This document shows positions 1 to 57,506 of a stretch of DNA of 57,506 nucleotides, one piece after another. The stretch covers positions 1-57,506 of the IMG/VR virus record IMGVR_UViG_3300002141_000035; one strand, given 5' to 3'. How positions within the stretch are numbered: position 1 is the stretch's first letter; every line of letters begins with the position of its first letter. The notes beneath the pieces were generated by a model. The model was not told the origin of the DNA and did no database searches. It saw only the letters and a program-made list of their open reading frames with translations. This DNA is from a virus. The position numbers and the translations under genes were made by a program.

Positions 1-1
1 T

Positions 2-184
2 GGAGAGGAATGGTATTGGCCCGCGCAAGTGTTTGCATTGACAAATGAATCGTCGATTGACTTGGGAGTTGAATTCACCACGTTGAAAGCCACTCACCAA
101 AAGCGAGGGGAACTTATTGCACAAATCGAGTCGGGTAAAGAAAATTTGGAAAGTCTCTTGGCTGAGTTGAAAAGTCTCAAGTAA
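2..184 (+). CDS. C-terminal end of an unidentified protein (cut by window edge)
   Basis: An open frame enters from the left edge without a start codon and ends at TAA 182-184, giving 60 residues. It begins GEEWYWPAQVF and ends in a Lys/Glu/Leu-rich stretch (LESLLAELKSLK) that looks like a short coiled coil. I do not recognise the family. The early-type promoter at 188-215 starts right after the stop, so the next gene is transcribed separately. Confidence 0.7.
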   Translation, partial: GEEWYWPAQVFALTNESSIDLGVEFTTLKATHQKRGELIAQIESGKENLESLLAELKSLK

Positions 185-187
185 TGG

Positions 188-215
188 TTGACTTTCTATA
201 AATTTAACGTAGAGT
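188..215 (+). promoter_or_regulatory. Early-type promoter, abuts the ATG at 222
   Basis: TTGACT (188-193), a 16-bp spacer containing TTCTATAAAT, and TAGAGT (210-215). The ATG at 222 starts 7 nt after the -10 box, where transcription would begin, so the mRNA is probably leaderless. Confidence 0.65.
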
Positions 216-221
216 TTTCCC

Positions 222-557
222 ATGAAAGCAAACTTTAATGATGTGGTAATGTTTCGGTTGGATGGTCGTGTAGAAGGAATCGGTATAGTTACAGAGGTTC
301 ACTCTCATTCCTATCACGTTATCTTGACCGAACCATGTAAGGAGTTTGATGCTGGAGTGGTTATCATCGTTTCAGCCAATGAGGTTTATGAGGTTGAGTC
401 GATTGTGAAAGAAACCGTTGATTCTGATGATGGAACTGACAAATGTCATTGTTGTCACGTTTATACCAGTAAAACCTGTGCGTTTGATGAAGAAATGAAT
501 CCCCATAGCAATCCTCGTCCTTGTTGTGGTTCACATGGTTGTGCAGAAGATGTATAA
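222..557 (+). CDS. Small cysteine-rich protein of unknown function
   Basis: 111 residues, not recognised. The N-terminal half has alternating hydrophobic residues like a small beta domain. The C-terminal third is rich in Cys and His (CHCCH at about residue 75, then CC and C near the end), which suggests metal binding. There is no Shine-Dalgarno sequence. The start is chosen because the ATG falls at the predicted +1 of the promoter at 188-215. By position it is an early, host-interaction-type gene. Confidence 0.7.
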   Translation: MKANFNDVVMFRLDGRVEGIGIVTEVHSHSYHVILTEPCKEFDAGVVIIVSANEVYEVESIVKETVDSDDGTDKCHCCHVYTSKTCAFDEEMNPHSNPRPCCGSHGCAEDV

Positions 558-564
558 AAACTGG

Positions 565-592
565 TTGACTTTCTATAAATTGCTAGTATTGT
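565..592 (+). promoter_or_regulatory. Early-type promoter upstream of 611
   Basis: TTGACT (565-570), a 16-bp spacer TTCTATAAATTGCTAG and TATTGT (587-592). The element is repeated exactly at 2068-2095. The downstream ATG at 611 leaves a leader of about 12 nt. Confidence 0.65.
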
Positions 593-610
593 CTTCATAT
601 CAAAATAATT

Positions 611-826
611 ATGTATAAAATTCGACACATTCCCGGTGCAGATTGTGTTAGCCAGCCAACACCATCGGCGATTGTATCTCCCGAAAAACAACTGGAAAAA
701 TTGGAAAATTCGTTGGATAATTATTTGGAGGATTGCAGCAAAGGATATTGCAAATATGATTCAAAATCGGTAGTGAAATTGAAAATGGAGATTTTCGAGT
801 TCAAAAAAACTATGAAAACCACTTGA
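611..826 (+). CDS. Small hypothetical early protein
   Basis: 71 residues, not recognised. It starts MYKIRHIPGADCV and has a Lys/Glu-rich, probably helical second half (EKQLEKLENSLDNYL). There is no clear ribosome binding site, and the early promoter lies at 565-592. Its stop codon (TGA 824-826) lies inside the -35 box of the next promoter (823-828), which shows how tightly this cluster is packed. Confidence 0.6.
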   Translation: MYKIRHIPGADCVSQPTPSAIVSPEKQLEKLENSLDNYLEDCSKGYCKYDSKSVVKLKMEIFEFKKTMKTT

Positions 827-850
827 CTTTTTATAAATGGTTGGTATTGT
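823..850 (+). promoter_or_regulatory. Early-type promoter, abuts the ATG at 858
   Basis: TTGACT (823-828), a 16-bp spacer TTTTATAAATGGTTGG, and TATTGT (845-850). The ATG follows at 858, 8 nt after the -10 box. Confidence 0.65.
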
Positions 851-857
851 TTGAGTT

Positions 858-1036
858 ATGAAAACAAAGACATTTACCGCCACTGTGACTGTGAGAAATG
901 AGGATGGGAAGTGTATCCTACCTATCCCGCACCCATTCAAGCTCTTGACCGGCAAGAAGCATGGGAGATGTTTCGTCAGGGTCACTATGGAAACGTGACG
1001 GTGATGGAGGTTGATGAAGTTAACGAAACCCCTTGA
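858..1036 (+). pseudogene. Small early gene with an apparent frameshift
   Basis: The ATG at 858 opens MKTKTFTATVTVRNEDG and that frame stops at 996-998 (46 residues). From about 905 a second frame, GWEVYPTYPAPIQALDRQ and onward, continues to TGA 1034-1036 and has a much more protein-like composition. A single shift within 900-912 would join them into one protein of about 59 residues. This may be a real mutation, a sequencing indel or recoding. The family is not recognised. Confidence 0.45.
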
Positions 1037-1060
1037 CTTTCTATAATACTCAGATATTCT
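1033..1060 (+). promoter_or_regulatory. Early-type promoter, abuts the ATG at 1067
   Basis: TTGACT (1033-1038), a 16-bp spacer TTCTATAATACTCAGA, and TATTCT (1055-1060). The ATG at 1067 is exactly 7 nt after the -10 box. Confidence 0.65.
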
Positions 1061-1066
1061 AACACT

Positions 1067-1189
1067 ATGAAAGCTACGAAATACCAAAAAGCATTCAATG
1101 CTCTAAAGTGTATAAACTCCTATCACTACAACCTTTCCACCGTGGTTGGATTCGCTGACATGCACCGTGATAGTCGGTTCGGTGAATAG
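1067..1189 (+). pseudogene. Truncated paralogue of the gene at 1819-2058
   Basis: 40 residues. MKATKYQKAFNALKCINS and the following NLSTVVGFADMHRD align with the start of the 79-residue protein at 1819 (KTENYRKAFAALKGVKSS, NLSTCAGFAAMHRD). Similarity stops after MHRD, where this copy reads SRFGE and ends. The DNA beyond that point belongs to an unrelated frame (1146-1334), so this looks like a 5' gene fragment joined to foreign sequence. The promoter at 1033-1060 places its ATG at +1. Confidence 0.55.
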
Positions 1190-1334
1190 CCACAAAACAA
1201 CGGAAGGCGAGGACCGCGCCTCCCTAATCGTCCGCGCCGTGAACAGCCACGAGGCGATGAAAGAGGCGTTGGAGAAGCTTCTCCCCGGTGCTGAGGCTAT
1301 GGGGTGGAACACGGACCAAGCCCGCGCCGCTTAG
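1146..1334 (+). CDS. Fragment resembling small phage proteins of the LIVRAVNSHEAL type
   Basis: The frame (62 residues from a TTG, no ATG) contains EGEDRASLIVRAVNSHEAM then KEALEKLLPGAEAMGW. This resembles the conserved tail of many small phage early proteins with an ANxxLIVRAxNSHxxLxEAL pattern. The frame stays open upstream only to about 1116, inside the preceding gene fragment. It is more GC-rich than its surroundings. It may be a gene remnant and not an expressed gene. Confidence 0.35.
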   Translation: MDSLTCTVIVGSVNSHKTTEGEDRASLIVRAVNSHEAMKEALEKLLPGAEAMGWNTDQARAA

Positions 1335-1506
1335 ATTTGCTTTATAAACGCAGGAGCCTGAGCAAAAAGCAACCTAGCCCAGATTACCCCATTTCACCTA
1401 TCCAAAATTCTCGAATAACTAAAAAATAAAAAATATTTTAGGATTATTTAACCCAATAGAATCAATGGTTTCGTGCATATCCTAGCTATCTACTAAAAAA
1501 AGTATG

Positions 1507-1534
1507 TTGACGGATTCAAAGAATCTGATAGGTT
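1507..1534 (+). promoter_or_regulatory. Early-type promoter, abuts the ATG at 1542
   Basis: TTGACG (1507-1512), a 16-bp spacer and TAGGTT (1529-1534). The ATG at 1542 lies 8 nt beyond. The in-frame TTG at 1533 overlaps the -10 box, so it is not the start. Confidence 0.5.
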
Positions 1535-1541
1535 GTTGCAC

Positions 1542-1751
1542 ATGAAAGCGAACGAAATCAAAGTCGGTGACACAGTGAATGCTCCGGTTAATCTCAAAGG
1601 GTTCGAGCGTGAAGCCAAGTTAGGGCCGATTGAATGGATTGTGCGTCGTGAGAACAAGTCATCGTTCAGCGTCACTCACAAGGGTATCGCCGGTATCTCC
1701 GGCTGGTTGAATCTGTATCTCTGCAAGAAAACGGGAAAAATCAAACGCTAA
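1542..1751 (+). CDS. Small basic hypothetical protein
   Basis: 69 residues beginning MKANEIKVGDTVNAPVNL. The opening resembles small SH3-like or KOW-like beta-barrel proteins (a VGDxV turn near the N-terminus), and the C-terminus is Lys/Arg-rich. The ATG at 1542 is preferred over the upstream in-frame TTG because it lies at the predicted +1 of the promoter at 1507-1534. The function is unknown. Confidence 0.65.
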   Translation: MKANEIKVGDTVNAPVNLKGFEREAKLGPIEWIVRRENKSSFSVTHKGIAGISGWLNLYLCKKTGKIKR

Positions 1752-1818
1752 CCCCCTCAACTCCCCTCGCTTGCGGGCGGGCGGACTTGGTGCGGTTAAA
1801 CAACTAAAACGAAGGCGA

Positions 1819-2058
1819 ATGATGAAAACGGAGAACTACAGGAAAGCGTTTGCGGCTTTGAAAGGTGTAAAGTCGAGCAATTACAACCTTTCCACCTGTG
1901 CGGGATTTGCAGCAATGCACCGTGATATGTGGCTGGCAATTTGCGCGGCTGGAATCAATGTCACGAAAGCGCAAGCTCTGCGGGCGTTTACCGGCCCTCG
2001 TGATGGTTATTGGACTACAATGGATATGGCTGAATATCTCGCAAAACGAAGCAAGTAA
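1819..2058 (+). CDS. Small hypothetical early protein, full-length copy
   Basis: 79 residues starting MMKTENYRKAFAALKGVKSS. It is probably helical. The fragment at 1067-1189 is a truncated paralogue, which shows that this family was duplicated locally. Unusually for this genome a Shine-Dalgarno-like GAAGG (1811-1815) lies 3 nt before the first ATG and 6 nt before the second. An earlier in-frame start at 1771 would add 16 basic residues from a GC-rich spacer and is not favoured. The function is unknown. Confidence 0.65.
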   Translation: MMKTENYRKAFAALKGVKSSNYNLSTCAGFAAMHRDMWLAICAAGINVTKAQALRAFTGPRDGYWTTMDMAEYLAKRSK

Positions 2059-2067
2059 AAATAACCG

Positions 2068-2095
2068 TTGACTTTCTATAAATTGCTAGTATTGT
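2068..2095 (+). promoter_or_regulatory. Early-type promoter, same sequence as 565-592
   Basis: TTGACT (2068-2073), spacer TTCTATAAATTGCTAG, TATTGT (2090-2095). It is identical to the copy at 565-592. Confidence 0.65.
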
Positions 2096-2108
2096 AACAA
2101 CCTATATC

Positions 2109-2174
2109 ATGAACAACATACCTATACCGAAGCTGGTGAGTTTGCTCCCTATGTCTATGGATGTTAGGTTGTAA
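2109..2174 (+). CDS. Possible 21-residue peptide
   Basis: The ATG at 2109 follows the promoter at 2068-2095 and the frame closes at TAA 2172-2174. It would encode MNNIPIPKLVSLLPMSMDVR plus Leu. Only its position behind a strong promoter supports it. The transcript could equally be non-coding. Confidence 0.2.
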   Translation: MNNIPIPKLVSLLPMSMDVRL

Positions 2175-2191
2175 ATAGTTAATATAATCCA

Positions 2192-2219
2192 TTGACATTC
2201 AACGGGTTTAATATACAGT
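2192..2219 (+). promoter_or_regulatory. Early-type promoter, abuts the ATG at 2226
   Basis: TTGACA (2192-2197), a 16-bp spacer, TACAGT (2214-2219), and the ATG 7 nt beyond the -10 box at 2226. Confidence 0.6.
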
Positions 2220-2225
2220 AACACC

Positions 2226-2405
2226 ATGACAAACATCCTTAATGTGTTGCTACGAGTTGAGTGGAGTATCCGTGGTGAGTCAATGACTCAATGCCCAATA
2301 TGTGGCAATGGTATGAAGTATGGCCACGTCACCGATTGTCAACTGGCCCAAGCCATCAAGGAGGCCGGTGGCAAAGAAGTAAAGATGGAGAAGGTAGAGG
2401 GGTAA
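2226..2405 (+). CDS. Small putative zinc-binding protein
   Basis: 59 residues with a CPIC knuckle followed by GHVTDC (about residues 23-40). This Cys/His arrangement could hold one zinc ion. The N-terminus MTNILNVLLRVEWSIRG precedes the knuckle, and MTQCPIC could be an alternative internal start. The leaderless promoter at 2192-2219 puts +1 at its ATG. The C-terminus is Lys/Glu-rich. The function is unknown. Confidence 0.6.
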   Translation: MTNILNVLLRVEWSIRGESMTQCPICGNGMKYGHVTDCQLAQAIKEAGGKEVKMEKVEG

Positions 2406-2804
2406 GGTGAGGGATGGGGAGGGGGATGTCAACAGGGTTAACCCTCCCCACCATATGGGGGGGAGAGGGTGTCTTAAAGTGGGGAGGTACCACTTCTGGA
2501 TAGGGGGGGGCCCGACCCCTCTATTGGCGCCATGTCGGCGCCACACACACGGCATTTTTTTCTTTGGGGCCTTTTTGTCCCGAAAACACTGTTTTTTACA
2601 CACAAACACACGGCATTTTTTTCTCTGGGGCACTTTTCTTGCAATTATAGCGTTTTCTAGCCTTCCTATATACAATTATTTTATTGTGGGGCACTTTTCT
2701 TGCAATTATAGCGTTTTCCTATCCATCTTTTTGACTAATTGACCTTCTTTTTCAAAAAAACACGGGGGCAATTTTTTTCTTGGGGTGTTTTGGAGGTAAA
2801 ACTC
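2406..2804 (+). other. Non-coding region rich in repeats and hairpins
   Basis: About 400 bases with no credible gene. The first part is G-rich and contains the palindrome GGGTTAACCC (2435-2444), a hairpin AAGTGG/CCACTT (2477-2495) and a hairpin TGGCGCC/GGCGCCA with a 5-nt loop (2525-2543). The second part holds imperfect 61-bp repeats rich in T tracts followed by TGGGGC. It separates the early cluster from the genes that start at 2823. A replication origin, packaging-related site or structured RNA are all possible. Confidence 0.5.
2545..2727 (+). repeat. Imperfect tandem repeat, period 61 bp
   Basis: Copies 1 and 2 share ACACACGGCATTTTTTTCT (2545 and 2606). Copies 2 and 3 share GGGGCACTTTTCTTGCAATT, continuing ATAGCGTTTTC (2627-2657 and 2688-2718). 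Both pairs are offset by exactly 61 bp, so units run 2545-2605, 2606-2666 and 2667-2727. A further degenerate T-tract/TGGGG element follows near 2763-2790. Confidence 0.8.
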
Positions 2805-2811
2805 TATTTAT
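2805..2811 (+). promoter_or_regulatory. Candidate late promoter element TATTTAT
   Basis: TATTTAT, 12 nt before the ATG at 2823. It is one of about 16 such heptamers found just upstream of genes in this window. Confidence 0.4.
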
Positions 2812-2822
2812 AAACATCATAT

Positions 2823-4823
2823 ATGTCTCTTTTCACTAAAAAAAATCGACCAATCAGTTCTCATAAATTTCAAGATGGTACTTTTGTCAATGTTTATAGT
2901 CGGCAATATGGGTCTGGCTATAATGTAACGGGTAATGCCATTAGGGGATTAGAAGTCGTTCATGATATGGGTATGTTACATGATATGATTAGACAACTCT
3001 CACAGGAACATGGTGGTTTATTGAATGAACTGGAGAGACGAGAGAAAAGTGAAAAGATGTTTATTAATGAAAGTCCCGATAGCATCAAGGTAGGGGAAAA
3101 TAGTTATTATTATATCAGTAAAAACAATGTGGTTACTGGCTTTAATTTTGCAAACAAGTTATTGGGTGGTAAAATGACTATTGTTGGTTATAGTGCGGTT
3201 AATAAAAAGGTTATTGCATATTCTGGCGATCGTGAGCAGGATAACGTCTTGAGGGATATATTAAATGATTATTTGGAGGATTTTATTGGGGATGATTACT
3301 CAGCTAAAGGTCATAGTGGTCTGGAAGCGGTAATGGAGAGTCGTTATGGTGGTTTTGACAAATCATATACACGTTTTAGAGTTTTCTTGGTTGATGGTAA
3401 TTATTATTTTACGGCGTGGTATATTACGTATGTTGGTTTGACACGAGAACAGGAGTTATATCAACGAGTGGTAAAACTGGCTGGTCTGGATGTTAATAAA
3501 GTATTCTTTGAGGTGCCTAATAGAGACGTTACGAAGAAAGATATGGAATTTATACCTTACCTTGAAGTTTATGGGGATAAGAAACCGGAACCAAAACCTC
3601 AAGTCGATGCGGTTGTCAAAAATGAGATTTTGGATAAATTAACCGAACTCCGTCGTGAAAGAGCTGAAGCCGAGGCTGAGTCTCATGTCAAAGGTGCGAC
3701 GTGGACCAAAGGTGAAGAAAACAGTTATAAACTCAAAATCAAAAATTTAGACGTGGCTATTGAAGCCTTACGCTCAGCTTATCTATCCGGTGAGAGAGAT
3801 ATTTCAAAGGTAATTATTCAAACCATTGATAAATTGGAAGATGAAGACAATGAAGTGTATATTCCAGCCGTCGAGTTGTATCGTGAGTTGGAAACCAAGT
3901 TGAGTAAATACGGTACGAGTGTAATTAGTATTTTACGTAAGTTAAAATCAATGGGTGTTAATCCCAAGAGTATGTTACAAACTATTAGAGACAAGCATGG
4001 TAAAAATGAAATCACGGCCGAGTCCTTATTATTTGAATTAGAAAATTATATGAAAACAAACTTAAACGAAAGTGAAGATTATAGTCAACCACAAGATTCC
4101 GCAGGCATTTTAGATATAATCCACGAAATTGACGACGTGGTATTTGTTAACTTGCGTAAAACATTAAGTGACGAAGAATTTTCCAAGTATCGTAGTTCCC
4201 GTGGAGCTCAAATGTTATCTCCCGATGGTAGTGACGCATTTAAACAAAAAGGAACCATTAATCTTTATCTTGGGGGTTTGGATCCAAAATATTGGCGGGG
4301 AATGGCCAATGATGTCGTCAAAGAATTGAAACGAGCCAATGTTCAATTGTTGGATAACAACTGGCAAAAGGTGGACACTAGTAAAATGGGTGGCACACCA
4401 GTATTGCGATTCAATATACAACTTCCCGAAGGCATGACATTACAAGATTTACCACACGCTTATCCATCGTTTCAAAAACAACCGGATAATTCTGGTGAAA
4501 CATCTTCATTGCAAGAGTCACGATTCTATAAAATTCCATATCTACGTGGTTGGTGTATTAAAGATAGTAAAGAAGGTGTTGTTGTTTACGACAACGCACC
4601 ACATGGTCAAGATAAATTACTTTTCTACCGAGACGAAGATGTAGTTGATAAAGTCGTTGCAAATATGAACCAAGAAGAGGAATATGAAAATCCAACCGAC
4701 GATATAGACACCTCCGAACCAAATCGTAGTCCTGAATATCGTGTTCGTAGTGATGAACCGGGCTTTGGTCATGGATTGGATGAAAAGATTACTTTTAAAG
4801 AAATAATGTCATCCAGACTCTAA
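2823..4823 (+). CDS. Large phage protein of unknown function
   Basis: 666 residues, not recognised. The N-terminus is MSLFTKKNRPISSHKFQ. A Glu/Arg/Ala-rich helical segment (about residues 270-320) may form a coiled coil, and the C-terminal part is acidic before a short tail ending KEIMSSRL. There is no signal peptide or membrane segment. The gene forms its own unit between the TATTTAT element at 2805 and the terminator at 4847-4879. The late-type element suggests a virion or assembly role, but the sequence does not prove it. Confidence 0.75.
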   Translation: MSLFTKKNRPISSHKFQDGTFVNVYSRQYGSGYNVTGNAIRGLEVVHDMGMLHDMIRQLSQEHGGLLNELERREKSEKMFINESPDSIKVGENSYYYISKNNVVTGFNFANKLLGGKMTIVGYSAVNKKVIAYSGDREQDNVLRDILNDYLEDFIGDDYSAKGHSGLEAVMESRYGGFDKSYTRFRVFLVDGNYYFTAWYITYVGLTREQELYQRVVKLAGLDVNKVFFEVPNRDVTKKDMEFIPYLEVYGDKKPEPKPQVDAVVKNEILDKLTELRRERAEAEAESHVKGATWTKGEENSYKLKIKNLDVAIEALRSAYLSGERDISKVIIQTIDKLEDEDNEVYIPAVELYRELETKLSKYGTSVISILRKLKSMGVNPKSMLQTIRDKHGKNEITAESLLFELENYMKTNLNESEDYSQPQDSAGILDIIHEIDDVVFVNLRKTLSDEEFSKYRSSRGAQMLSPDGSDAFKQKGTINLYLGGLDPKYWRGMANDVVKELKRANVQLLDNNWQKVDTSKMGGTPVLRFNIQLPEGMTLQDLPHAYPSFQKQPDNSGETSSLQESRFYKIPYLRGWCIKDSKEGVVVYDNAPHGQDKLLFYRDEDVVDKVVANMNQEEEYENPTDDIDTSEPNRSPEYRVRSDEPGFGHGLDEKITFKEIMSSRL

Positions 4824-4846
4824 AAGACAACCTTATACAACATACT

Positions 4847-4879
4847 AACCACCAAGGGATTATAACTTTGGTGGTTTTT
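4847..4879 (+). terminator. Rho-independent terminator
   Basis: The 9-bp stem AACCACCAA (4847-4855) pairs with TTGGTGGTT (4868-4876) and runs into a T tract. It closes the unit of the gene at 2823. Confidence 0.85.
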
Positions 4880-4883
4880 ATAT

Positions 4884-4911
4884 TTGACACAACGTTGTTT
4901 TAACCTATACT
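4884..4911 (+). promoter_or_regulatory. Strong sigma70-like promoter of the barrel gene
   Basis: TTGACA (4884-4889), a 16-bp spacer and TATACT (4906-4911), close to the bacterial consensus. Transcription should start near 4918, leaving a leader of about 56 nt before the ATG at 4974. Confidence 0.75.
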
Positions 4912-4973
4912 TATCTCAAAGTTGGAACTGGATGCGTCATCCGGGGACAATTGTTATATAAGGAAAAATAAAT

Positions 4974-5681
4974 ATGATTAAACAAATGAAAACATTGGCC
5001 GCCTTGGTGCTGGTCGCATTGGTAACTATAATGTCAGCAACCGCTGCTGAGTTCAAGGTAACACCACAAGTAGGTTTTGATGTGGGTTATACCACTCGAG
5101 CAAATCACTTGGGTTTGCAATTCCAGAAAAATAGTGCCTTCGTCGCATCCACTGTGGCGTTGTCGAATAAGATTGTTACTCCCGAAGTTGGTGTGACATA
5201 TTATATCCGTGGAGAAAGTGCTCAACAAGCTGTCTTGGACGCAAATCTCTCACGTAATATTGGTGATGGTAACATCGTCTTCAATCTCAAAGGTGGTGTT
5301 GAAAAACGAGTTATTGCAGGAGCTTTCACTGATACATTCACGGCCTATGGAACGTTACGATTGGATAAGTTTCCAGTTTTAACGAAGATTGCAAGTCCCT
5401 ATGTCACCGTCGCTCGGGATTTTGACACGGAATTGTTTGGTACAACGGTTGGTTTGGACCGTACCTTTAGTTATCGTGGTGTCTCGTTGACTCCCCGTGT
5501 TGAAGGTTACTTCTACAATAAACATACAAGTTGGTTGGCTGGTGGTGAGTTGTCCTATACCGGCATTAAGTATGTAACTCCATATGTCGATGCAAGTTAT
5601 GTTACCTCCGATACGACTCTCGCAGCTCGTAAGTTTGAAGGTAATTTTGCTTTGACTACGGGTGTTCGATTCAAGTTCTAA
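4974..5681 (+). CDS. Secreted outer-membrane beta-barrel protein (moron-like)
   Basis: 235 residues. A signal peptide is clear: a basic start MIKQMK, a hydrophobic core LAALVLVALVTIM, and cleavage near SATAA/EF at about residue 25. The mature part has repeated amphipathic strands with many Gly, Tyr and Thr and ends VRFKF. A terminal Phe is the usual recognition signal for outer-membrane barrel assembly. AAGGA (about 4960-4964) serves as ribosome binding site, one of few here. Its own promoter (4884) and terminator (5701-5740) make it a stand-alone unit. It probably changes the infected cell surface, for example to block superinfection; that role is inference. The exact barrel family is not recognised. 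Confidence 0.8.
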   Translation: MIKQMKTLAALVLVALVTIMSATAAEFKVTPQVGFDVGYTTRANHLGLQFQKNSAFVASTVALSNKIVTPEVGVTYYIRGESAQQAVLDANLSRNIGDGNIVFNLKGGVEKRVIAGAFTDTFTAYGTLRLDKFPVLTKIASPYVTVARDFDTELFGTTVGLDRTFSYRGVSLTPRVEGYFYNKHTSWLAGGELSYTGIKYVTPYVDASYVTSDTTLAARKFEGNFALTTGVRFKF

Positions 5682-5700
5682 ACAATTGGACGATAATTCT

Positions 5701-5740
5701 AAGAAACCGCCGACACTTAAAAGTCGGCGGTTTCTTTTTT
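5701..5740 (+). terminator. Strong rho-independent terminator
   Basis: The 14-bp stem AAGAAACCGCCGAC (5701-5714) pairs with GTCGGCGGTTTCTT (5723-5736) across an 8-nt loop and is followed by T residues. It ends the outer-membrane barrel transcript. Confidence 0.9.
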
Positions 5741-5748
5741 GTCGTAAC

Positions 5749-5755
5749 TATTTAT
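5749..5755 (+). promoter_or_regulatory. Candidate late promoter element TATTTAT
   Basis: CTATTTATA ahead of the ATG at 5763 (spacing 8 nt). Confidence 0.4.
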
Positions 5756-5762
5756 ACATCGT

Positions 5763-6509
5763 ATGAAGAAGAGTAAATTAAAAAGTATAATCAAAGAATA
5801 TATCATAGAGGCAAATAAAGACACCATGCAATATGATTTGATGAATCGTGAATTGAAATCTGCACTAAAGGTCAAAGATTTTGAAAAAGCTGCTTTTTAC
5901 AAAGAACTTCTAATGTCCTCGAATTTACAAGCAAGTGTTGGGTGGGATAGATTTAAAGGTAGTTGGGCGTATGAATCGTGGATTAAAAAACCCAATACAC
6001 AATCAATGATAAAACAGTTGAAGGATGAGTCACGACGTTTTGCTTATCTCCGAGAAGATAACTCCGATGAAATGTATGCAGAATATGTGGGAGAAAGACA
6101 AGGTGAAGAACCATTCATGATGCGTGATAAAAAATGGCAATATGTCAACGCAAAATATTCCAATGGTAAAGTTGATATTGGCGTTTATTCTTTCAGTGAA
6201 GATATGGTTTACACATACGACACATTTAGAAAGATGTATAATATCAAGGAAGCTTCGGTGAGTGAAAATAGTAACTCGGAAACTCAAAAAAAATCCGGGT
6301 ATGTCATGGTTGGAGAAGTTGAATACACATATACCGCAACGGTTAGTATTTCTAACTCGACTGCTAGAGAACCTCATGGTGAAGATTTGACAACGGAATA
6401 TCTTGATGATGTAGACATTACATCAATTCAACCAGAACCAACGCCGGATATGGAGAAGTTGGTGCTTCGAGAAATCTACAAAGATATTCGACGTTCGTTT
6501 GCACAATGA
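5763..6509 (+). CDS. Hypothetical protein with a UVR-like motif
   Basis: 248 residues. The N-terminus MKKSKLKSIIKEYIIEANK is an amphipathic helix of a kind shared by several proteins in this window (15293, 45984, 47232). Residues of about 26-50 (LMNRELKSALKVKDFEKAAF) resemble the UVR helical hairpin of UvrB/UvrC, a protein-interaction motif. The rest is not recognised. The gene stands between a TATTTAT element and the tmRNA promoter. A virion-associated role is possible from the late-type element. Confidence 0.7.
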   Translation: MKKSKLKSIIKEYIIEANKDTMQYDLMNRELKSALKVKDFEKAAFYKELLMSSNLQASVGWDRFKGSWAYESWIKKPNTQSMIKQLKDESRRFAYLREDNSDEMYAEYVGERQGEEPFMMRDKKWQYVNAKYSNGKVDIGVYSFSEDMVYTYDTFRKMYNIKEASVSENSNSETQKKSGYVMVGEVEYTYTATVSISNSTAREPHGEDLTTEYLDDVDITSIQPEPTPDMEKLVLREIYKDIRRSFAQ

Positions 6510-6510
6510 G

Positions 6511-6538
6511 TTGACAAATAGAAAAGATGTAGTATAGT
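6511..6538 (+). promoter_or_regulatory. Promoter of the tmRNA gene
   Basis: TTGACA (6511-6516), a 16-bp spacer, TATAGT (6533-6538). Initiation near 6545 would give a precursor with about 20 extra 5' nucleotides, which RNase P could remove to produce the mature end at 6566. Confidence 0.75.
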
Positions 6539-6565
6539 GACGGTATTGTTCTTTGAGAATTTTAT

Positions 6566-6949
6566 GGGGATGTACTGGTTTCGATTCAGTTGAGATAAAG
6601 TACGAGGCATGTAGAGGATGATAGTTGGCCTCTTAAAAATTTCTATCAAAAAGATTAAACGCAAAAAACGTAATCGCCTATGACTTCACTCCAGAAATGG
6701 ACGAAGTTGCTGTCGCAGCCTAATAAAAGGTTGTGCCGTTGAATGGATGACACACGATAGTCTATTCAACGAATTTTTCGTGAGTGTTTGGTAATTCGAC
6801 TTAGGTTACCAAACGAGAAAACTTGAGTATAAGGGTTGTGTGGTTTGGTATGTTCAGAACACAATCTCGAAAATTTAAACATCCTAAACATGTAGGCTTT
6901 GACGGTATAACGATTGAAGACATGGATTCAACTTCCATCATCTCCACCA
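6566..6949 (+). ncRNA. ssrA: Phage-encoded transfer-messenger RNA (tmRNA)
   Basis: The 384-nt RNA rescues stalled ribosomes and tags the unfinished protein. The acceptor stem pairs GGGGATG (6566-6572) with CATCTCC (6939-6945) with one G-U, followed by A and an encoded CCA (6947-6949). The T arm is ATGGA, loop TTCAACT, TCCAT (6922-6938). The first pseudoknot is complete: AGAGG (6613-6617) with CCTCT (6629-6633), and GATAG (6620-6624) with CTATC (6643-6647). The tag frame starts at GCA 6661 and reads AKNVIAYDFTPEMDEVAVAA, ending in tandem TAA stops (6721-6726). The final AVAA is a ClpXP-type degron. Further pairings (GTTGAAT with ATTCAAC; TTTGGTAA with TTACCAAA) fit later pseudoknots. SmpB would come from the host, since none is seen here. 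Confidence 0.95.
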
Positions 6950-7134
6950 TTTACGGTAATAATGCTCTCTTCACACCCTTCAAGAAAAATTTCACCTTCG
7001 TTAAAAATTCCAAATATAATATCTTTCCACACATCAATTTCACTGATAATCTTCCTATACAAACTAAATGAAAACTCAAATGTTTTATTCTGTTAATTAA
7101 CGGATAGTCGGGCGAAGTTTTCATTGGTGTAATG

Positions 7135-7142
7135 TATAAATA
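7135..7142 (+). promoter_or_regulatory. T4-type late promoter consensus TATAAATA
   Basis: An exact TATAAATA octamer 8 nt before the ATG at 7151. It matches the T4 late -10 element recognised by gp55, and a gp55-like factor is encoded at 11649. Confidence 0.5.
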
Positions 7143-7150
7143 TAAAAATT

Positions 7151-7444
7151 ATGACATATAATCGAGGTAAAATATTAAAATGTGAATGTAGTGGTCATGC
7201 GTTGGAAGTTGAATATGACATCTACGATAAACAATATTGGTTTAGTATGTGGCATCTTGGTAATAATGGCGCTATTTTACGTTGGAGTGAAAGAATTCGA
7301 TGGTGTTGGCGAATTCTAACAACCGGACATCCTTGGGCTGACCACGTTATTTTATCCGAAGAAAGAAAAAATGAATTGGTTGAGTATCTTCAAACCGCAA
7401 GTGAAACCGCAGATAAAAAGGAAAAGGAAATTCTACTAGGTTAA
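7151..7444 (+). CDS. Small hypothetical protein
   Basis: 97 residues starting MTYNRGKILKCECSGHALEV. The opening CxCxxH plus alternating strands, with several Trp (WFSMWH, WRILTTGHPW), suggests a small beta-rich domain. The C-terminus is a charged helix. I do not recognise a characterised family. It is preceded by TATAAATA and has no Shine-Dalgarno sequence. Confidence 0.7.
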   Translation: MTYNRGKILKCECSGHALEVEYDIYDKQYWFSMWHLGNNGAILRWSERIRWCWRILTTGHPWADHVILSEERKNELVEYLQTASETADKKEKEILLG

Positions 7445-7450
7445 TATCCA

Positions 7451-7478
7451 TTGACAAATGAGAAGTCTAATGTAACAT
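7451..7478 (+). promoter_or_regulatory. Early-type promoter, abuts the ATG at 7485
   Basis: TTGACA (7451-7456), a 16-bp spacer, TAACAT (7473-7478). The ATG at 7485 is exactly 7 nt past the -10 box. The -10 box is weak. Confidence 0.5.
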
Positions 7479-7484
7479 AAAAAT

Positions 7485-7694
7485 ATGACAAATACCATTA
7501 ATAAAACTAAACCGGTTAACAAAGTCAATTCACATAAATACATTGTCACTAGAGATGGATTTCGTGTCTCGGAGTTGGAATACAATAACCCCGAAAATGC
7601 GATTGATGAATATACGTATTGGAAATCGTTGACGCAAAAGTGGGATAAATCTTCAACGGTGGAAATCGTAGAAAAAAATCTACGTAAAGATTAA
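7485..7694 (+). CDS. Small hypothetical protein, monocistronic
   Basis: 69 residues beginning MTNTINKTKPVNKVNSHKY. It is hydrophilic and rich in Lys, Asn and Tyr, and not recognised. It has its own promoter (7451-7478, leaderless geometry) and terminator (7724-7753), so it is a self-contained transcription unit like the outer-membrane barrel gene. Confidence 0.6.
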   Translation: MTNTINKTKPVNKVNSHKYIVTRDGFRVSELEYNNPENAIDEYTYWKSLTQKWDKSSTVEIVEKNLRKD

Positions 7695-7723
7695 CAGGGT
7701 GATTAAAAATATCAATTGAATTG

Positions 7724-7753
7724 AAAACGTGACTAGAAATAGTCACGTTTTTT
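7724..7753 (+). terminator. Rho-independent terminator
   Basis: AACGTGACTA (7726-7735), a GAAA tetraloop, TAGTCACGTT (7740-7749), then T residues. Confidence 0.9.
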
Positions 7754-7789
7754 ATTGTGCGTATATTTGATTTTGGTATATTATTTTGA

Positions 7790-7796
7790 TATTTAT
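7790..7796 (+). promoter_or_regulatory. Candidate late promoter element TATTTAT
   Basis: GATATTTATG, 17 nt before the ATG at 7813. Confidence 0.35.
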
Positions 7797-7812
7797 GTTC
7801 GGTTAACTTTTT

Positions 7813-8118
7813 ATGAAAAAAAATTGCTATAAACCAATGGTTCTACCGTCGTCAGATGGTGAACTAAAATCATATGTCCACGAAAATAAGTTAAAAATGA
7901 TGGATAGTGTCGTCAATTCAATTCAACACTCTGTTGAAAATGATCTCACTGTTATCGAGGTTTTTAAGTTCAAAAATTCCGATTTTGTTATCACGCTGGA
8001 TAAAAATAATTTCTTATCCAATATGGAACAGATATACAGTTATTGTATGGAAAATGAATACTACGAATTATGTAGTAAGATTAAGAAAGTAAATGTTAGA
8101 TTGCTTAAAACTATATGA
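7813..8118 (+). CDS. Hypothetical protein, translationally coupled to PhoH
   Basis: 101 residues, not recognised; begins MKKNCYKPMVLPSSDGELK and appears mixed alpha/beta. Its TGA overlaps the ATG of the PhoH gene (ATGA, 8115-8118), so the two are probably translated together. Confidence 0.7.
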   Translation: MKKNCYKPMVLPSSDGELKSYVHENKLKMMDSVVNSIQHSVENDLTVIEVFKFKNSDFVITLDKNNFLSNMEQIYSYCMENEYYELCSKIKKVNVRLLKTI

Positions 8119-8840
8119 AAAAAAGTAAAAATAAACTAACTGACAAAAGCCCAGTAGTTCCGCAAAACAAGAAAATAAAAAATCAAATAACCATAACAGA
8201 AAAACAACAATTAACCGAAAAACAAAAATCCTTCTTAGAATTGGCATTTGATAAAAATGTCAAAATGATATTCGTATCAGGTCCAGCCGGAACAAGCAAA
8301 ACATATCTGGCTATTTTAGCATCTCTCAAATTAATGAATGATAGACGAGTCAGTGATCTCTTATACATTCGTAGCGCCGTTGAAAGTAGTGATAGTAAAT
8401 TGGGCTTTTTGCCCGGTGAGAGTAGTGAAAAAATGGCACCATATCTCCAACCATTATTAGATAAATTGGATGAGTTTCTTAGTCATGGAGATATAGATGC
8501 TTTACAAAAAGGTGGTCATATTGATTCTATTCCTGTTGGATTTCTCCGAGGATTAAATTGGAATGCAAAGGCCATTGTTGCGGATGAAGCACAGAATTTA
8601 ACCACCAAGGAATTGATGACGTTGATTACCCGTGTTGGTGAATTCAGTAAAATCTTTGTAATTGGTGATCCTGACCAAGCCGACATTAATGGTAAAAGTG
8701 GATTCAAGAAAATGTATGATGTTTTCGATGATGCTGAGAGTCGGGAGAATGGAATTTATACATTCCAATTCACCGAAGACGACATTGTTCGTAGCAAATT
8801 AGTACAATTTATCATTAAAAAAACCAAAAAACAATTATAA
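8115..8840 (+). CDS. phoH: PhoH-like ATPase
   Basis: 241 residues. The P-loop SGPAGTSKT (about residues 55-63) is followed by LLYIRSAVES and GFLPGE, then the Walker B region AIVADEAQN (about 154-162) and FVIGDPDQ. This order is typical of the PhoH family of RNA-associated NTPases, which is widespread in marine myoviruses; its role during infection is not settled. The Lys-rich N-terminus of about 45 residues precedes the ATPase domain. It forms a two-gene unit with the upstream 101-residue protein. Confidence 0.92.
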   Translation: MKKSKNKLTDKSPVVPQNKKIKNQITITEKQQLTEKQKSFLELAFDKNVKMIFVSGPAGTSKTYLAILASLKLMNDRRVSDLLYIRSAVESSDSKLGFLPGESSEKMAPYLQPLLDKLDEFLSHGDIDALQKGGHIDSIPVGFLRGLNWNAKAIVADEAQNLTTKELMTLITRVGEFSKIFVIGDPDQADINGKSGFKKMYDVFDDAESRENGIYTFQFTEDDIVRSKLVQFIIKKTKKQL

Positions 8841-8845
8841 ACACA

Positions 8846-8852
8846 TATTTAT
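8846..8852 (+). promoter_or_regulatory. Candidate late promoter element TATTTAT
   Basis: Heptamer within ACACATATTTATGTGTT, an inverted repeat, 10 nt before the ATG at 8863. Confidence 0.4.
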
Positions 8853-8862
8853 GTGTTGATAT

Positions 8863-9315
8863 ATGGCAAACAAACGAATAACAGAATTGTCCCCACTTAC
8901 GTCTGCTAGTTTAGACTCGCAAGATTTACTTGTGGTCGTGGATAGAGATTTTTCCGAAACAAAAAACATGTCCGTACATGAACTTACCGGATATTTTACG
9001 GATAATCTCATTCCCAAAGAGTCAGAACATTCTGTTAGTTGTGAAAATTCCGAAACTGCGGTGGTTGCAGAAACATCGAGTCTTTCGACATATGCAACCA
9101 CCGCAGGTTCTTCTACTTCATCATCTTATAGCGCCAATGCGAATGTTTCAGTGGTGGGTGGTAAAGATGGTATGGGATTTGCAGTTTATCAATATACCCA
9201 AAACCAAGTCAATAATTTAACAAATGTCCAAGCTGGTACGGTTATTTACAACTTGACTTCGGGTTCATTTCAGGGTTATGTTGGAAGTCAGTGGAGAACA
9301 TTCACATTGACTTAA
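8863..9315 (+). CDS. Putative fibre or decoration structural protein
   Basis: 150 residues. The N-terminus MANKRITELSPLTSASLDS and the following DLLVVVDRDFSETKNMSV match the conserved opening found on many phage fibre and tail-associated proteins. A Ser/Thr/Ala-rich middle leads to VNNLTNVQAGTVIYNLTSGS and then WRTFTLT, typical of short trimeric fibre ends. No chaperone domain is visible. It is probably a small virion appendage protein; the exact role is unknown. Confidence 0.65.
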   Translation: MANKRITELSPLTSASLDSQDLLVVVDRDFSETKNMSVHELTGYFTDNLIPKESEHSVSCENSETAVVAETSSLSTYATTAGSSTSSSYSANANVSVVGGKDGMGFAVYQYTQNQVNNLTNVQAGTVIYNLTSGSFQGYVGSQWRTFTLT

Positions 9316-9316
9316 T

Positions 9317-9478
9317 ATGAAAAAAGAAACATTGGAAAAGTTAGAATCCGTCCTTGAGGAAATTATGAAATTGTCTTATGAGAAGGCAAAGGATGGTGAC
9401 ATAACCGACGCTAAAATAAATCAGTTATCCCACGACGGTAAGAAATATCTACTCACTCTGAAAAATACAGAGATATAA
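9317..9478 (+). CDS. Small helical hypothetical protein
   Basis: 53 residues: MKKETLEKLESVLEEIMKLS followed by YEKAKDGDITDAKINQ and a short tail. Strongly charged and helical. The ATG starts one base after the stop of the fibre-like gene, which implies co-translation. Not recognised. Confidence 0.6.
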   Translation: MKKETLEKLESVLEEIMKLSYEKAKDGDITDAKINQLSHDGKKYLLTLKNTEI

Positions 9479-9482
9479 TAAA

Positions 9483-9510
9483 TTGTCTTTTATTGGTCGT
9501 GACGTATATT
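9483..9510 (+). promoter_or_regulatory. Early-type promoter upstream of the HD-domain gene
   Basis: TTGTCT (9483-9488), a 16-bp spacer and TATATT (9505-9510). The ATG at 9519 lies 9 nt beyond. The TTG that could be read as a start at 9483 is part of the -35 box. Confidence 0.5.
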
Positions 9511-9518
9511 CATGTCAT

Positions 9519-10178
9519 ATGAAAGAATATACCGAACAAGAATTACAAGATAATTACGAGTCATTCATCACATTTCTTAAAAAGAATTTCGATGGTGAAC
9601 GATTGGAGAAACTTCTCCACCTTTATAGTGAGAATGAATACGGACTTCGATTGATAACCGCTCCTGCTTCCGCAAAAGCACATTTCCACAATGCCTATAT
9701 TGGTGGATACTTAGACCATATTTTAGGAGTTTGTAAAGCTTCCATGGGTGTCAAAAAGTTATGGACAGTAATGGGTGCGGAAATTGATTTCACCGATGAA
9801 GAACTAATTTTTGCCGCACTTCATCACGATTTGGGTAAATTGGGTGACCGACAACAAGGTGAATACTATCTACCACAAGACAGCGACTGGCATGTAAAAA
9901 ATCGTGGTGAGATATTCAAGTTCAACACCAATCTTCAATATATGGACGTCACTGACCGAGCTTTGTATATTCTTCAACAGTATGGAATTGTCTGCACTTG
10001 GAAAGAAACCTTGGGTATTAAGTTGTCAGATGGTCTTTATCACGAAGCAAACACCTCATATTTGAAAAATTACAATCCTGATTACGAATTGAAGACCAAT
10101 CTTCCCCGTATCCTACATCAAGGTGATTTTATCGCTTGTCGAACGGAGTATGATTTGTGGAAACGAGAAAATCGTTAA
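9519..10178 (+). CDS. HD-domain phosphohydrolase
   Basis: 219 residues from the ATG at 9519. Metal ligands of an HD domain are visible: HFHNAY (about residues 55-60), YLDH, and ALHHDLGKLGD (about 100-110) with the His-Asp pair and a following Gly-Lys. HD enzymes hydrolyse phosphoester bonds in nucleotides or nucleic acids; the substrate cannot be told from the sequence. The start is set by the promoter at 9483-9510. Transcription ends at the hairpin 10212-10240. Confidence 0.8.
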   Translation: MKEYTEQELQDNYESFITFLKKNFDGERLEKLLHLYSENEYGLRLITAPASAKAHFHNAYIGGYLDHILGVCKASMGVKKLWTVMGAEIDFTDEELIFAALHHDLGKLGDRQQGEYYLPQDSDWHVKNRGEIFKFNTNLQYMDVTDRALYILQQYGIVCTWKETLGIKLSDGLYHEANTSYLKNYNPDYELKTNLPRILHQGDFIACRTEYDLWKRENR

Positions 10179-10211
10179 TCACGTAATACGTTTATATACA
10201 TAGGTTTATAG

Positions 10212-10240
10212 AAAACCCCCATCGAAAGATGGGGTTTTTT
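10212..10240 (+). terminator. Rho-independent terminator
   Basis: CCCCATC (10217-10223), a GAAA loop, GATGGGG (10228-10234), then TTTTTT; flanking A and T runs can extend the stem. Confidence 0.9.
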
Positions 10241-10252
10241 CTTTTATTTCCA

Positions 10253-10259
10253 TATTTAT
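10253..10259 (+). promoter_or_regulatory. Candidate late promoter element TATTTAT
   Basis: CATATTTATG followed by the ATG at 10265, only 6 nt after the heptamer. Confidence 0.45.
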
Positions 10260-10264
10260 GTCTT

Positions 10265-11077
10265 ATGAACGTCTTTTCTTTTAAAAATTTAGTTGGTTTC
10301 ACATCCTTTTTCATCGCAACCTGTGCAGCTTATTTTTCTATTATTGGTATTGCCATGTTATTTTCAGGTTCTATGGTCGCCGCAATCATTATGGCTTCCT
10401 CCTTGGAATTGGGTAAATTAGTAGCGACTAGTTATTTGTTTAGATATTGGGAATCGACTAAATCGTTTTTGAAAATATACTTAACCATTGGGGTTGTTGT
10501 ATTAATGTTTATTACTTCATTGGGTATATTTGGATATTTGAGTTCTGCATATCAAAAATCTTCTTTAGAAAACTCAACATACGAAGAAAAAATTGCAATG
10601 TATGAGTCTCAAAAATTGGTTACTCAGTCAAAAATTGAACAATCCAAAAGTCGTATATTAACTATCGACAGCCTTCGGGTGAATCAAGAAAAGAGATTGA
10701 ATGATTCAATGACGAATACTTTCTTGGCTCGAAATCCAATTCAATTACAAGAAATCCAAACGCAAACTTTGGACCTGATAACTAATAACGAAAAGAATAT
10801 TGAATTAGAGAATCAGAAAATCCAATCTTCGAACGAGGAATTATTGAATTTGCAGACAACTATTAATAACGTAAAAGTCGAATCTCGTAGTAAGAGTGAT
10901 ATAATCACATTTAAATATGTGTCGGATGAATTCAATGTTCCCATGGACACTATTGTAAAATGGTTCATTGCCCTATTAATTTCCGTGTTTGATCCACTTG
11001 CAATTTGTCTCCTATTGGCATATAATAACATATTATTCACCGACGATAAAAAAAAAAATTATCATAAATACCATTGA
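10265..11077 (+). CDS. Membrane protein with internal coiled coil
   Basis: 270 residues from the ATG at 10265. Three hydrophobic segments occupy about residues 8-95 (FTSFFIATCAAYFSIIGIAM; GSMVAAIIMASSLELG; IGVVVLMFITSLGIFGYL). A long charged coiled coil follows (about 105-215), then one more membrane helix near the C-terminus (IALLISVFDPLAICLLLAY). Upstream in-frame codons would run through the terminator hairpin and are rejected. The last codons cross an 11-A run (11048-11058), after which another frame continues to 11213. The function is unknown; such proteins recur in T4-like marine phages. Confidence 0.75.
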   Translation: MNVFSFKNLVGFTSFFIATCAAYFSIIGIAMLFSGSMVAAIIMASSLELGKLVATSYLFRYWESTKSFLKIYLTIGVVVLMFITSLGIFGYLSSAYQKSSLENSTYEEKIAMYESQKLVTQSKIEQSKSRILTIDSLRVNQEKRLNDSMTNTFLARNPIQLQEIQTQTLDLITNNEKNIELENQKIQSSNEELLNLQTTINNVKVESRSKSDIITFKYVSDEFNVPMDTIVKWFIALLISVFDPLAICLLLAYNNILFTDDKKKNYHKYH

Positions 11078-11213
11078 CATTAGTAATTTGAATGATAGTG
11101 TCGTGACAGATGAAACAAACACGGAATTAATATCATCAAATGTAGTAAAAAATGTCGATAAAAAGAAAAAACTGGCCAAACACACGAAGTTTGCGAGACT
11201 TTTTCGAAATTAA
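11059..11213 (+). other. Possible frameshifted C-terminal extension of the membrane protein
   Basis: Beyond the 11-A run a different frame reads IINTIDISNLNDSVVTDETN and then a Lys-rich tail ending KFARLFRN at the TAA 11211-11213. It has no ATG of its own, is protein-like in composition, and joins the membrane protein by a single +1 slip in the A run. It could be recoding by slippage or a homopolymer error in the assembly. Confidence 0.35.
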
Positions 11214-11252
11214 TTTGATTTTTTGAATATTGGTTACTATGTAGTTTATGTT

Positions 11253-11393
11253 ATGGACGAAAACAATATAAACGCAGTATTAAAAATGTTAAGAAAATCA
11301 ACAACTCGATCAGATTGGGATTTGGTTTATGAGGCGATAGAATATCTCGAAGAATATGTCGAGGATACAGACGATGATGAAAGTTCTTATTAA
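11253..11393 (+). CDS. Small acidic hypothetical protein
   Basis: 46 residues: MDENNINAVLKMLRKSTT, then a helical stretch and the acidic end YVEDTDDDESSY. Not recognised. It lies 2 nt upstream of the next ATG at 11396, so the two are probably co-translated. Confidence 0.6.
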   Translation: MDENNINAVLKMLRKSTTRSDWDLVYEAIEYLEEYVEDTDDDESSY

Positions 11394-11395
11394 AT

Positions 11396-11698
11396 ATGAT
11401 AATTATAGTTTCAATTTTATTAGTGGTGTCGGTGGCAATCAATATTTTTCTTTATAAAGCGTTAAACGTAAGTCTTACGAAAGTAAAAATATACGAAGTC
11501 TGGATTTTGGATTTCAAAGAGATGGTTCAAGATACCTACGCTAAACTGAAATTTATTGACGACCGGGAAATGTTTGAAAAGGATGATGAAGTTGGGTTTG
11601 TTTTTTCTAACATGGTTGATATAATAAACGATTTAAAAGAAAAAACCTATGACGACGATGATTCAAAAAACAAAAACAAAGAAAACAGTCAAGAATAA
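11396..11698 (+). CDS. Small membrane-anchored hypothetical protein
   Basis: 100 residues. A single N-terminal hydrophobic helix (MIIIVSILLVVSVAINIFLY) is followed by a soluble acidic domain and a Lys/Asp-rich tail. The topology is probably N-in with the tail outside the inner membrane, or the reverse. It overlaps the start of the sigma factor gene by 50 nt. Function unknown. Confidence 0.65.
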   Translation: MIIIVSILLVVSVAINIFLYKALNVSLTKVKIYEVWILDFKEMVQDTYAKLKFIDDREMFEKDDEVGFVFSNMVDIINDLKEKTYDDDDSKNKNKENSQE

Positions 11699-12545
11699 AC
11701 CCGGCTCTAGGAATAAGGTTACTTCTAAAAAGACATTCAAATCGGCTAAAATTAAAAATGTAAATAGGGTTCAGATAGTCGATGTTTGTGAAGAAAAACC
11801 GAAAGTAACGCCGGTGCCCACACCTACACCAGTAGTTGAGGTTCCAGTGAAGAAGGTTCGTAAACCGTCCTTTGAAAAAATGTATTTTACCAAAGATACG
11901 GAAGACTCCATTGTATTGTATAATAAAGAAGAAGATATTGATAAACGCAATGAAATCTTCAACACCAAGATAAAGTTTGCATTTGAAAAGTTGGTGGAGA
12001 ATATCTTTAACACATTCAAATTCAGTTACTTCGATGTAGGTCCATTGGAAGTACAAAAAGAAACGCTTTCACATTTGGTGGCTAACATTCATAAATATGA
12101 AGAAGGTAAAGGTAAGGCATTTTCATATTTCAGTATCATTGCGAAGAACTACCTGATATTCAATAACAATTCCAATTACAAACGATATAACCAACAAGTT
12201 GATATCAGTGAAGAGAATGAAGCGAACACCGTTAGATTACAATCTGAGGATACACATCACAAAGAAATGGAAACTAAACAATTCATCACAATGATGGTGG
12301 ATTATTGGGATAGAAATCTCACCGAGATATTCACCAAGAAGAAAGATTTGAAAATTGCTGAGGCAGTCGTCGAGTTATTCCGTAATAGTGATCGAATAGA
12401 CCACTTCAATAAGAAGGCATTATATCTTTATATCCGTGAAATTTCTTCGTGCAAAACGCAGCAGATTACAAAAGTGATAAATAAGATGAAAGAGTATCAG
12501 AATAAGATTACTAAGCTCTATGTCGAAAACGGTTCCCTTAGTTAA
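11649..12545 (+). CDS. gp55: Late-transcription sigma factor, T4 gp55-like
   Basis: 298 residues. The core YEEGKGKAFSYFSIIAKN (about residues 150-167) is the sigma region 2 core-binding pattern in the form seen in T4 gp55. Downstream helices (about 210-290) would form the rest. The N-terminal 90 residues are a basic, Pro/Thr-rich linker absent from the 185-residue T4 protein. gp55 directs host RNA polymerase to late promoters with the sliding clamp as activator. The TATTTAT elements upstream of many structural genes are candidate targets. The 3' end overlaps a homing endonuclease gene. Confidence 0.8.
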   Translation: MTTMIQKTKTKKTVKNKPGSRNKVTSKKTFKSAKIKNVNRVQIVDVCEEKPKVTPVPTPTPVVEVPVKKVRKPSFEKMYFTKDTEDSIVLYNKEEDIDKRNEIFNTKIKFAFEKLVENIFNTFKFSYFDVGPLEVQKETLSHLVANIHKYEEGKGKAFSYFSIIAKNYLIFNNNSNYKRYNQQVDISEENEANTVRLQSEDTHHKEMETKQFITMMVDYWDRNLTEIFTKKKDLKIAEAVVELFRNSDRIDHFNKKALYLYIREISSCKTQQITKVINKMKEYQNKITKLYVENGSLS

Positions 12546-13266
12546 TAAATATTACACCTATCAATTGTCACATCCCCTTACAGACGAAGTATTTTACGTC
12601 GGTAAGGGGTGTGGTAATAGAATGTATAAACATGAAAAAGATGTGAGGTTGGGAAAAGTTCCTAACAAGACAAACTATAAGTTGTTTAATAAGATTTATG
12701 ACCTAGTTAAAAAAGGTTTGTCTCCAAAGTATGAAAAGTTGATTGAGAACGTCGTGGAAATAGAGGCGTTATCATTAGAATCCGCATTTATAGATTTCTA
12801 CGGTATGGAAAATTTGTGCAATTATTTGAAAAGTTGGTCGGGGGTTTCCGAAAGACGTCTGGAAACACGTATAAAACAAAGTTTGGCAAATAGGGGTGAA
12901 AAATCCTATATGTATGGTAAACCGAAGACAAAAAAACAAAAAGAGAAAAATCGTATCGCTCATACAGGAATTAATAATGCACGTTACATTAAAACAAAAT
13001 ATGCCTTTTACAACGAATCAATGGGAATAGTCGAAACTCTTACACCATATGATTTTAGAAAAAAATACAAAGTTGATAGTGGTGGGTTAAATTTGTTTTT
13101 AAATGGTAAAAGACTTTCTATAAAAGGTTGGACACTTGGTAAGGTTTCCTTAGAAGAAATAGAAAATGAACGACGTGAAAAAATTCGTCAAAAAACCAAA
13201 GGTGTTGCCAAATCGGAGTCACATCGGAAGAATTTGTGGAAAAATCGTAAAAGGCGGTCAATCTGA
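12520..13266 (+). CDS. GIY-YIG homing endonuclease
   Basis: 248 residues. The N-terminal nuclease signature is YYTYQL, then VFYVGKGCGNRMYKHE (about residues 11-40), a divergent GIY-YIG. A later segment GEKSYMYGKPKTKKQKEKNR resembles NUMOD3 DNA-binding repeats, and the basic C-terminus continues that theme. It overlaps the last 26 nt of the late sigma gene, a placement typical of free-standing phage homing enzymes that target the neighbouring conserved gene. Confidence 0.85.
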   Translation: MSKTVPLVNKYYTYQLSHPLTDEVFYVGKGCGNRMYKHEKDVRLGKVPNKTNYKLFNKIYDLVKKGLSPKYEKLIENVVEIEALSLESAFIDFYGMENLCNYLKSWSGVSERRLETRIKQSLANRGEKSYMYGKPKTKKQKEKNRIAHTGINNARYIKTKYAFYNESMGIVETLTPYDFRKKYKVDSGGLNLFLNGKRLSIKGWTLGKVSLEEIENERREKIRQKTKGVAKSESHRKNLWKNRKRRSI

Positions 13267-13273
13267 TATTTAT
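13267..13273 (+). promoter_or_regulatory. Candidate late promoter element TATTTAT
   Basis: TGATATTTATTG followed by the ATG at 13278 (5 nt spacing). It would start the baseplate operon. Confidence 0.45.
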
Positions 13274-13277
13274 TGTT

Positions 13278-13658
13278 ATGGAAACTATCGAATTTGAAAT
13301 ATATAAAGGTAAGTCGTTCTCATCACTCTGTAAAGAAATTGTAGTTAATCAGAATGAAAAGAAGGACCAAATTGATATTTTAATCAGTGAACTCCGTCCG
13401 TTGATTAAAAGTGTGAACGACGCAATGGTTATCGTGCCACTTATTCGTGATTATCTCGACACTGGAATTAAAAACGATGAACAACTTGTAAAATTAGCTG
13501 CGGTTATACAACGTATTTTATCCAAACAAAATGAGGGTGGAGATGGTGACCAATCATTTGCCATAACTGACGAGGAACGTAAACAGTTGTTGGATGCGAT
13601 GCAGGATGTTCAAAAAAATTCCACCGAGTTAGTAAAAGTTAAGGAAATCAAATCATGA
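13278..13658 (+). CDS. Hypothetical protein at the head of the baseplate operon
   Basis: 126 residues, not recognised; begins METIEFEIYKGKSFSSLCKE and is largely helical. The TGA overlaps the next ATG (ATGA at 13655-13658), so it is coupled to the spike-like gene. A structural or chaperone role is inferred from position only. Confidence 0.7.
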   Translation: METIEFEIYKGKSFSSLCKEIVVNQNEKKDQIDILISELRPLIKSVNDAMVIVPLIRDYLDTGIKNDEQLVKLAAVIQRILSKQNEGGDGDQSFAITDEERKQLLDAMQDVQKNSTELVKVKEIKS

Positions 13659-15280
13659 ATTCATCTGGTCGAACAATATTAAATAATTCAACCGATGATG
13701 TAAACAAATTATCCACTTTTAGAGATGTCAAATATCTCCAAGTGGGTGAAAACATGCCGCAGTTCGAACCGGGGGTTGTTTTGGACATCATTCTCGACGA
13801 CAAACATCCTCTGTTTGCAAATGGGGAAATGGGAAACATTACCATTCCATCGGAATATCCTAAAAATTACAATAATCTTCCAGCAAGTTCTTCGGATAAA
13901 AGTTATTATCCAATTGGAACTGTGTTAGTGAGACTATGTTATACACAACAAAAGGTTGAGAAGGAAAATTTGATTTGGGCAATTCCAATTGATAGTAGTT
14001 TTACAACATATCCAGTATTAAATGAAGTGGTTAATGTAGTTTATATCTTGGATAAATTTTACTATACAAACAAAATCAACACCAAAAATAACAACAATAC
14101 CTCCGCCGATTTTAGATACGAACAGACATATGGTAAGAAAATATCCAATCGGAGTTATTCCGGTTCCACAACGGTTGTTGAATTACGTGGGCCAGAATCT
14201 CGACTCGATTCAACGAATGATAGATTCTATTCGGGGTTCCGTGGTATTTTGGGAAATTACTTCTGGTTTAATGATAAAATTCGAAATCTCAAACATTATG
14301 AGGGAGATTCAATTTTTGAAAGTCGGTTTGGTCAAAGTATAAGAATGGGGGCCTACGACGATAATCGTAAAAATGATAAAGGGGTTTACGACAACTATAA
14401 AAGTGACAAGGAAGAGGTTGGTGGTGGCAATCCCATGATTTTGATTCGTAATAGACAAAGACCTATTGCGAAAGATAATACACAACAATTACATCCACTC
14501 TTAAATAAGATAGATGATGTTAACTCTTCACCAAATGAGAAGAATGTTGGTGGATATTTAATTGAAGATATAAACAACGATGGTAGTTCTATTCACATAA
14601 CAAGTGGATTGACGGTATCAAGATTTAAAACAACGTGTTACAAAAAATACTTTTCAACAAATTCTGGTGAGGAACAGGTCAAATTTAATCCACCAAACGC
14701 AACCACGTTTAAAATGCCCGAATTGAGTGGGGATCAAATTGTAATACATAGTGATAGATTAATTTTTGCGTCTAGGTTTGGGGAGACGTTACATTTTTCG
14801 AAGAAACGTTATATGGTAACAACTGATAGTGAATATACTGTCGATGCCCATAATCAAATAGTTTTTACCACAAATACCAAGACGGTGTTTAACTCACCAG
14901 CTATATATTTGGGAGAACATAATAATACAAACGAACCAGCGGTATTGGGTCAGACTTTAGCTGATTGGTTATACGACTTATGTTTATGGTTGGAGGAACA
15001 TACCCACTGGCACGAACACACCCATGAAGATGTGGGTGTTCCGACTCCTAAAAATACCCAAGTTCCGGTGCAAATCAGACAATTACGTAGTTTACGTGAT
15101 AAGATTCATACCATTATGAGTCGTCGAGTATTTTTGACGGGTGGGGGTTATGCTCCGGGTGGAGATGGTGGAGAAATTGTAGATGGTGTTCCATCAACTA
15201 AAATAAACACATTCTCTGGAACGGGTGTTCCCGGTGGATGGCCAGCCTCAAATAGAAGAGAAAGTCCGAGAAAATTTTAA
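13655..15280 (+). CDS. Baseplate spike/hub-like structural protein
   Basis: 541 residues. The C-terminal part reads like the beta-helical tip of central-spike proteins (T4 gp5, gpV): IVIHSDRLIFASRFGE, VFNSPAIYLGEHNNTNEPAV, then LGQTLADWLYDLCLWLEE followed by HTHWHEHTH. The His-rich stretch (about residues 450-458) could bind metal at the tip. The N-terminal part may be the OB-like domain. No lysozyme domain is evident. It precedes gp25 and gp6 homologues, as expected for a baseplate protein. Confidence 0.65.
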   Translation: MNSSGRTILNNSTDDVNKLSTFRDVKYLQVGENMPQFEPGVVLDIILDDKHPLFANGEMGNITIPSEYPKNYNNLPASSSDKSYYPIGTVLVRLCYTQQKVEKENLIWAIPIDSSFTTYPVLNEVVNVVYILDKFYYTNKINTKNNNNTSADFRYEQTYGKKISNRSYSGSTTVVELRGPESRLDSTNDRFYSGFRGILGNYFWFNDKIRNLKHYEGDSIFESRFGQSIRMGAYDDNRKNDKGVYDNYKSDKEEVGGGNPMILIRNRQRPIAKDNTQQLHPLLNKIDDVNSSPNEKNVGGYLIEDINNDGSSIHITSGLTVSRFKTTCYKKYFSTNSGEEQVKFNPPNATTFKMPELSGDQIVIHSDRLIFASRFGETLHFSKKRYMVTTDSEYTVDAHNQIVFTTNTKTVFNSPAIYLGEHNNTNEPAVLGQTLADWLYDLCLWLEEHTHWHEHTHEDVGVPTPKNTQVPVQIRQLRSLRDKIHTIMSRRVFLTGGGYAPGGDGGEIVDGVPSTKINTFSGTGVPGGWPASNRRESPRKF

Positions 15281-15292
15281 TATATATACGTT

Positions 15293-15709
15293 ATGAATGC
15301 AGATCAATTTAAAAAACTAATTCGTGAAATCGTTAATACGGAGTTAAAAACCGCATTACCTGCAATTTTGGATGAATATTTCAAGAACCAAAAACAACCA
15401 GTTGTTGAAAATACCACCAAAATATTAAAAAATGTGGTTGACTCGTCTAAAAGAATCACCGATTCCAGACCAGCACCAGTTGTGGCTCCTAAAACCTTTT
15501 CAACGAACCCTATCCTAAATCAGATTTTAAACGAAACCACCGTTAAAATCCCCAATGACGATAGTAATTCGATGATGGCGTCTCAACAGAGTGCCCCCTC
15601 GGTATTAGACTCACCAGAGGCGGTGCCTGATTCGTTGTCTGGGGTCTTTACGAAGAATTATGCTTCGGTATTACAGGCTGCCGATAAAATAGCTAAACAA
15701 AAGAGATAA
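15293..15709 (+). CDS. Hypothetical protein of the baseplate operon
   Basis: 138 residues. The N-terminus MNADQFKKLIREIVNTELK is the recurrent amphipathic helix also seen at 5763, 45984 and 47232. The rest is Pro/Ser-rich and probably disordered, ending with a helix (YASVLQAADKIAKQKR). It lies between the spike-like gene and gp25. Not recognised. Confidence 0.65.
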   Translation: MNADQFKKLIREIVNTELKTALPAILDEYFKNQKQPVVENTTKILKNVVDSSKRITDSRPAPVVAPKTFSTNPILNQILNETTVKIPNDDSNSMMASQQSAPSVLDSPEAVPDSLSGVFTKNYASVLQAADKIAKQKR

Positions 15710-15711
15710 TA

Positions 15712-16131
15712 ATGGCCACCCGAACATCAGCATCATATGCACCTATTGGGTTAGAAGTTCCTTTTATAAGGGGAACTGGTGGGTATTTTCAGCAAACATT
15801 TGATACAAACAATCAAGTGAAACAAAATCTCATGAATTTTTTAAAGACCAAGAAGGGTGAACGCCGAATGTCACCGGAATTTGGAACAAAGTTGTATGAG
15901 CTGGTTTTTGAACAAAAAACGGATAATTTGAACGAAATTGCTAAAAATATCCTTTTTGAAGAAATCTCATATTGGATTCCAGAGGTAAGTATTGATGAAA
16001 TTGACATTATTAATGTTGAAAACCCCGTAGGAGATGATAATTATAAACTGAGAATATCTGTGTCGTTTACTATCAAACAGACGAAAACTGAAGATTCGGT
16101 AACATTTGACTTACAAAGTGTCAATATATAA
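15712..16131 (+). CDS. gp25: Baseplate wedge protein, gp25-like
   Basis: 139 residues, close to the 132 of T4 gp25. The family pattern is visible: NLMNFLKTKKGERRMSPEFG (about residues 39-58), then the helix NEIAKNILFEEISYWIPEV and the final strands LRISVSFTIKQT. gp25 links wedge components in the inner baseplate. It is followed by gp6 two bases later. Confidence 0.92.
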   Translation: MATRTSASYAPIGLEVPFIRGTGGYFQQTFDTNNQVKQNLMNFLKTKKGERRMSPEFGTKLYELVFEQKTDNLNEIAKNILFEEISYWIPEVSIDEIDIINVENPVGDDNYKLRISVSFTIKQTKTEDSVTFDLQSVNI

Positions 16132-16133
16132 TT

Positions 16134-18098
16134 ATGGCAACCGTATTAGATAAAAATTTTAAACCTCAATCAAGAGAGGTAAAATATCTTGGACGAGATT
16201 TTGGTCAATTGAAACAAGGATTGATTGAGTTCTCTAAACAATACTATCCAAGAAGTTACAAAGATTTTAGTGATGCAGCACCGGGCACAATGTTTATCGA
16301 CATGGCTGCGTATGTTGGTGATGTTTTATCTTTTTACATTGATTATCAATACAAAGAAGGATTGATTAATTTTGCAGAAGAACGTAAGAATGTTATTCAA
16401 CTGGCTAAGTATTTAGGATACATCTCCAAACCTACTAAACCCGCGATAACAACTTTAGATGCGTATATCATAGTTCCATCAAAACGATTATCCGACGGCA
16501 CATTCGAACCAGATACGAGATATGCTATGCGAGTGAGGGAGGGTATGGAAGTATTATCCTCAAATAGAGCTGCGTTTATAACCACAGAAACTCTTGATTT
16601 TTCCATTGACAGTGTAACGTCACCCCGAACCGACGAAGTGTTCTCACGAAACGATGTAGGAGAACCGGAGTTTTATCTTTTAAGAAAATCCACCAAAGCT
16701 TATTCCGGTAAAATTATTACACGGGAATTCAATGTTACCAGTCAAAACCCAAATCTTCGAGTGGAATTGGCTGAAACGAATGTTATTAAGGTGATTAGCA
16801 TAATTGACGCGGATAACAACAATTGGTATCAGGTTGATTATCTTGCCCAAGATTTAGTGGAGTTGCCGGTTGAAAACAACCAATTAAATTTTGAAACATT
16901 TTCTCAATATCGTTCATCCGTACCTAACATATTGAAATACTTGCGAACCAATCGACGTTATACTATTGATGTAGACGAAAATAACAAAACGTATATACAA
17001 TTTGGACCATCTACGGATAGTTTGGAAGAGGAAATTTTAATACCTAATTCAGAGTTGTTGGGTGTAGGATTTGCCAATATCAGTAAATATAATTTGACGT
17101 TGGATCCAACCGCATTCGTCAATTCTAATTCTTATGGATTATCACCATTCAATACAACTCTAACGGTCAAATATATTATTGGTGGGGGAGTAGAATCAAA
17201 CGCAAACGTTGGGGATATTACCACTATCAGTAAAGTTGCTTTCGATGAGGTTGAAGAATATTTACCATCCGAATTAAATTTGGTAAATACCATCAAAAAT
17301 AGTTTACGTGTTGAAAACTCCACATCAGCTACCGGTGGTGCGGGTGAAGAAAGTATTTTGGAAATCAAACAAAATGCAATTTCAAACTTTGCGACACAAA
17401 ATAGAATGGTGACTAAAGAAGATTATATTGCGAGAACATTGAGTATGCCAGCGGAATTTGGTAAGGTATCTAAAGTCCATGTGATAACGGAAAATGATTT
17501 ATATACCAACAATACGACGTATATTCAAGGATTAATTGATGAAAACAACAACATCGTTGTTGATGAAAAAAATAAAGACTATCGTAAAGTAAATTTGGAA
17601 GGCGTAAATCCATTGGGTATAAATCTCTATGTTCTTGCATACGACGATAATGGCAATTTAACTCCGGTTAACGAAGCACTTGCACACAATTTACGGAATT
17701 ATCTATCGAAATACCGAATGATGTCAGATAGAATAAATATCATTGATGGATTCGTCGTTAACATCGGTGTCGATTTTACAATTTTGACGTATTCCACTTA
17801 CAACAAAAAAGAAGTATTGACGGAGTGTATAGACTCCATTAAAAACTTTTTCAATTCCGAATCATGGCAATTTTCACAACCAATTAACATCGGTCAATTG
17901 GAATTAGAAATTGCTAAAATTGAAGGAGTTCAATCAGTTGCTCATCTGGAAATCGAGAATTTGGCTGGGGATAATTATTCAATTTATGAATATGATTTAC
18001 CATCCGCAACAAAGAATAAAATTATATACCCACCAATCGACCCAACTATTTTTGAAGTAAAATATCCAGACGTCGATATTAGAGGTAAAGTATTGTAA
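16134..18098 (+). CDS. gp6: Baseplate wedge protein, gp6-like (baseplate J family)
   Basis: 654 residues, nearly the same as the 660 of T4 gp6. The N-terminal signature SDAAPGTMFIDMAAYVGDVL (about residues 45-64) and the following FYIDYQYKEGLINFAEER are typical of gp6/gpJ proteins. The middle contains NFATQNRMVTKEDYIAR, the conserved core segment. gp6 dimers form the iris ring of the inner baseplate. It is packed tightly between gp25 and the small Gly/Ser-rich genes. Confidence 0.93.
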   Translation: MATVLDKNFKPQSREVKYLGRDFGQLKQGLIEFSKQYYPRSYKDFSDAAPGTMFIDMAAYVGDVLSFYIDYQYKEGLINFAEERKNVIQLAKYLGYISKPTKPAITTLDAYIIVPSKRLSDGTFEPDTRYAMRVREGMEVLSSNRAAFITTETLDFSIDSVTSPRTDEVFSRNDVGEPEFYLLRKSTKAYSGKIITREFNVTSQNPNLRVELAETNVIKVISIIDADNNNWYQVDYLAQDLVELPVENNQLNFETFSQYRSSVPNILKYLRTNRRYTIDVDENNKTYIQFGPSTDSLEEEILIPNSELLGVGFANISKYNLTLDPTAFVNSNSYGLSPFNTTLTVKYIIGGGVESNANVGDITTISKVAFDEVEEYLPSELNLVNTIKNSLRVENSTSATGGAGEESILEIKQNAISNFATQNRMVTKEDYIARTLSMPAEFGKVSKVHVITENDLYTNNTTYIQGLIDENNNIVVDEKNKDYRKVNLEGVNPLGINLYVLAYDDNGNLTPVNEALAHNLRNYLSKYRMMSDRINIIDGFVVNIGVDFTILTYSTYNKKEVLTECIDSIKNFFNSESWQFSQPINIGQLELEIAKIEGVQSVAHLEIENLAGDNYSIYEYDLPSATKNKIIYPPIDPTIFEVKYPDVDIRGKVL

Positions 18099-18099
18099 T

Positions 18100-18393
18100 A
18101 TGCATAAATTCATATTTCCATCATCCGACACATTCATTTGTAATGACCCGGATTATTATTTGAAAAATTTCGGACGAGATGAAATTTTGGAAATAAATGC
18201 GTTTACTCGTAATGTTGTTACGTTTGTTGTAACTGGTTCAAGTGAAATTTCGAGAGATAGGTTGAATTTACAAGTTTTATCTTTCAGTGGGTATTTTTCG
18301 GGTTCCCTGACTGGTTCGGGAGATATAACAAGTGGGTCGGCATTTATTTCAGGTAGTGGTATGTGGATAGAACCAGATACGGGAAGTTGTTAA
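18100..18393 (+). CDS. Small Gly/Ser-rich structural protein, copy 1
   Basis: 97 residues. The N-terminal half (MHKFIFPSSDTFICNDPDYY) pairs with that of the next gene, and the C-terminal half carries repeats of the form FSGYFSGSLTGSG. The gene starts one base after the gp6 stop. It is probably a baseplate accessory; I recognise no named family. Confidence 0.65.
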   Translation: MHKFIFPSSDTFICNDPDYYLKNFGRDEILEINAFTRNVVTFVVTGSSEISRDRLNLQVLSFSGYFSGSLTGSGDITSGSAFISGSGMWIEPDTGSC

Positions 18394-18397
18394 TCAT

Positions 18398-18748
18398 ATG
18401 CATCATTTTATATATTGTCAAAAAGATACTTACGTAATGAACTATCCCGATTACGTTGAGAAAAATTTTGCGTTGGATCCATATATTGAAGTCGGTGCTA
18501 TAAACAAATTAATTATAGGTTATATTACCGCGTCGGTGGCAAGAACATCGGGTTCAAACCAATTGGTATCTTCTCGTATGGATAATTTCACCGGAACCTT
18601 CACCGGTAGTATTGATTGTGCAACGGGTAGTGTCAATGGATTTATATTATGTGACCAAATTGTTGCGGTTGAGTTTGACTTAGTTGACGACTCTGAGAAT
18701 CAAATGATTGATGATTCTGAAAATACTCTGATAGTTTCGTCTACTTGA
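18398..18748 (+). CDS. Small Gly/Ser-rich structural protein, copy 2
   Basis: 116 residues. MHHFIYCQKDTYVMNYPDYV aligns with the start of the 97-residue neighbour (MH-FI----DT---N-PDY, then KNF), and FTGTFTGSIDCATGS matches its repeat. An acidic tail with two copies of a DDSEN motif follows. It is a tandem paralogue of 18100-18393; the function is unknown. Confidence 0.65.
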   Translation: MHHFIYCQKDTYVMNYPDYVEKNFALDPYIEVGAINKLIIGYITASVARTSGSNQLVSSRMDNFTGTFTGSIDCATGSVNGFILCDQIVAVEFDLVDDSENQMIDDSENTLIVSST

Positions 18749-18751
18749 TAT

Positions 18752-18758
18752 TATTTAT
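18752..18758 (+). promoter_or_regulatory. Candidate late promoter element TATTTAT
   Basis: TTATTTATTACATATG: the ATG at 18764 begins 6 nt after the heptamer. Confidence 0.4.
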
Positions 18759-18763
18759 TACAT

Positions 18764-20008
18764 ATGTCATTATCATTCACAGTTGATTATTTTTCCGGTA
18801 TTTCGAGTAGCAATTACGTATCCGGTAGTGCATCGGGGTCATTTAGTGGTTCAATATGCGGGTTCACTGGTAGTTTGGAGAATTTCACGGGTATTTTATC
18901 GGGGTATATATCGGGGTCTTATGATTATCTTTTAAACCGTTACGTTACGGAGTATAAAACCTTCATAAAACGTTCTATATTGAAGTTCGATTTGACCACC
19001 ATTAGTGAATCTATTGCTAATGGAAGTGTGGTAAATCCAAAATTCATTCTCAATCTCCGAACGGTGGAGTCGAAGGAAATTGGGGTAGATTATAAAATCT
19101 ATGCATACCCAATAAGTCAAAGTTGGGATATGGGAACGGGTATTTTTGCTGCGGGTGGTGGCAATACAGGAGTAAATTGGTCTTATCGAGAATATCCAGA
19201 TACTTCAAGTGTTTGGTATCCAAATATTGATTTAGATACAAATTTATCCGGGGCAAATTACTTGGATACTGCGTCGGTTGCGGTGTTTGCTCGGGGAGGG
19301 GGAACTTGGTATTACTCGGCACCAGTCAGCTGTTCCAATGATCCAAGTCAAAGTTTTTGTTCCGCCGTTTCCGGGGCTAGTTACATATGCAGTCAATCTT
19401 TCAGTTACCAATCCTCAGATATAGAACTTGATGTTACTCGTATTTGCCAAGCGTGGATTTGTGGTTGTATTCCAAACGAAGGAATTATACTACTCACTTC
19501 CGATGAATTGAATGAAGATGCGACAAGTAATCTCAAGTTTTTCGGTCGTGAGACGAATACCATTTATTCTCCATATTTAGACGTTAAATGGGATGACTCA
19601 TCCTTTGTAACGGCCAGTTTATCACCAGTAACCGCAAGTCTCGGTGTGAATGTTTCCATAAAAGGTATAAAAAAGGAATATAAGAGTGGGGCTAAGGTGA
19701 AATTTACGGTATCTGCACGTGAACAAAACCCACTAAAACGATTTGTGTCTGCACAGACTGCTTATTTAACTCCAAAATACCTACCAACATCAAGTTTCTA
19801 CGCTATTAAAGACAATGAAAGTTCCGAAACCATTATTGACTTTGATGATTATACTAAATTGAGTTGTGATGAATATGGAAATTATTTCTATTTAGATACG
19901 ACGGGATTGGCTCAGGAGAGATATTATCGAATACTCATTAAAACTGAGTTAGACGACGGTTCTATTCAATTATTTGATAATGGTAGTGTTTTTAAAATCA
20001 TAAGATAA
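18764..20008 (+). CDS. Structural protein with a DNRLRE-like domain
   Basis: 414 residues. The N-terminus carries the same F(S/T)GxxSGS repeats as the two preceding genes (FTGSLENFTGILSGYISGS). A jelly-roll-like domain follows: RSILKFDLTTIS (about residue 70), ELDVTRICQAWICG and NEGIILLTSDELNEDATSN, then FFGRETNTIYSPYLDVKW (about 260). This order resembles DNRLRE-type domains of surface proteins. The C-terminus has further beta strands. It is probably part of the peripheral baseplate. Confidence 0.65.
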   Translation: MSLSFTVDYFSGISSSNYVSGSASGSFSGSICGFTGSLENFTGILSGYISGSYDYLLNRYVTEYKTFIKRSILKFDLTTISESIANGSVVNPKFILNLRTVESKEIGVDYKIYAYPISQSWDMGTGIFAAGGGNTGVNWSYREYPDTSSVWYPNIDLDTNLSGANYLDTASVAVFARGGGTWYYSAPVSCSNDPSQSFCSAVSGASYICSQSFSYQSSDIELDVTRICQAWICGCIPNEGIILLTSDELNEDATSNLKFFGRETNTIYSPYLDVKWDDSSFVTASLSPVTASLGVNVSIKGIKKEYKSGAKVKFTVSAREQNPLKRFVSAQTAYLTPKYLPTSSFYAIKDNESSETIIDFDDYTKLSCDEYGNYFYLDTTGLAQERYYRILIKTELDDGSIQLFDNGSVFKIIR

Positions 20009-20009
20009 T

Positions 20010-20480
20010 ATGGCAGATTTGAATAAATTTGGTGACGAAATCAATTCGTTTAGAAACGGAACATTATTGTACACATACAGTTACAATTCCGTTGGTAATC
20101 TCTTTTTTAAACAAGAATCTGACGTATTTAATCAACAATTTTTAAAGTTGTCGTTGAATAATCTTGAGTATAAAGATGATAAATTGGCCATTCTATATCC
20201 ACTTGCATTTGAAGAATTCGTAGATGTGACTCCGACGAACAATACACCCGATACTCAAAATGATGATTCTCAACTAACTATACAGATGTTGGAGAACACT
20301 ATTACAAACCTCCAATATAAGGTAACCGAAACCAATAACGCGGTAGATGAGATAAATCGGTTGGAATCTCAATTGAACGCTACTAGAGAATTGATTATTC
20401 AACTTCGTATTGATAGGGGAGAGGGTCAATCTAAGTCTGATTTTAATGTTGAGTTTCCTTATACCCCAAAAACATTCTAA
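20010..20480 (+). CDS. Coiled-coil protein of the baseplate operon
   Basis: 156 residues. A globular N-terminal part (MADLNKFGDEINSFRNGTLL) is followed by a heptad-like coiled coil (about residues 90-135) with LENTITNLQYKVTETNN and ESQLNATRELIIQLRI. It ends in an aromatic tail. It starts one base after the preceding stop. A linker or assembly role in the baseplate is inferred. Confidence 0.65.
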   Translation: MADLNKFGDEINSFRNGTLLYTYSYNSVGNLFFKQESDVFNQQFLKLSLNNLEYKDDKLAILYPLAFEEFVDVTPTNNTPDTQNDDSQLTIQMLENTITNLQYKVTETNNAVDEINRLESQLNATRELIIQLRIDRGEGQSKSDFNVEFPYTPKTF

Positions 20481-20527
20481 CACATTGATTGTAAATTAGT
20501 AAGTCGTTTTAATAGTTATAGTAAGGT

Positions 20528-23500
20528 ATGTTCAATATATTAAAAGAATCACCCAATGAGATAAATGACGTAGGCTATATAAATTCGAGAGAGAATGTAT
20601 TGTTTACGAGTTCATCTACACAAGAATATTTCTTTGGTAATTCGACAAAAGATGTAATTGAGATTGGTGTCTATAATAGTCAAAAACAACCAATCACCTC
20701 ATCCACTTTGGTTGGCTTTACAACCACTACAAAGTTTTTTTACCGATATGAGGATATTGATAACAATGTATTCCGAGATTACTACTTTCCACCAAATTCC
20801 AATTTGATTCAAAATGGAAATCGGGATGTCTTAATTTCTGTTAAAGATATTGTTGAACAGAATTCTATCACCGATGCCAATTTCTATCTATCGTTGACTC
20901 CTATATCGAATTTTTTCTCACAGACGAATCCTTTAATAATCAAAGAGATAAGCAATTCTCGTAGAGAAATAAAATTAGTAAAATCGTTCAATAGTGAAAA
21001 TGTAGTCAATAACATTTCCGTTACTTTTGATGGTAATCAAATTTTATTTGATGGAAATAAATCCTTGAGTTTGAAATCGGGAACAGTCTACAATCTAAAC
21101 TTTGTCAGTGGGGATATAACACTTGTCAAATTTAGTAAAATAAAGGATGGTTCTTTTAATGGTGGAGTTGAATATGTCAATAATGTAATTTACAAACCAT
21201 CCACACGACAAATCATACTGGACACTACGGAAGATTTTCCAGTTACATTATTTGCGTATAATAAAAATCACCGAAATAGTGGTGTGGAAATTAATTTTCC
21301 AAGCCGCGTATCCGATTCTGATTTTAAGTTAAATAGTGAATTTCTATCATTGGGTTATAACACATTTATCAACAATCGAATTTACGATGATTTTGAATAT
21401 TATGTAAACACATTCAACATCACCGATGTTTATAATCTAACAAAGGATAATTTCAAATCCGAAATCAATTCTCTAAAACAATTATTTGGTTTGGCGGAAA
21501 ATGATTCTGATGGTGTGTTTGAAATTTTACGTAGTGTGTTTTACGGTGAAACTATTTACGACGGTGAGATTCAAAAAAGCATTTCTTACCTCGGTATAAA
21601 AGATTATCTACTAAATTATCTCAAATTCAACTATGAATTTGTAAATACCTTTAACAATTTTAATACATCGGTCAACGAAATAAATTTTGCCGCATGTGAT
21701 AAAAAATTGTTACGTCGGTTGGCATCCTATAAATCCCCATCCAATTTTCCAGCGGATGTTAGATTGCAATATGCGGATTCATTAAAGTATCTATATGGTG
21801 TATTTAATGTATTTCTAAAAAACACTCTCACAACGATTGAATCGGATTTCAAAAATAAGTTCAAGAGTCCACTTAAAAATGCGTTGAAAATTAATGGTCA
21901 AATTTTTCCAATACTGACTCTTAAAATAAATGGAAATGAACTTTGGTTGAAATTGAAAGATGGTATTCCATCCGAATATGTCATTGGAGATTTCTCAGAT
22001 ATAGTCAACATTTCCATTGAACCTTTCTTCCAAACTATTAACTTTGAGAGTAGTGTTAAAAAGAATACAATCAAATTAAATAAACCCAATTTCAGCATTG
22101 ATATAAACGAACTATCTGCACGAACTTTGGGAACGAAGTATTACACGTCTGATGAATTGGAAGTGAATCGTAACATCAAAAATAAAATTGATGTCAACAA
22201 GAAGATTGCAAATATCAACGTAGATTATACTGATTTTAGCAAATTTGTCATCTTCTCATCGGCTAACTTACGAGTCAAAATATTTAAAAATAAAATATCA
22301 AGAATAACGGTTTTAGAAGAAGAAAATGATGAATTGGAATCCTTTGATCCAACTAATTCAGCAACCAATGATAAAATTGGGGTGTATAACAAAATTGAGT
22401 TAAACAATAAAGAAATTGATTCGATATTTGCAAGTTTTGATGGTTATGAATCATATCTCTACAAGACTGGATATTTCATTTACGATACTTCATCTGAGAC
22501 ATTTGTTGAATCGACAACGGATTCTAGTGCGTCTAGTTATGTTGCCACATTGGATACCGATAGTGCTGAGTATGACATCAACAATCGTGATAGTCTTATA
22601 AACAACACCCCGGAGTATGTATATAATGACACTGATAACGATGAGTATCTCAAGTTCTTGAGTATGGTTGGTCATCACTTTGATAACATCTATCTTTACA
22701 TTTCCAATATCGGTATTTACAAAAATATCGGCGATGATACTTCAACGGGATTGACTGGAAAGTTAATCACGAATATTTTGAATGGATTTGGCTTTAAAGT
22801 TCCACCGGGACTAAGTGGAACATTGGAATATTCCGAAGTGGATGAATTATACCTCAATAGTTCAGAATCCAATAAGTATAACAACTCAATTTCCGTTGAT
22901 GATAAAACGAAAACTATATGGAAGAGATTATTAACTAATTTACCATCAATATATAAAAGTAAAGGAACCGAAGAGTGTCTGAGACAGATATTTGCGATAT
23001 ATGGTATCCCAAACAATCTTATTCTGGTGAAAGAATTTGGTGGGGGATATACGCAAAATGAAATTAGTTCATCATATACCATTGAAGAAAAGGAATATTT
23101 ATTGGAATTCATTGGTTCCGAGGAAGAACGGGTGGAGTTTGTAAATTTAGAACCATTTAAATCGGTTGACTTCAAATTGTATATTGATACCACAAAATAT
23201 CCAACCTCTCAGGTCATTGTTCCTATCCATAGTTCATTCTCCGGTGGTGACCAAATTTATTCGTTTGGATTCATAAAAATAAGCGATACGTTGGGTAGTT
23301 TATACTTCGTTATAAAAAGTGGTGATGAATCATTTGCGGCGGTGACGGAACCTTTCTACATGTTCAATGGTGAAGTGATGAGTCTTTTACTTAGAAAGAA
23401 TCCAATTGATTCAAATTTTGAAACTGCATCTGATGACAATTTGGTTCCAACTCGATACGACATATGTGTTCATAGAAACGAATATTGTCTGGAACCAATT

Positions 23501-25183
23501 GATAAAAAGTTTAGTTTCTATCTTAGTGGATCCTTGAATACCGCATTTGACAATGTTGGTGGATTAACTTATTTCGGAAATGTAGACACTAATTTAAACT
23601 TGATTTCGGAATTGGGTAACATTCCTACGGCAAATCAAAGTGTTTTATTGGAAGATGAAGTTGATGACTTGGATTTGATTGCTGAAAATGACCAAGAGAA
23701 TTTCTTCTTGACTGAAATCGGTGGTTATGAAGTGGTCAAGTTCTACGGATGTTTGGATAAGTTTGTATTCCAATCAGTTGCGTTATCGGATGAGAATTTC
23801 TACATCAAGTGTAAGAATTTTAACTCTTACTACCAAGGACAACCATCATCAAGTTATGAAGAAATTTTATTCCGGTTCCACTTTGGAATTCCATTTGATG
23901 TAAGTTATAGTTCTTCACAACTTACTGGATTTAGAGTTGATAATGCCAATAGATATTACAGTTCGGCTTACGCATTGATGTATAATTTTACGGGAAGCAA
24001 CATCTCCGATTCTTTCGATACATCGAGTTGTGTAAGTCAGTCCTATTCACTATTCCCACACCAAAGCCGTGAATTTGACATCAGTAATGAATATTTCACA
24101 GGAGAGGTTGGACCAAGTCGGTTTGAAAATGATAAAGTAGAATATACATCATTGACCACGTTGGATAATACATTATCCCCAACAAATACACGGACCTCGA
24201 AATCTAAATACAATTACTACAGTGATGCTAATAAATTGGGTATATTCCTATCACCAATACACGAACGAAATAAAGACATATTGAATTTCTTCGGGGATTA
24301 TGAAATCGTATCAAGTATTTCCGACCCAAGAGAAAAATTCGGACGTAAATATTTGGGACTAGAAACCTTACGGAAAAACTATTATGGGGAAAACTACATC
24401 AATCGTATTTTATTCAATGAGTTATTTACGATATACAAAATTTTCGTAGATAAAAGCATTTTTGATACATTGAAAAATGTCTTGCCTGCTAGAAATAGAG
24501 TTTATAAAGGAATATTGGTTGAACCAACTATTTTGGAGAGAAGTCGTATTGAAGAAAAAGCAGTGTTTATAGGTGAAATTCAAACTTTGGATGCAATTAT
24601 AGACCTGAAAGAAATTATCGCGGATATTGATCAGGGTGAATTAATATCTCTTAACGCATCGGAAATACCCGTGGCTGCAACTTCCAATGTAAACTCGACG
24701 TTTGTGACCAATACATTCTCAGCGTTCGAAAATATCCAAGATACCCCCGATAAGTATATGGTCAGTATATTTCCAAATACTTTTGGATATGTGGAATTCG
24801 ACGGACAGACATACAAAGCTTATACTTTGAACGAAAAACGAACATTGAGTTATTCCGATGATGGGGTTGATTCAAATAACGTGGTAAAAGACTTTAAAAA
24901 GGTCACGTTAGTTATCAGTGGTAGTTCGTTTGTAACGTCTTCTGCATATACAACTTTAACAGATGTGGAGAATTTCCGTCATATCAGCCGTAAGAATATT
25001 CCATTTCGTAAAGAATTGTATTTTGATACCGGTAGTTTGGATACTGGACTGGTTTATACCGGTAAATCGAGACAAACCAAGTTTACCACGATAAACGAAC
25101 CAAATGAATCAGATAGAGAACCTATAATAACAATACCAGTCGGTGCATCCATCAAAAACATGGAAGGTGGTATTACAGTTTAA
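20528..25183 (+). CDS. Giant baseplate protein with gpI-like and LamG-like regions
   Basis: 1551 residues. Near residue 805 the stretch NLPSIYKSKGTEECLRQIFA then IYGIPNNLILVKEF fits the conserved GT-x-x-x-L/I pattern of P2 gpI-type tail proteins. A beta-sandwich follows (about 870-1040) that resembles LamG/concanavalin lectin folds (VDFKLYIDTTKYPTSQVIVP; FSFYLSGSLN). The remaining parts are long beta-rich segments. Position after gp6 is that of T4 gp7, which is about 1030 residues, but I cannot confirm homology. It probably spans inner and outer baseplate and may contact the receptor. Confidence 0.7.
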   Translation: MFNILKESPNEINDVGYINSRENVLFTSSSTQEYFFGNSTKDVIEIGVYNSQKQPITSSTLVGFTTTTKFFYRYEDIDNNVFRDYYFPPNSNLIQNGNRDVLISVKDIVEQNSITDANFYLSLTPISNFFSQTNPLIIKEISNSRREIKLVKSFNSENVVNNISVTFDGNQILFDGNKSLSLKSGTVYNLNFVSGDITLVKFSKIKDGSFNGGVEYVNNVIYKPSTRQIILDTTEDFPVTLFAYNKNHRNSGVEINFPSRVSDSDFKLNSEFLSLGYNTFINNRIYDDFEYYVNTFNITDVYNLTKDNFKSEINSLKQLFGLAENDSDGVFEILRSVFYGETIYDGEIQKSISYLGIKDYLLNYLKFNYEFVNTFNNFNTSVNEINFAACDKKLLRRLASYKSPSNFPADVRLQYADSLKYLYGVFNVFLKNTLTTIESDFKNKFKSPLKNALKINGQIFPILTLKINGNELWLKLKDGIPSEYVIGDFSDIVNISIEPFFQTINFESSVKKNTIKLNKPNFSIDINELSARTLGTKYYTSDELEVNRNIKNKIDVNKKIANINVDYTDFSKFVIFSSANLRVKIFKNKISRITVLEEENDELESFDPTNSATNDKIGVYNKIELNNKEIDSIFASFDGYESYLYKTGYFIYDTSSETFVESTTDSSASSYVATLDTDSAEYDINNRDSLINNTPEYVYNDTDNDEYLKFLSMVGHHFDNIYLYISNIGIYKNIGDDTSTGLTGKLITNILNGFGFKVPPGLSGTLEYSEVDELYLNSSESNKYNNSISVDDKTKTIWKRLLTNLPSIYKSKGTEECLRQIFAIYGIPNNLILVKEFGGGYTQNEISSSYTIEEKEYLLEFIGSEEERVEFVNLEPFKSVDFKLYIDTTKYPTSQVIVPIHSSFSGGDQIYSFGFIKISDTLGSLYFVIKSGDESFAAVTEPFYMFNGEVMSLLLRKNPIDSNFETASDDNLVPTRYDICVHRNEYCLEPIDKKFSFYLSGSLNTAFDNVGGLTYFGNVDTNLNLISELGNIPTANQSVLLEDEVDDLDLIAENDQENFFLTEIGGYEVVKFYGCLDKFVFQSVALSDENFYIKCKNFNSYYQGQPSSSYEEILFRFHFGIPFDVSYSSSQLTGFRVDNANRYYSSAYALMYNFTGSNISDSFDTSSCVSQSYSLFPHQSREFDISNEYFTGEVGPSRFENDKVEYTSLTTLDNTLSPTNTRTSKSKYNYYSDANKLGIFLSPIHERNKDILNFFGDYEIVSSISDPREKFGRKYLGLETLRKNYYGENYINRILFNELFTIYKIFVDKSIFDTLKNVLPARNRVYKGILVEPTILERSRIEEKAVFIGEIQTLDAIIDLKEIIADIDQGELISLNASEIPVAATSNVNSTFVTNTFSAFENIQDTPDKYMVSIFPNTFGYVEFDGQTYKAYTLNEKRTLSYSDDGVDSNNVVKDFKKVTLVISGSSFVTSSAYTTLTDVENFRHISRKNIPFRKELYFDTGSLDTGLVYTGKSRQTKFTTINEPNESDREPIITIPVGASIKNMEGGITV

Positions 25184-25213
25184 AAATAAAAACAAAAAAC
25201 CCAAATTTGAAAC

Positions 25214-25220
25214 TATTTAT
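25214..25220 (+). promoter_or_regulatory. Candidate late promoter element TATTTAT
   Basis: AACTATTTATTAATT, 11 nt before the ATG at 25232. Confidence 0.4.
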
Positions 25221-25231
25221 TAATTGATTAT

Positions 25232-25864
25232 ATGGCATACTTAGATAACAAATCCATCGTTGTTGACGCAGTTTTAACAAAAAAAGGAAGAGAACTTCTT
25301 GCGACTAACGGAAGTTTAAAAATTTCATCGTTTGCATTAGCTGACGACGAAATTGATTACAGCCTCTTCAACGAAAACGCCGATTCAGAAGAGTTGAAGG
25401 AAATTGCGTTGATTAATACTCCGGTTTTTGAACCAAATACCGACGAAACGCAAGTAATGAAGTTCAAATTGGTGACCTTGGAAGAAGGAACGACATTCAT
25501 TCCTACAGTATCTATCGCACAAAGTTCTATCAGTATCGCATCTACATATACCGCTCAAATTGTCATTTCTCCATCTACTACACCAAATAATTACAACGTC
25601 AATGGTGGATATACCGCAATTTTAGGTAATACAAAAGTTGGTTCGTTGATAGTTAAAGTTCAAGCACCAACGAGCACGACAGTTGGAACCGTCACATCAT
25701 TTGCGGGTGATACATCGGCAGAAAGTTCTCAAGCAGTTGTTGGATTGGAATTCGCATTTATCCCATCCTCGAAACTTACTCGTACAACGACTACCACATT
25801 GACCATCGTTGGTAATGAAAGCGGTGGTGGTGTAAGTATTCCAGTGACCGTAACCGTCGAATAA
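25232..25864 (+). CDS. Tail/baseplate structural protein
   Basis: 210 residues. The N-terminus MAYLDNKSIVVDAVLTKKGR then ELLATNGSLKISSFALADDE is a pattern I associate with conserved structural proteins of T4-like marine phages. The remainder is Thr/Ser/Val-rich and beta-stranded, possibly an Ig-like domain (about residues 90-210). It opens a four-gene structural group with the propeller proteins. Confidence 0.65.
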   Translation: MAYLDNKSIVVDAVLTKKGRELLATNGSLKISSFALADDEIDYSLFNENADSEELKEIALINTPVFEPNTDETQVMKFKLVTLEEGTTFIPTVSIAQSSISIASTYTAQIVISPSTTPNNYNVNGGYTAILGNTKVGSLIVKVQAPTSTTVGTVTSFAGDTSAESSQAVVGLEFAFIPSSKLTRTTTTTLTIVGNESGGGVSIPVTVTVE

Positions 25865-25872
25865 TCTACTTT

Positions 25873-26961
25873 ATGTCAAATTTTAAGATATATCAACCAT
25901 TTGAAGTCACCGATGTCATTTCGGGTAAAACAACCACAGTTTCCAGTGGTTACTTTCCCGGCGGCGATGTCAAAATATCTCAATCAGCATTTTATACATC
26001 CAGCGCACAAACGCAATTAACCGGTGCCAATGGTATATATGACGTATTGAATGGAATGTACTATACCAACGTCTACGATGATAATGTAAGTAACCGACAA
26101 TTGTTATTTTCAATAAGTTATGGTGATTCAAACAACGGTGGAGCAACTTCCGGTTCATCGGTATTTTCCAGTTCCGCAGCTGTTTACACCCAATATAAAA
26201 ATTTATTGTTGGGTATTGCGGATGTTGATGGGAAGTTTAGTTTCAAAACGGGTAGTTCCGCAGCCGCAACTTACATAACCAGTTCAGAAATTTTCGTAAT
26301 TGCTTTCTCATCCGATTTAATGAAAGACCAAGTTGATAGAGGTCAATGGACATTTAAAATTACCGGATCAAATACTAGTGCAAGTCTTCAATTGATTGAC
26401 GAGTTACCAATATTGACAGCGGCGGAACAAAAAGAACAACGACTAGTTTATCAGGTTGTTTCGGGTAGTTTTGATGAGTCTTTGGGTCGTTCAACGGCTG
26501 CCGCATCGGAATATCAAGGATTGGGTCTATTTTATCCTAAGAATGGTATTTTAATCTTAAATGCGGATAAATTAAGACATTACGCGGGTCACGTATATAA
26601 CAACTCCGCTACATCGTCTATCGTCAATCACCAGTCTTTATTTGGTAAATTGACCCCAAGTGCAAATGGTATGATGCGAGTAAGAAAATCGGAAATTGTT
26701 CCGTCTGCTCACTATTTCATACGAGTTAAGAATCAAGATTTCAATTTCTCCAACAATCCATCGTTTGTTTATCAAACCACGGATGAAAATTATACAAAGG
26801 GTGAAATTATCACGCAATTACAGGCCGAACCAAAAACCTATATTACCACAGTTGGTCTATATAACGAACTAAATGAGTTGGTTGCTATTGCGAAGATGAG
26901 TCGTCCAACCAAAAAAGACTTCACAAACGAACTTCTAATTCGTGTCCGACTTGACTTTTAA
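25873..26961 (+). CDS. Structural protein with a shared C-terminal module
   Basis: 362 residues, rich in Ser, Thr and Ala; starts MSNFKIYQPFEVTDVISGK. The last 45 residues include ITTVGLYNELNELVAIAK then LLIRVRLDF. The 813-residue protein at 29708 ends with the same module (ITTIGLYNGLDLIAVAK, then FIIRFDI). This common end may be a docking domain for one baseplate site. The enzymatic role, if any, is not evident. Confidence 0.7.
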   Translation: MSNFKIYQPFEVTDVISGKTTTVSSGYFPGGDVKISQSAFYTSSAQTQLTGANGIYDVLNGMYYTNVYDDNVSNRQLLFSISYGDSNNGGATSGSSVFSSSAAVYTQYKNLLLGIADVDGKFSFKTGSSAAATYITSSEIFVIAFSSDLMKDQVDRGQWTFKITGSNTSASLQLIDELPILTAAEQKEQRLVYQVVSGSFDESLGRSTAAASEYQGLGLFYPKNGILILNADKLRHYAGHVYNNSATSSIVNHQSLFGKLTPSANGMMRVRKSEIVPSAHYFIRVKNQDFNFSNNPSFVYQTTDENYTKGEIITQLQAEPKTYITTVGLYNELNELVAIAKMSRPTKKDFTNELLIRVRLDF

Positions 26962-26994
26962 TTGATTATTGAATGAAAATCATAATGTGACTCA

Positions 26995-27001
26995 TATTTA
27001 T
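26995..27001 (+). promoter_or_regulatory. Candidate late promoter element TATTTAT
   Basis: CTCATATTTATGATTAATG: the ATG at 27007 begins 6 nt after the heptamer. Confidence 0.45.
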
Positions 27002-27006
27002 GATTA

Positions 27007-29706
27007 ATGATTAAGAGTCTCAAGAAAGATGATGTTAGTGCCGTTCCATTTGTCGTTTCAAAAAGATGGAGAGCCACAAGCAAGGAAAACACCAGTTTAC
27101 TTCTAGGTGATGTAGATTTTGAATATGTGATATATTCATCATCTTTTTCTTCGGAAAGTGGGGATACATTCACATCGGAAGAATCAAGTTCCACAAGTTC
27201 ATCGTTTATCGCGGAATCATTCACCACCGGAGTAGCGGGCTTCTTATCTACTCCACTAGCTTTAGAATTTATAGATTATGGGGATGGTTGGCAATTTGGA
27301 TGTACATCTTCGTTACGAAACATAAGTAATTATGAAATTTTGGTAGAAGATACATCTTCCTACATCAGTATCGAAGCCGCCTCCGAATTTTTCTTGTTGG
27401 AAAGTTACAACGAATTAAGTACGAGTCGTGATCCTTATAATGGTCCAACGTATAGATTTGATTTGACTATGGATGTTCCATTTACAAACTCATCATGTGA
27501 TTTATGTCTCGAACAATCCGAGGATAATTTTTTGACTTTTGAAGATGGTATTCAAGTTGATAGTTATGTCAAATTTAATCCTGATATAGAGCCTCAAAAT
27601 TTGAATAATACCTACAAACGTATTACTTACAATCAAATCAAGAACTTGTTCTACAACAATTCAAATGACCCAACGAAATTATTGGGGTTGGAAAATTTTG
27701 ATGTGTTTTTGGATGCAAAAAATCGAGTTGTATATGATAATATAAAAGTTGTAACCATTCCTCAAGCATATTTTGGTGATAAAATTGTTGAAAATAGTGT
27801 GGAAATAATCGAAGATTCGGGTGACCAAGTTTATACCATTGTTGATGATGGTCGTGGAAATCTTCACGCACGAGAAAACATTTTCAGTGTAATAGTATCC
27901 GATGCAAATAAGGATATTAACTACTTCAATTCCGCATCGTATGTTAATTTTTCCAATTTCAACTTCTCCGTAAACGATATTGGAGTAAGTTCATCTATTA
28001 ATTGGCAGTATTACAAGAATAACATTCTGTATGTCAATCGTGATGTCATTGAAGATTTCGTCGTTCATGGATATACAATTAATGATGTGGTAACTCCAAT
28101 CAGTTACAACTCTAATCTTATTTATGTGGGTGAAGCCGGTACAAATTTGGATGTAGTTTCATTACCACATGAAGATTTGTTGGGATATTTCCGAAAAATT
28201 GAATGTGGTACGAATTTCGTAGTTGCATTGAAATCTTCGGGTGATGTGGTTACGTGGGGTGACTCAACAATAACAACGACTATTCCTACGTTTGATACCA
28301 AAGTGAGGGACATATCAGTTGGTGACCAACACGCAATTGCAATTGACGATAATGGCAAAATTTATGTGTGGGGAACATCAACTTACACCGGTTCACTACC
28401 AACTGTAACGAACAATTATAGATACATCAAAGCCGGACCTAGTGGTAGTGTAGCGATACATACCAACGGACGAATTTATGGATTTGGCCACAGTTCATGT
28501 AATTTATTTACCAATATTCCACAAGTGGGAAATATAGATAAAGTAGAAATTGGTAGTCAACATGGTATCATATTAGATAATAATGGTGATTTATACTCAT
28601 GGTCATCAAACTCTGATTACAGTCAATCATTAATACCAACTAGTGCAGAAACGGGTATTCAAGATGTAGTATGTGGTGATGACCACACCATTGCGTTAAA
28701 AACTGACGGTAGAATTATTGCATGGGGAAAGAATAATTTTTCACAATCGTTCATACCATTCGGGGAATCATTGACGGATTGGGCAGTAGTGGCTGGGGGA
28801 ATCGCAACTGTTGGATTAGCGGATGTAAGTGCCGTTCTAGCTAAAGGAAATCGTAGTGTTGCATCACAACGACGAATTACGGATGCGGTTGATAAACCAT
28901 ATAGGTTTACATTTGCATGGGGTCAACATCCATTCACAACCGAATATTCTTTGACGGATATACATTTGGGTAGAAATTACACAATATTGGATCCAAATGT
29001 AAATTATCAACAGTTGGTATATACAAATGATTATACATCTCCAACAATTTTGAAGGGTGCATTGAAATCAACAACAACATTGAATTTTGACATCAATCTT
29101 AACGGTACGAAAGAGTATAATTTAACGGATTACAAGGTTAAAATTTCCAAATTACATGACCCACATGGAACTCCAATGTTTTCTGGTTTGGGATTTTTAA
29201 CAACGAAGGTAAACAACAAAGAATTATATTCATACATTTCCAGTGGTGAAGATAATGAAATGACAATGAGTGTGGGATTGAAAACTTTTTATCTTGACAC
29301 TGGATCCATTGACTTATCCGATCCTCATTATGGTGGATATCGTAATGTACCAACATATATTACTCGGTTAACATCGAGTATATCAATGGGTCAAACCGGT
29401 TCGAGGGATTATAATAACACAATGACTGGTCGGTTTGTAAGTTATGACCACTCAACAACTGAATTGGTTGTTTTTGTGGATTCTGTTCAAGGAAGTGGAA
29501 TTTATGATAATTGGTCGATTGATTTTGGTAAAATCATTGTGAATGAACTTTTGGATGAATTGAATATCGCCGATACTACTTATAACCGATTGTATCTATC
29601 AGGTTCATCCTATACCACTTCGTCTAATTTAAATTCGATGTTAAAAGATGAATCGTTTATTGAACACTATTTAGAAAATCAAGGTTCTTACGACCCTTAC
29701 ACATAA
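27007..29706 (+). CDS. Large tail protein with RCC1-like beta-propeller
   Basis: 899 residues. Between about residues 398 and 595 there are successive RCC1-type blades: CGTNFVVALKSSGDVVTWGD, VGDQHAIAIDDNGKIYVWG, SGSVAIHTNGRIYGFGH, GSQHGIILDNNGDLYSW, CGDDHTIALKTDGRIIAWG. Each has the Gly-x-x-His-x-x-Ala/Ile-Leu pattern and an aromatic-Gly end. Flanking regions are beta-rich and unknown, with a Ser/Glu-rich stretch near residue 50. It is probably a baseplate-attached fibre or adhesion protein. The tail end LENQGSYDPYT runs directly into the next gene. Confidence 0.8.
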   Translation: MIKSLKKDDVSAVPFVVSKRWRATSKENTSLLLGDVDFEYVIYSSSFSSESGDTFTSEESSSTSSSFIAESFTTGVAGFLSTPLALEFIDYGDGWQFGCTSSLRNISNYEILVEDTSSYISIEAASEFFLLESYNELSTSRDPYNGPTYRFDLTMDVPFTNSSCDLCLEQSEDNFLTFEDGIQVDSYVKFNPDIEPQNLNNTYKRITYNQIKNLFYNNSNDPTKLLGLENFDVFLDAKNRVVYDNIKVVTIPQAYFGDKIVENSVEIIEDSGDQVYTIVDDGRGNLHARENIFSVIVSDANKDINYFNSASYVNFSNFNFSVNDIGVSSSINWQYYKNNILYVNRDVIEDFVVHGYTINDVVTPISYNSNLIYVGEAGTNLDVVSLPHEDLLGYFRKIECGTNFVVALKSSGDVVTWGDSTITTTIPTFDTKVRDISVGDQHAIAIDDNGKIYVWGTSTYTGSLPTVTNNYRYIKAGPSGSVAIHTNGRIYGFGHSSCNLFTNIPQVGNIDKVEIGSQHGIILDNNGDLYSWSSNSDYSQSLIPTSAETGIQDVVCGDDHTIALKTDGRIIAWGKNNFSQSFIPFGESLTDWAVVAGGIATVGLADVSAVLAKGNRSVASQRRITDAVDKPYRFTFAWGQHPFTTEYSLTDIHLGRNYTILDPNVNYQQLVYTNDYTSPTILKGALKSTTTLNFDINLNGTKEYNLTDYKVKISKLHDPHGTPMFSGLGFLTTKVNNKELYSYISSGEDNEMTMSVGLKTFYLDTGSIDLSDPHYGGYRNVPTYITRLTSSISMGQTGSRDYNNTMTGRFVSYDHSTTELVVFVDSVQGSGIYDNWSIDFGKIIVNELLDELNIADTTYNRLYLSGSSYTTSSNLNSMLKDESFIEHYLENQGSYDPYT

Positions 29707-29707
29707 A

Positions 29708-32149
29708 ATGCATAAAAACATATACATAGATAAGAAAGATTTTGGATATGCGGTTGCGATAAATGAAATTTACAGCGCTATTGGAAATCCATCGTTTGAA
29801 AACTTCTCTTCTTCCTCAAATGCGATATTGGAAGAAGGTAGTGTGGATTTTTATAAATACGATGCTTTGACGACGGATAGATTTGCGTATAATTTTACTG
29901 TAAGACGAACTTCTTTAAACGGAGATTTTACCCTTTTTACAGAAAATTACACAACCTCATCAGATTCATTAATTTCAGGTAGTAACGAGGTCATTACCGA
30001 GTTGGGAACTAGTTCTAGTATTGATACCTCGGTGTATGATAGTTCATCTATATTGATTGCGGATTTTGATAACATAAAAATACTTCAATCAGATTTCGGT
30101 CGGTCTTTAGATGTTTATGATAATTTATGCGTCGTAGGTTCAACCAAAATGGTTTACACCTTACTACACATTGATAATGTCGTTCGAGACGATGATGGTG
30201 TAGTCGAATTACACGATATGTCAAATTCGACATCCTCATTACTCGTTTCTCTCTATGCTTCGGACACGGGATTGACCGATACAGGGTCTAATTCATTTGG
30301 TTGGTCCGTTTCTATGAATCAGGAGTTTATAGCGGTAGGCAGTCCATTTACGAACGTCAGTGGGTCAGTATTCGTATTCAAGAGTGGGTCAAGTGGATAT
30401 ACTTATCACAGCGTATTGACATCTAGTGCTGAAAGTTTTTTTGGTGGATGCCTTAAATTAGACAAAAATTACAATAAGTTGGTTGTGGGTAACGGAAGTA
30501 TTATGAATTCCGATTCTAAAGTGTATTTGTATGAGTATATTTCGTCATCGGATGCGTGGTCAGTAGTAACGACGTTTGAATCTAATCGAGAAGTAGAAAA
30601 TCTTAACTTTATACCAGTACCACAATATTCACCTATCATTACATTACCAGATGGTTTTGGTAACGCGGTTTCACTATATTGTTCATCCTCAAGTTCCGTC
30701 ACGGTTGCGATAGGTGCTCCATACGACAGAAGTTATCAAGAATTTAGTGGTTCTAACTGTTACCGTAATGGATGTGTTTATGTATTCGATTTAATTGAGT
30801 GTGAACTAAACACATCAAGTAGTTCATACTGGCGTGAAACGAAATTATTTGGAGATAGTGACTCGTTTAAATTTAACAGATTTGGACACGCGGTTGATTT
30901 GTATGACAGCAATCTTCTAATTTCATCTCCGAAGTTTTTATCCGAGTTCAGTTCTTCCTATATCCAGAATACCCTTTTCAAAGCAGAAGATTGTGATGAT
31001 TTGGAGGAAAATGATTACTTGGGTATGTTCTACATATACCAAAATACCGATGATAGTTGGGATAATGTCTATGCGAAGTTCAAACCAAAAAAGAAATACG
31101 GTTATCCTTACAATTTCTTTGCACACGATGTTTGTATTTTCGATGAAAATGTCATTGTTGGTTCACCAATTGCATTGACGGATTCTAATAGATTGATTGA
31201 AATCATACAGGATAGGGATGATTTGGCGTTGAATCTTAATGGAGATTTTAACATATTTAACTTGTCTGATTTTGAGGCACATCATCACGTTGGTAATGTC
31301 TTTTATAAAACTGGAAAAATGGTCATATCCACATCCGGTTCAATTTTCGACTATATGTTTGAGAGTGATGTGAATGATGAGCCAATTTACGACATATCTT
31401 ATAATAGCAAGACGTCTTTATATGAAAAGGAAATCATATGTACGGTTGAACCGGGGGAATTTAACTATTCTACAAATCCGACATCTTATACCTATCCAAC
31501 AGCATCATTGGACTTAAATAAAAGTGGTAAATTTGATTTTGAAGACTGTGATAAAATTTTAAGAGCCATTTACAAAAAAATAACAGGTGTGGAAACTTGG
31601 TGGAACCTGTTTCCGTTCGATTATCCATCTGGATTTGAAGAAACTGTTGAAGGAAGTTTGTTTTACTATTATCTAAGTGGTTCATTTGAGGATAAATCAC
31701 AAATTGCCCTCAATTCTACCACCTTGACAACGGTTGATTATAACTACATAATTAACAATTTAGATGACGTATTGGATGTAAATGCTGATGGTATCACCGA
31801 TGATGACGACATTAGAATCATATGGAAATATTTCATTGATAAATTGACTCCTAACAACTATCAAAACTTCATCACCTCAAAAAGTGTAGGTATTAGAAGT
31901 CAATATGTTGATGCGAAAGATTATTTGGATTCCTTGACTAATCGTGGAATAACACCAACTATTAAAGACGCATTTCAAGATAGGTGGGTATCTAGTTCGA
32001 TAAACCCAACTGGTTCATATCTATCACCATACATTACAACCATAGGTCTATATAATGGATTAGATTTGATAGCTGTGGCTAAGTTAGGAACACCTATAAA
32101 AAATGAAGGTAATTTTCCTTTGAATTTTATTATACGATTCGACATTTAA
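29708..32149 (+). CDS. Tail protein with FG-GAP-like propeller and dockerin-like EF-hands
   Basis: 813 residues. Repeats of the FG-GAP/integrin-type propeller occur in the first 500 residues: FGYAVAINEIYSAIGNP, FGRSLDVYDNLCVVGS, FGWSVSMNQEFIAVGSPF, FGNAVSLYCSSSSSVTVAIG, FGHAVDLYDSNLLISSP, FFAHDVCIFDENVIVGSP. Two calcium-binding-like loops follow: DLNKSGKFDFED (about residue 601) and DVNADGITDDDD (about 690). Each has a helix after it, as in dockerin duplicated segments. The C-terminal module matches the 362-residue protein at 25873. It is probably an adhesion protein on the baseplate. Confidence 0.8.
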   Translation: MHKNIYIDKKDFGYAVAINEIYSAIGNPSFENFSSSSNAILEEGSVDFYKYDALTTDRFAYNFTVRRTSLNGDFTLFTENYTTSSDSLISGSNEVITELGTSSSIDTSVYDSSSILIADFDNIKILQSDFGRSLDVYDNLCVVGSTKMVYTLLHIDNVVRDDDGVVELHDMSNSTSSLLVSLYASDTGLTDTGSNSFGWSVSMNQEFIAVGSPFTNVSGSVFVFKSGSSGYTYHSVLTSSAESFFGGCLKLDKNYNKLVVGNGSIMNSDSKVYLYEYISSSDAWSVVTTFESNREVENLNFIPVPQYSPIITLPDGFGNAVSLYCSSSSSVTVAIGAPYDRSYQEFSGSNCYRNGCVYVFDLIECELNTSSSSYWRETKLFGDSDSFKFNRFGHAVDLYDSNLLISSPKFLSEFSSSYIQNTLFKAEDCDDLEENDYLGMFYIYQNTDDSWDNVYAKFKPKKKYGYPYNFFAHDVCIFDENVIVGSPIALTDSNRLIEIIQDRDDLALNLNGDFNIFNLSDFEAHHHVGNVFYKTGKMVISTSGSIFDYMFESDVNDEPIYDISYNSKTSLYEKEIICTVEPGEFNYSTNPTSYTYPTASLDLNKSGKFDFEDCDKILRAIYKKITGVETWWNLFPFDYPSGFEETVEGSLFYYYLSGSFEDKSQIALNSTTLTTVDYNYIINNLDDVLDVNADGITDDDDIRIIWKYFIDKLTPNNYQNFITSKSVGIRSQYVDAKDYLDSLTNRGITPTIKDAFQDRWVSSSINPTGSYLSPYITTIGLYNGLDLIAVAKLGTPIKNEGNFPLNFIIRFDI

Positions 32150-32153
32150 CTGA

Positions 32154-32160
32154 TATTTAT
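32154..32160 (+). promoter_or_regulatory. Candidate late promoter element TATTTAT
   Basis: TGATATTTATTATATATG: the ATG at 32166 starts 6 nt after the heptamer. Confidence 0.45.
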
Positions 32161-32165
32161 TATAT

Positions 32166-32393
32166 ATGGCAAATCAAATTAACAGAGAATCTTTGAAGAC
32201 GAGTTTGGAAGACAGATATAATAAATCCAAAGTTGGTGGGGCGTTTGATGCGAAATCAGCGGGAGTTAAATTTACCGATGGTATTGCCAATGATTTCGCA
32301 GATGGCTTTACCCGTGGTGGAAAAAATTCCAAACTTCCTAAGAAAGATTCTTCCTATCTCAAGGGTCATTCGACTCAGAAATACAAAGGTTAA
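32166..32393 (+). CDS. Small basic hypothetical protein
   Basis: 75 residues, starting MANQINRESLKTSLEDRYNK. It is Lys/Gly/Ser-rich, probably largely unstructured, and ends KGHSTQKYKG. The late-type element in front suggests a virion or late role. Not recognised. Confidence 0.6.
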   Translation: MANQINRESLKTSLEDRYNKSKVGGAFDAKSAGVKFTDGIANDFADGFTRGGKNSKLPKKDSSYLKGHSTQKYKG

Positions 32394-32425
32394 TTTTATA
32401 TCGTGACACATACTATATATGTGAT

Positions 32426-32923
32426 ATGATATTAGGATTTGATGCGTCTACTACAACCGTGGGGTGGTCTTTCTGTGAAAACAACGTTATACTCGACGCG
32501 GGATTCATAGATATAAAAAAGTTGGAAACTTCCAAAGAAAAAACCTTCCACGTTCTGACTACATTGAAGTCTCATAAACTTCTTCCCCAAGTTAAAACAA
32601 TTCATCTCGAATCCGCACTCAGTGGTTTTGCTGGGGGATTCACCTCACAACAGGTGATAATTAAATTGGCACGATTCAACGCGGTATTTGAGTATATCGT
32701 GGCTGAAGAATGGAATCATCCAGTCGTTCTTCTCAATGTTAATACTACTCGTAAAAAAGTTCTCGGAAAGTGTCGTGAAAAAGGTATAAAATCCAAAGAA
32801 TTCGTCAAGATGTATTTGGAGAAGATTCACCCAATCCACCAATTTGACGTTCTCAATAAAAAAGGAAATTGGGACGAACGTAATTCCGATATGTATGATG
32901 CAATGATACTTTCGTTATATTAA
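32426..32923 (+). CDS. RuvC-like Holliday junction resolvase
   Basis: 165 residues with an RNase H-like fold pattern. The first acidic residue is in MILGFDASTTTVGWSF (Asp6), a second in TIHLESALSGF (Glu near residue 67), and a C-terminal acidic pair in ERNSDMYDAMI (about 154-164). This layout matches RuvC-type resolvases, which cut branched DNA before packaging. T4 uses an unrelated enzyme (gp49) for this step. It stands directly before the primase and the gp46/47 fusion. Confidence 0.78.
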   Translation: MILGFDASTTTVGWSFCENNVILDAGFIDIKKLETSKEKTFHVLTTLKSHKLLPQVKTIHLESALSGFAGGFTSQQVIIKLARFNAVFEYIVAEEWNHPVVLLNVNTTRKKVLGKCREKGIKSKEFVKMYLEKIHPIHQFDVLNKKGNWDERNSDMYDAMILSLY

Positions 32924-32924
32924 A

Positions 32925-32953
32925 TTGACCTTTTCTATAATTTAGAGTAGTTT
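32925..32953 (+). promoter_or_regulatory. Early-type promoter, abuts the primase ATG
   Basis: TTGACC (32925-32930), a 17-bp spacer containing TTCTATAATTTAGAG like the early-cluster copies, and TAGTTT (32948-32953). The ATG at 32960 is 7 nt past the -10 box. The -35 box begins directly after the resolvase stop. Confidence 0.5.
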
Positions 32954-32959
32954 ACGGAC

Positions 32960-33913
32960 ATGTTACATCAGGAAGAGATTGTATCAGTTTTAAACAAAGC
33001 GTTAAATCAGAAGGCTAAAATTAGAAAAGGCACTGATGCGGTTTATTTCTGCCCTAAATGTAAACATTACAAACGAAAGTTGGAAGTCAACTTAATTACA
33101 GGTAAGTATAATTGTTGGTCATGTGATTTTTCCGGGTTAACTCTTCGATCTCTTTTCAAAAAACTCAACGTTTCCCGTGAATTATACCGACTAGTTGATA
33201 TAAAATCGACGCATAATATCGACGTGGATATTGATGTCGTCAATTTACGAAATCTATTCTCACCAAAAGAAAATGTGGCTGAGATTGTCAATCTTCCAAA
33301 AGATTATAGACCACTATCCGAATATCACAACTCTCCAGAATATAGAAATGCGTTGAAATATTTGAAAGCAAGGAACGTATCTGATTACGATATTCATCGT
33401 TACCAAATTGGATATTGTGAAGATGGTGATTATCGTCAACGAATCATCGTTCCTTCATACGATGGTGATAACAATTTGAATTTTTTCGTGGGTCGTAGTT
33501 ATTATGACCAATGTTCTCTAAAGTATAAGAACTATGAGGGAAGTAAAAACGTGATTGGGTTTGAATCTTTGGTGGACTTCACACAGGAAATAACATTGGT
33601 TGAAGGTTCTTTTGATGCAATGGCGATTAGATATAATTGTGTTCCGTTATTTGGGAAAACATTGTCCAGAAAACTACGAGAATCGTTGATATTAAATGGA
33701 GTAACGTCGGTAAACGTGGTATTAGATAACGATGCGTTGTCAGAATGTCTCAATATTGTGACATTCTTAATGAAAAACAACATTAAAACAAAGTGTGTTG
33801 TCATGACGGAGAAAGACCCGTCAAAACTTGGATTTGAAAAAACTTGGGAGATTATCAATAATACAAAATTTATCGACTTCGATGAAATGTGTAAGTTAAA
33901 AATGAATTTATGA
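32960..33913 (+). CDS. DNA primase (zinc-binding plus TOPRIM)
   Basis: 317 residues. Four cysteines form a zinc ribbon: CPKC (31, 34) and CWSC (52, 55). The TOPRIM core follows with TLVEGSFDAMAI (Glu near residue 214) and VNVVLDNDALSE (Asp-x-Asp near 255). The enzyme would make RNA primers for lagging-strand synthesis. The size is similar to T4 gp61 (342). No helicase domain is attached. Its TGA overlaps the next ATG (33910-33913), so it is coupled to the gp47-gp46 fusion. Confidence 0.88.
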   Translation: MLHQEEIVSVLNKALNQKAKIRKGTDAVYFCPKCKHYKRKLEVNLITGKYNCWSCDFSGLTLRSLFKKLNVSRELYRLVDIKSTHNIDVDIDVVNLRNLFSPKENVAEIVNLPKDYRPLSEYHNSPEYRNALKYLKARNVSDYDIHRYQIGYCEDGDYRQRIIVPSYDGDNNLNFFVGRSYYDQCSLKYKNYEGSKNVIGFESLVDFTQEITLVEGSFDAMAIRYNCVPLFGKTLSRKLRESLILNGVTSVNVVLDNDALSECLNIVTFLMKNNIKTKCVVMTEKDPSKLGFEKTWEIINNTKFIDFDEMCKLKMNL

Positions 33914-36900
33914 ACGTGCAAAAATTGAACTGTGATGTGACGGAGTTTATTGGAATATTTCACATTGCGGATATTCACATCCGATTAACAAAAAGACACG
34001 ATGAATATCTCGACGTGTTTGAAAGGTTATATGAGGTCGTTGCGAAGACCCCGGAAAATACATGTGTCGCAATATTGGGTGATTTATTTCACTCTAAATC
34101 AAATCTCAGTCCCGAATGTGTGGGTATAGCTTCTGATTTCTTACGAAGACTTGCTGATTTGCGTCCGACTATATTGATTGCGGGAAATCACGACGCAACT
34201 TTGACCAACAAGAGTCGAATGGATAGTTTGAGTCCGATTGTCAATGCTATCAATCACAAAAATCTATTCTACTTGAAGGATACTGGTATTTATATCTTAG
34301 GAGACATTGTATTCAACCACATGTCCGTGTTCGATCCCGTAGAGAGTTATATCAGAGCCACCGACATTCCTAAAATATACACCAATCAAGCAAGACACGT
34401 CATTGCGTTGTATCATGGAGCTGTTCATGATGCAGTCTCCGACGTCGGGTATCGAATTAACAATCAATCGGTGACCGCAAATCTATTTGATGGACATGAT
34501 ATTGTCTTATTGGGGGATATTCACAAATATCAGACACTTGAAATTCCAGATTCCGATACGAAAATTGTATATGTTGGTAGTTTAATCCAACAAAATCACG
34601 GAGAATCTCTTGACAGCCATGGGTATGTATTGTGGAATTTAAAACAACGAATACACAAACAATTTGATATTGGTAATGAAAGGGGTTTCTATACTATCGA
34701 CATTGATAAGGGACACCTTAAAACGGATTTATCAAATCTTCCTAAGAAAGTCAAATTACGAGTGAGATGTAATGACTCAGATTATTTAGAAATCAAAGCT
34801 GTCATTGATGAAATTCGTAAACGTTGTGAGGTAGAACATTTGGTGTATTTAAAATCCGCTAGTGGAACCACACCAAACTCAGCTGCGGTCAGTGTGGAAG
34901 AACTTTCATTGGCTGATTTGAATTCTGTGGAACATCAGAACAAGTTAATTAAAGAATATCTTATGGCTCATACATCGGATAAAGAGGTTACCGATGATAT
35001 GTATGAGACGATTTTTCAAATCAATACACAACAGAATCAGTTGATTGACAAAGATAAATTGGTCCGAAACATTCGATGGAAACCTAAAAAATTCGAGTTT
35101 AGTAACATGTTTAGTTACGGTGAGGATAACGTCATTGATTTTACAAAGATGAAAGATGTAATTGGATTGTTTGCATCCAATGCTTCGGGAAAATCCTCGT
35201 TAATGTCTGCATTGAGTTTTTGTATATTTGATAAATGTGATAGAGCATTTAAAGCAACGCACATTTTAAATTCACAAAAGGCTACATTCCACTGTAAATT
35301 CAACTTTGAAATAGATAACACCGATTACTTCATTGAACGAAATGGTAAGTCGGATAAAAAGGGAAATGTAAAAGTGGATGTCAAATTCTGGAAAGAGGAA
35401 AATGGTTCCATAATCGAATTAAACGGAGAGGCTCGTCGTAGCACCAATGATTTAATCCGTGATTTTGTGGGTAGTTATGAGGATTTCATCTTAACGGTGT
35501 TATCCATCCAAAATAACAAATCGGGTAATTTTGTTGATATGGGACAGTCCGAACGTAAAGATTTGTTATCACAATTTATGGGATTGAATATCTTCGATAT
35601 ACTACACAGTAGTGCGTCGGAGACACTTAAAGAATTGAATAATGATGTCAAGTTATACCACCGTTATGATAACGGTGTGTCGATTGACGATTTGAGTGAA
35701 TCCATTGATGGATTCAAATTAGATTTGGTGACTTTAAATGAAGAGTCGGATAGACTGGTTGGTGAAAAGGAAAAATTGAATTCTTCGTTATTTGAAGAAA
35801 CCACCAAGTTGATTAAAATTGAGAACAATATTCCGAAGAATATTACATCCCTCGAATCGACACGTATTTCAGTATCTACAACCATTGCAAAATCGGAGAG
35901 TCAGATTGTAACATTGCAGGAATCTTTGAAGTTGGAATCAATTGAGTTGGAAAATACCAAAGAAGAATTGAAATCTATTGACACCGACGACGTTTCACAA
36001 AAATTCAATCAACTAAAAACGTTGCGAGAACAATTACAATCTATTAAACACATCATTGAGACGAAGAAGATTTTCATCACTGCTAAATTAGATAAAATCA
36101 ATAGATTACATAACCACCAATATGATCCAAACTGCAAATATTGTGTCAACAATTCATTTGTTAAAGATGCGTTGGATGCGGAAAGCTCCCTCGACAATGA
36201 TAAGGTAGAGGCTAATGATTTAGTCATCAATTATGAGGATAAGAAAAAACACATTGAGTCATTGGTGTATGTCGAAGAATTGCAACGAAAGTGTGATTTA
36301 TTAAAAGTCAAGTTGAATAACTGCGACAGACGTATCATCTCTATAAACCGAGAAATTACATCTTTGGAGTCAACCGTCCAGTCGAACAGTGTTCACCTAA
36401 CTAAGTTGGATAACGACATCAAACTCTATTACGACAATGAATCGAATATCAAATATAACCTCGAAGTGGAGTTGAAAGTAGGTAAAATACAACAGGAGAT
36501 TAGAAACACCGATATATTAATCAAACAGAATAATACCAAGATAATCAACTTGTCTGCAAATTTGAGTGGATATGAAAAGAACATGCAGGAGAAAATTGTC
36601 AACCGAGATAAGATGAAAAAAACCGAATCTGATTTGAAGTTATACGATTTATACGTCAAATCGGTTTCCCGTGACGGTATTCCATTTGATTTAATATCCA
36701 AGGCTGTCCCGGTTATTGAAAGTGACGTCAATGAAATTTTATCTCAGATTGTGGATTTCTCGGTAAATATAGAAACCGATGGAAAAAATGTCGTCACCAA
36801 TCTGGTGTATAGTGATAAGAAGTGGCCGTTAGAAATGGCGAGTGGGTTGGAGAAGTTCTTAACCTCTTTGGTCATCCGAGTTGCATTAATCAATCTCTCA

Positions 36901-37110
36901 AACCTACCTAGACCCAATTTCATCGCTATTGACGAGGGATTTGGGTGTGCGGATTCGGATAATTTGTCATCTATGCAATCCCTATTTGCAATATTGAAGT
37001 CGAATTTCGATTTTATGTTGATAATAAGTCATTTGGATATGATGAAAGATATGGTGGATGGTCAAATTGAGATAAAGAAAGAAGATGGACACTCGAAAAT
37101 AGTATATTGA
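33910..37110 (+). CDS. Single-chain gp47-gp46 (SbcD-SbcC / Mre11-Rad50) recombination nuclease
   Basis: 1066 residues. The N-terminal 350 residues are a metallophosphoesterase: IFHIADIHIR (Asp21, His23), ILGDLFHSK, IAGNHDAT, ALYHGAVHD, LLGDIHKYQ. From about residue 395 an SMC-type ATPase follows: Walker A LFASNASGKSS (about 420-430), a long coiled coil with a zinc hook CKYC (about 742-745), a second coil, and Walker B FIAIDEGFG (about 1003-1011). T4 makes these as two proteins (339 and 560 residues). Here both are in one unbroken frame. The complex processes DNA ends for recombination-dependent replication. Confidence 0.92.
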   Translation: MNVQKLNCDVTEFIGIFHIADIHIRLTKRHDEYLDVFERLYEVVAKTPENTCVAILGDLFHSKSNLSPECVGIASDFLRRLADLRPTILIAGNHDATLTNKSRMDSLSPIVNAINHKNLFYLKDTGIYILGDIVFNHMSVFDPVESYIRATDIPKIYTNQARHVIALYHGAVHDAVSDVGYRINNQSVTANLFDGHDIVLLGDIHKYQTLEIPDSDTKIVYVGSLIQQNHGESLDSHGYVLWNLKQRIHKQFDIGNERGFYTIDIDKGHLKTDLSNLPKKVKLRVRCNDSDYLEIKAVIDEIRKRCEVEHLVYLKSASGTTPNSAAVSVEELSLADLNSVEHQNKLIKEYLMAHTSDKEVTDDMYETIFQINTQQNQLIDKDKLVRNIRWKPKKFEFSNMFSYGEDNVIDFTKMKDVIGLFASNASGKSSLMSALSFCIFDKCDRAFKATHILNSQKATFHCKFNFEIDNTDYFIERNGKSDKKGNVKVDVKFWKEENGSIIELNGEARRSTNDLIRDFVGSYEDFILTVLSIQNNKSGNFVDMGQSERKDLLSQFMGLNIFDILHSSASETLKELNNDVKLYHRYDNGVSIDDLSESIDGFKLDLVTLNEESDRLVGEKEKLNSSLFEETTKLIKIENNIPKNITSLESTRISVSTTIAKSESQIVTLQESLKLESIELENTKEELKSIDTDDVSQKFNQLKTLREQLQSIKHIIETKKIFITAKLDKINRLHNHQYDPNCKYCVNNSFVKDALDAESSLDNDKVEANDLVINYEDKKKHIESLVYVEELQRKCDLLKVKLNNCDRRIISINREITSLESTVQSNSVHLTKLDNDIKLYYDNESNIKYNLEVELKVGKIQQEIRNTDILIKQNNTKIINLSANLSGYEKNMQEKIVNRDKMKKTESDLKLYDLYVKSVSRDGIPFDLISKAVPVIESDVNEILSQIVDFSVNIETDGKNVVTNLVYSDKKWPLEMASGLEKFLTSLVIRVALINLSNLPRPNFIAIDEGFGCADSDNLSSMQSLFAILKSNFDFMLIISHLDMMKDMVDGQIEIKKEDGHSKIVY

Positions 37111-37114
37111 TACC

Positions 37115-37121
37115 TATTTAT
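37115..37121 (+). promoter_or_regulatory. Candidate late promoter element TATTTAT
   Basis: CCTATTTATAGG, a short palindrome, 10 nt before the ATG at 37132. Confidence 0.4.
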
Positions 37122-37131
37122 AGGCATCATT

Positions 37132-39528
37132 ATGCATGGTAGCACCAAAAAGGGAACAAAATACAGTCTATTAAATCGACCAGTCGATATTGAAGATACG
37201 TCATATCGTTCAGAATATTTCGTCATATCGGATTTAAATCCCACGTTGACGGCTGGTAAAAATATGTTCACCATAAACGGGTCGAATAAGTTAAAGCCTC
37301 GATCCGGCATTTTGTTGGAAATATTGGATTCTAAAGGTGGAGTATTGTATTACGAAACCGCTAAATCGGGTTATTTTTCTTATGCCGATACAACCGATTT
37401 GGTAGTTTCTATCCATATTTATGAATCCACACCGTCCGGCTTTGGTAAAGTTGTATTGATGGGAACGACGGTTGATGGTAAAGTTGTTCGTTGGAACACA
37501 AATATAAAGATTAACCCAACTTTGGATAACTCATCTAAAGTTACATTTTTCAATACACCCTCGGTTGAAACTGAGGAATTTTTATCTCTTATATTAAATG
37601 AGTCAATATCCAGTGGTTCACAAACCATTGAAACTATTAACGGCAGCGTTAAGGGATATTCACTATTTCCAAAAATATACACTGATATACATTCCATAGA
37701 TATTCGGAAAACTGATTTAGATTATCGACTCTCATACACCGACACCTCATCTGCAATTGATTTAAATTCATTCAATTTACAAAATAAAGATAGAGAAATC
37801 GAACTTTACATAAGTGAAATATCATACCTAGATAATAACGTATTGAAAAACAAAGTTGTTAATATCACGGAATCTTTCTTTGTTGATGGAGTAACAAATA
37901 CGACCGAACTTCAATTGGATAGACCATTCACATATTACATTAATAATACGACTCAAATAGTGCCTATTGTATCAGCATCATTCACACAAACATTAAATTC
38001 GAGCACATACTTAACATCTTCGGGATTGATTACATCATCCCTTAACCCCGATGGTGTTCCTGATCCTACAATATATCTTTCACAGAGAGTTGATGGGGAA
38101 GATTTATTTTTGAAAGAGGCATTTCTTGATATAACCTATAAAAATCTAAAAACGTTGACGGGAAAAGTTCATAGACATAAAGTTTACAGACGTAGTTTAA
38201 ATAAGGCATCGGAATTTGAATGTATCGCCGATGAACCACTTATCGAAAAAGAATTCATATTTGATTCTTCGACAATTAACAGGTTTTATGCGAATATTGG
38301 TGAGTTTTACGAACAGAATCACATAGCCAAATATTACTACACCAGTTCGGCGGATTTAACGTTGACTCAGAGTTCGATTACTCATTTGAATTCGATGATT
38401 TGTAATTCGACAGATGTTAATTTGAATCAAAGTCGATATATCATAATAAAGAATGATACTTCATTGGTCACAAGTCTGACTTCTTCAGCTTCATATGTCG
38501 ATTTTAATGCAAATTCGTTTGCGAATAAAACAGGTTCTTCATATGATTCCAATTTTATTAAATTGTATAAAAATACAGACTATCTATTTTCATCGAACGT
38601 TGACATTGTAAAAAACAATCCGGTAAGTGAGAGTAGATTATTATTCTATTTGACTGGTTCCTACAATACATCAACCGCAACCGTAGAACAAAACTATATC
38701 AATGGTAAAGGATTGTTATTAAAAGAGTATAACCTTCCGATTGGGACAAATTTAAAATCGTTCACGAAAGATGATTTCAATTTATTGAATTTTATCAACG
38801 ACTATATCGGAACAATTGTTATCATACCAGTCAATATCAGTCAATTTAGAATTGATAATCTATCTTTGACATCCCATGCGGAATTTGGTTTTTCACCAGA
38901 TACCTTCTTCACCCGAATATCCTTCCCGGTCAGTATTAAAAACGAACAGTTTGAAATAAAGGTGGAATTTTTAGATATTAATAACAATTCAATTTACTCA
39001 GGTATTCGTAAAATTGTTAATATGGATAGGAATGGCGAAACGTTGGCGAAGAATATTCCCAATTTTGTTACTGCGGACACCGGCACTATCATAAATGCAT
39101 TGGCATCTGGTAGTGGTAAATTGACATTATCATCATCCCGTGATTCATCACAATCTTTTACAGTTGATAGAGCTACTCTATCCGTCATTGAAAGTTTCGT
39201 CGTACAAAAGGATAATTCCAGTGGTAATGCATTTTTCGTGGTGGAGAGCACGGATACCGAGGATTACTGTCGAGTTGATGGTAAATTATACATGACTGGT
39301 TCGATATACATGTCTCCATCCGAACGGCTATATGGAACTAGTAGTTATTCAATTTCCGCGAGTCAATCAAATAGTAGTAGTTATTTGAATTATGGTGTAT
39401 CCAATAACCACGTGACCCAATTCACCGCGTCATCGTTTGATGGTGCAGCGAGAACTGCATCGGGTTATATTCCCATAAACCTCAATGGATCAACCGTTTA
39501 TATTCCTTACTTTACTGCTATTTCTTAA
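37132..39528 (+). CDS. Large structural protein of unknown location in the virion
   Basis: 798 residues. The N-terminal domain reads MHGSTKKGTKYSLLNRPVDI and SGILLEILDSKGGVLYYETA; beta-strand patterns continue throughout, with a C-terminal end GYIPINLNGSTVYIPYFTAI. No enzymatic motif is seen. The late-type element and its place just before the terminase genes suggest a virion protein, perhaps of neck or baseplate. The specific T4 counterpart is not recognised. Confidence 0.7.
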   Translation: MHGSTKKGTKYSLLNRPVDIEDTSYRSEYFVISDLNPTLTAGKNMFTINGSNKLKPRSGILLEILDSKGGVLYYETAKSGYFSYADTTDLVVSIHIYESTPSGFGKVVLMGTTVDGKVVRWNTNIKINPTLDNSSKVTFFNTPSVETEEFLSLILNESISSGSQTIETINGSVKGYSLFPKIYTDIHSIDIRKTDLDYRLSYTDTSSAIDLNSFNLQNKDREIELYISEISYLDNNVLKNKVVNITESFFVDGVTNTTELQLDRPFTYYINNTTQIVPIVSASFTQTLNSSTYLTSSGLITSSLNPDGVPDPTIYLSQRVDGEDLFLKEAFLDITYKNLKTLTGKVHRHKVYRRSLNKASEFECIADEPLIEKEFIFDSSTINRFYANIGEFYEQNHIAKYYYTSSADLTLTQSSITHLNSMICNSTDVNLNQSRYIIIKNDTSLVTSLTSSASYVDFNANSFANKTGSSYDSNFIKLYKNTDYLFSSNVDIVKNNPVSESRLLFYLTGSYNTSTATVEQNYINGKGLLLKEYNLPIGTNLKSFTKDDFNLLNFINDYIGTIVIIPVNISQFRIDNLSLTSHAEFGFSPDTFFTRISFPVSIKNEQFEIKVEFLDINNNSIYSGIRKIVNMDRNGETLAKNIPNFVTADTGTIINALASGSGKLTLSSSRDSSQSFTVDRATLSVIESFVVQKDNSSGNAFFVVESTDTEDYCRVDGKLYMTGSIYMSPSERLYGTSSYSISASQSNSSSYLNYGVSNNHVTQFTASSFDGAARTASGYIPINLNGSTVYIPYFTAIS

Positions 39529-39537
39529 TTTTGAGAC

Positions 39538-39544
39538 TATTTAT
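39538..39544 (+). promoter_or_regulatory. Candidate late promoter element TATTTAT
   Basis: GACTATTTATG directly after the stop of the 798-residue gene. The next ATG is 92 nt downstream (39637), so here a leader would remain. Confidence 0.3.
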
Positions 39545-39636
39545 GTATAAAATAGAGACTTTCGATAAATTTACGAATTAAAATTAAACTTCAAATAAAC
39601 CGAAATGTATATATCTTTGTTAAATGGTTATATAAT

Positions 39637-40242
39637 ATGAAAAGAGCAAAAAACAAAAGCAACATCGAAATCGTAAAAGGATATTTGGCAGGCGAACGAC
39701 CATTCACACAAGTTGGTTGGGTGCCGGATTTTAAAAAACGAAAAGAAGGTGAAACTTGGACCGATGCACAAAATAAGTCTTGGATTTTCAAAGGTGGTCG
39801 TAAAAAACGTGTCAATAAGAGTGTAAAAATAAATCCAGATGACGTTAGATTGAGATGTAAAGATTGTCAAATGGATGTTAAATGGGGTAATTATCTCGAT
39901 GATCGAGTTTTTTACAAAAGCGGTAGATGTTACGATTGTTTAATCAAATTTGAAACCAAATTGAAACGTGATGGTGAATTTCGTCACTACGAACAAGTCA
40001 AAATTTTCAAAAATCAAAAAGGATTTTGTTTGGATTTGAAGGGTAAACTCGAAGATACCATAAAATATCTCGAAAACTCCAACGAGGACATCGTTTATAT
40101 AAACGAAGATGGTAGTAAAGATGTTTGGAAAGATACAACTAAAGGTCAAGTGTTGGAAGATGCAAAACGTGATTATCAGGAATGTTTGGATGCATTGGTT
40201 CGGATTGATGAACAGTTGGAAAAGTTAAAGAAATATGAGTGA
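39637..40242 (+). CDS. Zinc-ribbon protein upstream of the terminase
   Basis: 201 residues. Two pairs of cysteines, CKDC (about residues 73-76) and CYDC (about 98-101), probably hold a zinc ion. The C-terminal half is a long charged helix (LEDAKRDYQECLDALVRIDE). Its position matches T4 gene 16 (small terminase), and it overlaps terL by 8 nt, but the sequence does not look like a typical gp16. DNA binding during packaging is a reasonable but unproven guess. Confidence 0.65.
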   Translation: MKRAKNKSNIEIVKGYLAGERPFTQVGWVPDFKKRKEGETWTDAQNKSWIFKGGRKKRVNKSVKINPDDVRLRCKDCQMDVKWGNYLDDRVFYKSGRCYDCLIKFETKLKRDGEFRHYEQVKIFKNQKGFCLDLKGKLEDTIKYLENSNEDIVYINEDGSKDVWKDTTKGQVLEDAKRDYQECLDALVRIDEQLEKLKKYE

Positions 40243-41077
40243 CCCAAAAGTTAATTTACGAGATGTAATTAAGAGTGAGTATTCTAGGTGTTTGGTGGAT
40301 CCAATATACTTCATGAAGAAGTATGTTAAAATTCAACATCCGCTTCGGGGGACAATTCCATTTGAACTTTATCCATTTCAGGAAAAAGCGTTGAGAGAAT
40401 TATGCGATAATAATTACAACATTATTCTCAAATCACGTCAGATGGGTATTACCACTCTGACGTCCGCATACTCATTATGGATGATGATTTTCCATCCTGA
40501 TAAAAACATTCTCTGTATCAGTATCAAACAAGAAACGTCGAAAGAAATTGTTACACGGGTAAGATTTGCAAACAATAATCTACCTTCTTGGTTGAAATTA
40601 CAATGTGTTGAAGATAATCGGCTTTCCCTCCGATTAAAAAATGGTTCTCAAATCAAAGCAGTTTCATCATCCGGTGATGCAGGTCGTTCTTCCGCACTTT
40701 CATTGTTGATTATTGACGAAGCAGCCTTCATTGACAATATCGAAGAAATTTGGTTGTCCGCACAATACACTCTATCTACTGGTGGTAAAGCAATTATTCT
40801 CAGTACTCCAAACGGTGTTGGTAATTTCTTTCATAAGACGTGGATGAAAGCAGCGGCAGATGAAAATGAATTCAATACCATTAACCTCCCTTGGTATTTA
40901 CATCCAGAAAGAGATCAACACTGGCGAGATAAACAAACGGAATTGTCCGGTGTAAAAGGTTCGGCTCAAGAATGTGATTGTCTGTGGGGAGAATCCAAAG
41001 TTTGTGTTCGAGATATAAACACCAAAGTCGTAAGTTATATGACATTGGAAGAATTATTCATCTCTTTATCAAATTAA
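40235..41077 (+). CDS. terL: Terminase large subunit, N-terminal part, fused to split-intein N-fragment
   Basis: 280 residues. Residues 1-248 are the TerL ATPase domain: Walker A-like LKSRQMGITTLTSAYS (about 70-85), Walker B LLIIDEAAFID (about 156-166), and the coupling region LSTPNGVGNFFHKTW. At Cys249 (TGT 40979-40981) an intein begins: CLWGESKVCVRDINTKVVSY continuing MTLEELFISLSN to the stop. The Cys1 and the GES/T-KV pattern are intein block A. The nuclease half of the terminase is missing here and lies in the gene at 41821. The packaging motor would be rebuilt by protein trans-splicing. Confidence 0.93.
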   Translation: MSDPKVNLRDVIKSEYSRCLVDPIYFMKKYVKIQHPLRGTIPFELYPFQEKALRELCDNNYNIILKSRQMGITTLTSAYSLWMMIFHPDKNILCISIKQETSKEIVTRVRFANNNLPSWLKLQCVEDNRLSLRLKNGSQIKAVSSSGDAGRSSALSLLIIDEAAFIDNIEEIWLSAQYTLSTGGKAIILSTPNGVGNFFHKTWMKAAADENEFNTINLPWYLHPERDQHWRDKQTELSGVKGSAQECDCLWGESKVCVRDINTKVVSYMTLEELFISLSN

Positions 41078-41080
41078 CAC

Positions 41081-41087
41081 TATTTAT
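41081..41087 (+). promoter_or_regulatory. Candidate late promoter element TATTTAT
   Basis: CACTATTTATACG in the 28-nt gap between the terL N-part and the endonuclease gene; ATG at 41106. Confidence 0.35.
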
Positions 41088-41090
41088 ACG

Positions 41091-41105
41091 CAAGAATGTG
41101 ACTGT
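41091..41105 (+). repeat. Copy of the terL extein/intein junction codons
   Basis: CAAGAATGTGACTGT matches 40967-40981 (CAAGAATGTGATTGT) at 14 of 15 positions. Both encode Gln-Glu-Cys-Asp-Cys, and the single difference is synonymous. It lies immediately before, and in frame with, the endonuclease ATG. Confidence 0.8.
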
Positions 41106-41828
41106 ATGAATTATGTTAAATTAGGTTGGGATAATATAAAATTAGAATTGAACTCTATTAATGAATTTTATTCTTTATCCGAGACAGTTAGTAGATTAAA
41201 GCATGAAAATTTTTATAAATCTTTGTTTGGTAAAGCAAAAAACAGAACTCTAATAAAATCTGATCCAATTTTGTATAAATCAATATATACATGGACTTCT
41301 ATTTTAGAATTAACGTTTAAAAGTCAAAAATCATACAAAGGAAATTTTAATTTCAAATATCGTATTTTGTTTTTAGTAGAAAAAAATGCAGATGTCCAGA
41401 AATTACTATGTAAATGTGGTAAACGATATACATGGAACACATATTGTAGATATTGTCCAGAATATCATGTTACTTGTAAATCACATTCTACGGAAACGAA
41501 GAAAAAACAAAGAATTGCAGCCATAAATTATATATCAAATTGTTCCGGTAAATGTGTTCCTAGATATAATCGCAGTGCAATTAAATTGATTGAATCATAT
41601 GGACGTGATAATGGATATAATTTTCGGCACGCAGAAAACGGTGGTGAAGTGTTTCTATCAAGTTTAGGATATTGGTTAGATGCTTATGATGAGGAAAAAA
41701 ATGTTGTTTTGGAGATTGATGAACCGAGACATTTTAAAAATGGAAAACTAAAAAACAAAGATTTACAGAGACAAGTTGAGATAGAAAATTTTCTAGGATG
41801 TAAATTTGTACGGATTAAATATGATTAA
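41106..41828 (+). CDS. Free-standing homing endonuclease, Vsr-like EDxHD type
   Basis: 240 residues. The nuclease core is near the C-terminus: GGEVFLSSLGYWLDAYDEEK (Glu and Asp), NVVLEIDEPRHF (Asp, His), then a basic stretch and GCKFVRIKYD. This follows the Vsr-like EDxHD family described with fractured phage genes. A zinc-finger-like cysteine cluster (CKC, CRYC, C at about residues 102-124) precedes it. The gene sits exactly between the two terminase halves and its end overlaps the start of the second half by 8 nt. It presumably cuts unfractured terL alleles to spread the split arrangement. Confidence 0.85.
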   Translation: MNYVKLGWDNIKLELNSINEFYSLSETVSRLKHENFYKSLFGKAKNRTLIKSDPILYKSIYTWTSILELTFKSQKSYKGNFNFKYRILFLVEKNADVQKLLCKCGKRYTWNTYCRYCPEYHVTCKSHSTETKKKQRIAAINYISNCSGKCVPRYNRSAIKLIESYGRDNGYNFRHAENGGEVFLSSLGYWLDAYDEEKNVVLEIDEPRHFKNGKLKNKDLQRQVEIENFLGCKFVRIKYD

Positions 41829-43023
41829 AAATAATAAATATGAAATACAAACGCCGTCTGGATTTCAACATTTTGAAGGAATTAGAAAGTTGGAGAAATC
41901 CGAACATGTAAAATTGACATTATCGGATGGAACAGTTCTCAAATGTTCACTCACACACCCATTTATATCTAATGGAAAAGAAATAAAATGTTCGGAATTA
42001 TCAATTGGCACTATTTTAGATTCACGTCAACTTAATAAATATACTACAGTTAAATGTATTGAAAAAATTAATGATTCAATACTATTATATGATATAGTAG
42101 AAGTTACTGGTGGGAATATTTTTTACGTCGATGGGATTGTCTCACATAATTGTGATTTTACAACAACTGGCCATACCGTATTGGAAACCGATACGTTGAA
42201 ATGGATTAAAGAAAATAGAATTAAAGACCCAATAGAAAAACGATTTGCAAACCAAAGTCTATGGATTTGGGAATATCCAGATTATACGAAGAATTATTTG
42301 ATTTGCGCCGACGTTGCTCGTGGTGATGGTGATGATTATTCCGCATTTCACGTTCTTGAAATGGAATCATTGACACAGGTTGCGGAATTTAAAGGTGCGG
42401 TAGATACCAAGACTTATGGAAATCTACTCGTCAGTATGGCAGTCGAGTATAATAAAGCAATATTGGTCGTGGAAAATAACAACATCGGATGGGCAACTCT
42501 ACAACAGGTTATTGATTCACAGTATCCAAATACATTTTATAGTAGTGCCGATTTACACTACGTCGATTTGGAAAAACAATTAACTAACAAACATCATCGA
42601 ATTGAGAGAAACATGGTTCCGGGTTTCACCACAACCACCAAAACCAGACCACTTATAATTTCGAAATTGGAAGATTATTTCAGAGAACGTAGTGTTATTA
42701 CAAACTCGATTCGATTATATGAAGAATTATCCGTCTTCATCTGGAATAATGGAAAAGCACAAGCAATGACTGGATATAATGACGATTTAGTTACTTCATT
42801 GGGTATGGGATTATGGGTAAGAGATACAGCACTTAGACTCAAATCTGAATCCGGGGAGTATGTTAAATCATTAATCGGAGGTATTAGTAAAACAGGTGAT
42901 ACCGAGGTTATTTATACATCCCAAACAAAGAAATCTCATGATTATTGGAGCATGCCTTCATCAGCCGGTAGTTCATTAACAAATCCAAATAGAGAAAGAG
43001 AAGATCTAAAGTGGTTGTTATAA
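41821..43023 (+). CDS. terL: Split-intein C-fragment fused to terminase large subunit, C-terminal part
   Basis: 400 residues from the ATG at 41821. Residues 1-110 are the intein C-part: MIKNNKYEIQTPSGFQHFEG, block B-like LKCSLTHPFISNG, block F-like LLYDIVEVTGGNIFYVDG, and the end IVSHN (Asn110, AAT 42148-42150) followed by Cys111. Residues 111-400 are the TerL nuclease domain: CDFTTTGHTV, ICADVARGDGDDYSAFH (first acidic residues), ILVVENNNIG, and AMTGYNDDLVTSLGMG (final Asp pair). Splicing of 248 and 290 residues gives a 538-residue terminase. An upstream TTG at 41806 is possible but not needed. Confidence 0.93.
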   Translation: MIKNNKYEIQTPSGFQHFEGIRKLEKSEHVKLTLSDGTVLKCSLTHPFISNGKEIKCSELSIGTILDSRQLNKYTTVKCIEKINDSILLYDIVEVTGGNIFYVDGIVSHNCDFTTTGHTVLETDTLKWIKENRIKDPIEKRFANQSLWIWEYPDYTKNYLICADVARGDGDDYSAFHVLEMESLTQVAEFKGAVDTKTYGNLLVSMAVEYNKAILVVENNNIGWATLQQVIDSQYPNTFYSSADLHYVDLEKQLTNKHHRIERNMVPGFTTTTKTRPLIISKLEDYFRERSVITNSIRLYEELSVFIWNNGKAQAMTGYNDDLVTSLGMGLWVRDTALRLKSESGEYVKSLIGGISKTGDTEVIYTSQTKKSHDYWSMPSSAGSSLTNPNREREDLKWLL

Positions 43024-43053
43024 TACACAATCACTATATATATCATATATTTT

Positions 43054-45048
43054 ATGGCGAATAACAACAACGATAAACCAATAGATTTAAAATCAAAAAG
43101 TCTTTATGCGAGATTGAAAAGACTTTTTTCCACAGATGTCATAGTCCGTAATGTCGGTGGTAAAATGTTGAAGATAAAAGATACCGACCACGTTCAGTAT
43201 GCGACGGATAGAAATACATTGCGTGATAGATTTAATCGAGTAAGAACATCTGGTTACGGTCAGTATAGTAGAGATTTCACTCTTGCATATCAAGCTTCTC
43301 GAATCGAATTATTCCGAGATTATGATACAATGGATATGGATCCAATCATTGCATCTGCGTTGGATATTTACGCGGATGAATGTCTCACACAAAATGAAAT
43401 GGGATTTATTCTGAATATAAAGGCCGACGATAATAATATTAAGAAGATTCTCGAAAATCTTTACTATGACATTTTGAATATCGAATTCAATCTATGGAGT
43501 TGGACACGTAATATGTGTAAATACGGCGACTTCTACTTGAAAATGTATATCTCCCCGGAATATGGTGTTTATTTGGTCGAACCACTATCGGCTTATAATG
43601 TTAGTCGAGTTGAAAATAGTGATCCAATGAATAAAAACTACGTGAAGTATCAAGTTAGTTTTGAATCGGGTGTCATGGAAGAATTGGAAAATTATCAAGT
43701 TGCACATTTTAGATTGATAAGTGATAGTAATTTCCTTCCTTATGGTAAATCAATGATTGAAGGTGGCCGTCGTGTTTGGAAACAGTTGAGTCTGATGGAA
43801 GATGCTATGTTAATTCATCGTATCATGCGTGCACCGGATAAACGGGTATTTAAAATTGATATCGGAAATATACCTCCATCCGAAATTGATAATTTTATGG
43901 AACGAACCATTAGTAAGTTGAAGAAAGTTCCATATATTGATGAACAGACGGGTGATTATAACCTTCGATTTAATATGCAGAACATGGTGGAGGATTTCTA
44001 TCTACCGGTTCGTGGTAGTGATAGTGGAACAGATATTCAACCGTTATCCGGTATGGAATTTACGGGTATTGATGACATCGAATATTTGAGAAACAAAATG
44101 ATGGCTGCGTTGAAAATTCCGAAAGCCTTCTTGGGATATGAAGAAGATTTGAGTGGTAAAGCAACATTGGCTGCGGAAGACATTCGTTTTGCAAGAACTA
44201 TCGCACGTATTCAAAAAATTCTTGTCAGTGAATTAACAAAAATTGGTATCGTTCATTTATATTCACAGGGATATACCGATGAGAATTTGGTAGATTTTAG
44301 ACTAGAATTGACCAATCCATCAACTATCTTCGAGAAAGAAAAAGTGGATATTTGGGGTGCTAAAGTTGGTGTTGCTAAGGATATGATGGAAAATAAACTC
44401 TTCTCTAAGAAGTGGATATATGCACATGTATTTAATATGTCCGATGAAGATGTATTGGATACCAAGAGTGAAGTGGTTGAAGATGCTAAACAAAATTGGA
44501 GATTTGCACAAATTGAAGAGGAAGGTAATGATCCAGCAGTTTCGATGCAAAAAGTTGATGGAGGTGGTAACTTGGAACCTCTTGGAGGCGGCGGTGGTGG
44601 GGCTGGATACACTCCTACCGATAAAGATGGGGAGGAAGACACTGGTGAACCGGGACCAGAGGGTGAAGGTGAACCGGGGGGGGAACCTGGCGATGAGGCA
44701 GGAGCTAATACCGGTAAAGTCAAACCAGAACCAGGCGCTAAGGATTTAGGGGGAACGCCGTTGGCTGAAAAAACTTATGTTAGACCGTCGCAAAAGGGTA
44801 AGAAAAATGCTCGTGATTATCCTTTCGGAGAAGATCCACTTGGTCGGTTGGAAAATAGAGCCGATTATCGAAAAAATCCAATTCGTCATAAATTCAAAAA
44901 TAACTCACCATTGGGATTTGAGTCGATTAATTTGAGTAGTTTATCATCTCATTTAAACCGGAACGTTAAGACGGAATTGATAACGGAAAGTGGAAACACC
45001 AAGTCAATGTTAGATGAAACTAACATCATTTCCGACGATAAGAATTAA
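43054..45048 (+). CDS. gp20: Portal protein, gp20-like
   Basis: 664 residues. The core follows T4 gp20: RDYDTMDMDPIIASALDIYA (about residue 90), MCKYGDFYLKMYI, IPKAFLGYEEDLSGKATLAA and EDIRFARTIARIQK (about 355-385). The portal forms the dodecameric ring at the packaging vertex. It is longer than T4 gp20 (524) because of a Gly/Pro/Glu-rich, probably disordered insert (about 505-570) and an extra C-terminal tail. Tail sheath and tube genes, which lie between terminase and portal in T4, are absent here. Confidence 0.93.
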   Translation: MANNNNDKPIDLKSKSLYARLKRLFSTDVIVRNVGGKMLKIKDTDHVQYATDRNTLRDRFNRVRTSGYGQYSRDFTLAYQASRIELFRDYDTMDMDPIIASALDIYADECLTQNEMGFILNIKADDNNIKKILENLYYDILNIEFNLWSWTRNMCKYGDFYLKMYISPEYGVYLVEPLSAYNVSRVENSDPMNKNYVKYQVSFESGVMEELENYQVAHFRLISDSNFLPYGKSMIEGGRRVWKQLSLMEDAMLIHRIMRAPDKRVFKIDIGNIPPSEIDNFMERTISKLKKVPYIDEQTGDYNLRFNMQNMVEDFYLPVRGSDSGTDIQPLSGMEFTGIDDIEYLRNKMMAALKIPKAFLGYEEDLSGKATLAAEDIRFARTIARIQKILVSELTKIGIVHLYSQGYTDENLVDFRLELTNPSTIFEKEKVDIWGAKVGVAKDMMENKLFSKKWIYAHVFNMSDEDVLDTKSEVVEDAKQNWRFAQIEEEGNDPAVSMQKVDGGGNLEPLGGGGGGAGYTPTDKDGEEDTGEPGPEGEGEPGGEPGDEAGANTGKVKPEPGAKDLGGTPLAEKTYVRPSQKGKKNARDYPFGEDPLGRLENRADYRKNPIRHKFKNNSPLGFESINLSSLSSHLNRNVKTELITESGNTKSMLDETNIISDDKN

Positions 45049-45087
45049 ATATATTACAAAATATAGAATTTTAACAAAAAAACACAA

Positions 45088-45094
45088 TATTTAT
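45088..45094 (+). promoter_or_regulatory. Candidate late promoter element TATTTAT
   Basis: CAATATTTATAAATTAAGG ahead of the ATG at 45116 (21 nt). Confidence 0.35.
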
Positions 45095-45115
45095 AAATTA
45101 AGGTAAATTAGATAT

Positions 45116-45982
45116 ATGCATAAGTCTAAACATTCGAAATTCAAAAATACGGGAATATTATTTGAATTATTAGCGAGACAAGTGACCGCCGACATTTTGG
45201 CGGGTAAAAACGAGTCGAAAGCTAAAGATATTCTATTCAAGTATTTTAAAGAAAGCAAACAGCTTGGGAAGGAGTGGCAGTTATACAACTTCCTCGTCAA
45301 TGAACAGTTTCTTACTGAGTCTAAAGCGGAACAATCACTTTCGGTGGTGTTAAAAACGAGGGAATCCCTTAATACCAAACAACTCAATCAGGAAAAATAC
45401 GATTTAATCAAGGAAATTAAGGAAACATATCCCATCGACGCATTTCTAAAATCGAGTATTAAAAATTATAAAGTTCACGCATCTATCTACAAAGTATTTG
45501 AAAATCACATCGAATCAAACAGTTTTAGAATTGAAGATGTAGTTAAAGCCAAATCCTTCTTATTGGAAAATTTAGTTGTCAATAAGAAGGATAATCAGGT
45601 TAAAGACGATGAATTGTTGGAGTATTACAGAAAGGAAAGTGAAGAAGTTCGTTTATTGGCATATAAATTCTTGGTTGAAAAACTCAACAGTAAATACAAC
45701 TCCTTAGATTCAAGTCAGAAGAGAATGTTGAAGGAATATATCAACGGAGTGTCTAACACAACACATATTTCTACATTTATTGCGGAAGAAAAGAGTAAAA
45801 TTCAAAAAGAATTGGAAGATTTATCTCCAAATATTGATTCACAAATTATCCGCATCAAAATTAACGAAGTAAATAATCAGTTAAATAAGATAAATTTGAG
45901 TAAGGGTGTTAAAGATAATCACGTCATGTTGTTGTTACTCTCATATGAATTGATTAAAGAAATCAAAGCCGGATTGAAATAA
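45116..45982 (+). CDS. Helical protein of the head-assembly cluster
   Basis: 288 residues, almost entirely helical and charged; begins MHKSKHSKFKNTGILFELLA. It lies between portal and protease, where T4 has the small prohead core proteins gp67/gp68, but it is much longer than those and I see no clear homology. A prohead core or assembly role is inferred from context. Confidence 0.65.
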   Translation: MHKSKHSKFKNTGILFELLARQVTADILAGKNESKAKDILFKYFKESKQLGKEWQLYNFLVNEQFLTESKAEQSLSVVLKTRESLNTKQLNQEKYDLIKEIKETYPIDAFLKSSIKNYKVHASIYKVFENHIESNSFRIEDVVKAKSFLLENLVVNKKDNQVKDDELLEYYRKESEEVRLLAYKFLVEKLNSKYNSLDSSQKRMLKEYINGVSNTTHISTFIAEEKSKIQKELEDLSPNIDSQIIRIKINEVNNQLNKINLSKGVKDNHVMLLLLSYELIKEIKAGLK

Positions 45983-45983
45983 T

Positions 45984-46616
45984 ATGAAGGACATTAAATC
46001 AGCAATAAAAAAGATTGTTAGTGAAATCTTGAAAGAAATGACCTCCACTGGTTCAGTGGCTGGTTATCAGACACCATTTGCGTTTAGTCGTAAAGGTGCA
46101 GGTAAAAACGCGGCAACTAAAGGTAGTGAAAAGTTGGGTTATAAACCCGTAAAAGACATTGATGAAACGGTCGAAGAGGAATATGAGAAATTAAATGAAG
46201 AAGCTTCATACGATGCGTCCAAAGATGTACAATCTTTAAAACAAGCAATGGCGTCAACCGAATATTCATTGGAACAAAAATTTCGTCAAAATTTAACACA
46301 GAAATTAGCGGGTAAAAATGTTCAGGCACAGGCTAGTAAAGGATATGGTCAAGCTGAAAAAATGTATAATGTAAGAGTGGATGTAGTCACTTTGGAAGAT
46401 TATTATGGTAAAGACGATTATAAGTTGATTTTACATGGGGCTGAATCTGGTCGTCAAGAAAAGGATAAACAATTTTTTGTAAATACAGCCATTCCATTAA
46501 AAATTATGTCGAATGCTACACAAGCTGGTGTATCGCAACCTGCTGTTCCAACAGCCGTAGCTCCAGTAGCGCCAGTAGCTCCTACAACCCCTCTTGAAAA
46601 ACAAATTGCTAACTAA
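45984..46616 (+). CDS. Hypothetical protein of the head-assembly cluster
   Basis: 210 residues. The N-terminus MKDIKSAIKKIVSEILKEM is the recurrent amphipathic helix. A mixed domain follows, and a Pro/Ala/Val-rich tail (PTAVAPVAPVAPTTP) ends it. Its start lies one base after the preceding stop and its end lies one base before the protease ATG, so the three are translated as a block. Possibly an internal head protein; unknown. Confidence 0.65.
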   Translation: MKDIKSAIKKIVSEILKEMTSTGSVAGYQTPFAFSRKGAGKNAATKGSEKLGYKPVKDIDETVEEEYEKLNEEASYDASKDVQSLKQAMASTEYSLEQKFRQNLTQKLAGKNVQAQASKGYGQAEKMYNVRVDVVTLEDYYGKDDYKLILHGAESGRQEKDKQFFVNTAIPLKIMSNATQAGVSQPAVPTAVAPVAPVAPTTPLEKQIAN

Positions 46617-46617
46617 T

Positions 46618-47226
46618 ATGAAAGAATTATTGATAGAATGTATTCCATTCGAGTTTAAACAAACATTAAACGAGTCAGCGGCTGATGGTAAAATGTGTGT
46701 TAGTGGTATTTTACAACGTGCGGAGTCAAAAAATCAAAATGGTCGAGTGTATCCTTTTGAAATATTACAACGTGAAGTTGAAAAGTATAATCAAAATTTT
46801 GTTCAACAAAAACGTGCAATGGGTGAATTAGACCATCCAGACAGTGAAGTTGTGAATTTAAAAAACGTTAGTCATAACATACTCAGAACATGGTGGAATG
46901 GTAAAGAATTGATGGGTGAAGTGGAAATTTTGACTACTCCAAGCGGTAATATTTTGAAAGAATTGTTGAAATGTGGAATCACCTTGGGAATTTCTAGTCG
47001 TGGTGCTGGAACGGTGAAGAAGGTTAATGAAAGCACCGTAGAAGTGAACGACGATTTTAGTTTAATTGCGTTTGATTTTGTTAGCAATCCTAGCACCATT
47101 GGGGCATTTATGTCTCAAAAGGCTCCAATGAATGAGTCGGTAACGAGGAATGTAATTAATCCAATTGATAATAAGTGGACCAAAGTGGATGATATTATTC
47201 GAGACATTTTATCGGAAATTAAATAA
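46618..47226 (+). CDS. gp21: Prohead core protease, gp21-like
   Basis: 202 residues, like the 212 of T4 gp21. Motifs are NQNGRVYPFEILQREVEKY (about residue 40), GELDHPDSEVVNLKNVSHNI with the catalytic-type His, and LGISSRGAGTV with the Ser (about residues 125-135). This serine protease cuts scaffold and capsid proteins during prohead maturation. The ATG at 46618 is chosen because it follows the previous stop by one base; an upstream in-frame start at 46594 would overlap that gene. Confidence 0.92.
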   Translation: MKELLIECIPFEFKQTLNESAADGKMCVSGILQRAESKNQNGRVYPFEILQREVEKYNQNFVQQKRAMGELDHPDSEVVNLKNVSHNILRTWWNGKELMGEVEILTTPSGNILKELLKCGITLGISSRGAGTVKKVNESTVEVNDDFSLIAFDFVSNPSTIGAFMSQKAPMNESVTRNVINPIDNKWTKVDDIIRDILSEIK

Positions 47227-47231
47227 CAATC

Positions 47232-47750
47232 ATGATAAATGACAATAGTGGTAAACAAATATTGAAGGGGTTGATACGGGAATTTCTTTCCGAGGAAGCC
47301 GAAAATCCCGTTGTTAAGAATGTTAAGGCGCAGGATAACTTTGATGATTTTGTAAACAAACCAGAAAATGTTGGTCAACCTTTCACGCGAGATGAAATAG
47401 ACATTTTACAAACATTGGATATTAAACCCGATGAATCTTCCGCAACTCAAATCAAGTATAGTGCGACGGAACAGACAAATGGTAATAATAAGCAAATGGT
47501 GGTAATAAAAAAATTACAACCTAAACCCGTTTTTGTAGCGTTATGTTGTCCAGATCGTAGACCGGTGAATTTGAGTGCTGACGATGTTGATGTGGCGTCG
47601 GCCGTAAGTCCTACACCCGCACCACAACCAGAGAAAGTTGAGAAGGATACTATAATAATCAAAATAAGTAGACCTATCAATCCTAGAGGTGATGAACATG
47701 CGTTATTTAATTTTGTGAATTACATTGTAAAGGAATTGAATATCAAATGA
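47232..47750 (+). CDS. Hypothetical protein of the head-assembly cluster
   Basis: 172 residues. MINDNSGKQILKGLIREFLS shows the recurrent N-terminal amphipathic helix. The middle is probably disordered, with a Pro-rich linker (VSPTPAPQPEKVEK), and the C-terminal part has a small beta/alpha unit. The TGA overlaps the next ATG (47747-47750). Unknown function. Confidence 0.65.
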   Translation: MINDNSGKQILKGLIREFLSEEAENPVVKNVKAQDNFDDFVNKPENVGQPFTRDEIDILQTLDIKPDESSATQIKYSATEQTNGNNKQMVVIKKLQPKPVFVALCCPDRRPVNLSADDVDVASAVSPTPAPQPEKVEKDTIIIKISRPINPRGDEHALFNFVNYIVKELNIK

Positions 47751-48049
47751 ATAAGTTAACATTAAAAAGTGCTATTCAAACCGATTACATTCCACCCGAT
47801 GATTGGTTAATCCATGAATGGGAGATGTTAAATGACCTTGGTTTTGAGGTTGATGATGCATATTCCATGTCATTTGAACAGTTGGAGGACTTTCTCGGTA
47901 AAGAAAAAAAGGTTAAATTCAAAGTTTACCGTAAAAAAGATGGTTGGTATTTAGAACCAACCATAAACAATCAAAAAACAAAAACGGAGATATTCCGATA
48001 TCACACAAAGTTGATGCATCGGATTCACGACCTATTTGGAAAATTTTAA
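47747..48049 (+). CDS. Small hypothetical protein of the head cluster
   Basis: 100 residues; MNKLTLKSAIQTDYIPPDDW then an acidic helix and a basic C-terminal half (KVKFKVYRKKDGWYLEPTIN). Translationally coupled to the preceding gene through ATGA. Not recognised. Confidence 0.65.
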   Translation: MNKLTLKSAIQTDYIPPDDWLIHEWEMLNDLGFEVDDAYSMSFEQLEDFLGKEKKVKFKVYRKKDGWYLEPTINNQKTKTEIFRYHTKLMHRIHDLFGKF

Positions 48050-48050
48050 C

Positions 48051-48057
48051 TATTTAT
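48051..48057 (+). promoter_or_regulatory. Candidate late promoter element TATTTAT
   Basis: AACTATTTATAATCGTATG: the ATG at 48064 is 7 nt beyond the heptamer and supports that start. Confidence 0.45.
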
Positions 48058-48063
48058 AATCGT

Positions 48064-48546
48064 ATGATACAATTGAAAAAACTTTTGGAAGGCATGAATA
48101 TTGACGGAAATCCGGTCAAACCAACAGCACCAGTGGCTCCACAATCGTCACAAGGTAAAGAGGATAAAACTCCTAAAATGTCAGTGGATGAAAAAAAGAA
48201 ACTGGTAACAATGGTTGCTCGTTACAATGAATATGGTAAATCTGTATATCGTGAAACGAAAATTACCGAAGTTGCTAAAAATTTACAAGAAATTGCCGAT
48301 TTGTCTGAAGCATATGCTATCAACGAATGTGGTGATTGGTTTGAAGAAAACACTGTAAAGAGACATTATCAAGAAATAAAAAAATACTCAGAACAATTTG
48401 GTAAATTAGCTAAAGAAGTTCAAATTCGAGAACAACAATTAGAGGCTTTATATGAGGATATTGGTAAAAAACTCGAAATGTATTTTGATATTGATGATCC
48501 ACAAAATAATCAACAATCTGGCCAACCTCAATCGCCAACTAAATAA
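48064..48546 (+). CDS. Helical hypothetical protein before the scaffold gene
   Basis: 160 residues from the ATG at 48064. After MIQLKKLLEGMNIDGNPVK and a Pro/Ala linker, the protein is a long charged helix or coiled coil (about residues 50-145), ending Gln/Pro-rich. The frame is open upstream to about 47944 within the previous gene, but the TATTTAT element places the start at 48064. A prohead core role is possible from position. Confidence 0.65.
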   Translation: MIQLKKLLEGMNIDGNPVKPTAPVAPQSSQGKEDKTPKMSVDEKKKLVTMVARYNEYGKSVYRETKITEVAKNLQEIADLSEAYAINECGDWFEENTVKRHYQEIKKYSEQFGKLAKEVQIREQQLEALYEDIGKKLEMYFDIDDPQNNQQSGQPQSPTK

Positions 48547-48573
48547 AATTTAACGTTTTTGTATTTTTAATTA

Positions 48574-48580
48574 TATTTAT
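48574..48580 (+). promoter_or_regulatory. Candidate late promoter element upstream of the scaffold gene
   Basis: TTATATTTATAC, 98 nt before the scaffold ATG (48678). The intervening AT-rich leader has no ORF. The scaffold and capsid genes may therefore have a real 5' leader. Confidence 0.3.
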
Positions 48581-48677
48581 ACAACGAATACAATATTATT
48601 CATATATTGTTCCGAATTTTACACACTTCATTGAAGTTCTATAATAACTTCACAAAAATAACCAAAAGTTAAAACAT

Positions 48678-49736
48678 ATGAGTTCAGAATTATTTAAAGA
48701 AGCTATCGCTGATGCAAAAGCAGTTCGTGCAAGCGCACTCGCAAATGCTAAAGCGTCCCTCGAAGAAGCTTTCGCTCCAAGAATGGCCCGTTTGATGGCT
48801 GAAAAATTAAAAGAAGAGTTGGGTGAAGAAGAAGGAACTGATGAAGAAGAAGGAACTGAGATTCCTCTCGCGCCTGATCCTGTCGATGGATTATTCATCG
48901 AAGATGCAGAAATCACCTCAGAAGACATTGATGCAATTTTGGCAGAGTTGAATAAAGATATTAACGAAGAAGACGTTCCACCAGCATCTGATGCTCCGGT
49001 TGATGCTTCCGTTCCAGCTCCTGCTGCTCCAGTTCCACCAGTCCCAGGCGCACCAATTGACCCAGCTACCGTTCAAACAGTTGCTGCTCCAGTTATGGTT
49101 GTCGCACCGGATCAATTACCAGGCGCACAAGGTGCTCCAGTTCCTCCACCATCTGCTCCTCCAACGGATGTCCCACCACCAGTTGATGCAGACCTCAACT
49201 TGGAAGCAATGATTGCTAGTTTGAATGAAGAAGAGGAAGAAAAGAAAGACGATGACGATGAAGAAATCGACTTAAACGAATTACTCTCAAGTTTGTCTGA
49301 AAATTCCGATGAGAAGGAAGAAAAAGACGAAGAAAAAGAAAAAGAACTTGAAGAAACCAAAAAACAATTTGCCGAGGCTTGCGAGACTATTGAATTCTTA
49401 CGCAGCCAACTCAACGAAGTGAACCTATTGAATGCAAAACTGCTTTATACGAACAAATTGTTCAAAGCACACGCATTTGATAACTCACAAAAAATGAAGA
49501 TTATTGAAGCGTTCGACTTAACTAAGTCCGTTCGTGAAGTTAAATTGACCTACAATAATTTGTCAGAAGCATTTAATCTTAGCAAAGTGAAGAAGGCCCC
49601 AAGCCAAAAGACCACGATTGCTGAAGGCTTCGCATCACAATCAACTGGAACAACCAAGCCTGCCGAGAAAATCGTCAGTGCTCCGATTAACGAAACGGTT
49701 TCAAGATTCCAAAAACTCGCTGGTATCAAGAAGTAA
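48678..49736 (+). CDS. gp22: Prohead scaffold protein, gp22-like (full-length copy)
   Basis: 352 residues. It is helical and acidic at the N-terminus, then has a Pro/Ala linker (about residues 100-170), a highly acidic segment and a coiled coil. The C-terminal domain NLLNAKLLYTNKLFKAHAF then MKIIEAFDLTKSVREVKLTY is the conserved gp22 core. Scaffold proteins shape the prohead and are digested by gp21. T4 gp22 has 269 residues. The 3' two thirds of this gene are duplicated downstream (51480-52320). Confidence 0.88.
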   Translation: MSSELFKEAIADAKAVRASALANAKASLEEAFAPRMARLMAEKLKEELGEEEGTDEEEGTEIPLAPDPVDGLFIEDAEITSEDIDAILAELNKDINEEDVPPASDAPVDASVPAPAAPVPPVPGAPIDPATVQTVAAPVMVVAPDQLPGAQGAPVPPPSAPPTDVPPPVDADLNLEAMIASLNEEEEEKKDDDDEEIDLNELLSSLSENSDEKEEKDEEKEKELEETKKQFAEACETIEFLRSQLNEVNLLNAKLLYTNKLFKAHAFDNSQKMKIIEAFDLTKSVREVKLTYNNLSEAFNLSKVKKAPSQKTTIAEGFASQSTGTTKPAEKIVSAPINETVSRFQKLAGIKK

Positions 49737-51466
49737 ATTTAAAAAGCGTAAATGTTAGTTTAACAAATACAAATACTATGAATGAAATTAAAGAATTGTT
49801 GACAAGCAACGTTAGTCCAATGAATCGTTTATTGGAAGAAACACGTGGTTTGCAAGGCAAATGGGAAAAAACCGGTTTGCTCGAAGGTTTGAAAGGTGTC
49901 GAGAAGGCACAAATGTCTGTTTTGCTTGAAAACCAAGCACAACAATTGATCAAGGAAGCTACCTCAACGGGTACTTCTACCAACAGTGAACAATGGGCAG
50001 GGGTTGCTCTTCCATTGGTTCGCCGTGTGTTCGCAGAAATCGCAGCAAAGGAATTCGTCTCGGTTCAACCAATGAATCTCCCAAGCGGTTTGATTTTCTA
50101 TCTCGACTTCAAATACGGTAATACCCGTGGGGGGCACACCGAAGGTGATTCGTTGTTCGGTGGTACGTTGAAGAAGCTCGGTTCTACCGATAGCGCTACC
50201 AACGGTCTATACGGTGCTGGTCGTTTCGGTTATACCATTAACCCAACGTCTTCCGTCGTTACCGCAGCATCCTCATCCTTGGCTGTCGATTTAACCGCAT
50301 GGTCCGCAGTGAACTATGATGCCGACTATTCTGCAAGTGCAGTTGCCGGTGATTACCAAAAGATTACGTGGAACCTCGGTTCTAACGCAGCTCGTTGGGA
50401 TACAACCGCAGTAAGAAGTTTCACCTTCTTCTCCGAATCCGTTGACTTGAACGTGTTGGGTCAATTCACGAAGGTATATAACACTGGTTCCGCAGCTTCT
50501 CCATACTATGTAGTTGAAGCAGTTGTAACGTCATCCTTGGACTTGGCTGGTTCGGTAGTCGGTGTCTCTGGTAGCTTACAACCAAGTGATGCAACCCGTG
50601 GTGACTTCGAAGACAAATATCCGTTTAGCGGAAGTGGTGCTAACTCTGGTATTAACGCAGGTGTTGACATTGGTATTCCAGAAGTCAACTTGGAACTCAA
50701 GAGCGAACCAATCGTGGCTAAGACCCGTAAGTTGAAAGCAGTCTGGACTCCAGAACTCGCACAAGACTTGAACGCTTACCACAGCATTGACGCAGAAGCA
50801 GAATTGACTGCTCTCTTGAGTGAATATGTCTCGATGGAAATCGACCTCGAAATCCTCGACATGTTATTGACCTCCGCTCCCGGTGCCACCACCGAAGCAT
50901 GGTCTGCTAAGATTGGTACGGAATTCACCAGAACGCTTGACGCAAGTGGTAACGCTTCGTTCACCCGTATCGAAGATTCCGCAGCAAACAGAACCGCGTA
51001 TGTCAAATCCACATGGTTCCAAACGCTCGGTAACAAGATCCAAAAGGTATCTAACAAGATTCACCAATTGACTCTCCGTGGTGGTGCTAACTTCGTGGTC
51101 GTAAGTCCCGATGTTGCTACTGTCTTGGAATGTATCCCTGGCTTCATGGTCAACACTGACGGTGATAGTGCTAAATTCGCGATGGGTGTAAGTAAGGTCG
51201 GTAGCTTCGCTAACCGTTTCCAAGTTTACAAGAACCCATACATGGTTGAAAACCAAATCTTGGTTGGTTTCCGTGGAAATAACTTCCTCGAAACCGGTGC
51301 TGTTTACAGCCCATACATCCCATTGGTTCAAACTCCATTGGTTTACGATCCAGTGAACTTCACGCCTCGTCGTGGTGTCATGACTCGTTATGCTAAGAAG
51401 GTAGTTCGCCCAGAATTTTATGGCCGAATCTTGATTGCCGACTTGAACTACGTGTAATCAATAACG
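48908..51466 (+). repeat. Tandem duplication, copy A (scaffold 3' part plus capsid gene)
   Basis: This 2559-bp segment is repeated at 51480-54050 with near-perfect identity. It covers codons from about 77 onward of the scaffold gene and the whole capsid gene. By eye the copies differ in a 12-bp indel cluster in the scaffold linker and four substitutions in the capsid gene. Confidence 0.95.
49778..51457 (+). CDS. gp23: Major capsid protein, gp23-like (copy A)
   Basis: 559 residues (T4 gp23 has 521). The start MNEIKELLTSNVSPMNRLLE leads to LIKEATSTGTS, where gp21-type cleavage after Glu60 (I-x-E) would leave the mature N-terminus. The conserved core follows: AGVALPLVRRVFAEIAAKEF, VQPMNLPSGLIFYLDFKYG and the C-terminal RRGVMTRYAKKVVRPEFYG. 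It lies 41 nt after the scaffold stop. This copy has Gly258, Val260 and Gly262 where copy B has Ala, Thr and Val. Confidence 0.95.
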   Translation: MNEIKELLTSNVSPMNRLLEETRGLQGKWEKTGLLEGLKGVEKAQMSVLLENQAQQLIKEATSTGTSTNSEQWAGVALPLVRRVFAEIAAKEFVSVQPMNLPSGLIFYLDFKYGNTRGGHTEGDSLFGGTLKKLGSTDSATNGLYGAGRFGYTINPTSSVVTAASSSLAVDLTAWSAVNYDADYSASAVAGDYQKITWNLGSNAARWDTTAVRSFTFFSESVDLNVLGQFTKVYNTGSAASPYYVVEAVVTSSLDLAGSVVGVSGSLQPSDATRGDFEDKYPFSGSGANSGINAGVDIGIPEVNLELKSEPIVAKTRKLKAVWTPELAQDLNAYHSIDAEAELTALLSEYVSMEIDLEILDMLLTSAPGATTEAWSAKIGTEFTRTLDASGNASFTRIEDSAANRTAYVKSTWFQTLGNKIQKVSNKIHQLTLRGGANFVVVSPDVATVLECIPGFMVNTDGDSAKFAMGVSKVGSFANRFQVYKNPYMVENQILVGFRGNNFLETGAVYSPYIPLVQTPLVYDPVNFTPRRGVMTRYAKKVVRPEFYGRILIADLNYV

Positions 51467-52320
51467 CTGCTGAAGGTGAAGAAATCACCTCAGAAGACAT
51501 TGATGCAATTTTGGCAGAGTTGAATAAAGATATTAACGAAGAAGACGTTCCACCAGCATCTGATGCTCCGGTTGATGCTTCCGTTCCAGCTCCTGCTGCT
51601 CCAGTTCCACCAGTCCCAGGCGCACCAATTGACCCAGCTACCGTTCAAACAGTTGCTGCTCCAGTTATGGTTGTCGCACCGGATCAATTACCAGGCGCAC
51701 AAGGTGCTCCAGTTCCTCCACCATCTGCTCCTCCAACGGATGTCCCACCACCAGCTGAACCACCAGCTGCTGAAGACCTCAACTTGGAAGCAATGATTGC
51801 TAGTTTGAATGAAGAAGAGGAAGAAAAGAAAGACGATGACGATGAAGAAATCGACTTAAACGAATTACTCTCAAGTTTGTCTGAAAATTCCGATGAGAAG
51901 GAAGAAAAAGACGAAGAAAAAGAAAAAGAACTTGAAGAAACCAAAAAACAATTTGCCGAGGCTTGCGAGACTATTGAATTCTTACGCAGCCAACTCAACG
52001 AAGTGAACCTATTGAATGCAAAACTGCTTTATACGAACAAATTGTTCAAAGCACACGCATTTGATAACTCACAAAAAATGAAGATTATTGAAGCGTTCGA
52101 CTTAACTAAGTCCGTTCGTGAAGTTAAATTGACCTACAATAATTTGTCAGAAGCATTTAATCTTAGCAAAGTGAAGAAGGCCCCAAGCCAAAAGACCACG
52201 ATTGCTGAAGGCTTCGCATCACAATCAACTGGAACAACCAAGCCTGCCGAGAAAATCGTCAGTGCTCCGATTAACGAAACGGTTTCAAGATTCCAAAAAC
52301 TCGCTGGTATCAAGAAGTAA
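51466..52320 (+). pseudogene. gp22: 5'-truncated second copy of the scaffold gene
   Basis: The scaffold frame resumes at about 51466 (AAEGEEITSEDIDAI) directly after the copy A capsid stop, without an ATG. The first candidate start is a TTG at 51511 (269 residues). The first 77 codons or so of the scaffold are missing, including the N-terminal helix. The linker reads PPPAEPPAAEDLN where copy A has PPPVDADLN. It may be translated from an alternative start, may be inactive, or may be an assembly product of two strains. Confidence 0.75.
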
Positions 52321-54050
52321 ATTTAAAAAGCGTAAATGTTAGTTTAACAAATACAAATACTATGAATGAAATTAAAGAATTGTTGACAAGCAACGTTAGT
52401 CCAATGAATCGTTTATTGGAAGAAACACGTGGTTTGCAAGGCAAATGGGAAAAAACCGGTTTGCTCGAAGGTTTGAAAGGTGTCGAGAAGGCACAAATGT
52501 CTGTTTTGCTTGAAAACCAAGCACAACAATTGATCAAGGAAGCTACCTCAACGGGTACTTCTACCAACAGTGAACAATGGGCAGGGGTTGCTCTTCCATT
52601 GGTTCGCCGTGTGTTCGCAGAAATCGCAGCAAAGGAATTCGTCTCGGTTCAACCAATGAATCTCCCAAGCGGTTTGATTTTCTATCTCGACTTCAAATAC
52701 GGTAATACCCGTGGGGGGCACACCGAAGGTGATTCGTTGTTCGGTGGTACGTTGAAGAAGCTCGGTTCTACCGATAGCGCTACCAACGGTCTATACGGTG
52801 CTGGTCGTTTCGGTTATACCATTAACCCAACGTCTTCCGTCGTTACCGCAGCATCCTCATCCTTGGCTGTCGATTTAACCGCATGGTCCGCAGTGAACTA
52901 TGATGCCGACTATTCTGCAAGTGCAGTTGCCGGTGATTACCAAAAGATTACGTGGAACCTCGGTTCTAACGCAGCTCGTTGGGATACAACCGCAGTAAGA
53001 AGTTTCACCTTCTTCTCCGAATCCGTTGACTTGAACGTGTTGGGTCAATTCACGAAGGTATATAACACTGGTTCCGCAGCTTCTCCATACTATGTAGTTG
53101 AAGCAGTTGTAACGTCATCCTTGGACTTGGCTGCTTCGACAGTCGTTGTCTCTGGTAGCTTACAACCAAGTGATGCAACCCGTGGTGACTTCGAAGACAA
53201 ATATCCGTTTAGCGGAAGTGGTGCTAACTCTGGTATTAACGCAGGTGTTGACATTGGTATTCCAGAAGTCAACTTGGAACTCAAGAGCGAACCAATCGTG
53301 GCTAAGACCCGTAAGTTGAAAGCAGTCTGGACTCCAGAACTCGCACAAGACTTGAACGCTTACCACAGCATTGACGCAGAAGCAGAATTGACTGCTCTCT
53401 TGAGTGAATATGTCTCGATGGAAATCGACCTCGAAATCCTCGACATGTTATTGACCTCCGCTCCCGGTGCCACCACCGAAGCATGGTCTGCTAAGATTGG
53501 TACGGAATTCACCAGAACGCTTGACGCAAGTGGTAACGCTTCGTTCACCCGTATCGAAGATTCCGCAGCAAACAGAACCGCGTATGTCAAATCCACATGG
53601 TTCCAAACGCTCGGTAACAAGATCCAAAAGGTATCTAACAAGATTCACCAATTGACTCTCCGTGGTGGTGCTAACTTCGTGGTCGTAAGTCCCGATGTTG
53701 CTACTGTCTTGGAATGTATCCCTGGCTTCATGGTCAACACTGACGGTGATAGTGCTAAATTCGCGATGGGTGTAAGTAAGGTCGGTAGCTTCGCTAACCG
53801 TTTCCAAGTTTACAAGAACCCATACATGGTTGAAAACCAAATCTTGGTTGGTTTCCGTGGAAATAACTTCCTCGAAACCGGTGCTGTTTACAGCCCATAC
53901 ATCCCATTGGTTCAAACTCCATTGGTTTACGATCCAGTGAACTTCACGCCTCGTCGTGGTGTCATGACTCGTTATGCTAAGAAGGTAGTTCGCCCAGAAT
54001 TTTATGGCCGAATCTTGATTGCCGACTTGAACTACGTGTAATCAATAACG
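51480..54050 (+). repeat. Tandem duplication, copy B
   Basis: 2571 bp matching 48908-51466. The 13-nt junction 51467-51479 (CTGCTGAAGGTGA) is not found at the copy A boundary and would encode Ala-Glu-Gly-Glu in the scaffold frame. The copies share the sequence through TAATCAATAACG after the capsid stop and diverge there. Confidence 0.95.
52362..54041 (+). CDS. gp23: Major capsid protein, gp23-like (copy B)
   Basis: 559 residues, identical to copy A except Gly258Ala, Val260Thr and Gly262Val, all within 17 nt. The intergenic 41 nt before it are the same as before copy A. A terminator follows at 54064-54093, which copy A lacks, so both capsid genes would be read on one transcript. Two near-identical capsid genes would raise expression or allow variant capsomers; a strain-mixture assembly artefact is the main alternative. 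Confidence 0.9.
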   Translation: MNEIKELLTSNVSPMNRLLEETRGLQGKWEKTGLLEGLKGVEKAQMSVLLENQAQQLIKEATSTGTSTNSEQWAGVALPLVRRVFAEIAAKEFVSVQPMNLPSGLIFYLDFKYGNTRGGHTEGDSLFGGTLKKLGSTDSATNGLYGAGRFGYTINPTSSVVTAASSSLAVDLTAWSAVNYDADYSASAVAGDYQKITWNLGSNAARWDTTAVRSFTFFSESVDLNVLGQFTKVYNTGSAASPYYVVEAVVTSSLDLAASTVVVSGSLQPSDATRGDFEDKYPFSGSGANSGINAGVDIGIPEVNLELKSEPIVAKTRKLKAVWTPELAQDLNAYHSIDAEAELTALLSEYVSMEIDLEILDMLLTSAPGATTEAWSAKIGTEFTRTLDASGNASFTRIEDSAANRTAYVKSTWFQTLGNKIQKVSNKIHQLTLRGGANFVVVSPDVATVLECIPGFMVNTDGDSAKFAMGVSKVGSFANRFQVYKNPYMVENQILVGFRGNNFLETGAVYSPYIPLVQTPLVYDPVNFTPRRGVMTRYAKKVVRPEFYGRILIADLNYV

Positions 54051-54063
54051 AATAATTAAATAC

Positions 54064-54093
54064 AGAGAGCCTCCTTTTTGGAGGCTCTTTTTT
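54064..54093 (+). terminator. Rho-independent terminator after the capsid genes
   Basis: AGAGCCTCC (54066-54074), a T5 loop, GGAGGCTCT (54080-54088), then T residues. Confidence 0.9.
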
Positions 54094-54126
54094 GTTTAAA
54101 TTTTAACCTTTCCATAGAACTCTTGA

Positions 54127-54133
54127 TATTTAT
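54127..54133 (+). promoter_or_regulatory. Candidate late promoter element TATTTAT
   Basis: TTGATATTTATGG, with the ATG of the nuclease gene at 54139, 6 nt beyond. Confidence 0.4.
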
Positions 54134-54138
54134 GGTCA

Positions 54139-54891
54139 ATGATTAGTGGTATTTATAAAATAACAAATGTTGAAACCCACCGTTTTTATATAGGGTCATC
54201 TAAAAACATTGATGGTCGGTGGGTGGAACACCGTCGAAATCTTAATGATGGTTGTCATGTAAATCAAAAATTACAAAATGCGTGGAATTTATATGGGGAG
54301 GGTAAATTCCGGTTTGATGTAATAGAACTGGTGGATTTGGGTCAGTTGATTATTAGAGAACAATTTTACTTGGATACATTTAAACCATATTTAAGAGACG
54401 TGGGATATAACATTTGTTCCACCGCAAGTGGTGGAGACAACATCACTAACAATCCAAATAAAGAACAGTTTATTGAGAAAATGAAAACCATTTGTTCAGG
54501 TGAAAATAATCCGATGTTTGGAAAACGTCACTCAAATGATTCTATTTCTATCCAAAAAAGAAAAGCCAAGGGACGATTTACACGTAATTGGTTTATTGAA
54601 AAATATGGAAGTGAAGGTCCGCAAAAGTATCAAGAAAGAATTGAGAAGTTGAGAAATCGAAAAATAAATTACGTATATTCCAATAATCTATCCGGTAGAG
54701 TGGTTGGTAAAATGACCGACGAATGTAAATTACGTATAAAAGAAAGTAAATCTAGGATGAAAACAATTAAACCACTTTTATATCAGGATATAAAAGATGG
54801 GTTACTGACCGTTGTTGAATTGTCTACTAAATATAATCTTGGAATGACGACGGTAAAATACCACAAACGAAAAATAAAAAATATCCAATGA
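54139..54891 (+). CDS. GIY-YIG homing endonuclease (Seg-like)
   Basis: 250 residues. The nuclease domain has SGIYKITNVETHRFYIGSS (about residues 3-21), then RWVEHRRNLNDG with the catalytic-type Arg and a Glu near 70 in IIREQFYLDTF. GENNPMFGKRHSNDS (about 130-144) is a NUMOD3 DNA-binding motif, and the C-terminus has a helix-turn-helix-like segment (TVVELSTKYNLGMTTVKYHK). It lies directly after the capsid genes, a classic position for a mobile nuclease. Confidence 0.9.
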   Translation: MISGIYKITNVETHRFYIGSSKNIDGRWVEHRRNLNDGCHVNQKLQNAWNLYGEGKFRFDVIELVDLGQLIIREQFYLDTFKPYLRDVGYNICSTASGGDNITNNPNKEQFIEKMKTICSGENNPMFGKRHSNDSISIQKRKAKGRFTRNWFIEKYGSEGPQKYQERIEKLRNRKINYVYSNNLSGRVVGKMTDECKLRIKESKSRMKTIKPLLYQDIKDGLLTVVELSTKYNLGMTTVKYHKRKIKNIQ

Positions 54892-54917
54892 TAGGTTCGA
54901 CATATATATGATAAGTT

Positions 54918-55499
54918 ATGAACATTTTTAACGATACCAAATACAAAGAATATCTCGCAAATAAAACGAAAGAGGCTCAGCGGGATAGAACAAACCTCGG
55001 TTATTCGGCACAAGAGTATAATAAGAAATACGACACTGAGATTGAGACGGGAACGGAAAAGAAGAGATTGTTGTTGGAAGAGGGTAAACGTAAAGGGTTG
55101 AAACCGGAAGAAATTTGTACAGCTGTCTTTATTCCTACCAGAGAGACGCCTATTCTTAACTTCCTCTACTTTATGTTACGTGATGACCCACAAGGTAGTC
55201 AGTCGTTATTAGAGGTGTTACGAGAAGATAAAGATTTAGGTAAAGACGTTCGTATCTTGGAAGAACAATATAATAAAGAGACGGGTCATTTACAACACAA
55301 TGAATATGAATCGAAACAACCTAATATGGGTATGTATCTCTATGGTGATGTAACTCTCGAAATGTTCGATAAAATCAAAAAATTGAAAGCGTTGAGTAAG
55401 AGTCCAAATACACAAGAAGCATTCTCAGCATATACTAAATGTAATGAATTGTGTAAGAAACATGGTTTGGAATTTGATAAAATTCGATGTGATGTTTAA
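54918..55499 (+). CDS. Hypothetical protein
   Basis: 193 residues, mainly charged helices; begins MNIFNDTKYKEYLANKTKEA. A segment PEEICTAVFIPTRETPILNF is the most distinctive part. I do not recognise it. It ends against the convergent minus-strand HNH gene, 3 nt away. Confidence 0.65.
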   Translation: MNIFNDTKYKEYLANKTKEAQRDRTNLGYSAQEYNKKYDTEIETGTEKKRLLLEEGKRKGLKPEEICTAVFIPTRETPILNFLYFMLRDDPQGSQSLLEVLREDKDLGKDVRILEEQYNKETGHLQHNEYESKQPNMGMYLYGDVTLEMFDKIKKLKALSKSPNTQEAFSAYTKCNELCKKHGLEFDKIRCDV

Positions 55500-55502
55500 A
55501 TA

Positions 55503-55820
55503 TTACAAACTCAATGATTTTGTATTATCATAAATCATTCTAACTAATTTTATAAAATCGTCTATGTGATATTTATTTTTTATAAAATTACACTCGATAC
55601 AACAAGAGACACAATTTTCTATCGTATATCCTTTAAAATTATCTTTTCTATCTATACCATTACAAATATAATGACCGTAACAATTTTTTTTCTGTATGGT
55701 TCTATACGGCATTCTTCCACAATAAAAACACTTTGATGAAAACATGTTTTCCATTTCTTCATTTGTCAAATTAAATGGAATATCTTTCTTAGTAGCGTTA
55801 TTTCTATAGTTTCCGAACAA
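55503..55820 (-). CDS. HNH endonuclease
   Basis: 105 residues from a TTG at 55820; the frame is open a little further upstream (about 55837), so the start is uncertain. The opening GNYRNNATKKDIPFNLTNEE matches the N-terminal part of phage HNH homing enzymes. CFYCG and CVSCCIEC provide zinc-binding cysteines around GIDRKDNFKGYTIENC, the HNH core (the first His is replaced within the YICNGIDR context). It overlaps the end of the 75-residue frame at 55766-55993 and seems to have been inserted there. Confidence 0.78.
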   Translation of the reverse strand: MFGNYRNNATKKDIPFNLTNEEMENMFSSKCFYCGRMPYRTIQKKNCYGHYICNGIDRKDNFKGYTIENCVSCCIECNFIKNKYHIDDFIKLVRMIYDNTKSLSL

Positions 55821-55993
55821 ACCATTTTTTGTTGATTCTCCAAATCATTCAAATCTTGTAAAAAATTATGACATGGTAAAAAGTAAAAGCCATTTTCTTC
55901 TATCTCTTCCGGTGTCCATAACGTAGTTGGTTTAAAATAACCACCTGCGTTATAATGATGACTTAATTTCGAAGCCATATGAGATGTTTTCAT
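55766..55993 (-). CDS. Small protein, probably truncated by the HNH gene
   Basis: 75 residues; MKTSHMASKLSHHYNAGGYF then TTLWTPEEIEENGFYF. Up to about residue 50 (NFLQDLNDLENQQK) it reads as a normal protein. The last 20 residues overlap the HNH frame and are probably not original. Its ATG overlaps the stop of the IMPDH/GMPR-like gene, so it is co-translated. No 3' remainder is found before the convergent gene at 55499. Not recognised. Confidence 0.5.
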   Translation of the reverse strand: MKTSHMASKLSHHYNAGGYFKPTTLWTPEEIEENGFYFLPCHNFLQDLNDLENQQKMVCSETIEITLLRKIFHLI

Positions 55994-56982
55994 CTTCTAT
56001 CTCCCGGTGGTAGACTGTTTTCCTTGATTTCAAATACACCATTTCCAATGAAATCACTCAATGTCAAATGACCGGAATAGCTAACAATACTTGATAATCC
56101 ACCCCAAAGTCCTGTTTCTCCGAACATCAAATCCTTTAATGGAATCTTGGTGCCATCGACAGTGTAAACCTTACCTTCACTATGTCTAATTCGACCAGTG
56201 TTGTATCTTTCCTGTTGTTTGTGACTCGCACCACCCCAAAAAGTTCCATCTTTACTGACGTTAGTTTGTGCCTCTAATGCCTTTCCGAAAAATCCACCCA
56301 ACATAACAAAATCTGCTCCTGCACCGAATGCTTTTGCCGCATAATTACCATTTTTAATACCACCATCAGCGACAATGTAGAAGTTTTCATACAAATCAGC
56401 TTCTTCTGCACACTCCATAATTTCAGTGATATTTCCTCTATTTACACCAGTTGCATCACTCGTTGAACATGCACTTCCACCCGCGATACCGACACGAAAA
56501 AGGATGTTAAAACCACAATTATCGAACTCTTTATACATTCGGATTCCATCTGCAGAATGAATATTTCCCAACATCAAGTTGGAAACATTGGCTCTGGTAC
56601 GAAGTTCATATATGACGTTTTTGATTTTGTGTAAATACCCATTTGCACAATCAATTAACCAATTAGTTGTTGTATCCTTGAACTTTTCAACTCTATCCCA
56701 ATCATCCAATCCAATACTGACATAGACATTGGAACCATTGGTTTTACGGAATGTTTCAAGTTGAATTTCGGGAGTGCAGAATCTATGAATACACACCGTC
56801 AGACCCAAATCCGACGCAGCTTTTGCGAAATCTGGACCAACTACCGCATCCATTGGAGATACGATAATTCTATGTAGTTCTTTTGGAACCAAATCACGAC
56901 TTGTGAAATTTGGATTAGCCGGTTGTGCAATCAAATTTATGTCGTTATAATAAATTGATTTTGTTTTGAGTATTTTGGCCAT
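55990..56982 (-). CDS. IMP dehydrogenase / GMP reductase family enzyme
   Basis: 330 residues from the ATG at 56982 (MAKILKTKSIYYNDINLIAQ). It has the TIM-barrel features of the family: LIDCANGY, FRVGIAGGSACSTSDATG with the catalytic Cys loop, VADGGIKNGNYAAKAFGAGA and FVMLGGFFG for phosphate binding, and SEGK before the end flap. There is no CBS domain. The family interconverts IMP, XMP and GMP; the length and SEGK flap fit GMP reductase slightly better, but the reaction cannot be fixed. It starts one base after the macro-domain gene. Confidence 0.88.
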   Translation of the reverse strand: MAKILKTKSIYYNDINLIAQPANPNFTSRDLVPKELHRIIVSPMDAVVGPDFAKAASDLGLTVCIHRFCTPEIQLETFRKTNGSNVYVSIGLDDWDRVEKFKDTTTNWLIDCANGYLHKIKNVIYELRTRANVSNLMLGNIHSADGIRMYKEFDNCGFNILFRVGIAGGSACSTSDATGVNRGNITEIMECAEEADLYENFYIVADGGIKNGNYAAKAFGAGADFVMLGGFFGKALEAQTNVSKDGTFWGGASHKQQERYNTGRIRHSEGKVYTVDGTKIPLKDLMFGETGLWGGLSSIVSYSGHLTLSDFIGNGVFEIKENSLPPGDRR

Positions 56983-56983
56983 A

Positions 56984-57457
56984 TTATTTAGTGTATTCAC
57001 AAATGTAAACCTCAAACGGCGCATCATCGAAGATGGAATGAATCATTGCGTTGACTACATTCCAATCACCACCAGCTAATGCACAACCCATGTTCTTAGG
57101 TAGCCCGATAGATTTTATTGGTTTACCCACACAGTCTTTTCTCATTCCCTCCATAGCCGTGTAAATCGACTCATAGTTCAATTTTCGACTATCCTTACCG
57201 TAGTAGTATTGACCATACAAATTGTAGACAAACTTGATTTTGGTTTCAATGTTTGGTTTGGTGATTGTGGCCACGGAGAACTTACCAAACTTGGTTTTGT
57301 CACCAGATTGGGTCTTTAAATCCTCCTGATAAGCCTCTGGCAACTGCAGTTTTATTTGTTTCGCAATGCCACTTCCCATGGTGCAGAAACAATTGGTACA
57401 ATGTCCAATTGCATCTACCTCATACGTTAATAAGTCAATCTTAACTTCTGTTATCAT
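56984..57457 (-). CDS. Macro-domain (ADP-ribose-binding) protein
   Basis: 157 residues. The ligand loop VDAIGHCTNCFCTMGSGIAK (about residues 14-33) with LPEAY, and the later GLPKNMGCALAGGDWNVVNA, follow the macro-domain plan in the DarG/TARG1-like form (N/C-x-MGxGIAxx). Such proteins bind or remove ADP-ribose; in a phage this could reverse host ADP-ribosylation or handle NAD-derived signals, which is inference. It opens a minus-strand operon with the nucleotide enzyme. The promoter at 57464-57491 places its ATG at +1. Confidence 0.82.
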   Translation of the reverse strand: MITEVKIDLLTYEVDAIGHCTNCFCTMGSGIAKQIKLQLPEAYQEDLKTQSGDKTKFGKFSVATITKPNIETKIKFVYNLYGQYYYGKDSRKLNYESIYTAMEGMRKDCVGKPIKSIGLPKNMGCALAGGDWNVVNAMIHSIFDDAPFEVYICEYTK

Positions 57458-57463
57458 GTCAAT

Positions 57464-57491
57464 ATCATAGACTATTCTTAAAAAACATCAA
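57464..57491 (-). promoter_or_regulatory. Early-type promoter of the minus-strand operon
   Basis: On the minus strand: TTGATG (57491-57486), a 16-bp spacer, TATGAT (57469-57464). The ATG at 57457 is 7 nt past the -10 box, the same leaderless geometry as in the early cluster. Confidence 0.55.
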
Positions 57492-57506
57492 CATTTTATA
57501 TTGCTG

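What the first reader, a model, noticed from the sequence alone, without database searches (positions are those of the whole stretch)
40235..43023. Fractured terminase gene with a naturally split intein and an intervening homing endonuclease
Seen: terL stops at 41077 after a 32-residue intein N-fragment starting at Cys249. The nuclease half restarts at 41821 behind a 110-residue fragment ending VSHN before Cys. A separate endonuclease gene fills the gap. Known: such fractured genes were described from marine metagenomes (gp41, NrdA, NrdJ, IMPDH), and the AceL-TerL intein is split unusually close to its N-terminus. The short N-fragment here fits that atypical class. Inference: trans-splicing restores a 538-residue terminase, so packaging depends on a self-assembling intein whose short first half could be made independently.
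Basis: partly seen in the sequence, partly recalled or inferred. Interest (0 to 1): 0.9.

Follow-up and report, generated by a model that had tools for sequence, protein, structure and literature searches.

The report
Split phage terminase with mobile endonuclease
A virus of bacteria makes its DNA-packaging enzyme in two pieces that very probably glue themselves together, with a selfish DNA-cutting gene lodged between the pieces; the arrangement is a known kind, but a promoter-like motif and a short copy of the presumed target site in front of the cutting gene suggest how it may be kept in check.

Summary
terL is split into 40235-41077 (ATPase half plus a 32-residue intein N-part from Cys249) and 41821-43023 (110-residue intein C-part ending HN, then nuclease half), with a separate 240-residue endonuclease gene (41106-41828) between, in three reading frames. 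Two other assemblies carry the same arrangement. An intein-less relative (L003) has exactly the joined 538-residue TerL. The C-part matches CatC, the engineered consensus of AceL-/GOS-TerL split inteins (E 1e-13; fold). So this is a new member of a known kind: fractured genes with an atypically split TerL intein and a Vsr-like endonuclease.

Beyond the finding: (1) related terL genes have the intein with, without or with other endonucleases, or contiguous; in some close pairs the insert is far more similar than flanking terL, as expected of recent homing. (2) Before the endonuclease start lies a promoter-like TATTTATA, then a 14/15 copy of half the terL insertion site (41091-41105). Across 21 dissimilar loci this match beats all 238 control 15-mers. 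I read it as a homing-site-like operator, as in T4 I-TevI; binding is untested.

The parts
40235..40978 (+). N-extein: ATPase half of the large terminase (248 aa)
   Evidence: Pfam Terminase_6N 9.5e-15; PHROG terminase large subunit 4.8e-45
40967..40981 (+). left half of the insertion (predicted homing) site, CAAGAATGTGATTGT, coding QECD plus Cys1
   Evidence: sequence; same protein junction uninterrupted in L003
40979..41077 (+). intein N-part, 32 aa from Cys1, then stop
   Evidence: compared with the N-parts of relatives
41081..41088 (+). TATTTATA, promoter-like element (reads as a T4-type late box TATAAATA on the minus strand)
   Evidence: TATTTATA within 40 nt upstream of 5 of 49 plus-strand genes (ORFs picked by my script) against 0.28 expected; CTATTTATA 5 times against 1.0 expected
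41091..41105 (+). homing-site-like element CAAGAATGTGACTGT directly before the endonuclease ATG; proposed operator
   Evidence: 14 of 15 to the terL site; 21-locus test: none of 238 controls as high
41106..41828 (+). free-standing Vsr-like endonuclease gene (240 aa); cysteines C102 C104 C114 C117 (probably zinc); catalytic domain about residues 153-240
   Evidence: 38-row alignment A4; model mean pLDDT 90.9; structural matches; dN/dS 0.07-0.28 in pairs of relatives
41821..42150 (+). intein C-part, 110 aa, with block-B-like S43xxH46 and C-terminal H109 N110
   Evidence: 6dsl_B CatC 1.1e-13; fold match; H46, H109, N110, C111 invariant in 24 rows
42151..43023 (+). C-extein starting with Cys+1: nuclease half of the large terminase (290 aa)
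   Evidence: T4 gp17 and RB49 gp17 nuclease, sequence and fold

Best explanation
A T4-like myophage terL gene is fractured by a mobile cassette. The two gene products each carry part of an atypically split class 1 intein; they associate, the intein excises itself and joins Asp248 to Cys111 of the second product, giving a normal 538-residue TerL (inferred; chemistry from the AceL/GOS/Cat group). The gene between them encodes a Vsr-like homing endonuclease that presumably cuts intein-less terL alleles at the QECD/CDF site, so that repair copies N-part, endonuclease gene and C-part together (mobility supported by synonymous-divergence patterns in some relatives; cutting not shown). The endonuclease gene has its own promoter-like element followed by a near-copy of half of its presumed target; most likely the protein binds there without cutting and represses itself, as I-TevI does (inferred, about 0.6). 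When the endonuclease is deleted the intein can stay split, so the fracture outlives its cause. The stated confidence is for the trans-splicing intein plus homing endonuclease; the operator step carries its own lower figure.
For: anatomy, independent assembly, 538-aa intein-less sibling with exact junction; CatC and gp17 by sequence and fold; catalytic residues invariant in 24; Vsr-like domain, conserved E/D/H residues; endonuclease dN/dS 0.07-0.28 in the 10 of 11 pairs with finite dS; L006/L130 dS: N-part 0, endonuclease 0.11, C-part 0.16 against terL 0.73 and 1.53; L006/L130, 60-nt windows: 93-100% identity from +20 to +980 of the insert, mostly 75-93% in the flanks; endonuclease gene absent in L271 and L145/L163 beside close relatives that have it, intein kept split; operator-like element.
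Against: No splicing, cleavage, binding or transcript data. The 32-aa N-part alone has no database hit. Not every pair shows a younger insert: L006/L105, L130/L105, L161/L213 and L168/L207 do not, and of six identity profiles only L006/L130 and L006/L271 rise sharply at the insert. With each locus's own site as query the element beats all controls in only 9 of 57 loci (6 of 33 with a Vsr-like gene, the window among them). TATTTATA is the reverse complement of a T4 late box, and half of its 10 plus-strand copies in the window are not near a gene start; its promoter role is inferred. The TATNTATW pattern was chosen after seeing the gaps. Structural Z values for Vsr (6.9) and I-Bth0305I (7.1) lie under 8 and below mitoribosomal proteins (10.7).
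Confidence: 0.9

Rival explanations
1. The gap is a group I or group II intron (RNA splicing), as reported for terL of phage ICP1, and the intein-like residues are incidental.
For: ICP1 terL is interrupted by an intron with a neighbouring endonuclease gene (passages of PMC10448857).
Against: Rfam search of the whole window finds only a tmRNA; both flanks of the gap code for intein parts kept in more than 50 relatives, with H46, H109, N110, C111 invariant in 24 aligned rows; contiguous inteins at the same site (L099, L103, L169, L265).
Confidence: 0.03
2. The short repeat before the endonuclease is not an operator but a fossil of how the endonuclease gene entered the intein, carrying a piece of terL target site with it.
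For: It is the left half of the site and the likeness stops at the Cys codon; in the window it is in frame with the endonuclease start. Endonuclease-less loci would then lose it simply by deletion, as L145 and L163 did.
Against: It is kept across loci whose C-parts are only 36-49% identical to the window's, next to TATNTATW or TATTTATA in 13 of 18 loci (0.24 expected by mononucleotide shuffling, pattern chosen afterwards), while the rest of the gap varies. It is found beside endonuclease remnants (L107, L167) and in L271 and L165, which have lost the gene, but not in L100, L108, L112, L129, L132, L145, L163. In the clade of L042/L094/L101 it lies in another frame and order.
Confidence: 0.3
3. 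The two halves work unspliced, as a terminase in pieces held together non-covalently.
For: A ribonucleotide reductase gene split by an endonuclease gene is reported to work that way (PMC10448857 passage).
Against: Here Cys1, H46, H109, N110 and Cys+1 are kept, which a mere docking tail would not need.
Confidence: 0.05
4. The endonuclease is a dead remnant.
For: Remnants do occur in relatives (L107, L167).
Against: The window copy is full length and has the conserved E, D, H and Cys residues of the 38-row alignment, to which it belongs; dN/dS 0.07-0.28 in pairs of relatives (the window itself was in none of the pairs).
Confidence: 0.07

Closest known systems
AceL-TerL and GOS-TerL split inteins, and their engineered consensus Cat (PDB 6dsl)
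   Same: terL host gene, Cys+1, short N-part (25, 37 and 30 aa against 32 here), C-part 104-115 aa against 110; sequence and fold match to CatC; lengths from passages of PMC11766414, split after the first helix from passages of PMC13014065
   Different: sequence divergence (35% identity to CatC); GOS-TerL uses Ser1, here Cys1; here the genomic locus with its endonuclease and upstream element is seen. AceL and GOS sequences themselves were not compared
Fractured genes with Vsr-like (EDxHD) homing endonucleases (Dassa et al. 2009; recalled, paper not held)
   Same: gene broken by a split intein with a free-standing endonuclease gene between; Vsr-like catalytic fold
   Different: as recalled the founding set was of DNA synthesis and repair enzymes; whether the homing-site-like element was noted there could not be checked
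Aeromonas phage PX29 gene 17A/17B
   Same: terL with N-intein and C-intein in the same region and an endonuclease between
   Different: GIY-YIG endonuclease fused to the C-intein product rather than a free Vsr-like gene
I-TevI operator of phage T4
   Same: sequence like the homing site (15 of 20) in front of the endonuclease ORF at a promoter, giving autorepression (passages of PMC2988022)
   Different: I-TevI is GIY-YIG, in a group I intron, proven by experiment; here inferred by sequence only, 14 of 15 of one half site

Membership tests
Atypically split TerL intein (AceL/GOS/Cat group) | N-part of about 25-37 aa and C-part of about 104-115 aa on separate genes in terL | tested here: met
   32 and 110 aa, separate ORFs in different frames
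Atypically split TerL intein (AceL/GOS/Cat group) | sequence homology of the C-part to the group | tested here: met
   6dsl_B CatC E 1.1e-13 with the window C-part alone
Atypically split TerL intein (AceL/GOS/Cat group) | HINT fold of the assembled intein | tested here: inconclusive
   C-part modelled without the N-part matches 6dsl_B (TMt 0.76) and gp41-1; model mean pLDDT 75.5; the pair was not modelled together
Class 1 intein | Cys/Ser1, block B His, C-terminal His-Asn, Cys/Ser/Thr+1 (block names recalled) | tested here: met
   Cys249; H46, H109, N110, C111 invariant in 24 rows
Class 1 intein | splicing activity | not testable with these tools
   needs expression
Fractured gene | enzyme gene broken by a split intein with a free-standing endonuclease gene between | tested here: met
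Vsr-like / EDxHD homing endonuclease | PD-(D/E)XK-type catalytic fold as in Vsr | tested here: met
   residues about 153-240: 3r3p I-Bth0305I Z 7.1 rmsd 3.9 over 74; 1cw0 Vsr Z 6.9 rmsd 3.0 over 80; FASTKD4 RAP module 7.5; moderate scores, and Foldseek alone gave no hit at E <= 0.001
Vsr-like / EDxHD homing endonuclease | EDxHD catalytic motif (positions recalled) | tested here: inconclusive
   invariant E177, E181, D192, E203, E206, H209, D219 in 38 rows, but which residues are catalytic was not tested
Vsr-like / EDxHD homing endonuclease | cuts the intein-less allele | not testable with these tools
   indirect only: insert younger than host gene in some pairs
I-TevI-type autoregulated endonuclease | homing-site-like sequence before the ORF | tested here: met
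   41091-41105; 21-locus test
I-TevI-type autoregulated endonuclease | that sequence lies at a promoter | tested here: inconclusive
   TATTTATA at 41081-41088 is promoter-like by position only
I-TevI-type autoregulated endonuclease | binding and repression | not testable with these tools
   none
Group I or II intron | catalytic RNA of a described family in the gap | tested here: not met
   Rfam gathering-threshold search of the window: only tmRNA

The most novel reading that the evidence does not exclude
Endonucleases living inside split inteins of phage terminases carry their own promoter and an uncut copy of half of their target as an operator, so that a selfish gene inside an essential motor gene represses itself; and the same intein passes repeatedly between contiguous, split-with-endonuclease and split-without-endonuclease states, with different endonuclease families (Vsr-like, GIY-YIG, HNH, DUF559-type) entering at the same split point of the intein.
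Probability: 0.5. Interest if true: 0.7.

Novelty: new member of a known kind. Interest (0 to 1): 0.5.

Why it matters
How split inteins arise and persist is an open question. This terL site offers intact, contiguous, split, endonuclease-bearing and endonuclease-deleted alleles among relatives, including deletions whose breakpoints look like short direct repeats, so the order of events can be tested. If the operator is real, self-repression at a target look-alike, shown for the T4 intron endonuclease I-TevI, would have arisen for a split-intein endonuclease of another catalytic family. The intein itself is also a candidate tool with a 32-residue N-part.

Tried and rejected
RNA intron: Rfam negative. 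Endonuclease identity by sequence: no hit above cut-off in Pfam, none in NCBIfam or PHROGs, and only unconvincing PDB hits (best E 1.1); approached by fold instead. Foldseek alone had no PDB hit at E <= 0.001 for the endonuclease. N-part alone against PDB: no hit. The T4 late box TATAAATA as such is not enriched in the window (12 found, 7.2 expected, 7 of 100 shuffles as many); 10 of the 12 lie on the minus strand, which led to the TATTTATA test. The composite pattern with up to 3 mismatches is found once, exactly, in each of the two longer records of this phage and, with 3 mismatches, in that of L004; it is not found in those of L005 and L006, and in those of L271 and L180 only at other places. 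An inverted second copy of the site in the L042/L094/L101 clade looked striking by eye, but over 21 loci 29 of 238 controls did as well: not claimed. Junction-spanning copies in loci with GIY-YIG, HNH or other gap genes: 15 of 17 loci tested; L311 beats all 443 controls, L295 all but 3, L293 (no gap gene) all but 21, the other 12 do not stand out; mean 15.1 against 14.2: suggestive only. The tree of 61 intein rows does not resolve the window's place, and the state labels are about as scattered as shuffled ones, so the direction of change (splitting or refusion) is not settled; only the close pairs suggest direction. Prevalence was not estimated: loci were fetched because they resemble the query.

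Rows dropped: one search had 41 loci with a Vsr-like gene at QECD/QEFD junctions, 2 with gaps under 20 nt left out, 39 thinned to 21 dissimilar ones; of 9 endonuclease-less loci 7 were usable. One search left out 5 loci with gaps under 25 nt. One search used the 18 of 21 loci with a match of 10 or more. One search keeps 120 terL entries out of 327 records after removing duplicates and partial genes; the window's genome counts twice there (W and L114), and L103/L109 are near-copies.
Full report
What is there. terL-N (40235-41077) ends with 32 residues that start at Cys249; terL-C starts at ATG 41821 with 110 residues ending VSHN and continues with Cys111 and the nuclease half. The 240-residue ORF 41106-41828 fills the gap and overlaps the terL-C start. 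All three lie in different frames. The window is an IMG/VR record of 57,506 bases. L002 from another IMG/VR record agrees over 11,200 nt with 4 mismatches and no gap; a third record encodes the identical endonuclease and C-part.

Intein. The N-extein is a T4-type terminase ATPase half; the C-extein matches T4 and RB49 gp17 nuclease by sequence and fold. The C-part matches CatC, the engineered consensus split TerL intein, at E 1.1e-13 and, as an AlphaFold model of mean pLDDT 75.5, by fold (6dsl_B, E 4.2e-8, TMt 0.76). The natural control is L003: its terL is uninterrupted, 538 aa, and reads SAQECD-CDFTTTGHTV where the window has the intein; 248 + 290 is also 538. H46, H109, N110 and C111 are invariant in 24 aligned rows. 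The N-part is recognised only through its place and its relatives.

Literature seen. Passages of PMC11766414 give AceL-TerL 25/104 aa with Cys1/Cys+1 and GOS-TerL 37/115 aa with Ser1/Cys+1; passages of PMC13014065 place both splits after the first helix. Dassa 2009, Bachmann and Mootz 2015 and Stevens 2018 are not held; what I say of fractured genes beyond citing papers is recalled. PX29 in the phage collection is annotated with N-intein, GIY-YIG endonuclease and C-intein in gene 17A/17B. The arrangement is therefore known.

Endonuclease. Sequence searches found nothing convincing. An alignment of 38 rows, the window included (A4), has four invariant cysteines (C102, C104, C114, C117), probably a zinc site, and invariant E177, E181, D192, E203, E206, H209, D219. 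The model has mean pLDDT 90.9 and pTM 0.59. Residues from about 153 to 240 align with Vsr-like folds: I-Bth0305I Z 7.1, Vsr Z 6.9, FASTKD4 RAP module 7.5, mitoribosomal proteins up to 10.7; these are moderate values. In one scan each, 3 relatives were confirmed in bacterial and archaeal genomes (query A4) against 279 in viral contigs (query A2).

A series of states. From 327 records, 120 distinct terL entries with both halves were classified: 56 intein-less, 45 split with a free endonuclease, 8 split without, 5 contiguous inteins, 2 with an endonuclease remnant, 2 with the endonuclease fused to the N-part, 2 with another gene in the gap. These numbers reflect what was fetched, not abundance. 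In more distant split terL genes the gap gene is HNH (L307, L286, L326), GIY-YIG (L304, L288, L085; fused to the N-part in L083) or DUF559-like (L320); L309 and L290 match no family. Close pairs differ in having the endonuclease: L271 against L130/L180 and L145/L163 against L209/L207. Read by eye from that alignment, the missing pieces lie between short direct repeats (about 8 and 10 bp), and in L145/L163 the C-part now starts at an ATG inside the end of the N-part gene, so the intein stays split.

Mobility. Of 13 pairs compared by Nei-Gojobori counts, L006/L130, L133/L135, L126/L127 and L271/L006 have clearly lower synonymous divergence in the insert than in terL (for L006/L130: N-part 0, endonuclease 0.11, C-part 0.16 against 0.73 and 1.53); L207/L209 only in the intein parts; L145/L163 slightly; L221/L224 in the endonuclease but not the N-part; L006/L105, L130/L105, L161/L213 and L168/L207 do not; L104/L098 and L175/L181 are saturated in terL. 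Of six identity profiles L006/L130 and L006/L271 rise sharply at Cys1 and fall again within about 200 nt beyond the C-part; the other four show little contrast. Endonuclease dN/dS is 0.07-0.28 in the 10 of 11 pairs with finite dS.

The element before the endonuclease. 41091-41105 is CAAGAATGTGACTGT, one base off the terL site 40967-40981. first showed it across loci by eye and by simple shuffles. The proper test: for 21 dissimilar gaps the mean best match to the consensus site half is 11.67 of 15; 238 control 15-mers from the terL consensus give a mean of 8.43 and at most 10.00. For 7 endonuclease-less loci it is 9.71 (15 of 238 controls as high), and the high ones are L271 (14) and L165 (12); remnant loci L107 and L167 score 14 and 13. 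L145 and L163 lost it with the deletion itself. A stricter per-locus test with each locus's own site beats all controls in 9 of 57 loci, the window among them, and not in the rest (in L207 the controls were also beaten, but by another stretch), perhaps because the sites have drifted at silent positions. TATNTATW in the 14 nt upstream of the element, or TATTTATA overlapping or just behind it, is seen in 13 of 18 loci with a match of 10 or more, 0.24 expected by mononucleotide shuffling, the pattern having been chosen after looking. In the window TATTTATA lies within 40 nt of 5 of 49 plus-strand gene starts, 0.28 expected; 5 further copies do not. The exact composite occurs once in each of the two longer records of this phage. 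T4 I-TevI has a like layout with 15 of 20 identity and is an autorepressor (passages of PMC2988022). My reading, an operator, stays an inference; a fossil of insertion is the main rival. My paper searches listed no paper whose listing describes such an element in a fractured gene, but most listed papers were not opened and the key 2009 paper could not be read.

Verdict. Observation and interpretation hold; the kind is known; the interest lies in the allele series and the proposed operator.

Noticed in passing
window 49778-51457 and 52362-54041: Two copies of the major capsid gene gp23 (556 of 559 residues identical) in a tandem repeat of about 2.5 kb; two other assemblies of the same phage show one match, so it may be an assembly artefact.
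   Followed up: partly
window 6566-6949: A tmRNA gene in the phage (Rfam RF00023, 136.5 bits).
   Followed up: no
window 33910-37110: One 1066-aa ORF matching SbcD-like (N-terminal) and SbcC-like (C-terminal) families, i.e. apparently a fused SbcDC.
   Followed up: no
window 54139-54891: A second homing endonuclease gene (PHROG homing endonuclease 1.8e-21; a GIY-YIG family also hit) directly after the second gp23 copy.
   Followed up: no
L004 6201-10217, L005 6210-10010, L006 6197-9145: The portal gene next to the fractured terL seems to carry contiguous inteins in these relatives (ORFs of 1338, 1266 and 982 aa against 664 in the window, by eye).
   Followed up: no
L082 1837-4056 and L087 3194-5300: Further intein-like inserts at other terL sites: near the Walker A region in Vibrio phage VP-1 and after the IDE of Walker B in phage SRB7757.
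   Followed up: no
L116/L217, L240: terL reading frames broken by in-frame stops at several places, which may mean a reassigned stop codon.
   Followed up: no
L241-L248: The C-terminal domain of the endonuclease family occurs with other N-terminal parts and without terL matches in the stretch fetched.
   Followed up: no
window 27007-29706: An 899-aa protein with RCC1-type repeats (Pfam RCC1_2 1.9e-36).
   Followed up: no
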